From NCBI GenBank assembly GCA_029227635.1, contig JAQYAH010000037.1:1-34710 (forward strand): a stretch of 34,710 bases of DNA, written 5' to 3'. Shown piece after piece: positions 1 to 34,710 of the stretch. Below the pieces are notes generated by a model. It had not been told where the DNA came from. It ran no database searches and saw only the letters and a program-made list of their open reading frames with translations. Within the stretch, counting starts at the first letter, position 1, and each line of letters opens with the position of its first letter. The stretch is from Clostridiales bacterium. GTDB lineage: Bacteria > Bacillota > Clostridia > Lachnospirales > Lachnospiraceae. Both the position numbers and the translations under genes were made by a program.

Positions 1-223
1 CGTCATCCTCCACAGTAACTGAGCCGTCCTTTTCAAGGATAACCGAGATACAGCTTCCAAAGCCGGCAAGATGCTCATCCACCGCATTGTCCACAATTTC
101 ATATATGAGATGATTCAGGCCTTTGGTTGAAAGGCTTCCGATATACATTCCCGGGCGTTTTCTCACCGCCTCCAGCCCTTCAAGCACTGTTATCTGCTCT
201 GCACTGTACTCCTGTTTCGCCAT
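1..223 (-). CDS. Type IIA DNA topoisomerase B subunit (ParE or GyrB), N-terminal part
   Basis: The first 74 codons of an ATPase subunit of DNA gyrase or topoisomerase IV; the rest lies beyond the left edge. The protein begins [20 protein letters not shown] and continues with the family hallmark [10 protein letters not shown] and the GHKL ATP-binding helix [13 protein letters not shown], whose Asn and Glu/Asp hold Mg-ATP. The start at 223 is chosen because GGAG sits 6 bases upstream; an in-frame ATG at 235 would overlap that ribosome site. The words [22 protein letters not shown] resemble the ParE-like or second GyrB paralogue of Lachnospiraceae more than the canonical GLHHLVYEIVDNSIDE gyrase, but 74 residues cannot settle this. 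A strong promoter lies at 276-303. Confidence 0.9.
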
Positions 224-275
224 TTTATTCTCCATTCAACATCTAGTAGTTTCACCGGGCAAATTACCACAAAAT

Positions 276-303
276 ATTATATCAAACCATTCTTCAATGT
301 CAA
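276..303 (-). promoter_or_regulatory. Promoter of the topoisomerase gene
   Basis: Minus-strand -35 TTGACA (298-303) and -10 TATAAT (276-281) with a 16-base spacer, both perfect consensus hexamers. The predicted transcript starts near 269 and leads into the topoisomerase start at 223. Confidence 0.8.
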
Positions 304-313
304 TTTTTCATAT

Positions 314-345
314 AAAAAGGATGAATCTAAAAAGATTCATCCTTT
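314..345 (-). terminator. Terminator of the ptsI operon
   Basis: Perfect 13-base-pair stem, 316-328 (AAAGGATGAATCT) with 333-345, and a four-base loop. On the minus strand it is followed by a T run. It lies about 9 bases beyond the stop of the small membrane protein gene and separates that operon from the topoisomerase promoter. Confidence 0.85.
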
Positions 346-353
346 ATGCTTGT

Positions 354-782
354 CTAAATAAAAGCAGTAATAAAGAAAAATACTCCAAGAGCCATGAGAA
401 CAGCTCCAATCACTCTGCTTATTACAGTAGTCTTCTTGATACAGCATCCATAGAAATTATCAAAATAGTTCACCGGATACGGGAAGAAGAACATTCCGCA
501 TCCCGCTGCTGCAATTCCGGGTCCAAGCAGCTTCATGGACTTGAGGAAGATAAGGCTTCCCACCAGAATAAGCAGCGCTGCCAGCACGAGGAAATAGTAC
601 ATGAATTTCTTGTTCTTCTTATCCTTGCGGACAAACTCTTCCACGCCCTGTCTGCATTCCAGAGAGCACACCGGGTGAGATCGGGTAACGACATGCACCG
701 AAAAAGGTGACGGATTAGCTGGAATCTTCTTACCGCAGTATACACAACTGGTCATATCTTTGTTAGATTCTTTCTTACTCAT
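354..782 (-). CDS. Small zinc-ribbon membrane protein, function unknown
   Basis: A 142-residue protein that I do not recognise. The N-terminal region has two Cys pairs, CVYC (13-16) and CSLEC (39-43), with His30 and His36 between or near them, which looks like a small zinc-binding ribbon. A basic stretch (51-59) is followed by three hydrophobic segments at about 61-80, 83-101 and 119-141; Cys95, Cys113 and Cys114 lie in or near the membrane. The chosen ATG at 782 overlaps the ptsI stop codon region by 8 bases, with AGGA 4 bases upstream inside ptsI. A longer in-frame start at 812 would lie deep inside ptsI and has no clear ribosome site. The overlap implies translational coupling to ptsI. A role in sensing or in membrane recruitment of Enzyme I would be a guess. 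Confidence 0.75.
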   Translation of the reverse strand: MSKKESNKDMTSCVYCGKKIPANPSPFSVHVVTRSHPVCSLECRQGVEEFVRKDKKNKKFMYYFLVLAALLILVGSLIFLKSMKLLGPGIAAAGCGMFFFPYPVNYFDNFYGCCIKKTTVISRVIGAVLMALGVFFFITAFI

Positions 783-2502
783 CAATTCCTGCTTTCTCAA
801 GGGTTTCATCAAGAGTCTTGATTACTTCAAAAATCTGCTCACTGTCAAGAACCTTATCCTTTACTGCCTGAAGTTCCTCTTTGGAGAACTGGCTGAGGAT
901 AAACTTGGTACGTCCTACAAGGCTGGCTGCAACTGAAAGCTCATCGATTCCCATTGCAAGCCACAGAGGAATAAGTCTGGGCTCTGAGCCGACCTCACCG
1001 CAAATGCCGATCTCGATTCCGTGCTTATGAGCATTCTCGGCAACCATGTTGATTGCCCGAAGCACAGAGATATTACAGTTATTGTAAATATACTGCACCA
1101 GCTCATTCTGTCTGTCGGAAGCTGTAGTGTACTGAATAAGGTCATTAGAGCCTACAGAGAAGAAATCTACATTCTGTGCAAGCTTGTCACTGAGAAGAAC
1201 TGCTGCGGGAGTCTCAATCATGATACCAACAGGTACATTCTCGTTAAAGGGAATTCCCTGCTCTCTGAGTTCCGCCTTAGCAGTCTCAAGGATTGCCTTA
1301 GCCTCCTTAACCTCATCTACAGTAACGATCATAGGGAACATGATCTTAACATTACCATAAGCACTGGCTCTGAGGATCGCCTTAAGCTGAGTCTTAAACA
1401 CATCCGTTCTGTCAAGGCAGAGTCTGATTGCTCTGTATCCAAGGAAAGGATTTGCCTCCACAGGAAGGTTCATATAATCAAGCTGCTTGTCACCGCCGAT
1501 GTCAAGTGTACGGATAATAAGCTCTTTGTCCTTGCACTTCTCTGCGAGATTCTTATATGCTTCAAACTGGAAGTCCTCGGAAGGATAATCGCTCTGGCTC
1601 ATGTAGAGGAACTCTGTACGGAAAAGACCAACACCGTCACAGTTTGCTGCCTTAAAGTTCTCTACTGACTCATTGTCACCTGTATTAACATTAACTCTGG
1701 TGAGAAATCCGTCCTTGGAATAAGCAGGCTTAACCATGCACTCATCGTAAATTGCTTTCTTCTTATCGGCCGCTTCCTTGCGAACCATGAATTCCTTGAG
1801 CTCAGACTCTTCCGGATCAACGATAACAATGCCTGTTGCACCATCCAGAATTACATTCTGACCATTGGTGATATCTGCCAGGAATGCACCTGCACCAACA
1901 ACAGCAGGAACTCCAAGGGTCTTGGCAAGGATTACAGTATGGGATGTTACTCCACCCTTCTCTGTAACCATTCCGGCAAGACGGGAGCGATCCATTCTCA
2001 CTGTATCTGCAGGTGTAAGGTCCTCTGCAAATACGATAAGAGACTCACCCTCAACACCCTCAAAAGGATCTCCACCGGAAATTCCCTGAATCTCAGCCAT
2101 GAGTTCGTGACATACATTGTTAATATCATCAGCACGCTGCTTGAGATACTCATCATCAATGCTCATGAAAATGGATTCGACTTCGATTCTCTTCTGCTCG
2201 ATTGCATAAGAGGAACAAACTCTCTCATTGCGGATAGTAGCCTTAACATCATCGAAAAATCCGGCATCATCCGCAAGGATTTCCTGGTATGCTTCGAAGA
2301 TCTCCCCCTGACCTTCTCCGGCAGTTGCTGCAAGCTCTGCTAAGGAAGCATCGTACTTCTGTCTTGCCGCATCCATTGCTTCGATTTCTTTTTCTACATC
2401 TTCAACAAGAACTGCATTAAGGGAAAGCTCCTTTGTTGCAAAAACCACTGCGGAACCCACAACACAGCCTGTTGAACCTGCAAGTCCGATTATCTTCTTC
2501 AT
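775..2502 (-). CDS. ptsI: PTS Enzyme I (phosphoenolpyruvate-protein phosphotransferase)
   Basis: The cytoplasmic first enzyme of the phosphotransferase system, which takes phosphate from phosphoenolpyruvate and passes it to HPr. The 575-residue length is normal. Visible marks are the phospho-His motif GGVTSHTVILAKTLGVPAVVG (active His at about 188 from the chosen start), the PEP-site motifs GLFRTEFLYM and RTLDIGGDKQLDY, and the C-terminal ICGEVGSEP with the acid/base Cys. The ATG at 2502 follows GGGAG by 8 bases; an in-frame TTG at 2517 overlaps that site and is less likely. Unlike the usual Firmicute ptsHI pair, ptsI here is separated from ptsH by EIIA, EIIB, EIIC and a dehydrogenase, and it has its own promoter at 2583-2611. 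It could serve as the general Enzyme I of the cell or be dedicated to this island. Confidence 0.96.
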   Translation of the reverse strand: MKKIIGLAGSTGCVVGSAVVFATKELSLNAVLVEDVEKEIEAMDAARQKYDASLAELAATAGEGQGEIFEAYQEILADDAGFFDDVKATIRNERVCSSYAIEQKRIEVESIFMSIDDEYLKQRADDINNVCHELMAEIQGISGGDPFEGVEGESLIVFAEDLTPADTVRMDRSRLAGMVTEKGGVTSHTVILAKTLGVPAVVGAGAFLADITNGQNVILDGATGIVIVDPEESELKEFMVRKEAADKKKAIYDECMVKPAYSKDGFLTRVNVNTGDNESVENFKAANCDGVGLFRTEFLYMSQSDYPSEDFQFEAYKNLAEKCKDKELIIRTLDIGGDKQLDYMNLPVEANPFLGYRAIRLCLDRTDVFKTQLKAILRASAYGNVKIMFPMIVTVDEVKEAKAILETAKAELREQGIPFNENVPVGIMIETPAAVLLSDKLAQNVDFFSVGSNDLIQYTTASDRQNELVQYIYNNCNISVLRAINMVAENAHKHGIEIGICGEVGSEPRLIPLWLAMGIDELSVAASLVGRTKFILSQFSKEELQAVKDKVLDSEQIFEVIKTLDETLEKAGIDE

Positions 2503-2543
2503 CTTCAAGTCTCCCAATTAACTTCTATGTGATATTATTTGTG

Positions 2544-2574
2544 TACCTGTGGTTAGGCAGATTAACCACAGGTA
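2544..2574 (-). promoter_or_regulatory. Hairpin at the 5' end of the ptsI transcript
   Basis: Perfect 12-base-pair inverted repeat, TACCTGTGGTTA (2544-2555) and its complement (2563-2574), with a 7-base loop. There is no T run after it on the minus strand, so it is not an ordinary terminator. The predicted start from the 2583-2611 promoter is about 2576, so the hairpin would form the very 5' end of the ptsI message, about 30 bases before the ribosome site. Stabilising the mRNA or acting as an operator are both possible. Confidence 0.6.
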
Positions 2575-2582
2575 ACTTTAAT

Positions 2583-2611
2583 ATTATATTATAGTATTTT
2601 TCAAATATCAA
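2583..2611 (-). promoter_or_regulatory. Promoter of ptsI
   Basis: Minus-strand -35 TTGATA (2606-2611), 17-base spacer, -10 TATAAT (2583-2588). It lies between the 2-hydroxyacid dehydrogenase stop and ptsI, so ptsI and the small membrane protein can be transcribed apart from the sugar-specific genes. Confidence 0.75.
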
Positions 2612-2628
2612 CTGCATTATCCCAATGA

Positions 2629-3714
2629 TTAGAGTTTGATTCTTGCAAAGTTGACTATTCTTTCTGTAAGACCCTTCTCCACTACTCTCTCCAGTTCTCT
2701 TGTGAGAAGGAAAGGAGATTTAGGGATAGCGTCCTCCGTCTTACCTGCAATATGAGGAGTAAGAACTATATTATCAAGGCCAACGAAACCTGCATCTGCG
2801 GGAACAGGTTCTGATTCAAATACATCCAGAGCTGCTCCTGCAATCTTATGTTCTCTGAGAGTTTCAATAAGGTCCTGCTGGTTTACAAGGCCACCGCGTG
2901 CTGAGTTAACAAAATATGCCGTAGGCTTCATAATAGAGAAGAATTTATTATCAATAATCTTCTCAGTTTCGGGGGTAAGTCTCAAATGAAGAGAAACAAT
3001 ATCTGCCTCCCTGAATACTTCCTCCATTGTTTCTTTGATCTCAATATCTCCGAGACCGTTTCTCTCAAGTCTCACCGGATCAAGATAAGCATCAAAAGCG
3101 ATCATGGGAACTCCGAGAGCTTTAAGTCTGGTTGCAAGCTCAATTCCAACGTTTCCAAGCCCCAAAAGACCTACTTTAAGGTTAGATAGTGTGGAAGTAA
3201 ATCCGTCATTAACAAAGGTTTTCTCCCATCTTCCCTCGATCATATTTCTGTGAGATACACAGATATTTCTTGTCATGGCAATGATCATTCCAAGAGTGAA
3301 TTCCGCAACCGGAACTGCGTTTCTAATTACATTTATTACCGGAATATTTCTCTTACTTAACGCCTCAATATCAATATGTTCAACACCGCCTCTGCAAGTA
3401 AGGACAGCTTTAAGATTCGGAGCCTTCTCAATCAGGGAAGCCGGAACCGGGCTGAAATGTGTGAACAATACATCACAGTCAGTAATAAGATCATCCAGTT
3501 TTTCAGGATAAGGAACAGCTGTGGAACCTCCACGTTCAATCTTGAGCTGCTGTTCAGCAAAATAATCTTTATCTTCATTAAGCCAGAATGCTTTTGAAAT
3601 TGATTTAACATTGATACAAGATGAGTTTACCGCTTCAACAATAGTATCGGGGGAAACAAATGCATCTCCGACACAAATCACGTTCATTGGTTCGTTTTTT
3701 AAGATTTCCAGCAT
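2629..3714 (-). CDS. D-isomer-specific 2-hydroxyacid dehydrogenase (PGDH-like)
   Basis: A 361-residue NAD-dependent oxidoreductase of the 3-phosphoglycerate/formate/glycerate dehydrogenase family. The substrate domain comes first, followed by the Rossmann motif GLLGLGNVGIELATRLKALG (about 183-202) and an acidic residue ending the second strand (FDAY). The catalytic Arg is in NSARGGLVN (Arg273), the Glu in ALDVFESEP (about 300-302) and the His in LTPHIAG (His321). A good AAGGAGG precedes the ATG. There is no C-terminal ACT domain, so it is not a regulated SerA. It follows the EIIC gene after a hairpin (3754-3773), so it probably belongs to the same sugar pathway, perhaps reducing or oxidising a sugar-derived hydroxyacid. 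The substrate cannot be read from the sequence. Confidence 0.88.
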   Translation of the reverse strand: MLEILKNEPMNVICVGDAFVSPDTIVEAVNSSCINVKSISKAFWLNEDKDYFAEQQLKIERGGSTAVPYPEKLDDLITDCDVLFTHFSPVPASLIEKAPNLKAVLTCRGGVEHIDIEALSKRNIPVINVIRNAVPVAEFTLGMIIAMTRNICVSHRNMIEGRWEKTFVNDGFTSTLSNLKVGLLGLGNVGIELATRLKALGVPMIAFDAYLDPVRLERNGLGDIEIKETMEEVFREADIVSLHLRLTPETEKIIDNKFFSIMKPTAYFVNSARGGLVNQQDLIETLREHKIAGAALDVFESEPVPADAGFVGLDNIVLTPHIAGKTEDAIPKSPFLLTRELERVVEKGLTERIVNFARIKL

Positions 3715-3753
3715 AGCTGCCTCCTTAAATTGAATGTTAAATTTTATAAATAA

Positions 3754-3773
3754 GGCCGCTGAAAACAGCGGCC
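3754..3773 (-). terminator. Hairpin after EIIC, possible partial terminator
   Basis: GGCCGCTG (3754-3761) pairs with CAGCGGCC (3766-3773) around a four-base loop. On the minus strand it is followed by TTATTTATAAAATTT, a broken T tract, so termination is probably partial and the dehydrogenase downstream would be expressed by read-through. Confidence 0.65.
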
Positions 3774-3822
3774 CTCATCGCGATTTATTTTAGTATTAAG
3801 TATTGTGCCTTATGGGTACAGA

Positions 3823-5220
3823 CTAAGCTGCCTTGCCGGGCTCCTTCTCAAGGTAAGCATAGAGACCGGTTCTGTTCTTCTTGAATAAGAAGTAAGCAGC
3901 AAGATAAACAACAACAAGTGCAGCAATACCGATGATGCCAAGCTTCCAAACGATGTAGAATACCGCGATCATGAAAGGATGGCAGATGATACCAAAGCTT
4001 ACGATCTGAGTTGCAGCTTCAGGCATCTGGAATCCAGCACCGATAGCAACCTCTGTGAATGTAGGTGCAAGTGCGGAAGCAAGAATAAGACCAAGGCTGA
4101 ACCAGATAGCGCCCATGATGATTGACTTAACAATGTTACCGTGGGAAACAGCTACAAATGTTTCTACCATGTAAGGAAGAGCAAGAAGGTCTGCCATAGG
4201 AAGAATTGTGTTTCCGGGAAGGATAAATGAAAGTCCTAACATAATGGGGATCAAAAGGATACCAGTTACGAGTGTGTTGGGCTCGCCGTATCCAGCAGCA
4301 TCATTAACTGAGAGGTACCAGTCACGACCTTCACCGGACTTAGCAGCAGACTTCTTTGAAGCCTCTGTAAGAGCTGTGAAAGCTGAAGCAAAGATACCAC
4401 CAACTTTAGGGAAGATAGCCATAACGGCAGCTGTGTTAACAGCTACAGATGCAACTGTTCCCCAACCAGCGAGTGTTCCAAGAACAGGAAGCTCACCGAT
4501 GATACCGATGATAAGACCAACTACAAGACCGATGAACATAGGCTCACCAAGGATACCGAACTTCTTCTGAAGATCGCGAGCATTGATCTTAACATTATCA
4601 AGACCAAGCTTGGAAAGAATCCAGTTCATAGCGATTGCAAAAGGAACTGCCTCCATGTGGTGAGGAGCTGTCATACAACACTGAGGATACTGATAGTGAT
4701 TTGACCAACGCTTTGCCATCATCTCTGAGAAAAGCATGATGTAAAGGAGCTGAACAATCATAAGAATCATAGCGAAAGCCATGTTCTTTGTAAGAGCATA
4801 GAGCATAGAGCCCCATACCATGAATGAATAGTTGTTCCAAAGGTCAGATGCCATGAATACATCTGTCCACTTTACAAAGAAAAGAACAAGCTCAAGTACA
4901 AGACAAACACCGATGAAAAGGACACCAACTGTTGTTGAGTAAGCAATAACAGATGTTGACTGCCAACCGGTATCAAGAGCCTTGAAGCTTACACCTGAAT
5001 TCTCAGCCATAGCTGAAACAACAGGTGCAACGATGCCCATGTAAGCATTGATTACAAGGTTGAAGCCTGAAAGACCAACACCGCAAAGAAGTGCTGAGTT
5101 GAAGGCTTTCTTAGTTGTAACGCCCATAGCCTTTGCAATGATGAAAAGGATAAGGGGAATGAATACGATGGCACCAAAAGTACCAAAAATTGTGCTTAAC
5201 TGATTAAGAAAATTAGCCAC
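3823..5220 (-). CDS. PTS EIIC, galactitol family
   Basis: A 465-residue integral membrane permease of the galactitol (Gat/Sgc) PTS family, which moves the sugar across the membrane as it is phosphorylated by EIIB. About ten or more hydrophobic segments are visible, beginning with TFGAIVFIPLILFIIAKAMG. Family-like stretches are LCGVGLSGFNLVINAYMG and the hydrophilic loop CCMTAPHHMEAVPFAIAMNW. The start is GTG at 5220, with AAGGAGGG upstream. It lies 122 bases downstream of EIIB; that gap holds a small hairpin at 5267-5291. GatC-type permeases carry galactitol and other polyols or pentitols, so a polyol substrate is plausible but unproven. Confidence 0.9.
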   Translation of the reverse strand: MANFLNQLSTIFGTFGAIVFIPLILFIIAKAMGVTTKKAFNSALLCGVGLSGFNLVINAYMGIVAPVVSAMAENSGVSFKALDTGWQSTSVIAYSTTVGVLFIGVCLVLELVLFFVKWTDVFMASDLWNNYSFMVWGSMLYALTKNMAFAMILMIVQLLYIMLFSEMMAKRWSNHYQYPQCCMTAPHHMEAVPFAIAMNWILSKLGLDNVKINARDLQKKFGILGEPMFIGLVVGLIIGIIGELPVLGTLAGWGTVASVAVNTAAVMAIFPKVGGIFASAFTALTEASKKSAAKSGEGRDWYLSVNDAAGYGEPNTLVTGILLIPIMLGLSFILPGNTILPMADLLALPYMVETFVAVSHGNIVKSIIMGAIWFSLGLILASALAPTFTEVAIGAGFQMPEAATQIVSFGIICHPFMIAVFYIVWKLGIIGIAALVVVYLAAYFLFKKNRTGLYAYLEKEPGKAA

Positions 5221-5266
5221 TAATACTCCCTCCTTAGATATTAGCTATAGTATCTCATGTATTTTG

Positions 5267-5291
5267 AAAACGGCCGCGATGTCTCCGTTTT
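5267..5291 (-). promoter_or_regulatory. Intercistronic hairpin between EIIB and EIIC genes
   Basis: AAAACGG (5267-5273) pairs with CCGTTTT (5285-5291) around an 11-base loop. On the minus strand it ends in TTTT and then A-rich DNA. It may be a processing or attenuation site that sets the ratio of soluble EIIB to membrane EIIC. Confidence 0.4.
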
Positions 5292-5342
5292 ACAAACATA
5301 ATTAAACCAATATTCAATTGTAAAAGTGCTTCTTTTTAAATT

Positions 5343-5639
5343 CTATTCCTTGTCAAGAATTGCAAGGCAGTCGGCGATTACCTGATCCTCGGAAAGACCT
5401 GTGAGCATGCCTACAGCATTTACTTTAGGCACACCAAAGTCATCATAAACAGGTGAAACACATGCCATAAGTGAGAATCCACCTGCTGCGAGTGTTGTCT
5501 CTGCTGAGTTAGGGCTGCACTCAACTGTTGTTACATCATAGCCGTACTCTGCAAGCTTCTCTGTAAGCTTGTTAGCTACCATTGATGAACTAACTGTGCC
5601 TGATCCGCAAACACAACAAATTTTTACTGATTTTGCCAT
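5343..5639 (-). CDS. PTS EIIB, galactitol/lactose-type P-loop Cys protein
   Basis: A 98-residue cytoplasmic phosphocarrier. The N-terminal strand and loop KICCVCGSGTVSSSM carries the phospho-Cys, most likely Cys11 directly before GSG, followed by the phosphate-binding loop and the helix MVANKLTEKLAEYGYDV. The family is recognised by this CGxGxxxS pattern and by the length. Neighbouring Cys8 and Cys9 are unusual extra thiols. It is 26 bases downstream of EIIA with a GGAGG ribosome site, clearly in one operon. It receives phosphate from EIIA and gives it to the sugar bound in EIIC. Confidence 0.9.
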   Translation of the reverse strand: MAKSVKICCVCGSGTVSSSMVANKLTEKLAEYGYDVTTVECSPNSAETTLAAGGFSLMACVSPVYDDFGVPKVNAVGMLTGLSEDQVIADCLAILDKE

Positions 5640-5665
5640 TATAAATTACCTCCTAAATAAAATTC

Positions 5666-6121
5666 TTACCCAATATAATGCTGAGCCACCTTGAATAAGG
5701 TCTCCTTATCCTCAGCATCCTTTAATGCCTGAACTGCCTCGGCATTAGTAAATACTCCCATAACCTTCTGAAGAGTTTCAATCTGAGCTTCGGGATTCTT
5801 AATTGCCATCATGAAAATAAGCTCTGCCATTACCTTAGTGTCAGGATCTCCCATGTGACCGAACTCAACCGGATGAGCAAGCTTTGCAATACATACTGCC
5901 GGAGTATTTACGTGAACTCCTGCGGTGTGAGGCATAGCAATCTGAATATCCTGGAGTATAAGGCCGGTGGGGAACTCCTTCTCTCTTGCCGCTACTGCGT
6001 CAATATAAGTATCCTTAACAAATCCTCCTTTATAAAGGAGCTGGCCAACCTGGCGGATAACATCCTCAGAATCCTTAGCATCAACATCGAGAATTATTAA
6101 ATCTTCATAACAGGACTGCAT
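5666..6121 (-). CDS. PTS EIIA, fructose/mannitol/galactitol (EIIA-2) type
   Basis: A 151-residue phosphocarrier of the PTS_EIIA_2 fold. The active-site motif is IAMPHTAGVHVNTPAV with the phospho-His at about residue 65; upstream is EFPTGLILQDIQ, typical of GatA/PtsN relatives. The C-terminal half (LIFMMAIKNPEAQIETLQKV) matches the family helix pair. It takes phosphate from HPr and passes it to EIIB. It lies 36 bases after ptsH. PtsN-like regulatory proteins share this fold, but the EIIB-EIIC context makes a transport role much more likely. Confidence 0.93.
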   Translation of the reverse strand: MQSCYEDLIILDVDAKDSEDVIRQVGQLLYKGGFVKDTYIDAVAAREKEFPTGLILQDIQIAMPHTAGVHVNTPAVCIAKLAHPVEFGHMGDPDTKVMAELIFMMAIKNPEAQIETLQKVMGVFTNAEAVQALKDAEDKETLFKVAQHYIG

Positions 6122-6157
6122 ACTATTTCTTTTCCTTTTCTAAAAATCTATTTGTTA

Positions 6158-6418
6158 TTAATCTGTAAGATTTGAGATGAAAGTGCAAACCTCTTTAGCT
6201 ACTGCCTCTTCATTCTCACCTTCTACTCTTACAGTTACAGTTGTTCCAGCCTTAACACCGCCTGAAAGAAGAGAGATGATGCTCTTCGGATCAACTGACT
6301 TGTCGGGTGTAACGATTGTGATCTTCTCAGGGAACTTCTTGCAAAGCTGAGTGAGCTGTGAAGCAGGGCGTGCGTGAAGTCCGGTTGCATTTACTACTTT
6401 TACTTCCTGTTCGTACAT
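6158..6418 (-). CDS. ptsH: HPr phosphocarrier protein
   Basis: An 86-residue HPr. The phospho-His motif is ATGLHARPAS with His15, and the HPr-kinase motif is KSIISLLS with Ser46, so both the PEP-dependent and the regulatory ATP-dependent phosphorylation sites of Firmicute HPr are present. It is the first gene of the minus-strand PTS operon, with GGAGG upstream, and it diverges from the SorC regulator. HPr as first gene of a sugar-specific EIIABC operon is less usual than a separate ptsHI unit. Presence of Ser46 argues against a Crh- or Npr-like special HPr lacking one site. Confidence 0.95.
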   Translation of the reverse strand: MYEQEVKVVNATGLHARPASQLTQLCKKFPEKITIVTPDKSVDPKSIISLLSGGVKAGTTVTVRVEGENEEAVAKEVCTFISNLTD

Positions 6419-6432
6419 TATTGGTTCCTCCT

Positions 6433-6479
6433 ATCATTCAATGATGCAGCCACGATATGAAATTATGCTCACGATTATG
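6433..6479. promoter_or_regulatory. Candidate SorC-type operator elements
   Basis: Within the sorC-ptsH intergenic region there is a perfect palindrome ATCATTCAATGAT (6433-6445) and a near-direct repeat, CACGATATG (6451-6459) and CACGATTATG (6470-6479). They lie inside the predicted ptsH leader and beside the sorC -35 region, so a bound regulator could affect both directions. This is positional inference only. Confidence 0.4.
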
Positions 6480-6505
6480 GACTTTTGGAAATTATGTGCT
6501 ATAAT
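6478..6505 (+). promoter_or_regulatory. Promoter of the SorC-family regulator gene
   Basis: Extended -10 TGCTATAAT, with TATAAT at 6500-6505, a 16-base spacer and a weak -35 TGGACT (6478-6483). It starts about 25 bases before the sorC ribosome site. Confidence 0.65.
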
Positions 6506-6519
6506 ATCTCTATATTCAA
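6491..6519 (-). promoter_or_regulatory. Promoter of the ptsH-EIIABC operon
   Basis: Minus-strand -35 TTGAAT (6514-6519), 17-base spacer and -10 CATAAT (6491-6496). It overlaps the opposing sorC promoter face to face, so RNA polymerase could not occupy both at once. Confidence 0.55.
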
Positions 6520-6535
6520 TACGGAGGTATTAAAC

Positions 6536-7477
6536 ATGGAAGATCACACAGAACTCCTGGTTCGAGCTGCCAGCCTGTACTACAATGAGAATCTCAATCA
6601 AAGTGAGATTGCTGATATTCTCGGTACATCCCGCCCGACAGTATCAAGGCTCCTTGAGGAGGCCAAGAAAGTCGGAGTTGTCGAAATAATTGTCCATGAT
6701 CCAATCAAAAAAGATGCTGTTCTTTCTCGATTGATCCGCGAGAAATTTAACCTTCGCGATGCAATCATTATAAACGGTCGCTATGATTATGACAAGTCTA
6801 TTCAAAGGTGCTGTGAAGCTGCCGTACAATTGTTCAACACAGTGATAAAAAACAACTCCACTGTCGGAATCACCTGGGGAACCGTTCCCAGTATTCTCAG
6901 CAACATGCTTGAAAACGAGCAGTATCACAACATCCATGTTGTTCAGATGGTAGGCTGTCTCGGCACCGGAAACCCCAATGTAGACGGTCTGGAGCTGGCT
7001 ATTAGAATGGCCAAAAAACTCAACGGAACCTACTCAAATATTTACTCTCCCATCTTCGTCAAGAGCCGTGAGGTTCATGACTACATGGTTGCCGAACCTC
7101 AGATCGCTGCCACCCTTAAGAAGGCTTATCACACCGATGTGTTTCTCACAGGAATAGGCTCCATGGACAGTAACACTCTAATTCAGCGTGCCGGCTACTG
7201 GAGCGATTCAGACAGAACAACTCTTGTGAAGAACGGAGCAGTCGGTCATCTACTGGCAAGGGCATTCGATATCAACGGCAACCCTGTCAACTCTGACGGT
7301 TGGTATGTTGTGGGAAGCCCTTTAGAAGCTACTAAGAATGCCGAGTGGTCCATCGGAGTTGCTGCTGACGAGTTCAAAGCTGAAGCCGCATTGGGTGCGA
7401 TTCGAGGCGGATACATCAATGTGCTGATTGCTGATGAGTTGCTTGCAGACAAACTTCTTGAACTCGCAGCTGAATAA
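6536..7477 (+). CDS. SorC/DeoR-family sugar-binding transcription regulator
   Basis: A 313-residue regulator. The N-terminal helix-turn-helix (about 21-41, NQSEIADILGTSRPTVSRLL) is followed by a SorC-type phospho-sugar effector domain, with GITWGTVPSIL, VQMVGCLGTGNPNVDG and VFLTGIGSMDSN marking the sugar-binding strands. The ATG at 6536 is preceded by GGAGG 8 bases away; an in-frame ATG at 6485 lies before the predicted promoter -10 and is rejected. It diverges from ptsH and is followed by a terminator. Family members respond to phosphorylated sugars and control nearby catabolic operons, so the PTS genes and probably the transketolase and dehydrogenase units are likely targets. Confidence 0.9.
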   Translation: MEDHTELLVRAASLYYNENLNQSEIADILGTSRPTVSRLLEEAKKVGVVEIIVHDPIKKDAVLSRLIREKFNLRDAIIINGRYDYDKSIQRCCEAAVQLFNTVIKNNSTVGITWGTVPSILSNMLENEQYHNIHVVQMVGCLGTGNPNVDGLELAIRMAKKLNGTYSNIYSPIFVKSREVHDYMVAEPQIAATLKKAYHTDVFLTGIGSMDSNTLIQRAGYWSDSDRTTLVKNGAVGHLLARAFDINGNPVNSDGWYVVGSPLEATKNAEWSIGVAADEFKAEAALGAIRGGYINVLIADELLADKLLELAAE

Positions 7478-7505
7478 ACCTGATAATCAAAACTATTATT
7501 ATTTC

Positions 7506-7538
7506 GGTGAGCTTTTCCCAGGAAAAACTCACCTTTTT
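7506..7538 (+). terminator. Terminator after the SorC regulator gene
   Basis: GGTGAGCTTTTCC (7506-7518) pairs with GGAAAAACTCACC (7521-7533) with one mismatch, followed by TTTTT. It lies between the convergent sorC and zinc-dehydrogenase genes. Confidence 0.85.
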
Positions 7539-7554
7539 AATTAATTGCTAAGAA

Positions 7555-8607
7555 TTAAGCGTTCTTAAGATCTTCGTTGCAGCAGATAACTGCCTTAACG
7601 CCTTCGCCATTGATAGATGCGTCAAATGCCTTTCTCCAGTCATCTAAAGGAACGACCATTGTAACGATCTTATCGGGAACTACTGTCTCATCAGCAAGGA
7701 GCTTGATAGAAGTTCTCCAGGAAGAAGGCTTCTGGCTTCTTGATCCTACATAATTAATTTCCTTATGAAGGATGAAGTCACAGCGAATTGATGCTTTAGC
7801 TTCAGCAAATACACCCATCTGAACAACTGTGCCTTTTCTTCTCGTAACATCTAATGCCGTGTTAGCAGCGGGAACTGCTCCGGAACACTCGAAGGAAATA
7901 TCTGCTCCCTCCCCGTTAGTCATTTCATTGATAACGTCCTTGATGTTCTCCTTGGTCTGATCAACTGCTCTATCTGCACCGTTCTTTAATGCAATTTCAA
8001 AGCGCTCTGCATCCTGAGGAAGTCCGGCAACAATTACCTTTGCTCCTCTGGCTTTGCTTACCTGAGCTACCATCTGACCGATGGCACCCACACCAAATAC
8101 ACAGACAACGTCTCCTTCCTTAACATTACCCTTCTCGATTGCGGCATGAACTCCACAAGCAAGGGGTTCTGTAAGAGAAGCACTGAGCATTGACACATTG
8201 TCGGGGAGTTTGTGAACGCTCTCCTCACGGCTTACGAGATACTCTGCCATACTTCCGTTAATCTGTGTTCCGATACCCTGGCGATTGCCGCAAAGGTTGT
8301 AATCCTTCTCCTTACAAGGTGTGCAGTGACCACAGGTTGTAAAAGTCGTCTCGCTGGTTACGCGATCGCCGACTTTGATTTCCTTGACATCAGGACCTAC
8401 AGCCACAACAACTCCCGAGAACTCATGTCCGAGTACTACAGGTGTCTTGGTGCTTGAATACTGTCCTTTGAATGCGTGAAGGTCTGTTCCGCACACTCCT
8501 GAGTAAGCGATCTTGATCTTGACCAGATCACCGGTTGCTTCAGGTTCAGGAATATCCTGAATCACCATGTTGTCATAGCCCTTCTCTATCTTAACAACTG
8601 CTTTCAT
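7555..8607 (-). CDS. Zinc-dependent medium-chain dehydrogenase (polyol/sugar-phosphate type)
   Basis: A 350-residue MDR-superfamily alcohol dehydrogenase close to sorbitol, threonine and polyol-phosphate dehydrogenases. Catalytic zinc ligands are Cys39 (SGVCGTDLH), His61 and Glu62 (GHEFSG). Structural zinc is held by Cys92, 95, 98 and 106 (CGHCTPCKEKDYNLC). The NAD(P) motif is VFGVGAIGQ. The ATG at 8607 has AAGGA 9 bases upstream; the in-frame ATG at 8616 and TTG at 8625 overlap that site. In this island it probably oxidises a polyol phosphate delivered by the PTS, as in arabitol- or galactitol-phosphate dehydrogenases; this substrate assignment is inferred. It has its own promoter at 8791-8819 and a long leader. 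Confidence 0.9.
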   Translation of the reverse strand: MKAVVKIEKGYDNMVIQDIPEPEATGDLVKIKIAYSGVCGTDLHAFKGQYSSTKTPVVLGHEFSGVVVAVGPDVKEIKVGDRVTSETTFTTCGHCTPCKEKDYNLCGNRQGIGTQINGSMAEYLVSREESVHKLPDNVSMLSASLTEPLACGVHAAIEKGNVKEGDVVCVFGVGAIGQMVAQVSKARGAKVIVAGLPQDAERFEIALKNGADRAVDQTKENIKDVINEMTNGEGADISFECSGAVPAANTALDVTRRKGTVVQMGVFAEAKASIRCDFILHKEINYVGSRSQKPSSWRTSIKLLADETVVPDKIVTMVVPLDDWRKAFDASINGEGVKAVICCNEDLKNA

Positions 8608-8675
8608 CTCTCTCATTCCTTTCAATTCGATTTATATTAGGTAGTTTCTGTATTTGGTAATTCAACTACTACCAA

Positions 8676-8699
8676 TGATTACCGGTTTGATTATCGGTC
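8676..8699. repeat. Tandem 12-base repeat, candidate operator
   Basis: TGATTACCGGTT (8676-8687) is followed at once by TGATTATCGGTC (8688-8699), 10 of 12 bases identical. The period is close to one helix turn, as expected if two protein subunits bind side by side. It lies in the leader of the dehydrogenase gene. A nearby palindrome ATAATGTTCATTAT lies at 8714-8727. Confidence 0.45.
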
Positions 8700-8790
8700 G
8701 TGAAAATATGTTAATAATGTTCATTATACAGAAATTATTCTCATAATTGTATACCACAAAAAAACAATTATCACGCCAACATTTGAATTC

Positions 8791-8819
8791 ATCTTAAAGC
8801 CTGTTCTATGAAAAGTCAA
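8791..8819 (-). promoter_or_regulatory. Promoter of the zinc dehydrogenase gene
   Basis: Minus-strand -35 TTGACT (8814-8819), 17-base spacer and -10 TAAGAT (8791-8796). It gives a leader of roughly 175 bases that contains the repeat and palindrome. Confidence 0.6.
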
Positions 8820-8916
8820 TCAAAATGATGCCCTTTTATTTGAATTAGTTATTAATTCCAACTTTATATTCAGAATTTTATCAGTATTGCACAATCATTT
8901 TAATGCCTTTCAGATA

Positions 8917-8945
8917 TTGACATTTGTTCTCTTGTATGAAATAAT
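8917..8945 (+). promoter_or_regulatory. Promoter of the transketolase-aldolase operon
   Basis: -35 TTGACA (8917-8922), 17-base spacer and -10 AATAAT (8940-8945). A second TATAAT at 8966-8971 has no good -35 at the right distance. Confidence 0.6.
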
Positions 8946-9072
8946 TATCACATGTTAAGTAACGGTATAATGATTGGATCAGGAATAGTTTTCTGTTATT
9001 CTTATTCAAAGACAAATTATTAATTTCCTTACATAATAAGACTTACAAAGGTTGAAGAAAGGAGTAATTATT

Positions 9073-9993
9073 ATGTCAGAAAAACGCTTTACCAAAGAAG
9101 AGATCCAGAGAGCTGCCAAGAATATTCGTAAAAGAATTCTTGGAATTGCTATCGAGAGCGGCGGATGTTACCTCGCTCAGGCATGTGGCTCTGCTGAGAT
9201 CGTAAGTTCTCTTTATATGAACATTCTCAACCTCGCACCCAGCGCAGGTAATCCCGATGCTCAGCTTTTCCCCGGAGTACCCTCCCCCTCCAATATGGAC
9301 TATCCCAAAGGATCACTCTATAACGGTTACACAGGAAACTCCGATGACGGATACGACAGACTTTTCATCTCCTGCTGTCACTATGCTTCTGTAATCTATT
9401 GTGCACTTGTTGAATCAGGACGTATGTCTGAGCGTGCTCTTGAGAAGTTCAACGTAGACGGTTGGAACATGGAGATGATCGGCGCTGAGCACTCACCCGG
9501 ATTTGAGAACACTGCCGGATCTCTTGGCCAGACAGTATCAATTGCTGCAGGTACAGCTCATGCATATAAGATGAAGGGAAGAAAGGGCCGTATCTGGTGC
9601 ATGCTTTCCGACGGTGAGCTTCAGGAAGGTCAGGACTGGGAGTGCTTCCAGATGGCAGCTCATTATCACCTGGACAACTTCTATGTTATTGCAGACATCA
9701 ACGGTCAGCAGCTTGAAGGCTGGACAAAGGATAATATGACAATTGAACCTCTTGAAGACAGATTCCATTCATTTGGATGGGAAGTAGTAAGAATTAATGG
9801 TCATGACCTTGATGCTCTTGAAGCTGCTCCCAACACCCCTCACGAGGGCAAGCCTCTCATGATCCTTTGCATGACTAACCCCGCTCAGGGCGTACCTGCA
9901 CTTGAGCCTATGATGCCTAAGCACTTCATTAACTTTAAGACAATGACTCCTGAGCAGGCAGCTGAGCTTAAGAAGTTCTATGAAGAAATGTAA
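9073..9993 (+). CDS. Transketolase-like N-terminal (TPP-binding) subunit, divergent
   Basis: A 306-residue thiamine-pyrophosphate-binding half of a split transketolase. The TPP/Mg motif is SDGELQEGQ (179-187) with DINGQQ about 25 residues later. AGSLGQTVSIAAGTAHA is the usual family segment. Two features differ from ordinary split transketolases: the region after the first helix (about residues 54-95, rich in Pro, Gly and Asp) is several dozen residues longer, and the substrate-site word normally LSKGHA reads ISCCHY. The ATG at 9073 has AAAGGAG 8 bases upstream; an in-frame ATG at 9052 lies before it. It forms an operon with the C subunit 18 bases downstream. A non-standard ketose phosphate donor is plausible; the AptA/AptB transketolase-like pair of D-apiose use is one precedent I recall. 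Confidence 0.9.
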   Translation: MSEKRFTKEEIQRAAKNIRKRILGIAIESGGCYLAQACGSAEIVSSLYMNILNLAPSAGNPDAQLFPGVPSPSNMDYPKGSLYNGYTGNSDDGYDRLFISCCHYASVIYCALVESGRMSERALEKFNVDGWNMEMIGAEHSPGFENTAGSLGQTVSIAAGTAHAYKMKGRKGRIWCMLSDGELQEGQDWECFQMAAHYHLDNFYVIADINGQQLEGWTKDNMTIEPLEDRFHSFGWEVVRINGHDLDALEAAPNTPHEGKPLMILCMTNPAQGVPALEPMMPKHFINFKTMTPEQAAELKKFYEEM

Positions 9994-10011
9994 GAAAGGG
10001 AGGAACAAGCG

Positions 10012-11001
10012 ATGAAATTAGAGACTAACACACATTCAAAAAATATTCTCCGTCTTGCTGAAGAGCATCCCGAACTCGTAGTACTTTCAGCTGACCTTGG
10101 AAGCTCATGCGAAGTTAAGGAATTCAGCCAGAAGTATCCTGACAGATATATCACTACAGGTATTGCAGAGCAGAACATGTGCTCATGGGCTGCAGGTCTT
10201 GCAAGAGAAGGTTTCAGACCTTTCCTTCACACATTCTCAGTATTCCTTTACCGCAGAATTCTTGACCAGCTCGAGATGAGCGTTGCATACCCCAACCTTC
10301 CTGTTGTATTCTGTGGCTTCGTACCCGGTATCACAACTCCCGGCGGTGTAACACACCAGTCCACAAACGATGTTGGTGTTTTAAGAACAGTTCCCAACCT
10401 TGCTATCTTTGATGTAGGTGATGCTACAGATATCGAAGGTGTTCTTGATATGGCTTACAACTACAACGGACCCGCTTACATTCGTCAGCTCCGCAAGTCT
10501 GTTCCCAGACTTTTCCCCGCTAACGAGCCTATTCAGTTCAACCACGCAAGAGTTATTTCAGAAGGTACAGATGTTACTATTCTTTCCTCTTCAATCTGTA
10601 CTGAGGAAGCAATGCGTGCAACTGCTGCTCTCAAGAACAAGGGACTTTCAATTCAGCACTTACACGTTTCTACTCTCAAGCCCTTCACCGATCCTCAGGT
10701 CGTTGAAGCTTGCCAGAAGGCAAAGTATGGTGTAATCACCATTGAGAACGGAACAGTTATCGGTGGTCTCGGATCTGCTACTGCTGATCTCATGGCTGAA
10801 CACGGCATTGGCAAGAGACTTGTTAAAGTTGGTCTTCAGGATACTTATTCCCATGGCGCATCAAAGATGTTCCTTCTCAACCATTACAAGATGGATGCAG
10901 AAGCACTCATCAATGCAGTTGAGGATCTCATGGGCAAAGATCTTGGCATTAAAGCTTCTGACCTTGAAGAAATCCGTTTCGAGGATTACTACGAGGTATA
11001 G
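10012..11001 (+). CDS. Transketolase-like C-terminal subunit
   Basis: A 329-residue partner carrying the pyrimidine-binding and C-terminal transketolase domains. The catalytic Glu that activates the thiamine ring is in TTGIAEQNM (Glu53). The loop GFVPGITTPGGVTHQSTNDV and the strand VPNLAIFDVGDATD are typical of the family. The C-terminal domain begins near VTILSSSICTEEAM. GGGAGG lies 7 bases before the ATG. It would form a heterotetramer with the N subunit, moving two-carbon units between sugar phosphates. A hairpin with no T run follows at 11028-11061. Confidence 0.93.
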   Translation: MKLETNTHSKNILRLAEEHPELVVLSADLGSSCEVKEFSQKYPDRYITTGIAEQNMCSWAAGLAREGFRPFLHTFSVFLYRRILDQLEMSVAYPNLPVVFCGFVPGITTPGGVTHQSTNDVGVLRTVPNLAIFDVGDATDIEGVLDMAYNYNGPAYIRQLRKSVPRLFPANEPIQFNHARVISEGTDVTILSSSICTEEAMRATAALKNKGLSIQHLHVSTLKPFTDPQVVEACQKAKYGVITIENGTVIGGLGSATADLMAEHGIGKRLVKVGLQDTYSHGASKMFLLNHYKMDAEALINAVEDLMGKDLGIKASDLEEIRFEDYYEV

Positions 11002-11027
11002 AATTCATAAATTACCCCCTATTATCA

Positions 11028-11061
11028 GATTGAGCACTGTCTTACCCTGCAGTGCTCAATC
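11028..11061 (+). promoter_or_regulatory. Intercistronic hairpin before the aldolase gene
   Basis: Perfect 12-base-pair stem, GATTGAGCACTG (11028-11039) with 11050-11061, and a 10-base loop. No T run follows, so it is more likely an mRNA processing or stability element than a full terminator. The aldolase ribosome site starts 12 bases later. Confidence 0.65.
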
Positions 11062-11087
11062 ACGTTGTTTACAAAGGAGTATTAATT

Positions 11088-11780
11088 ATGTTTGAAAAAG
11101 AAAAACTTGAAGTCATCAAAACAGGTATGAAACTTGACCGCTATGGTCTTATTGCATTAGCAGGCGGAAATGTCAGCCTTCGTATGCCTACCGGAGAGAT
11201 CCTTGTAACACCTTCAGGTATGATCTATGAGGAAATGGTAGCAGATGATGTTGTAGTTATGGATATCGACGGAAATATCATTGAAGGTGAGAGAAAGCCC
11301 TCTTCAGACACAGTAGGAATTCTCTACATCCTTAAGCACCGTCCTGATCTCAACGCAGTTATACACACACATCAGCCTTATGCAACTGCAATCAGCCTTA
11401 TTCAGGATGAGTTCCGTGCTGACCTTACAACTCTCGGCAATGCTTGCCGCGGTAACATTAAGTGCACCCCTTACTCTTCTCCCGGAAGTGTTGAGATGGG
11501 TATGGACACAGTAGAATACCTTGGCGATCAGCTTGCAGTAATCCTCTCCCACCACGGAGTTAACACAGTAGGCGACAGCCTCAAGCAGGCTCTCAACGCA
11601 GCTGTATATCTTGAGGAGTGTGCAAGAGCATATCTTGCAGCAAGAGCTTGTGGTGAGATCCGTCACCTTAACGACGAGCAGATTCAGCAGACAGTTGATA
11701 TATACAAGTTTGTAGGCCAGGGCAAGGGCGAGATCCCTGAAGAACTCTTAAAGAGAATTCCCAGCGACCCCCAAAAATAA
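11088..11780 (+). CDS. Class II aldolase/epimerase of the FucA-AraD family
   Basis: A 230-residue zinc enzyme of the fuculose-phosphate aldolase/ribulose-phosphate epimerase family. Marks are the phosphate loop GGNVSLRMPTGEILVTPSGM (26-45), PSSDT (Asp74, where E. coli FucA has Glu73 and AraD has Asp), HTH with zinc-binding His93 and His95, and SHHG with the third zinc His at about 155. The ATG at 11088 is preceded by AAAGGAG 8 bases away; an ATG at 11052 lies in the hairpin and is rejected. The third gene of the transketolase operon, it probably splits a ketose phosphate into dihydroxyacetone phosphate and an aldehyde, or epimerises a pentulose phosphate. Aldolase and epimerase cannot be separated from sequence alone. 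Confidence 0.9.
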   Translation: MFEKEKLEVIKTGMKLDRYGLIALAGGNVSLRMPTGEILVTPSGMIYEEMVADDVVVMDIDGNIIEGERKPSSDTVGILYILKHRPDLNAVIHTHQPYATAISLIQDEFRADLTTLGNACRGNIKCTPYSSPGSVEMGMDTVEYLGDQLAVILSHHGVNTVGDSLKQALNAAVYLEECARAYLAARACGEIRHLNDEQIQQTVDIYKFVGQGKGEIPEELLKRIPSDPQK

Positions 11781-11792
11781 AACATTTTACTG

Positions 11793-11821
11793 TTGACAAT
11801 AGGCCAGTCAGTATGTAGAAT
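11793..11821 (+). promoter_or_regulatory. Promoter of rpsT
   Basis: -35 TTGACA (11793-11798), 17-base spacer and -10 TAGAAT (11816-11821), starting 13 bases after the aldolase stop. No terminator is visible between the aldolase gene and this promoter, so some read-through into rpsT is possible. Confidence 0.75.
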
Positions 11822-11906
11822 AATATTGTATGTGCAAACATGAGCATTTTCGTGTCTCAGCTTATGTTCACAATTAACAAAGAATAATTATATGGAGGTG
11901 AACAAG

Positions 11907-12170
11907 TTGGCAAACATTAAATCTGCTAAGAAGAGAATCTTAGTTACTGCTACAAAGACAGCACGCAACAAGTCAATCAAGTCTGGCGTTAAGACTGCTA
12001 TCAAGAAAGTAGAAGCTGCTGTAGCTGCTAAGGATGTTGCACGTGCAGAGGAACTTCTTCGTGCTGCTACTAAGACAATCAGCATGGCTGCTAGCAAGGG
12101 TGTATATCCTAAGAACAACGCAAGCAGAAAAGTATCTCGTCTTTCTAAAGCCGTTAACGGTATTAAATAG
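11907..12170 (+). CDS. rpsT: 30S ribosomal protein S20
   Basis: An 87-residue, Lys/Arg/Ala-rich protein that binds 16S rRNA in the small subunit. It begins ANIKSAKKRI after the initiator and ends with NNASRKVSRLSKAVNGIK, as in most S20 proteins. The start is TTG at 11907, preceded by GGAGGTG at 7 bases; an in-frame ATG at 11892 overlaps that ribosome site. E. coli rpsT also starts at a non-AUG codon (UUG), linked there to feedback control by S20, so the same codon here may be functional. It stands alone between its own promoter and terminator. The leader of about 80 bases can fold imperfectly (GTG-AACAT pairing with ATGTT-CAC). Confidence 0.97.
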   Translation: MANIKSAKKRILVTATKTARNKSIKSGVKTAIKKVEAAVAAKDVARAEELLRAATKTISMAASKGVYPKNNASRKVSRLSKAVNGIK

Positions 12171-12191
12171 TTTTTAATCTAATTGACATAC

Positions 12192-12228
12192 AAATCCGAG
12201 AAGACTAACCCACTTCTCGGATTTTTTT
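12192..12228 (+). terminator. Terminator of rpsT
   Basis: AAATCCGAGAAG (12192-12203) pairs with CTTCTCGGATTT (12213-12224), followed by a run of seven T. Confidence 0.92.
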
Positions 12229-12311
12229 GTCCAAAATCGGCGCTATAGGCGGCTTATAGAGTTATAGAACAAAATCGGCAGAGCTTACCCGGCCCTACTC
12301 TTGATTTCTAC

Positions 12312-12353
12312 AAAAAAAGATCTCCACTCACCTCATTGGCAAGTGGAGATCTT
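12312..12353 (-). terminator. Terminator of the hydrogenase operon
   Basis: AAGATCTCCACT (12317-12328) pairs with AGTGGAGATCTT (12342-12353). The seven A at 12312-12318 give a T run on the minus strand, just after the hydrogenase stop. Confidence 0.9.
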
Positions 12354-12363
12354 ATATTATATT

Positions 12364-14103
12364 TTAGTGGAAACCGTTCTTTGAATGCTCTGTGTGAAGA
12401 AGCTGATGAGCTTTGTGAGCATTAGGTTCTCCCATATATTCGCTGTAGAGCGCCAGGATATCAGGATTCTCATGAGAGTATCTGAGTTTATAATTCTTAT
12501 CCAGATAGTAGAGAGTATGAGATCTCTCGAAGGCACACTCTTCTCCTTCGTGGATAGGCTGACCGCCGCCGCCAACGCATCCGCCGGGACATGCCATTAC
12601 CTCAACGAAGTCGTAATGAACCTCTCCTCTTTCAATCTTATCAATAAGCTTTCTGGTGTTTCCAAGTCCGCTTACTACCGCTACTCTCACAGGAATCTCT
12701 CCCATATGGAATACCGCTTCTTGAACTCCGTCATTAGCATTAAATCCTGTACTTCTTACCGCCTTAAAAGCATCCACGGGAGGATTTTCTCCCATTACAA
12801 TATAATATGCTGAGCGAAGAGCTGCCTCCATAACTCCACCAGTTGCTCCGAAGATAACTCCGGCGCCGGTTCCGTCTCTCATAGGAAGGTCAAACTCAAT
12901 GTTGTTTAATGCAAACGGCTGAATGTGAGCAGAACGAATCATTCTTACCAGCTCTCTTGTAGTGAGTACACAGTCGATTTCTTTACCCGCATACTCTCCG
13001 TAGTAAAGATCCATCTCTGCTTCTGCCTTCTTTGCAACACAAGGCATGATTGAAAGGGTAAAGATCTTCTCGGGATTCACTCCAAGTTTCTCAGCGTAAT
13101 AAGTCTTCATAACAGCACCGAACATCTGCTGAGGTGACTTAGCTGAAGAAAGATATTTAACCAGATGAGGATACTGGCTCTTGATAAATCTTACCCAGCC
13201 GGGACAGCATGATGTGAACATAGGTCTGTCCTTGAATTCTCCGCTGGTAAAGCGCTGAACAAACTCTGTGCCTTCTTCCATAATTGTAAGATCAGCTGAG
13301 TATACTGTATCAAATACATAGTCGACGCCAAGTCTCTTTAAGGCATCTGCAATCTTGTTTACAGTAGCCTCCTCGGGAGAAAGACCAAGATCTTCGCCCC
13401 AGGCCGTTCTTACAGCAGGTGCAATCTGTGCAACAACGATGGTATCTTCATCATCAACTGCTCTCCAGAACTTACCTACATCATTCCTCTCGCTGAGGGC
13501 ACCAACAGGACAATGTGTAATACACTGACCACAAGCTGCACAATCTGCTTCTCTGATGCTCGCATGTCCAGCCACATTAACAGTAGTCTTAGCACCTGTT
13601 CCTTCAACATCCCAGATCCCAAGGCCCTGAACCTTCTCGCAAACATTTACACAGCGCATGCACTTGATACACTTTGTAGACTGTCTGATAAGAGGGAAGG
13701 TCTCATCCCACGCCTGATACTGAAGATCTCTCTCGTAGGGATTATCTACTATTCCAAGCTCAGCAGCCAGTGTCTGAAGGGCACAGTTCTGGTTTCTGAT
13801 ACAAGTAGTGCAAAGGCAATCATGCTGTGAGAGAATAAGCTGTACATTGGTTCTTCTCTGTTTACGAACCTTCTTGCTGTTCGTAAATACGTTCATGCCT
13901 TCTTCAACCACACAGGTACATGCAGTTGCAAGCTTGCCTCTGCCTTCAATCTCAACAAGACACACTCTGCAGGCAGAGATCTCATTGATACCTTTCAGGA
14001 AACAAAGGCGGGGAATATGGATACCGACACTATCGGCAGCATCCATAATAGTAGTATTCTCATTTACGGTAACGTTGATTCCGTCTATTGTAAGATTTAC
14101 CAT
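12364..14103 (-). CDS. [FeFe]-hydrogenase catalytic subunit (CpI-like)
   Basis: A 579-residue [FeFe]-hydrogenase reducing protons or oxidising H2. Iron-sulfur sites in order: 2Fe-2S (Cys34, 45, 48, 62), His-Cys 4Fe-4S (His94, Cys98, 101, 107), two ferredoxin 4Fe-4S sites (Cys145-155 and 188-198), then the H-cluster domain with TSCCPGW (Cys299, Cys300), MPCVAKKAE (Cys355) and ACPGGCVGGGG (Cys505, Cys509). All active-site Cys are present, and numbering is very close to Clostridium pasteurianum CpI. The start ATG overlaps the stop of the upstream flavoprotein gene by 7 bases, so the two are translationally coupled. With a GltD-like partner it resembles the glutamate-synthase-linked group A2 in hydrogenase classification; that grouping is recalled and needs phylogeny. 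Confidence 0.96.
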   Translation of the reverse strand: MVNLTIDGINVTVNENTTIMDAADSVGIHIPRLCFLKGINEISACRVCLVEIEGRGKLATACTCVVEEGMNVFTNSKKVRKQRRTNVQLILSQHDCLCTTCIRNQNCALQTLAAELGIVDNPYERDLQYQAWDETFPLIRQSTKCIKCMRCVNVCEKVQGLGIWDVEGTGAKTTVNVAGHASIREADCAACGQCITHCPVGALSERNDVGKFWRAVDDEDTIVVAQIAPAVRTAWGEDLGLSPEEATVNKIADALKRLGVDYVFDTVYSADLTIMEEGTEFVQRFTSGEFKDRPMFTSCCPGWVRFIKSQYPHLVKYLSSAKSPQQMFGAVMKTYYAEKLGVNPEKIFTLSIMPCVAKKAEAEMDLYYGEYAGKEIDCVLTTRELVRMIRSAHIQPFALNNIEFDLPMRDGTGAGVIFGATGGVMEAALRSAYYIVMGENPPVDAFKAVRSTGFNANDGVQEAVFHMGEIPVRVAVVSGLGNTRKLIDKIERGEVHYDFVEVMACPGGCVGGGGQPIHEGEECAFERSHTLYYLDKNYKLRYSHENPDILALYSEYMGEPNAHKAHQLLHTEHSKNGFH

Positions 14104-15929
14104 ACTCTCTCTCTGCCTCCTTTAAGGATTCCGAAGCCGAAGTGGTCACAGCGCAGGCATCTTCCTGCCTCCTGCTTTGACTCACATTCTGTCATACAAA
14201 GTTCAACACCGTCAAAGTCCTGAACTCTCTCGCAGGCTTCTCTCTCGTTGATATCGATTCTTGCGCACTGGATGTTGTCCTTGATACGCGCGGGAGGAAG
14301 ATCAATATCCACAGTAATAGTGTGACGATATCCGAGATACTCATCAATATTCGCCGCAACTACCTTCGCAGCCGCAATCGCTTTGATTACAGTTGCCGGT
14401 CCGCTCTGGCAGTCTCCGCCGGCGAATACATCAGGCATACCCTCAAAGCTTCCGTTAGGCATAGTCTCGATTCTGCCTCTGCAGGTAGGAATTCCAGCTT
14501 CCTCGAAATGCTTTGTCTCAATTGCCTGACCAATTGCTATGATAAGTACATCACAAGGGATATATTCTTCAGGATCTCCTGAAGGTTTAACTGACGCTCT
14601 GCGATCAACAATATTGCTGATCATCTGAGGTGTCACATAAAGACCTCTAATATGATTGTTATCATCAACATCAAGTCTTGCAGGAGCCTTGAGAGTCTTA
14701 AGCTCAACGCCCTCTGCTACAGCGCCTTCAATTTCTGCCGGAAGGGCTGTCATGTCTGCCTGACGACGTCTGTAAACGATACTTACTTTCTTTGCGCCAA
14801 GACGTTTTGCGGTTCTTACTGCATCCATGGATACATTACCACCGCCGATTACTGCAACTTCCTTGCCTTCAAGGTCAATGCCGTTGCCCTTGCCCACATC
14901 TCTGAGGAATGTAACTGCAGGGTAAACACCCTCAGCATCCTCACCCTCAAGACGGAGCTTCTTGTCTGTGCTGGCACCAATATTGATAAGTACCGCATCA
15001 TACTCGTCTCTAAGCTGCTGGAATGTGTAATCCACTCCAATCTTAACTCCGGTCTTTACTTCCACACCGGTCTTAAGGATCGCATTGATATCATCGTCCA
15101 GTCTATCCTTGGGAAGACGATAGTTGGGAATACCGTAACGAAGCATTCCGCCAAGCTTAGGAAGCATCTCAAATACAGTTGTCTGATGTCCCATGAGCTG
15201 GAGATAATAAGCTGTGCTGAGTCCGCCGGGACCACCGCCCACAATGGCAACTCTCTTACCTGTTGAAGGTGCACATGCGGGAGGATCAATCTCACCGGCA
15301 TAATCAGCGGCAACCCTCTTGAGGCCTCTGATATTTATGGAACCATCCACCATGTTACGGCGACATCTTGACTCACAGGGGTGCTCACAGATAAAACCAC
15401 AGGTAGTGGGGAATGGATTATCCTTTCTGATAAGTCTGATTGCATCAGCATATCTTCCCTCGCCAACAAGTGCAACATATCCGGGGATATCTACCTTAGC
15501 AGGGCACTCAGCAACACAGGGAACAGGATGCTTATAAGTACAGGTGCATCTTCCGTTCTTGATGTGCTCTACATAGTCATCGCGATAGCCCATAAGTCCA
15601 TTATATACAAGATAACCCGTCTCATATCCGATAGCGCAGTCCGCAGAATCCATAATGGTGAGAGCAGTCTGCTCAATTACATCCAGGGTCTCCAGTGTAG
15701 CTTTGCCGTTTAATACATCTGAGATCAGGCTTACCAGCTGCTTGATTCCGATACGGCAGGGTACACACTTTCCACAGGTCTGGGCGTGACACAGCTCCAG
15801 AAATGCTCTTGTCAGATCTACAGGGCAAAGTCCGGGAGGGCTGGATTCGATCTTACGCTGAAGATCCTTATACAATCCTTCCATGGCAATCCTTGCCTTT
15901 GTCGGTGTTTCAAATTCCAATCTACTCAT
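14097..15929 (-). CDS. NuoF-type Fe-S domain fused to GltD-like NAD(P)H:FAD oxidoreductase
   Basis: A 610-residue flavoprotein and probable electron partner of the hydrogenase. The N-terminal part (about 1-125) is the C-terminal 4Fe-4S domain of NuoF, with TCGKCVPCRIG (Cys52, 55, 58) and a fourth Cys at 98; the FMN/NADH domain of NuoF is absent. Then comes a GltD-like Fe-S domain (Cys138, 142, 177, 181, 185, 189), the FAD motif GGGPGGLSTAYYL (231-243) and the NAD(P) motif GGGNVSMDAVRTA (362-374), followed by DVFAGGD and a CLRC pair near the end. AGGAGGGG precedes the ATG. It is first in the operon, promoter at 15971-15999. It probably moves electrons between NAD(P)H and the hydrogenase; whether it bifurcates with ferredoxin is unknown. 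Confidence 0.9.
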   Translation of the reverse strand: MSRLEFETPTKARIAMEGLYKDLQRKIESSPPGLCPVDLTRAFLELCHAQTCGKCVPCRIGIKQLVSLISDVLNGKATLETLDVIEQTALTIMDSADCAIGYETGYLVYNGLMGYRDDYVEHIKNGRCTCTYKHPVPCVAECPAKVDIPGYVALVGEGRYADAIRLIRKDNPFPTTCGFICEHPCESRCRRNMVDGSINIRGLKRVAADYAGEIDPPACAPSTGKRVAIVGGGPGGLSTAYYLQLMGHQTTVFEMLPKLGGMLRYGIPNYRLPKDRLDDDINAILKTGVEVKTGVKIGVDYTFQQLRDEYDAVLINIGASTDKKLRLEGEDAEGVYPAVTFLRDVGKGNGIDLEGKEVAVIGGGNVSMDAVRTAKRLGAKKVSIVYRRRQADMTALPAEIEGAVAEGVELKTLKAPARLDVDDNNHIRGLYVTPQMISNIVDRRASVKPSGDPEEYIPCDVLIIAIGQAIETKHFEEAGIPTCRGRIETMPNGSFEGMPDVFAGGDCQSGPATVIKAIAAAKVVAANIDEYLGYRHTITVDIDLPPARIKDNIQCARIDINEREACERVQDFDGVELCMTECESKQEAGRCLRCDHFGFGILKGGRERVW

Positions 15930-15970
15930 TTATACCCCTCCTGTCGGGTCAATTTCCGATTACTTTGCTT

Positions 15971-15999
15971 AGACTACCAAAATTGTATTTATTTGTAAA
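15971..15999 (-). promoter_or_regulatory. Promoter of the hydrogenase operon
   Basis: Minus-strand -35 TTTACA (15994-15999), 17-base spacer and -10 TAGTCT (15971-15976), ending about 40 bases before the flavoprotein start. Confidence 0.55.
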
Positions 16000-16012
16000 C
16001 ATTTTTCGCGGT

Positions 16013-16030
16013 TTGTTATTTATCTAACAG
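16013..16030. promoter_or_regulatory. Rex-like operator at the hydrogenase promoter
   Basis: TTGTTATTTATCTAACAG matches 11 of the 14 fixed positions of the clostridial Rex consensus (TTGTTAA-N4-TTAACAA). It begins 14 bases upstream of the -35 box. A site of the same quality is found at the maturation operon (20328-20345). Confidence 0.5.
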
Positions 16031-16040
16031 AATTCTCTGT

Positions 16041-16064
16041 AAAAAAGATCCCCGAGGGATCTTT
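16041..16064 (-). terminator. Terminator of the hydEGF operon
   Basis: AAAGATCCC (16044-16052) pairs with GGGATCTTT (16056-16064) around three bases; the A run at 16041-16046 is a T run on the minus strand. An alternative pairing with CCGGGGATC at 16074-16082 is possible. It lies about 120 bases beyond the hydF stop; the GC-rich segment between (16065-16185) holds no recognisable gene. Confidence 0.8.
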
Positions 16065-16185
16065 TGCAAATCTCCGGGGATCGTAGTTGTATAAGCGGCG
16101 GGTAGGAGTCCGGGAAGAGCCCTGCCTTTCTTGACCGCACACAATCTCAGAACGTGACCAACGGGCACTTCTGATGTTTTTGTAT

Positions 16186-17382
16186 CTAAAATTCTTTTTT
16201 AAGTACCTCAAGGCTCCTTTCCAGGATGTTGTTCATGTAGGCGATGAGGATACCGTAATTGATAAAGGGCACTCCCTGATGTATTGCGCAGTTCTTTCTA
16301 AACTGCATCTCCCTCTCGTTTATCATGCAGCCGCCGCAGTGAATCACCGCCTTGTACCGACTAAGGTCTTCCGGAAACTCCCTACCGGAAGAAAAGTCAA
16401 GTTCCGGGGTAAACCCGAGGTGTTTATTAAGCCATGCGGGTATCTTGACAGAACCGATATCGCCACACTGCCGGTGATGGGTACAGGCTTCCGATATCAG
16501 AATCCTGTCTCCAGGTTTCAGGCTGTCGATTGCTTTGATACTTTCCACAGCCGTCTCCAGAAAGCCATTGTAGCGAGCCATAAGCACTGAAAACGAGGTT
16601 AGGTGAATATCTGCAGGGACCATTCTCGACACCTCTCCAAAAGCCTGAGAATCGGTTATAACAAGCTTTGGTTTTTTGCCTATAGTGTCGAGGGCAAATC
16701 TTAGTTCAGTGTCTTTTACCGAAAGCACTAAAGCTCCTGCTTCCAGAAGATCTCTGATGGCCAGCTGCTGAGGAAGGATTATCCTTCCCTTGGGGGCTGC
16801 CTCATCGATGGGGATCACCAGAATTACCAGGTCTCCCGTCTCCACCAGATCTCCGGCAAATGCTTTGTCCCGGTTTCCTTCTCCAATCACCTGCCCCATA
16901 AGCTCTTTAAGTTCACCGATCCCTGTCTTTCTCAGGGCACTAACCGAGATTCGGGGAACGTTAATGTCTGAAGCATCCGGTTCAATATGAAGATCTGACT
17001 TATTAAAAGCCACGATACAAGGGATCTTTCTTTTTTCAAAAACCTCTAAAAGCTCTCTGTCTCCTTCCAGCAGTCCCACCTCTGAATCCACCACGAGAAC
17101 CGCAGCATCAATGCGGTTTAAGACCTCCCGGGTCTTTTTGATCCGAAGTTCCCCGAGAGCCCCCTCATCGTCAAATCCCGGGGTATCGATGATCACAACC
17201 GGGCCGATAGGCAAAAGCTCCATGGTCTTCCCCCCCGGATCCGTGGTGGTTCCGGGAGTATCCGAAACCACACTCAGTTCCTGAGATGTCACTGCGTTCA
17301 CAAGGCTTGACTTGCCAGAGTTTCTTTTTCCGAAAAAACCAATGTGGGTTCTGTTTGCCAAAGGTGTGCTGTTAAGGCTCAT
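16186..17382 (-). CDS. hydF: [FeFe]-hydrogenase maturation GTPase
   Basis: A 398-residue scaffold protein that carries the 2Fe subcluster precursor and hands it to apo-hydrogenase. The N-terminal GTPase shows GKRNSGKSSLV (18-28), DTPGTTTDPGG (41-51), DTPG (66-69) and NKSD (127-130). The C-terminal cluster motif is CxH (Cys300, His302) and HCxxC (His348, Cys349, Cys352), the standard HydF ligand set. It follows hydG with a one-base overlap (TAATG), so the two are coupled. Length and motifs are complete. Confidence 0.97.
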   Translation of the reverse strand: MSLNSTPLANRTHIGFFGKRNSGKSSLVNAVTSQELSVVSDTPGTTTDPGGKTMELLPIGPVVIIDTPGFDDEGALGELRIKKTREVLNRIDAAVLVVDSEVGLLEGDRELLEVFEKRKIPCIVAFNKSDLHIEPDASDINVPRISVSALRKTGIGELKELMGQVIGEGNRDKAFAGDLVETGDLVILVIPIDEAAPKGRIILPQQLAIRDLLEAGALVLSVKDTELRFALDTIGKKPKLVITDSQAFGEVSRMVPADIHLTSFSVLMARYNGFLETAVESIKAIDSLKPGDRILISEACTHHRQCGDIGSVKIPAWLNKHLGFTPELDFSSGREFPEDLSRYKAVIHCGGCMINEREMQFRKNCAIHQGVPFINYGILIAYMNNILERSLEVLKKEF

Positions 17383-18800
17383 TAGAATCTGAAATCTCTC
17401 TTTCCTTCGTGAATGTTTGCCAGGTATTCTTCGACTTTTTCTCTTACCTTGGGGTTAGTTATAACATCAAGCTCCTTCTCGATAAGGGTGTCTCCCACTC
17501 TCTTCGTATCATCTGAAGCATAATCCTCCAGGTATTCCTTGAGAGTCATAAGGGCGTTGGGATGACAGCAATTTACGATCTGACCGCTCTTTAAGAGGGA
17601 CATGAACCTGTCGCCGGTTCGGCCTTCCCTGTAGCAGGCAGTACAGAAGGAAGGAACGTAGTCCATCTTCATGAGCCAGTTTACCACCTCATCCAGTGTT
17701 CGGTTATCGCTGACATCGAACTGAGCCGAACTCTCCTCCTCAGGCTCAGCCTCCACGTAGCCGCCTACACTTGTGCGGGAGCCGCCGCTGATCTGGGATA
17801 CACCCAGGTGGAGAACTCTCTCTCGGCTCTCTTTTGTCTCTCTTGTGGAGATGATCATGCCGGTGTAGGGAACGGCAATTCGGATGCAGGCTACGATTTT
17901 TGCAAAAGTATCATCGGAGATTCCGTTGTCAAAAACATCCGGATCTATGTCATCGGCTCTTCTCACTCTGGGAACGCTGATGGTGTGAGGACCGCAGCCA
18001 TCATAAGCTTCTAAGTGCTCCGCATGCATGAGAATTCCTACGAAATCGTACTTGAAGTTGTTAAGACCGAAGAGTACTCCGATTCCCACATCATCGATAC
18101 CACCCTCCATGGCTCTATCCATGGCTTCGGTGTGATATGCATAGTCGTGCTTGGGTCCTGTGGGATGAAGCCTCTCGTAATTCTCTTTGTGGTAGGTCTC
18201 CTGGAAAAGGATGTAGGTTCCGATCCCCGCCTCTTTAAGCTTTCTGTAATTTTCAACAGTAGTTGCCGCAATGTTTACATTTACACGGCGGATGGCGCCG
18301 TTTTTGTGCTTGATGCTGTAGATAGTCTTGATGGACTCCAGAATATACTCAATGGGATTGTGTACAGGATCCTCACCGGCCTCAATGGCAAGGCGCTTGT
18401 GACCCATGTCCTGAAGAGCGATAACCTCGGCTTTGATCTCCTCCTGTGTGAGTTTTTTTCTGGGGATGTGTTTGTTCTTAAGATGATAAGGACAGTACTC
18501 ACAGCCGTTTACACAGTAATTTGAAAGATAAAGAGGAGCAAACATTACAATACGATTGCCGTAAAAATCTTTTTTGATCTGCTCTGCAAGTGTGTAGATC
18601 TCCTGGTTTTTGTCTTCCAACTCACAGCAAAGAAGAACTGCTGCCTCCCGATGAGTGAGACCTTTTCTCAGACGGGCTTTCTCAAGAATCCTGTCAATGA
18701 GCTCACCGTTGTTCTTGTTGGCCTCGGCATATTCGAGAGAACCAAGAATCTCTTCATGAGAGATAAACTCCTCTGCTTTAGGTGACATTACATTATACAT
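17382..18800 (-). CDS. hydG: Radical SAM tyrosine lyase for the hydrogenase H-cluster
   Basis: A 472-residue ThiH-like radical SAM enzyme that cleaves tyrosine to make the CO and CN ligands of the H-cluster. The SAM cluster motif is CVNGCEYC (Cys96, 100, 103). The C-terminal auxiliary-cluster motif is CTAC-x22-C (Cys386, 389, 412), which separates HydG from ThiH. GGAGG lies 7 bases before the ATG. It stands between hydE (17 bases upstream) and hydF. Confidence 0.97.
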   Translation of the reverse strand: MYNVMSPKAEEFISHEEILGSLEYAEANKNNGELIDRILEKARLRKGLTHREAAVLLCCELEDKNQEIYTLAEQIKKDFYGNRIVMFAPLYLSNYCVNGCEYCPYHLKNKHIPRKKLTQEEIKAEVIALQDMGHKRLAIEAGEDPVHNPIEYILESIKTIYSIKHKNGAIRRVNVNIAATTVENYRKLKEAGIGTYILFQETYHKENYERLHPTGPKHDYAYHTEAMDRAMEGGIDDVGIGVLFGLNNFKYDFVGILMHAEHLEAYDGCGPHTISVPRVRRADDIDPDVFDNGISDDTFAKIVACIRIAVPYTGMIISTRETKESRERVLHLGVSQISGGSRTSVGGYVEAEPEEESSAQFDVSDNRTLDEVVNWLMKMDYVPSFCTACYREGRTGDRFMSLLKSGQIVNCCHPNALMTLKEYLEDYASDDTKRVGDTLIEKELDVITNPKVREKVEEYLANIHEGKRDFRF

Positions 18801-18817
18801 TTGATTTCCTCCATATT

Positions 18818-19876
18818 TTAAGCTAGATCGGGATGGTCCCCTCTTGATCGGGAGAGCTCGTATCCGATAGATTTCATTCGGTTTTCAAGACACTGCCGGC
18901 ATTCCGCAGCCTCATCGCCGGTACAGATCTTGTTGTCATAAAGTTCGTATTTTTTGCGTACCTTTACCGGAGAGAGGTTAGGCATAACCACATTGGCGCC
19001 GGCAAGAATCCCCATTTCTCGTCCTCTCGGAGATATAGTTCCGAGAGCTGTGGTTGCCGGCAGAAGTGCTTTTGGCAGCATCAATCTCAGAAGGCCTATG
19101 CAAAAGAGAGTCAACGCCACAGTTCCCCCGGTTTCTTTTGCAAAAGGAGTGTCGTGATGAGGAACAAAAGGTCCGATTCCCACCATATGGGGGGACAGTT
19201 CCTTTAGGAAAAGGAAGTCCGAGGCCAGGGTGTCGCTTGTCTGGTAAGGTGATCCTACCATGAAGCCACTCCCCACCTGGTATCCGATATCTTTAAGATC
19301 AAAAAGACATCTTCTCCGATTCTCAAACGACATGTTCCCGGGGTGCAGCCTCGCATAGTGAGCTTTGTCTCCGGTCTCATGCCTCAGAAGATACCTGTCC
19401 GCTCCGGCCTCATAGTAAGCCTCATAGCTCTTTCTTGGCTTTTCACCAATGGAAAGGGTCAGCGCACAATCAGGATATAGATCTTTAATGCTCCTTACGA
19501 TGTCCACCAGTATCTCATCGGTAAAGGCCGGATCTTCTCCGCCCTGGAGCACGAAGGTGCGAAATCCCAGCTCATAACCTTCCTCGCAGCAGGAGAGGAT
19601 ATCCTCTTTCGTGAGACGATATCTGGAGGCATTTCTGTTGTCCCTTCGTATACCGCAGTAGAGACAATTGTTTTTGCAATAGTTTGTAAATTCTATGAGC
19701 CCCCTGGTGTATACCTTGTTGCCAAACACCTCTTTGGATATCCTTACCGCCTTCTCAAAAAGATATTCCGAAAGGCCCGGCTCCTCAAAGTGTTCAAATA
19801 GAAAGACCCACTCTTCTCTTTTGAGGCTTTTGTCTTTTTCCAGACGGTCAATTAGCTCAAAGCAACGACTTCTCAT
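18818..19876 (-). CDS. hydE: Radical SAM maturase of [FeFe]-hydrogenase
   Basis: A 352-residue BioB-like radical SAM protein needed to assemble the dithiolate-bridged 2Fe cluster. The SAM motif is NYCKNNCLYCGIRRDN with Cys67, 71 and 74; LQGGEDP follows at the expected distance. ATG at 19876 has AGGAG 5 bases upstream; an in-frame GTG at 19882 overlaps that site. It is second in the operon, 8 bases after the regulator gene. Confidence 0.96.
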   Translation of the reverse strand: MRSRCFELIDRLEKDKSLKREEWVFLFEHFEEPGLSEYLFEKAVRISKEVFGNKVYTRGLIEFTNYCKNNCLYCGIRRDNRNASRYRLTKEDILSCCEEGYELGFRTFVLQGGEDPAFTDEILVDIVRSIKDLYPDCALTLSIGEKPRKSYEAYYEAGADRYLLRHETGDKAHYARLHPGNMSFENRRRCLFDLKDIGYQVGSGFMVGSPYQTSDTLASDFLFLKELSPHMVGIGPFVPHHDTPFAKETGGTVALTLFCIGLLRLMLPKALLPATTALGTISPRGREMGILAGANVVMPNLSPVKVRKKYELYDNKICTGDEAAECRQCLENRMKSIGYELSRSRGDHPDLA

Positions 19877-19884
19877 GAACACTC

Positions 19885-20136
19885 CTAATCCTGAACCTTA
19901 GAGTAGGCGGTCTTGGAGGACACCCCGGGAAGCCTTCCGATCTTTCCGGAAAGGGCATTGATCATGTCCACGGGACCATCCACCGCGAGAGAAATCAGGG
20001 AAATTCCTCTCTCTTTGTGAGGGATTCCCATGCGTCCGATAACGTATTCTCTGAATTCGTGTAAAAGGCTGTTCAGCGCCTCAACACTCTCCTCCTTCTC
20101 TACCACAATAGCAATTACCGCAAGCTGTTTATCCAT
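19885..20136 (-). CDS. TM1266-like hydrogenase-associated ACT-domain regulator
   Basis: An 83-residue ACT-like (NikR C-terminal-like) protein of the family named for Thermotoga TM1266 and annotated as a putative iron-only hydrogenase system regulator. The visible pattern is a strand (AVIAIVVE), helix (SVEALNSLLHEFREYVIGRMGI), strand (GISLISLAVDG), helix (MINALSGKIGRLPGVSSK). It has no DNA-binding domain. First gene before hydE with AAGGAG upstream. The family is nearly always next to hydEFG; the biochemical role is not established. Confidence 0.9.
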   Translation of the reverse strand: MDKQLAVIAIVVEKEESVEALNSLLHEFREYVIGRMGIPHKERGISLISLAVDGPVDMINALSGKIGRLPGVSSKTAYSKVQD

Positions 20137-20295
20137 AAAAAAATCTCCTTATCCCAAAAGACAAAGAGATCTTGTAATCATAATATAATCACTTGCCTTT
20201 CAGGTACTCCTTAAAGTCAGTATTTCCATTGCCGCAAAAACCGGTTCCCTGTCAGAGTTTCTTTCAGTTCACGAAGTATCTGCGTTCTTATACAC

Positions 20296-20324
20296 ATTAT
20301 AGTTGCAACAAAAAGACATAACAA
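20296..20324 (-). promoter_or_regulatory. Promoter of the TM1266-hydE-hydG-hydF operon
   Basis: Minus-strand -35 TTGTTA (20319-20324), 17-base spacer and perfect -10 TATAAT (20296-20301). The -35 lies inside the palindrome ATAACAAGCCTTGTTAT (20318-20334). Confidence 0.65.
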
Positions 20325-20327
20325 GCC

Positions 20328-20345
20328 TTGTTATTATGTTAACCC
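20328..20345. promoter_or_regulatory. Rex-like operator at the maturation operon promoter
   Basis: TTGTTATTATGTTAACCC matches 11 of 14 fixed positions of the clostridial Rex consensus TTGTTAA-N4-TTAACAA, 3 bases upstream of the -35 box. It shares its left half with the 17-base palindrome at 20318-20334. Confidence 0.5.
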
Positions 20346-20366
20346 GATTTTCTTTTAAAAGGAATG

Positions 20367-20404
20367 TCCCCACATCATCAGGTTTGATAAGGATGATGTG
20401 GGGA
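20367..20404 (-). terminator. Hairpin after ppdK, probable terminator
   Basis: Perfect 13-base-pair stem, TCCCCACATCATC (20367-20379) with 20392-20404, and a 12-base loop. On the minus strand it is followed by CATTCCTTTTAAAAG, only a short T tract, so termination may be incomplete. Confidence 0.65.
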
Positions 20405-20442
20405 AGTATTAAGAAATCCGGGAGAATAGATGTAACTGTCTG

Positions 20443-23070
20443 TTATTTTGCACTTATTGCTGCCTGTGCAGCTGCAAGTCTGGCTATGGGCACTCTGAAA
20501 GGTGAGCAGGACACATAGTCAAGTCCCAGTTCATTACAGAACTCAACGGAGGAGGGATCCCCGCCGTGCTCACCGCAGATGCCTGCATGGAGAGCCGGAT
20601 TTGCCGGTTTTCCAAGGGTCAGCGCCATCTTCATTAGTTTGCCCACTCCGTTCTGGTCAAGCTTTGCAAAAGGATCATTTTCAAGGATCTTTCTGTCGTA
20701 GTAATCGTTGAGGAATTTTCCGGCATCATCTCTTGAGAATCCATAGGTCATCTGTGTCAGATCGTTTGTTCCGAAGCAGAAAAAGTCTGCTTCTGCCGCA
20801 ATTTCATCTGCTGTGAGAGCCGCTCTTGGAATCTCAATCATAGTGCCGATCTCATATTCAAGTCCAACGCCTGCTGCAGCGATCTCTGCGTCCGCAACTT
20901 CCTTGACGATGTTTTTAACGAACTTGAACTCTTTCACCTCACCTACAAGAGGGATCATGATCTCGGGTTTAACCTGCCATTCAGGGTGGTCCTTACTTAC
21001 TTCTATGGCTGCGCGAATGACCGCTTTGGTCTGCATGGAGGCAATCTCAGGGTAAGTGACACTAAGACGGCATCCGCGATGTCCCATCATAGGATTGAAT
21101 TCGTGAAGGCTCTCTATCTTTGCCTTAATCTCATCCACAGTCTGACCTTTTGCTTTTGCAAGCTTTAAGATATCCTCTTCTTCTGTGGGTACGAATTCAT
21201 GGAGGGGAGGATCCAGAAAACGGATCGTTACAGGGTTTCCTTCAAGTGCTTCAAAAAGACCCTTGAAATCTCCCTGCTGATAAGGAAGGATTCTGTCAAG
21301 TGCTTCCTCTCTCTCCTCTTTTGTATCTGCACAGATCATCTCTCTGAATGCTGCGATTCTTGTCTCCTCAAAGAACATGTGCTCAGTACGGCAAAGACCG
21401 ATGCCCTCAGCACCCAGCTTTCTTGCTTTTCTCGCATCCTCAGGAGTGTCTGCATTTGTGCGTACCTTCATGGTGCGGTACTTGTCCGCCCAGTCCATGA
21501 TACGGCGGAACTCGCCGACAATAGCCGCATCAACAGTAGGAATGATTCCTTCGTATATGTATCCGGTGGAGCCATCGATGGAGATTGCGTCCCCTTCGTG
21601 GAATTCCTTGCCGGCAAGGGTAAACTTCTTATTCTCTTCGTCCATGACGATATCCCCGCAGCCTGATACGCAGCAGCGGCCCATACCTCTTGCGACAACC
21701 GCAGCGTGGGAGGTCATTCCGCCTCTGACTGTGAGGATACCTTCAGCCACCTTCATTCCGGTGATATCTTCCGGAGATGTCTCAAGTCTCACAAGAACGA
21801 CCTTCTCACCTCGTCCGGCGAACTCAGCGGCATCGTCCGCTGTGAAAACGATCTTACCGCAGGCAGCACCGGGAGACGCACCAAGTCCTTTTCCTAAGGG
21901 AACGGCCTTCTTAAGCACCTCTGCGTCAAACTGAGGGTGAAGCAGAGTATCCAGGTTTCTGGGATCGATCATGGCAACCGCTTCTTTCTCGGTTCTCATC
22001 CCCTCATCCACCAGATCACAGGCAATCTTTAAGGCCGCCTTAGCGGTTCTCTTTCCGTTTCTTGTCTGAAGCATGTAAAGCTTACCGTGCTCTACAGTAA
22101 ACTCCATATCCTGCATATCTCTGTAATGCTTTTCGAGGATCTCGCAAACCTCTTTGAACTGCTTAAATGCCCCAGGGAACTTATCTTCCATCTCTGTGAT
22201 GTGCATGGGAGTTCTCACACCCGCCACAACATCTTCACCCTGTGCGTTGGTGAGAAACTCACCGAAAAGTCCGTTCTCGCCGGTTGCCGGATCTCTGGTA
22301 AAAGCCACACCGGTACCACAGTCATCTCCCATGTTTCCGAAAGCCATGGACTGTACATTTACTGCTGTACCCCAGGAATAAGGGATATCGTTGTCTCTTC
22401 TGTATACGTTAGCTCTTGGATTATCCCAGGATCGGAATACTGCTTTGATGGCTCCCATAAGCTGTACCTTGGGATCATCAGGGAAATCTTCTCCAAGCTT
22501 AGCCTTGTACTCAGCCTTAAACTGATTTGCCAGTTCTTTTAAGTCTTCGGCGGTAAGCTCAACATCCTGCTTTACCCCTCTGTCAGCCTTCATGGCATCA
22601 ATGAGCTCTTCAAAATACTTTTTGCCCACTTCCATTACCACATCAGAGTACATCTGAATGAATCTTCTGTAGCAGTCCCAGGCCCAACGGGCATTGTTTG
22701 ATTTCTCCGCAATGACCTTAACTACCTCTTCGTTGAGACCCAGATTCAGGATAGTATCCATCATACCGGGCATTGACGCTCTGGCACCGGAACGTACTGA
22801 TACAAGCAGAGGATTCTCAAGATCTCCGAACTTCTTTCCGGTGATCTCTTCCATCTTGCCAATATACTCATCTATCTGTTTGCTGATTTCTTCGTTGATC
22901 TGTCTTCCGTCCTCATAATACTGAGTGCAGGCCTCTGTGGTGATTGTAAATCCCTGAGGAACCGGAAGTCCGAGACTTGTCATTTCCGCAAGATTTGCAC
23001 CTTTTCCACCGAGAAGCTCACGCATATTTGCATTACCCTCGCTGAAAAGGTATACCCATTTTTTAGACAT
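20443..23070 (-). CDS. ppdK: Pyruvate, phosphate dikinase
   Basis: An 875-residue enzyme that interconverts pyruvate, ATP and phosphate with phosphoenolpyruvate, AMP and pyrophosphate; in anaerobic clostridia it often works in glycolysis or to make PEP. The N-terminal ATP-grasp region starts with LGGKGANLAEM. The swivelling His domain has GGMTSHAAVVARGMG with His455, the same number as in the Clostridium symbiosum enzyme. The PEP/pyruvate domain ends with HAGICGEHGGDPSS (catalytic Cys) and YVSCSPFRVPIARLAAAQA. Length is within one or two residues of the family norm. Single gene with promoter at 23159-23187. Confidence 0.97.
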   Translation of the reverse strand: MSKKWVYLFSEGNANMRELLGGKGANLAEMTSLGLPVPQGFTITTEACTQYYEDGRQINEEISKQIDEYIGKMEEITGKKFGDLENPLLVSVRSGARASMPGMMDTILNLGLNEEVVKVIAEKSNNARWAWDCYRRFIQMYSDVVMEVGKKYFEELIDAMKADRGVKQDVELTAEDLKELANQFKAEYKAKLGEDFPDDPKVQLMGAIKAVFRSWDNPRANVYRRDNDIPYSWGTAVNVQSMAFGNMGDDCGTGVAFTRDPATGENGLFGEFLTNAQGEDVVAGVRTPMHITEMEDKFPGAFKQFKEVCEILEKHYRDMQDMEFTVEHGKLYMLQTRNGKRTAKAALKIACDLVDEGMRTEKEAVAMIDPRNLDTLLHPQFDAEVLKKAVPLGKGLGASPGAACGKIVFTADDAAEFAGRGEKVVLVRLETSPEDITGMKVAEGILTVRGGMTSHAAVVARGMGRCCVSGCGDIVMDEENKKFTLAGKEFHEGDAISIDGSTGYIYEGIIPTVDAAIVGEFRRIMDWADKYRTMKVRTNADTPEDARKARKLGAEGIGLCRTEHMFFEETRIAAFREMICADTKEEREEALDRILPYQQGDFKGLFEALEGNPVTIRFLDPPLHEFVPTEEEDILKLAKAKGQTVDEIKAKIESLHEFNPMMGHRGCRLSVTYPEIASMQTKAVIRAAIEVSKDHPEWQVKPEIMIPLVGEVKEFKFVKNIVKEVADAEIAAAGVGLEYEIGTMIEIPRAALTADEIAAEADFFCFGTNDLTQMTYGFSRDDAGKFLNDYYDRKILENDPFAKLDQNGVGKLMKMALTLGKPANPALHAGICGEHGGDPSSVEFCNELGLDYVSCSPFRVPIARLAAAQAAISAK

Positions 23071-23090
23071 AATTAACCCCTTTTCTTATC

Positions 23091-23131
23091 AAAAAAATGA
23101 TCCCAATATAGTAAATTGACCAAAAGATCAA
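23091..23131 (-). promoter_or_regulatory. ppdK leader with two alternative hairpins
   Basis: On the minus strand TTGATC pairs with GGTCAA around TTTT (23116-23131). Alternatively TGATC (23126-23130) pairs with GATCA (23098-23102), with an inner CAAT/ATTG pair, followed at once by seven T (23091-23097). The two cannot form together, and the second looks like a weak terminator just before the ribosome site. Confidence 0.3.
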
Positions 23132-23158
23132 CAGTGGATTTCCCCAAATCCGTTATTA

Positions 23159-23187
23159 ACTTTACTAGATTGATAATTTTTTGTCAA
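23159..23187 (-). promoter_or_regulatory. Promoter of ppdK
   Basis: Minus-strand -35 TTGACA (23182-23187), 17-base spacer and -10 TAAAGT (23159-23164), giving a leader of about 80 bases. Confidence 0.7.
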
Positions 23188-23390
23188 ATTTGCATATTTT
23201 TCTTTCTTTCCTGCAAAAACAATAGAGACATACGTTAATTCACAGGATTTTGACTTGCATTTTAATAAATTATCTTGCAAAAAATGCAGTTGTCTCAGTT
23301 TTAATTGCATTTTTTACCATTTTGAATATGAAAAAGAGAGGAAATGCCTGAATAAGAATTCAAAAAATGTGTATTTTATTTAATACATAA

Positions 23391-23414
23391 AGGCCGCTGC
23401 AAAAGCAGCGGCCT
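23391..23414 (-). terminator. Terminator of the ilv operon
   Basis: AGGCCGCTGC (23391-23400) pairs with GCAGCGGCCT (23405-23414) around AAAA. The T run on the minus strand is short (three). The hairpin core resembles the one at 3754-3773. Confidence 0.75.
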
Positions 23415-23428
23415 CGTAATAGATCATA

Positions 23429-24499
<1,071 letters not shown>

Positions 24500-24526
24500 T
24501 CAAGTCTTAGGCCTGATACTATCGGA

Positions 24527-25027
24527 TTACTCCAAATACTGGATATCCTCGCTTCCTCTGTCAAGTCCGGTGATTCCGGTTCTTGCAAGCTCAAGAATCT
24601 CATAATTCTTGAGAAGGTCCAGAAATGCTTCCAGCTTGGAGGGAAGTCCCACCACTGAGATCATCATGGAATAATCATCAATATCCACGATTTTGCCGTG
24701 ATAGATATCACTGATAGTCATGATCTCCGGACGGTGAGGCAGATCCACCCTTACCTTCACCAGCATAAGCTCTCTGATAACAGATTCTCTGTCTGCCAGT
24801 TTCTTAATATGGCGAACATCCTGAAGCTTTCTGAGCTGGTTCTCAATCTGTTCAAGAATGAGTTCATCTCCGGGAACCGCAATTGTAATACGTGTAAACT
24901 TGGGGTTCGCGGTGGTGTTAGCGGTGATACTGGTGATGTTGTAGCCACGACGGCTGAACAAGCCGGCCACACGGCTCAAAACACCGGTTGTATTGTCAAC
25001 AAGAATTGAAAAAATCTGAGTTTTCAT
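24527..25027 (-). CDS. ilvN: Acetolactate synthase small (regulatory) subunit
   Basis: A 166-residue regulatory subunit. The N-terminal ACT domain (about 3-75, with FSILVDNTTGVLSRVAGLFSRRGYNI) binds valine for feedback inhibition, and the C-terminal domain contains KVRVD and LARTGITGLDRG. The catalytic large subunit ilvB is not in the window. The start lies 6 bases after the stop of the LeuRS-like gene, so they are tightly coupled. Confidence 0.95.
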   Translation of the reverse strand: MKTQIFSILVDNTTGVLSRVAGLFSRRGYNITSITANTTANPKFTRITIAVPGDELILEQIENQLRKLQDVRHIKKLADRESVIRELMLVKVRVDLPHRPEIMTISDIYHGKIVDIDDYSMMISVVGLPSKLEAFLDLLKNYEILELARTGITGLDRGSEDIQYLE

Positions 25028-25033
25028 AACTTA

Positions 25034-25783
25034 CTATACCTGCTTCACAAAACTTATTATTCTATTAGGCACAAAAACTACTCTGTCAAAAGCATTCGCC
25101 TCAGGTAATTCCCTTCTGATCATTTCAATCAGTTCCTTCTCGGAACACCCGAAAGGAACTCTCACTCTGAAGCGAACTCTCCCGTTTATCTGAACCGGAA
25201 TCTCCACCGTAACAAACTCTTCTATGACCTCGCTGCGGTCGGGGAATCCCTCTTCAAAAACCAAGCCCTCTCCGCCTGTGATCTCCCACAACTCTGAAGC
25301 TATGCAGGGGGCAACAGAAGCGGCCAGCCTGAGTAGTATTCTGTATGTCCGTAAAGGATAATGATCCTTATACTGCCTGACGGCCTCATCCACAAAGCTC
25401 ATCAGATGTACCGTGTACTGATGAAGACGTCCGTGATCTAAATCAAAAAGTACACTGTTAAGGAGATTTGATATCTCAGTCATCCCCTGATCATCCTCTC
25501 CGGGAGACACTATCTCCGCCAGCTTCCAAAGCCTTCGCAGGAATCTCAGGACTCCCTCTAGAGTTCCGTCCTCCTCACAGATGTTCTCATGACCTGTAAA
25601 AGCTCTGTAGAGCGAAATACAGTCATATCCGTAATCCCAGCGAAGATTCTCAGTTATAAGGGGATCATCCTGGCTGATGTCGGAAAAAGACTCACCCGCG
25701 TAATCCCTAACCTTAATAACCGGACCCAGCCGCCTGAACCATTTGCGTTCAATGCTTGTGTGATTATACCTGGGGACAGGCAT
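25034..25783 (-). CDS. Stand-alone LeuRS C-terminal-like protein (anticodon-binding region, no catalytic domain)
   Basis: A 249-residue protein whose C terminus has the leucyl-tRNA synthetase words VQINGRVRFRVRVP (197-210), SEKELIEM and VVFVPNRIISFV. The middle carries YGYDCISLYRAFTG (compare YGADTLRLYEMFLG after KMSKS in LeuRS), GVLRFLRRLWKL and VAPCIASELWE. Thus it corresponds to the end of the catalytic core plus the anticodon-binding and C-terminal domains. HIGH, the editing domain and KMSKS are all absent, so it cannot charge tRNA. The ATG at 25783 has GGAGG 9 bases upstream; the upstream in-frame TTG at 25846 is actually the -35 box. It is first in an operon with ilvN and ilvC. A regulatory role through tRNA-Leu is attractive but unproven; a decaying paralogue is the alternative. 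Confidence 0.85.
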   Translation of the reverse strand: MPVPRYNHTSIERKWFRRLGPVIKVRDYAGESFSDISQDDPLITENLRWDYGYDCISLYRAFTGHENICEEDGTLEGVLRFLRRLWKLAEIVSPGEDDQGMTEISNLLNSVLFDLDHGRLHQYTVHLMSFVDEAVRQYKDHYPLRTYRILLRLAASVAPCIASELWEITGGEGLVFEEGFPDRSEVIEEFVTVEIPVQINGRVRFRVRVPFGCSEKELIEMIRRELPEANAFDRVVFVPNRIISFVKQV

Positions 25784-25818
25784 CCAGATCAACCTCCACC
25801 AATTTATGTACCTTAACA

Positions 25819-25846
25819 ATTTTAACACACGATAAACAAATGTCAA
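25819..25846 (-). promoter_or_regulatory. Promoter of the ilv operon
   Basis: Minus-strand -35 TTGACA (25841-25846), 16-base spacer and -10 TAAAAT (25819-25824). The leader before the LeuRS-like start is only about 30 bases, so no T-box or attenuator fits there. Confidence 0.7.
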
Positions 25847-25877
25847 TCAACTATAGGATGAACATATTTCATTTATC

Positions 25878-27506
25878 TTAATTAAGGTTTATTACTTCTC
25901 TCGTGGAGTCACCCTCATTGTATTCAAAGCTGATGTCACTTCCTACACTTGATCTTATGATATCAATATGCTCTGAAACCAGCACATCATAGATGTTGTC
26001 GTCACCCTCAAGAATAATGAAGTAATGGGTATTTCCTTCCACCACAACTTCTGTGATGGAAGCGATCTTGCCTTCTGCCGTATAGGTATCCTTGACCGGA
26101 GGAAGTTCTTTTTCAACTATTCCATTACTTAGAAGAAGATCCTGATAGTCGGCAATACACTCATCTACCGTATTTCCTATCGCAACCCACTGATACTTCT
26201 GAACGTTTACCATGGCATATTTCTTGACCAATCCGGCATCATCTTTTAGCGCCATAAAGTAGGTGGGCTGATCACCGATATTGAGAAGCAGCGGGAACGT
26301 TGCCTGATACTTAAGGTTCTGAACTTCACCTTCCGCGGAAGCCATTGCCGAGGTCTCCGTCGCTCCTTCAACCTTGTAATACTTCGCCTCTTTGGTTCTC
26401 TGATTCATGAGAACAAAACCGACATTTGACTGGTCTCCGCTCACGGAGGTCACTCCGGTGTACACCCAAATATCATCATCAATGGCGAGATAATTGTATC
26501 CTTCTGTTGTCTGCAGACAATCCTTTTGTCCAAGCACACTGTTAAAGAATCCGTGCTTCAATGTTCCGTAGTAGTTGTAGTGGCTGACAAGAAGATCCGC
26601 AGAGTAGGCTCTGTCCACCCACTGAGGGCAGTCTTCCACCGCATAGTCCTTAGTTTCTCCGGTAATAGCATTACAGGTTACAACACGGCCTACAGTCTCA
26701 CCGCCAAACAGTCCAATCTTAAACTCGGAAACCGGACAGATCCAGTAAGGTGTACCCTCTTCATCGATCTCAAAGCTGAGATCCTGGAAGATATATGTAG
26801 GATAGGAAAACCTCAGGTGTCTGTAGATATTTCTTCCAAAATGATCGCTGGTGGAGTACTTAATTCCCTCATCCAATCTCACCAGACTGGTATTCTGAGT
26901 TGCCATGTCGATCATGATAAAAGCTGGAATTCCTTCCTTGCTGTTGGTAAACCACTTGATCAGATTGGCGTATTTGAGGGGAGATACTCTTACCGGCCGA
27001 TTCTGATAGTTGATCTGCGTATAGATCGAATCAACTTCATACTGAGAAACCATCTCCACAAGACTTCCCATCTTACGGTTGCCAAGGAGGGTTGCCGAAT
27101 CTCTGTCCAAAAGAGGAATCTGGGAAAAAGACATCTCTTGCACATCTTTTGCAAAGTCACCCTCGCTTACTTCCAGAAGTTTCTGGTACTTGGAAGCATT
27201 TACAATGGGTGAAGAGAGCACGGAACCTATCAGGTACACAACAACGAGTACCAGAACTGCAGTGATTCCCAGTGAAAGAACCTTTGAACTTTTTATCTGC
27301 TGCCTGGTCTCAGTAAGATTTCCCAGGAAAAATGTTCTCTTTCGAATACCTCGGATCACATAGAGAACCAGAAGTATCACTACAAGAGTAATCAAAAATG
27401 ACCACAATCCCCGGGCATGAATATTAATGGCCGGGAGCTCAATGTAATAGTACAGAGCGGCAAAAAGCAGTATGCCAATGCCGGCAAATATCTTTGCTTT
27501 TCTCAA
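25878..27506 (-). CDS. Large membrane-anchored protein, function unknown
   Basis: A 542-residue protein that I do not recognise. Three hydrophobic segments lie near the N terminus (about 5-23, 34-54 and 77-99), followed by some 440 residues with many aromatic and beta-strand-like stretches (for example YPTYIFQDLSFEIDEEGTPYW and NTHYFIILEGDDNIYDVLV). With a basic loop between segments 2 and 3, the large domain is probably outside the cell. The start is TTG at 27506, 8 bases after GGAGG; the in-frame TTG at 27521 overlaps the terminator. A terminator hairpin ends right at the ribosome site (27522-27555). No promoter is clear, so expression may depend on read-through from the EF-G-like gene upstream. 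Confidence 0.8.
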   Translation of the reverse strand: MRKAKIFAGIGILLFAALYYYIELPAINIHARGLWSFLITLVVILLVLYVIRGIRKRTFFLGNLTETRQQIKSSKVLSLGITAVLVLVVVYLIGSVLSSPIVNASKYQKLLEVSEGDFAKDVQEMSFSQIPLLDRDSATLLGNRKMGSLVEMVSQYEVDSIYTQINYQNRPVRVSPLKYANLIKWFTNSKEGIPAFIMIDMATQNTSLVRLDEGIKYSTSDHFGRNIYRHLRFSYPTYIFQDLSFEIDEEGTPYWICPVSEFKIGLFGGETVGRVVTCNAITGETKDYAVEDCPQWVDRAYSADLLVSHYNYYGTLKHGFFNSVLGQKDCLQTTEGYNYLAIDDDIWVYTGVTSVSGDQSNVGFVLMNQRTKEAKYYKVEGATETSAMASAEGEVQNLKYQATFPLLLNIGDQPTYFMALKDDAGLVKKYAMVNVQKYQWVAIGNTVDECIADYQDLLLSNGIVEKELPPVKDTYTAEGKIASITEVVVEGNTHYFIILEGDDNIYDVLVSEHIDIIRSSVGSDISFEYNEGDSTREVINLN

Positions 27507-27521
27507 GATAGTTTCCTCCAA

Positions 27522-27555
27522 AAACAGGCTGCAGCATAAATGCGGCAGCCTGTTT
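27522..27555 (-). terminator. Terminator between the EF-G-like gene and the membrane protein gene
   Basis: AAACAGGCTGC (27522-27532) pairs with GCAGCCTGTTT (27545-27555). On the minus strand the hairpin ends in TTTTT and runs directly into the GGAGG of the next gene. Confidence 0.8.
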
Positions 27556-27577
27556 CAATTTTGATTTTATAAATGTG

Positions 27578-29656
27578 TTATTTCTCTTCAGCAGCTCTTG
27601 CAGCGATCTCCGCTTCCTGAACATCTGAAGGAGCCTGCTCGTAGCGAGCGAACTCATATTCATACTTACCGCGTCCACCGGTCATTGAACGGAGTGATGT
27701 GCAGTAATCAAACATCTCCTTAGCGGGAACGTCTGCCTCGATGATCTGTAAACCGCCGGCTACAGGAGTCATACCGAGAACACGTCCGCGACGCTTGTTG
27801 AGGTCACCCATGATATCTCCGGTATAAGAATCGGGAACAGTAACCTTAACTGATGAAATGGGTTCAAGGAGTACAGGTGATGCAGCAAGGAATCCCTTCT
27901 TGAAAGCTGCAACGGTTGCTGTCTTGAATGCCATTTCTGATGAGTCCACGGGATGATATGAACCATCATAGAGTGTAGCCTTAACACCAACTACAGGATA
28001 TCCGGCTACGGGACCCTTAACTACTGAGTCCTGAAGTCCCTTCTCAACTGCAGGGAAGTAGTTCTTGGGAACTGAACCACCGACTACGCACTCTTCGAAG
28101 ATGTAAGGCTTCTCAAGATCGCCTGAAGGCTCGAAACGCATCTTAACATGACCGTACTGACCGTGTCCGCCTGACTGCTTCTTATACTTCTCATCAATAT
28201 CGGAGTTCTTTCTGATGGTCTCGCGGAAAGCAACTCTAGGGGTTGAGAGAACAATCTCAGCTTTATAACGGGAAGCAAGCTTGCTGACTACAACGTCAAG
28301 CTGCTGATCACCGATACCGTAGATAAGAGACTGTCTGTTCTCTGCATCAACCACACTCTTGAGAGTAAGGTCTTCCATTGCCAGCTTGGCAATAGCCTGT
28401 GCAACCTTATCTTCCTCTCCCTTATTCTTAGCCTGATATCTCTTATATGTGTAAGGCTTGGAGATTTCTGTCTTGCCGTAGATGATGGGAGCATCCTTAG
28501 TAGAAAGAGTATCACCTGTGAGCGTAACGTTGAGCTTTGCGATCGCTCCGATATCTCCGGCCTGGAGTTCTGAAACTTCAATAGGCTTGTTGCCCTGCAT
28601 TACATAGAGCTTACCGGGCTTTTCTTCTGTTTCTCTCTCAGCATTGTAAAGGACACTGTCACCTTTGAGAACACCGGAGCAAACCTTAATAAGGGAGTAC
28701 TTACCAATGAACGGATCGATGATAGTCTTCCATACATAAGCACTCTTGGCAATAGAGAAATCGTAATTAGCCTCAAATACTTCGTTAGTCTTCTTATTGA
28801 ATCCGGCGATCTCACAAAGGAGCGGGCTGGGGAACAGTTCAATGATATCATTGAGTACGTTGAAGATACCATTAACATTTGTTGAGGAACCGATCTCAAC
28901 AGGAACCATATCTCCGGTAATTACATTCTGCTTAACTGCTGAACGGATCTCGCCCTCAGAGAATTCTTCTCCGGCAAAATATCTGTCCATCATTTCCTCA
29001 GAAGTCTCTGCTACTGCCTCAATGAGGGCTTCACGACAGGTATTCATGTTCTCAACACAGTAATCGGGAACAGGAATCTCTTCACGCTTGCCAAGACCAA
29101 TGAATCTACGACCCTTCTGCTTGATTACGTTAACGTAACCAACGAACTTCTCATTCTCTCTGATAGGCTGATATAAAGGTGCGATTCTTGAGCCGTACTT
29201 CTCGGTGAGGGTCTCAACAACCTCTCTGTAGCTGGCATTGTCAATATCCATATCTGCTACATAGAACATACGGGGAAGATTGAACTTCTCGCAGAGATCC
29301 CAGGCTTTCTCTGTACCTACTTCCACGCCGGCCTTAGCGGATACAACAATGATAGCAGCATCTGCTGCACCTGCTGCTTCCTCGGCCTCGCCTACAAAAT
29401 CAAAGTATCCCGGAGTATCAAGAAGGTTGATCTTATGACCCTTCCACTCTACAGGAACTACAGATGTGCTGATTGAAAACTTTCTCTTCTGCTCTTCTTT
29501 ATCAAAATCGCTTAGCGATGTACCATCATCAACTTTGCCAAGACGGTTTGTCAGTCCTGAAAGGAATGCCATAGCCTCAACCAGGCTGGTCTTTCCAGCT
29601 CCACCATGTCCTAAAAGAACCACGTTACGGATCTGGTCAGTAGTATAATTGTTCAT
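27578..29656 (-). CDS. EF-G-like GTPase (EF-G paralogue)
   Basis: A 692-residue translation-type GTPase of the elongation factor G-like (EF-G2) group. G1 is GHGGAGKTSL (16-25) instead of the canonical GHVDAGKTT, switch I reads KRKFSISTSVVPVEW, and G3 is DTPGYFDFVGE. G4, normally NKxD, reads ADMD (134-137 in FYVADMDIDNAS), so the usual guanine-contacting Asn and Lys are missing. Domains II-V follow; QSGGHGQYGHVKMRFEP is the domain IV hallmark of EF-G, and GRGKYEYEFARYEQ ends domain V. GGAGGT precedes the ATG. It is probably not the main EF-G, which in clostridia sits with rpsL-rpsG-tuf. Ribosome binding is likely from the domains; the job is unknown. Confidence 0.9.
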   Translation of the reverse strand: MNNYTTDQIRNVVLLGHGGAGKTSLVEAMAFLSGLTNRLGKVDDGTSLSDFDKEEQKRKFSISTSVVPVEWKGHKINLLDTPGYFDFVGEAEEAAGAADAAIIVVSAKAGVEVGTEKAWDLCEKFNLPRMFYVADMDIDNASYREVVETLTEKYGSRIAPLYQPIRENEKFVGYVNVIKQKGRRFIGLGKREEIPVPDYCVENMNTCREALIEAVAETSEEMMDRYFAGEEFSEGEIRSAVKQNVITGDMVPVEIGSSTNVNGIFNVLNDIIELFPSPLLCEIAGFNKKTNEVFEANYDFSIAKSAYVWKTIIDPFIGKYSLIKVCSGVLKGDSVLYNAERETEEKPGKLYVMQGNKPIEVSELQAGDIGAIAKLNVTLTGDTLSTKDAPIIYGKTEISKPYTYKRYQAKNKGEEDKVAQAIAKLAMEDLTLKSVVDAENRQSLIYGIGDQQLDVVVSKLASRYKAEIVLSTPRVAFRETIRKNSDIDEKYKKQSGGHGQYGHVKMRFEPSGDLEKPYIFEECVVGGSVPKNYFPAVEKGLQDSVVKGPVAGYPVVGVKATLYDGSYHPVDSSEMAFKTATVAAFKKGFLAASPVLLEPISSVKVTVPDSYTGDIMGDLNKRRGRVLGMTPVAGGLQIIEADVPAKEMFDYCTSLRSMTGGRGKYEYEFARYEQAPSDVQEAEIAARAAEEK

Positions 29657-29681
29657 TTTTCGATACCTCCGAATCTTTCGA

Positions 29682-29710
29682 ATACTATGTTACCATTGTA
29701 CTAAAGTCAA
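29682..29710 (-). promoter_or_regulatory. Promoter of the EF-G-like gene
   Basis: Minus-strand -35 TTGACT (29705-29710), 17-base spacer and -10 TAGTAT (29682-29687), about 25 bases before the start codon. Confidence 0.65.
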
Positions 29711-29754
29711 CCTTTAATGGCAAGAAAATTAATCATTTTCTACAAATTTCAGAT

Positions 29755-29782
29755 TGCTTTATTGCTTTAGCACAATAAAGCA
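29755..29782. promoter_or_regulatory. Inverted repeat next to the tyrA promoter
   Basis: TGCTTTATTG (29755-29764) and CAATAAAGCA (29773-29782) form a perfect 10-base-pair inverted repeat with 8 bases between, ending directly at the -35 box of the tyrA promoter. It looks like an operator; the regulator is unknown. Confidence 0.55.
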
Positions 29783-29811
29783 TTGACATTATTTTTTTCT
29801 TATTTTAATAT
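29783..29811 (+). promoter_or_regulatory. Promoter of the tyrA-aroA operon
   Basis: -35 TTGACA (29783-29788), 17-base spacer and -10 TAATAT (29806-29811), then a short leader to the tyrA ribosome site AAGGAGG (29835-29841). Confidence 0.75.
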
Positions 29812-29850
29812 TTAGCTTAGTTTTTCAGATTATTAAGGAGGAAGATTATT

Positions 29851-30948
29851 TTGAATTCTGTAAAAGCAGGTTTTATCGGACTTGGCATGATCGGCGGTTC
29901 CATTGCAAGAGCAATCAGAGAATTTATGCCGGAGAGTTATGTTGTTGCCTATGACAAAGACTCCGCTTCTCTTTCACTGGCAAAACAGGAAGGCGTGGTG
30001 GACGTTGCCTGTTCATACATTAATGAAGAATTCAAAGATCTTGACTTCATTTTTCTTTGTGCACCGGTTAAAGCCAATGAAACATTTATAGAGACCATCA
30101 GCCCTTTTATAAGCAAGGACACGATACTCACCGATGTAGGAAGTGTAAAGGGAGGCATCCACAAGGCAGTGGTTGACACTCCCCTCAAAGATAACTTCAT
30201 CGGGGGACATCCTATGAGCGGATCCGAGAAGGTCGGTTTTGCCAATTCAAAATCACACCTATTTGAGAATGCATACTATATAATGACACCGGAAGTCTCA
30301 GTTTCCTGGGACAAGGTGGAGAAATACCGGGACTTTATCACTACGATTCACGCGCTCCCCATCGTTTTGGACAGCAATCACCACGATGAGATCGTAGGAG
30401 TAATAAGTCACCTTCCCCACATCATAGCATCGGGTCTCGTCAATTTTGTAAAAGATAAAGATGATAGTAACCAGCTGATGCGACAGTTGGCTGCAGGAGG
30501 TTTCAGAGATATTACCCGCATTGCCTCCTCGTCCCCGGTTATGTGGGAGCAGATCTGTGTGACTAACAGCGATTGGATCGCTGACATCCTATCTGAATAT
30601 GTAGAATCCATCAATCAAATGAGAGAGGTGATCATCTCTCATGATTCTGAGAAGATCTCGGAGTTTTTTACCAGCGCCAGAGACTACAGAGACTCCATTC
30701 CGGACAGATCAACCGGACCTATTGAGAAGAGCTATGTGGTATATTGCGATCTTGTGGATGAGGCCGGCGGAATCGCCACTATTTCCACTATTCTCGCCGC
30801 AAATGCCATCAACATCAAAAATATCGGAATCATTCACAACCGTGAATTTGAAGAGGGTGTTCTCCGCATTGAATTCTATGACAACGAATCCTTGTCAAAA
30901 GGCATTAAACACCTTAGCCGACACCACTATACTCTCTACACCAGATAA
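29851..30948 (+). CDS. tyrA: Prephenate dehydrogenase with ACT domain
   Basis: A 365-residue enzyme converting prephenate to 4-hydroxyphenylpyruvate in tyrosine synthesis. NAD motif GFIGLGMIGGSIARAIRE (about 7-24), DVGSVKGGI, and the substrate motif GGHPMSGSE with the catalytic His; later HHDEIVGVISHLPH. A C-terminal ACT domain (about 294-365) suggests feedback inhibition by tyrosine. The start is TTG at 29851, with AAGGAGG 9 bases upstream. The aroA start follows 14 bases after the stop. Confidence 0.95.
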   Translation: MNSVKAGFIGLGMIGGSIARAIREFMPESYVVAYDKDSASLSLAKQEGVVDVACSYINEEFKDLDFIFLCAPVKANETFIETISPFISKDTILTDVGSVKGGIHKAVVDTPLKDNFIGGHPMSGSEKVGFANSKSHLFENAYYIMTPEVSVSWDKVEKYRDFITTIHALPIVLDSNHHDEIVGVISHLPHIIASGLVNFVKDKDDSNQLMRQLAAGGFRDITRIASSSPVMWEQICVTNSDWIADILSEYVESINQMREVIISHDSEKISEFFTSARDYRDSIPDRSTGPIEKSYVVYCDLVDEAGGIATISTILAANAINIKNIGIIHNREFEEGVLRIEFYDNESLSKGIKHLSRHHYTLYTR

Positions 30949-30962
30949 TAAGGGGAAACAAT

Positions 30963-32240
30963 ATGACATCAGTTAAAAACAGATCAATAAAGGGCGTAAT
31001 AACCGTCCCCGGAGATAAATCAATCTCCCACCGGGCGGTTATGATTGGGTCTCTGGCCCGGGGAACCAGCCGGGTCAAAGGCTTTTCCACCGGAGCAGAC
31101 TGTCACACTACCATGGAAGCTTTCCGAGCTATGGGAATAGAGATAACAGAGAAAGACTCCGAACTCACTATCAAAGGTCAGGGGATTCACGGATTGTCAA
31201 AACCCGCCGGTGTACTGCAGATGGATAACAGCGGTACCACTACCAGACTTCTCTCAGGAATTCTGGCGGCTCAACCTTTTGTCACTGAGCTTTCCGGTGA
31301 CTCGTCCCTAAACAGTCGTCCCATGAAACGGATCATAACTCCTCTCTCTCTTATGGGAGCCGATATCCGAAGCAAAAACGACAACGGCTGTGCACCACTC
31401 ATTATTAACGGAAGCCGGCTTCACGGAATCACCTATGATTCTCCGGTAGCCTCCGCCCAGGTAAAATCCTGTATTTTATTGGCAGGACTTTATGCTCAGG
31501 GTGAAACTGTGGTTAGAGAGCCTTTCCTTTCAAGAGACCATACTGAGAGAATGTTAAAAGGTCTTGGGGCCAACCTTATTACTGAAGGGGTAACCTCCCG
31601 CATAATCCCGGGCAATGATCTTTCCGCTATGGATCTTGTTGTTCCCGGAGATCCTTCCACTGCAGCTTTTTACATTGTGGGAGCGCTAATAGTCCCCGGA
31701 AGTGAAGTTACTATCAGAAATGTCAGTCTCAACCCCACCAGAACGGGATTTCTCAATGTACTGCTTCGAATGGGAGCTGATATCAGAATTGAAAGCGTCA
31801 GAACCTCCTGTGGTGAGGAATACGGCGACATTACCACGCGTTACAGTGAACTTCACTCTACTACTGTGACCGGTGAGGAGGTTCCTTCCCTTATCGATGA
31901 GATTCCTATTCTTGCAATCGCCGCTGCAAGAGCCAAGGGAACGACCCGCTTTGAGGAAGTCAAAGAATTGAAAGCCAAAGAATCGGACCGGATTCTTGCC
32001 ATAACAGAAAACCTTGAGAAAATGGGGGTATCCTGTTATTCCGATGATAATACTCTTGAGGTAACCGGATCCGAAAAGTTTAACGGAGCACACATAGACA
32101 CTAAGAGTGATCATCGAATCGCAATGAGTTTTGCCATTGCCGCTCTTTGCTGTGATGAAGAGGTTACTTTAAGCGACAGAGACTGCGTTCGCATCTCCTG
32201 CCCCGACTTTTACAAGGCACTTGATTCCTTGCTCAGATAA
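30963..32240 (+). CDS. aroA: 3-phosphoshikimate 1-carboxyvinyltransferase (EPSP synthase)
   Basis: A 425-residue shikimate-pathway enzyme that joins phosphoenolpyruvate and shikimate-3-phosphate. Marks are PGDKSISHRAVMIGSLARG (14-32), DNSGTTTRLLSGIL, SRDHTERMLKGLG, PGDPSTAAFYIVGALI, LKAKESDRI and SDHRIAMSFAIAAL, all typical. AAGGGGA lies before the ATG. The second gene of the tyrA operon, ended by the terminator at 32275-32313. Confidence 0.97.
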   Translation: MTSVKNRSIKGVITVPGDKSISHRAVMIGSLARGTSRVKGFSTGADCHTTMEAFRAMGIEITEKDSELTIKGQGIHGLSKPAGVLQMDNSGTTTRLLSGILAAQPFVTELSGDSSLNSRPMKRIITPLSLMGADIRSKNDNGCAPLIINGSRLHGITYDSPVASAQVKSCILLAGLYAQGETVVREPFLSRDHTERMLKGLGANLITEGVTSRIIPGNDLSAMDLVVPGDPSTAAFYIVGALIVPGSEVTIRNVSLNPTRTGFLNVLLRMGADIRIESVRTSCGEEYGDITTRYSELHSTTVTGEEVPSLIDEIPILAIAAARAKGTTRFEEVKELKAKESDRILAITENLEKMGVSCYSDDNTLEVTGSEKFNGAHIDTKSDHRIAMSFAIAALCCDEEVTLSDRDCVRISCPDFYKALDSLLR

Positions 32241-32274
32241 CCGATTCGAATTCCTAAACAACTCTCGTATTTAC

Positions 32275-32313
32275 AAAATCCCCGAGTCAGAGTTCCTGAC
32301 ATCGGGGATTTTT
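32275..32313. terminator. Bidirectional terminator between aroA and the ABC transporter genes
   Basis: AAAATCCCCGA and GTCAG (32275-32290) pair with CTGAC and TCGGGGATTTT (32296-32312) with one bulged A. It is flanked by T on the plus strand and by T (A on the plus strand) on the minus strand, so it can serve both convergent units. Confidence 0.88.
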
Positions 32314-32333
32314 CTAATTAATGTTTTTCACAT

Positions 32334-33869
32334 CTATTTGTTCTTCTCAGCCTGGATCTCTTCCCAGGTCATACCGCCCATCATAAGTCCCATATCGAGG
32401 AAAGAAACTTCCTTGGGATTTACAATTCCCATGATACGGCCTTCGTACATAACCGCTACTCTGTCGCTGAGCTTCATTACTTCATCCAACTCAGTGGAAA
32501 CAAGGAGGATTGCAAGACCATTGTCTCTCTCGTCAATGAGCTTCTGATGAATATACTCGATAGCTCCGACATCCACGCCACGGGTGGGATGCATCGCAAT
32601 GAGAAGTTTAGGATTACGGCTGATCTCTCTGGCTACGATAACCTTCTGCTGGTTACCGCCGGAAAGCTGCGACGCCAAAGCCGCATGGCTGGGTGCCTTG
32701 ATCTTGTACTCATCGATCTTCTCATCAATGTAATTTGTAACCTTACCCCACTTAATGAGGAACTTGCCGCTGAATTCTTTCTTGTAGTAGTCCTGAAGCA
32801 CAATGTTCTCTGTGAGGGTCATAGGAAGCACAAGTCCGGTACCCTGTCTATCCTGAGGAATGTGGGACACGTCGTTGTCCATGATCTCTCTTGTGGACAT
32901 CTTAAGAAGATCTTTACCCTGATAATGGGCGGCGCCTGAAGACGCCTTCTTAAGACCGGTAAGACACTCAATAAGCTCGGGCTGACCGTTTCCGTCAACA
33001 CCGGCAATACCGAAAACTTCACCGGCATGTACATCAAAGCTGACCTTGTCAAGGATAGGTGCCGCGCCCTCTCTCTCAAGTGTGAGGTCCTTGACATCAA
33101 GGATAACCTCTTCTCTTACCGGATTATTGCGCACTACTTCGAATACAACCTGACGGCCTACCATGAGCTCTGCAAGATCACTGGTGGTAAGGCCTTCATT
33201 CTTAACGGAGTCGATGACTTTGCCCTGTCTGAGTACTGTGATTGAATCACTGATCTCAAGCACCTCGTTCAGCTTGTGGCTGATGAAGATAATGGTGTAA
33301 CCATTCTTCTTTAAGTTTCCGATCATGTGGAAAAGTTCTTCCGTCTCCTGAGGAGTAAGCACTGCGGTGGGCTCATCAAGGATGAGAATCTTGGCTCCCT
33401 TCATAAGAGCCTTGATGATCTCGGTTCTCTGACACTGACCTACAGAGAGGTCGGAAACCAGAGCGTTGGGATCTACCTTCATATTGTATTCTTCACCGAT
33501 CTCACGGATCTTTTTAGCTGCACCTTCAAGATCCAGCTTAAACATGCTGTCGGAATGTGCTCCGATCATGCAGTTCTCCGCTACGGTGAGGGTAGGAATG
33601 AGCATGAAATGCTGGTGTACCATTCCGATACCTTTGCCCATTGCATCTTTTGCTGAGGAGAACACTGTCTTCTCCCCCTCGAGATAGATCTCACCGGTAG
33701 TGGGCTTATACAGTCCGCAAAGGACATTCATCAAAGTTGATTTTCCTGCGCCGTTTTCCCCCAGAAGTGTGTGAACCTCGCCCTTTTCAACCGTAAGGTT
33801 GACATTGTCGTTTGCGAGAACTTTGGGGAATCGCTTGGAGATGTTTCTCATTTCTAAGATTACTGACAT
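32334..33869 (-). CDS. ABC transporter double ATPase, nucleoside/BMP type
   Basis: A 511-residue protein with two ABC modules, as in simple-sugar and nucleoside importers (RbsA, YufO/NupO). The first module has Walker [10 protein letters not shown] (37-45), LSVGQ (141-145) and Walker [11 protein letters not shown]. The second has a degenerate Walker [19 protein letters not shown] and [12 protein letters not shown] in place of the usual DEPT, which is normal for this group. AGGAGGTG precedes the ATG. Together with the YufQ-like permease upstream it probably imports nucleosides. Confidence 0.92.
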
Positions 33870-33880
33870 GTCAACACCTC

Positions 33881-34710
33881 CTAACCGCGCTTATAAGGCT
33901 TACCTGCTGCTGCGGGAGCAGTTGTCTTACCGGCAAAACCGGCAAGCGCCAGAATTGTAAGCACATAAGGAATCATAACAAGGAAGTTATAAGGAATAGG
34001 TGAGTTTGCCGCCTGAGCCGCATTGGCGATAACCGTACCGGCTGCAAAAAGCATTGATGCGAGCATAACACCTACAGGCTTGTATCTTCCGAAAATTACT
34101 GCTGCCAGTGCGATAAAACCTCGTCCTGCAGTCATCTCCTCTGAGAAGAAGGTAAGAAGACCGGTTGAGAGGAACGCACCACCCATGCCCATGAGAACAC
34201 CGCCCACGATGGAGGCGCGATATCTTACGGCATAGACATTGATACCAAGAGTATCTGCTGCCTTAGGGTTCTCACCTACGGAACGAAGGTTGAGACCTGC
34301 AGGCATCTTAAACAGAAAATAGTGGATCACAGGTACCATCAAAAATGCCAGATAAACCGGAGCCTTCTGAGAAAAAAGAATGGGTCCTATGAACGGGATC
34401 TTGCTGAGGACCGGCACATTTATTGTAGAAAAACTCTGTACGTTGATGGTGGTATCGGTGATACCGAAAATAATACGGTTGAGCACAACGGTTAGACCGG
34501 AGCCCAGTGTATTAAATGCGGCACCTACTACGATCTGATTTGATCTCAAAGTTACTGTGAGGACCGCAAAAAGAAGTCCCATTAAAGCTCCGGTTGCCAT
34601 TGCACAGATAAAGCCTACCCATACATTGCCGGAATAATATGAACCTGCAACTGCTGCCAGAGAAGCCATAAGCATGGTACCTTCTGCACCGATGTTTGTA
34701 AGACCGCTTC
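33881..34710 (-). CDS. ABC transporter permease, nucleoside type (YufQ/NupQ-like), 5' end cut
   Basis: The last 276 codons of a multi-pass permease; the reading frame stays open to the right edge, so the ATG at 34675 is internal. The frame begins SGLTNIGAEGTMLMASLAAV, matching the family signature SGVxNIGLEGMML of nucleoside and BMP-type importers. Further segments (GALMGLLFAVLTVTLRSNQIVVGAAFN, LGINVYAVRYRASIVGGVLM, GRGFIALAAVIFGRYKPVGV) are typical. It ends 11 bases before the ATPase gene. Transcribed permease first, ATPase last, which differs from the common ATPase-permease-permease order. Confidence 0.9.
   Translation of the reverse strand, partial: SGLTNIGAEGTMLMASLAAVAGSYYSGNVWVGFICAMATGALMGLLFAVLTVTLRSNQIVVGAAFNTLGSGLTVVLNRIIFGITDTTINVQSFSTINVPVLSKIPFIGPILFSQKAPVYLAFLMVPVIHYFLFKMPAGLNLRSVGENPKAADTLGINVYAVRYRASIVGGVLMGMGGAFLSTGLLTFFSEEMTAGRGFIALAAVIFGRYKPVGVMLASMLFAAGTVIANAAQAANSPIPYNFLVMIPYVLTILALAGFAGKTTAPAAAGKPYKRG

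Follow-up and report, generated by a model that had tools for sequence, protein, structure and literature searches.

The question raised by this locus is with which electron carrier an [FeFe]-hydrogenase exchanges electrons when the gene beside it encodes neither a typical HydB nor a typical GltD. The locus lies in the window, a stretch of 34,710 nucleotides (contig JAQYAH010000037.1) from a Clostridiales bacterium of the Lachnospiraceae, and consists of two genes on the minus strand: hydA (12364..14103), for the hydrogenase catalytic subunit of 579 aa, and, upstream of it, a partner gene (14097..15929) for a protein of 610 aa in which the N3 Fe-S domain of HydB/NuoF is fused to a GltD module. 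The role of such group A2 hydrogenases has been described as undetermined or unresolved, and the group as still awaiting characterisation, in the HydDB description and in rumen and human gut studies (PMC5037454, PMC6776011, PMC12578642); the label is also used otherwise, CpI being referred to as group A2 in one paper (PMC9431212). Our literature search identified no description of a purified group A2 enzyme. The Clostridium thermocellum pair Cthe_3003/3004 was reportedly once proposed to be NADPH-linked. We lean, by a modest measure, towards the view that the pair encodes a group A2 complex acting as a plain reversible, non-bifurcating NADP(H):H2 oxidoreductase that does not need glutamate synthase.

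In the partner, residues 38-122 (15564..15818, minus strand) form an NADH_4Fe-4S domain with the ligands C52, C55, C58 and C98, found in 44/44 aligned sequences, near which C35, H122 and C128 are common to HydB sequences. There follow a Fer4_20 domain with two [4Fe-4S] sites that include K204 (residues 127-212; 15294..15551, minus), the FAD/NAD(P) domain Pyr_redox_2 with R271 and Y386-R387-R388-R389 (226-521; 14367..15254, minus) and a C-terminal segment with the CLxC pair C591 and C594 (557-595; 14145..14261, minus). Candidate ligands of every cluster are invariant in the same 44 sequences, which are distinct and full-length with some near-copies among them (below 700 aa in length, with a start no later than residue 40 and an end no earlier than residue 595), and which include the window's own protein and three linked to formate dehydrogenase. 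Domain profiles bear out the earlier claim that the partner lacks the FMN/NADH domain of NuoF and retains its Fe-S domain: the search returned no Complex1_51K/FMN domain in the partner, the same library finding it in a 1031-aa relative (L198), and nuoF_fam scored 31.9 of 558.65 bits over only the last 89 positions of the model; the N3 remnant could still give a partial NuoF match in CDD. An overlooked FMN domain was rejected in the absence of a profile match and because the protein start is common to the relatives, M1, S2 and R3 hardly varying over a 33-row alignment. The GltD module had been described as complete, and all its parts are indeed present (PRK12771, 588.7 over 516), with the qualification that its last Cys pair lies at the C terminus, unlike the N-terminal pair of NfnB, to which this segment gives a weak direct sequence match (5.1 bits). 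The top structural matches of the single-chain model (pLDDT 82) are NfnABC and StnC chains, with Z 44.8 and 43.5 over 442-443 residues.

HydA itself has the build of a group A enzyme, with matches to Fer2_4, NADH-G_4Fe-4S_3, a 4Fe-4S dicluster, Fe_hyd_lg_C (1e-90) and Fe_hyd_SSU. Its [2Fe-2S] domain (residues 1-76; 13876..14103, minus) has C34, C45, C48 and C62 in 42/42 sequences of its clade; residues 83-202 (13498..13857, minus) hold a His/Cys [4Fe-4S] site (H94, C98, C101, C107) and two further [4Fe-4S] sites; the H-cluster domain with TSCCPGW, MPC and ACPGGC spans residues 222-513 (12565..13440, minus) and the fused small-subunit domain residues 526-574 (12382..12528, minus). Candidate ligands are invariant throughout the 42, save five to six sequences gapped at C505/C509. 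The first H-cluster motif reads CCP in all 42 sequences labelled as A2 type and TSCSP in 39 of 64 NuoF-linked ones. The group A subfamily model TIGR02512 is passed with 451.1 bits (cut-off 405.95). Group A1 (CpI-type) identity was rejected, as the CpI model NF040762 stays below its cut-off (530.5 of 900 bits, against 1104.7 for the A1 example L156) and L156 falls outside the clade. The best NCBIfam match is the NADH-dependent ‘group A6’ model, just below its cut-off (736.1; cut-off 765), as also for three of four further A2-type sequences, the fourth (L078, 779.4) lying above.

A2-type HydA proteins form one clade, with SH-aLRT 100 in a tree of 134 rows (built without HydA ORFs below 440 aa, same-core rows and as many as three copies of the window row) and 100/100 in a hand-picked subset of 50 rows, the bootstrap of which had not settled. 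All readable members carry the GltD-type partner; the contig of another, L082, ends before the partner can be read, and L157, a split HydA-GltD protein labelled A2s by rule, falls outside. The initial annotation had proposed type A2, to be checked by placing the H domain, and this assignment is supported: the clade is well supported and holds no A1 or A3 row, and the partner agrees with the HydDB description of A2 in having a GltD/GltA-type domain and no NuoF. Placement among A1 or A3 enzymes, which would have spoken against the proposal, did not plainly occur. The place of the clade relative to A3 did vary, being outside all A3 rows in the larger tree (support 83) and, without strong support, beside six of them in the smaller (92/86), where ‘A3’ denotes a NuoF/FMN-type gene upstream and may take in NADH-dependent non-bifurcating types. 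As to a separate origin of the GltD link in the A2 and LONG types, the AU test did not reject a tree in which their HydA were kept together (p 0.146). These sequence comparisons support membership of the two-gene hydrogenase in the known, functionally unsolved group A2.

The two genes would encode a heterodimeric (or higher-order) [FeFe]-hydrogenase. NADPH (or NADP+) would bind the GltD module and exchange hydride with its FAD, and single electrons would run along the pair of [4Fe-4S] clusters in this module, the retained HydB-type N3 cluster and the [2Fe-2S] and [4Fe-4S] centres of HydA until they reach the H-cluster, the site at which H2 would be made or consumed, the direction in the cell depending on H2 pressure and the NADPH/NADP+ ratio. 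We favour NADP(H) and the absence of bifurcation because of the Tyr-Arg-Arg-Arg nucleotide motif and of K204, which is matched by a Lys in StnC, a subunit of the Stn transhydrogenase that oxidises NADPH and does not bifurcate (PMC10482914). K204 is Lys in 44/44 partners and occupies the position of StnC K170, at which the cluster ligand of NfnB is Glu; K170 is described as strictly conserved, and activity reportedly drops severely in K170A and K170C and by half in K170R (PMC10482914). Control sequences of GltD/NfnB size (461-583 aa) with neither a hydrogenase nor another added domain have Glu here in 11 of 11 cases, the genome's own protein of that size (L222) among them. The Lys is not peculiar to StnC, because other multi-domain GltD types share it (the CLES/CLED group and the YgfK-like protein L223), and it therefore counts more as evidence against an NfnB-type enzyme than as proof of a StnC-type one. 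StnC C114, which also contacts this cluster, is Ile or Val in the partner.

The conserved residues suggest electron exchange between H2 and NADPH, and a preference for NADP over NAD is predicted from sequence motifs only. Arg residues can bind the 2'-phosphate of NADP. The three of the partner (R387-R388-R389) occur in 44/44 sequences, and YRRR resembles the YRRS/YRRG of NfnB-like and the YRRT of StnC-like proteins and differs from the CLES/CLED-type group. This argues against the same two-subunit enzyme being NAD(H)-specific, as does the absence of the NADH/FMN domain, although the related HydB and NuoF use NADH and the HydDB table lists for A2, as putative, that it ‘may couple H2 oxidation to NAD reduction’ (PMC5037454); we regard NAD(H) specificity as unlikely, if credible.

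A bifurcating or confurcating enzyme, in which the FAD of the GltD module would split electrons in the manner of NfnB and reduced ferredoxin together with NADPH would yield H2, is in our estimation quite unlikely. R271, at the position of NfnB R201, would favour bifurcation and is kept in 44/44 partners, and HydA retains ferredoxin-type clusters; StnC, however, keeps this Arg along with the Lys and its FAD is reported as non-bifurcating (PMC10482914), K204 replaces the NfnB Glu without exception, and any additional gene family accompanies the pair in 5 of 28 loci at most. Still more doubtful is a specific form of this idea, that the A2 pair is a minimal two-subunit bifurcating hydrogenase in which the R271-bearing FAD would couple NADPH and ferredoxin to H2 with neither HydB-FMN nor HydC and with a cluster that has Lys for the NfnB Glu.

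A functional link to glutamate synthase, suggested by the name ‘glutamate-synthase-linked’ that the initial annotation used for the A2 type, was not supported. Were the partner its small subunit, the pair would feed electrons from H2 to glutamate synthase, as the HydDB group name implies (PMC5037454), and GltB does score above 400 bits in 7 of the 11 genomes that carry the pair, all 11 counting as matches at the low Pfam cut-off (20.4 bits). Yet in the other four (the window's genome, at 86.7% completeness, and those of P. indolicus, Anaerococcus sp. and C. morbi) PF01645 is matched only weakly and in part, below 30 bits, the strong GltB lies on a separate contig or at least 60 kb from the pair in 7/7 cases, and the partner fails to reach the cut-offs of the GltD family models (gltD_gamma, 238 of 483 bits; GOGAT_sm, 208 of 448; gltA, 302 of 472). 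We therefore rejected a required link and consider this role highly improbable; because of those four genomes, ‘glutamate-synthase-linked’ looks like a misnomer.

That the two genes form a fixed unit is supported indirectly by their conserved overlap, the correlated distances of their products and the hairpins before and after them, and a complex of the two proteins is predicted. The span of the pair and the 7-base overlap in the initial annotation are exact: ATGGTAA (14097..14103, minus) comprises Trp and stop of the partner and ATG GTA A of hydA, with a Shine-Dalgarno-like AGGAGG (14116..14121, minus) in the 3' end of the partner gene and no special structure on folding of the hydA start region (z +1.06). 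It recurs, once as GTGGTAA (L167), in 41 of 46 stretches carrying the partner, counting two second copies (L187 = L024, L197 = L013) and leaving aside short copies (L005-L012), distant matches (L045-L048) and L237-L242. The exceptions are L189, with a gap of 114 bases, L190, in which the partner overlaps by 1 base with the gene of a molybdopterin protein, and three stretches where hydA was not found (L013, L197, L193). Among the stretches left aside, an H-domain match adjoins the partner in L237, L238, L239 and L241, L240 is cut and L242 has an N-terminal match only. Distances of fusion and HydA are correlated over 35 pairs (Spearman 0.80; at most 0.38 in 1000 permutations). Downstream of hydA lies an intrinsic-terminator-like hairpin of 16 pairs (12317..12353, minus; folded stretch -26.5 kcal/mol, z -8.4), and another terminator-like hairpin (16047..16082, minus; -20 kcal/mol, z -3.9), missed by the consensus terminator scan, spotted in the sequence and then folded, separates the partner gene from the maturation genes hydF (GTPase; 16186..17382; TIGR03918, 531 bits), hydG (17382..18800; TIGR03955, 937 bits) and hydE (18818..19882; TIGR03956, 586 bits), the latter two for radical SAM maturases and all three on the minus strand. 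Co-transcription with hydEGF as a general feature was rejected on account of this hairpin and because queries with hydE, hydF and hydG against loci L004-L048 (flanks 1.5 to 8 kb or less) matched the window's own locus only.

At three places the partner adjoins not a hydrogenase but a molybdopterin, formate dehydrogenase-like protein of the NuoG-FdhF type, from which one might suppose that the two proteins are co-transcribed, form no complex and have other partners; given the conserved overlap, the correlated distances and the single nested group that these three partners form in the GltD tree, this deserves hardly any weight. Because of that nesting, the change of neighbour looks like a derived swap, and the occurrence of the same partner beside both kinds of protein makes it look like a portable, general NADP(H) entry module. 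If it is shared in this way, it would be a clean example of module exchange. The prediction of a non-bifurcating NADP(H) enzyme independent of glutamate synthase would indicate from where these bacteria draw the electrons for H2, or where they send those gained from it, and would also correct the ‘glutamate-synthase-linked’ label.

Among known systems, the pair is most directly compared with HydDB group A2, with which it shares a group A H-domain beside a GltD/GltA-type protein (Pyr_redox_2, Fer4_20) without the NuoF FMN domain. It differs in showing no sign at the window pair of a needed glutamate synthase link and in having the partner upstream of hydA, whereas the HydDB classifier text places the GltD-type protein immediately downstream of the catalytic gene (PMC5037454); since, in the available flanks, none of 177 HydA ORFs (copies and A3 types included) is followed by a NuoF- or GltD-type gene, ‘downstream’ can hardly mean transcription order. 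StnC of Sporomusa ovata and its NfnABC relatives likewise have a GltD module in which the cluster-ligand position is occupied by Lys, and StnC further resembles the partner in the Arg at the R239 position, the C-terminal CLxC and the modelled fold (Z 43.5, rmsd 2.1, 39% identity over 443 residues). Unlike the partner, in which the module is fused to an N3 domain and stands with a hydrogenase, StnC has NuoG- and FdhF-like domains and feeds the HydCB-like bifurcating module StnAB. The bifurcating HydABC enzymes of group A3 have the same HydA build, and the partner retains the HydB N3 domain and its C/H/C set; unlike them, the window pair has no NuoF/FMN-type partner with its FMN/NADH domain, no HydC among the genes adjoining it and no C-terminal ferredoxin domain, and its HydA belongs to a clade of its own. 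Finally, Hyd1ABC of S. wolfei and HydAB of S. aciditrophicus (‘group A6’) carry out the non-bifurcating type of reaction that we propose for the pair, but do so with a NuoF-type flavin subunit and NADH.

On the minus strand of the window, hydE, hydG and hydF are followed by the partner gene (14097-15929) and then by hydA (12364-14103). HydA (579 aa) is built of a complete N-terminal Fe-S chain, followed by the H-domain and a small-subunit domain fused to it, and the 610-aa partner has the domain order NADH_4Fe-4S, Fer4_20 and FAD/NAD(P) domain. The Pfam domain scan reported no Complex1_51K domain in the partner and, as a positive control, located one at residues 181-352 of a 1031-aa relative (L198), in agreement with the initial annotation, which described a protein devoid of the FMN domain and retaining the Fe-S domain joined to a GltD-type module. 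The 7-base overlap of the two genes (ATGGTAA), also pointed out at that stage, recurs in 41 of 46 stretches examined (two of them second copies; five deviate), and most of the 41 display a GGAGG-like stretch ~12 bases upstream of the hydA start. A hairpin with a T-run lies 3' of hydA (z -8.4) and a second hairpin separates hydF from the partner gene (z -3.9); the pair is therefore probably a transcription unit of its own. Elsewhere in the window, the plus-strand region 9052-11780 contains a split transketolase, encoded by two genes, with a class II aldolase/epimerase gene behind them; with a DeoR-type regulator and a PTS component of galactitol type nearby, it is likely a sugar-use cluster.

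Partner matches that span residues 1-610 with 55-79% identity occur in 29 loci from named genome records (L016-L044), including Lachnospiraceae, Coprococcus comes, [Ruminococcus] faecis, Peptoniphilus indolicus, Anaerococcus, Pseudoramibacter and Catonella. By our count, 10 of 41 genomes of relatives, the source genome included, encode a near-full-length short partner, in one case (G024) solely beside a formate dehydrogenase-like protein; in an even sample of the phylum, the partner was found at E <= 1e-150 in 6 of 299 genomes. Among 28 compared loci (ORFs as chosen by script; L024 and L187 are the same place), HydA is present in 28, the partner in 27 and the next-commonest family in 5. Distances between fusions and between HydA proteins are correlated (Spearman 0.80, 35 pairs; maximum of 1000 permutations, 0.38), a value to which the shared ancestry of the organisms contributes.

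In a 134-sequence tree, 41 partner-linked HydA and L082, whose contig stops before a partner could be read, form a single group (SH-aLRT 100), and 15 A2 sequences were likewise grouped in a more careful 50-sequence tree (100/100, with the bootstrap not settled). In neither tree does the clade hold an A3 (NuoF-linked) sequence or the CpI-type L156 (1104.7 bits against the CpI model). The A2 assignment, for which this placement was the proposed check, is supported as regards a separate clade; the relation to A3 differs between the trees: the clade falls outside all NuoF-linked sequences in the larger one (support 83 for those sequences together) and beside six of them, including the hydABC of the source genome (L002/L107), in the smaller one (92/86, not starred). 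The first H-cluster motif is T/S-S-C-C-P in all 42 sequences labelled A2-type (L157 included, L082 excluded) and TSCSP in 39 of 64 NuoF-linked and 7 of 7 LONG sequences, the latter being HydA whose partner unites a NuoF FMN-type part with N3 and GltD parts in a single polypeptide. The nearest NCBIfam model to the window HydA is 'group A6' (736, under the cut-off of 765), which was exceeded by one of four other A2-type sequences scanned.

The AlphaFold model of the partner (pLDDT 82.3, pTM 0.76) matched NfnABC (9bov_A, Z 44.8) and StnC, the NADPH-oxidising subunit of the Sporomusa ovata Stn transhydrogenase (8oh5_C, Z 43.5), over ~440 residues, the first 130 being barely covered. At the nucleotide motif, the short fusions have YRRR, close to YRRS/YRRG of NfnB-like and YRRT of StnC-like sequences; another group has CLES/CLED and similar. 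The Arg residues of YRRR presumably bind the NADP phosphate. Twelve residues are invariant in 44 partner sequences: C52, C55, C58 and C98 (N3), C138, C142, C181, C185, C189, C591, C594 and K204. The alignment places K204 at StnC K170, and R271 at NfnB R201 and StnC R239. According to the Stn structure paper (PMC10482914), K170 seems to coordinate the FAD-adjacent cluster in one state, with C114 close in another, NfnB has Glu at the K170 position, and the StnC FAD is non-bifurcating despite the retention of R239. The C114 position is Ile in 38 and Val in 6 of the 44 partners, replacements that the same paper notes in two homologues. Lys occupies the K204 position in all short fusions readable there and, beyond StnC-like sequences, in LONG, HydA-GltD, CLES/CLED and one YgfK-like sequence; L046 has His, and all 11 control sequences of GltD/NfnB size from the compared set (461-583 aa, no added domain), including L222 of the source genome, have Glu. 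From these sequence features, we predict an NADP(H)-linked, non-bifurcating reaction for the pair. C35, H122 and C128 are common to 71-72 of 73 HydB-type sequences and might constitute a Zn site, because in HydB-like StnB a Zn ion is reported to stabilise the linker to the C-terminal domain. C177, outside the set of assigned cluster ligands, is also an invariant Cys, shared with NfnB-like sequences and replaced by Thr in GltD-sized sequences of another kind.

At three places, L190 (4528-9080), L193 (2983-7525) and L197 (3035-7577; the same as L013), the short partner lies ahead of a Molybdopterin-domain protein of NuoG-FdhF type; that of L190, the one scanned, scored 857 against the formate dehydrogenase alpha model (cut-off 666). 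In the GltD tree, the three partners cluster together (SH-aLRT 99) within the A2 partners, which suggests a single swap from hydrogenase to formate dehydrogenase; these pairs are possible NADP-linked formate dehydrogenases. L242, with a HydA-like N-terminus and no H-domain match, may be a further such case. LONG partners (971-1031 aa; Pfam domains checked in L198) lie directly upstream of hydA in L014/L198, L118, L124, L127, L131, L133 and L137, and may bind both NADH and NADPH; the HydA of these loci fall within or beside A3. A third way of joining is the single chain of HydA and GltD module in L157-L161 (954-1146 aa, split in L157; Pfam checked in L159). The source genome also encodes a cluster of hydABC type, whose partner is NuoF-like (contig C44, L107), and a third [FeFe]-hydrogenase of 515 aa (contig C75, L108), which by eye resembles group B.

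A functional link to glutamate synthase was not supported. PF01645 exceeded 400 bits in 7 of 11 pair-carrying genomes; in all seven, GltB and the pair are on different contigs or separated by 60 kb or more. Matches in the source genome, P. indolicus, Anaerococcus sp. and C. morbi are partial and below 30 bits; several pass the Pfam cut-off of 20.4, by which the tally would be 11 of 11, and we infer that they are other FMN-barrel proteins. The source genome is 86.7% complete, so the absence there is weak evidence taken alone; seen across all four genomes, it speaks against a requirement of the pair for GltB.

HydDB (PMC5037454) files a hydrogenase under A2 if the neighbouring protein, given as the downstream one, is of GltD type and lacks NuoF, and terms the role undetermined; rumen (PMC6776011) and human gut (PMC12578642) studies term the group unresolved or needing characterisation. 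Among 177 HydA ORFs, a NuoF- or GltD-type neighbour, if present within the flanks examined, lies upstream. As anticipated by the initial annotation, the locus is read as a further member of the already known group A2, to which the NADP(H), non-bifurcating reading is added here as a prediction.
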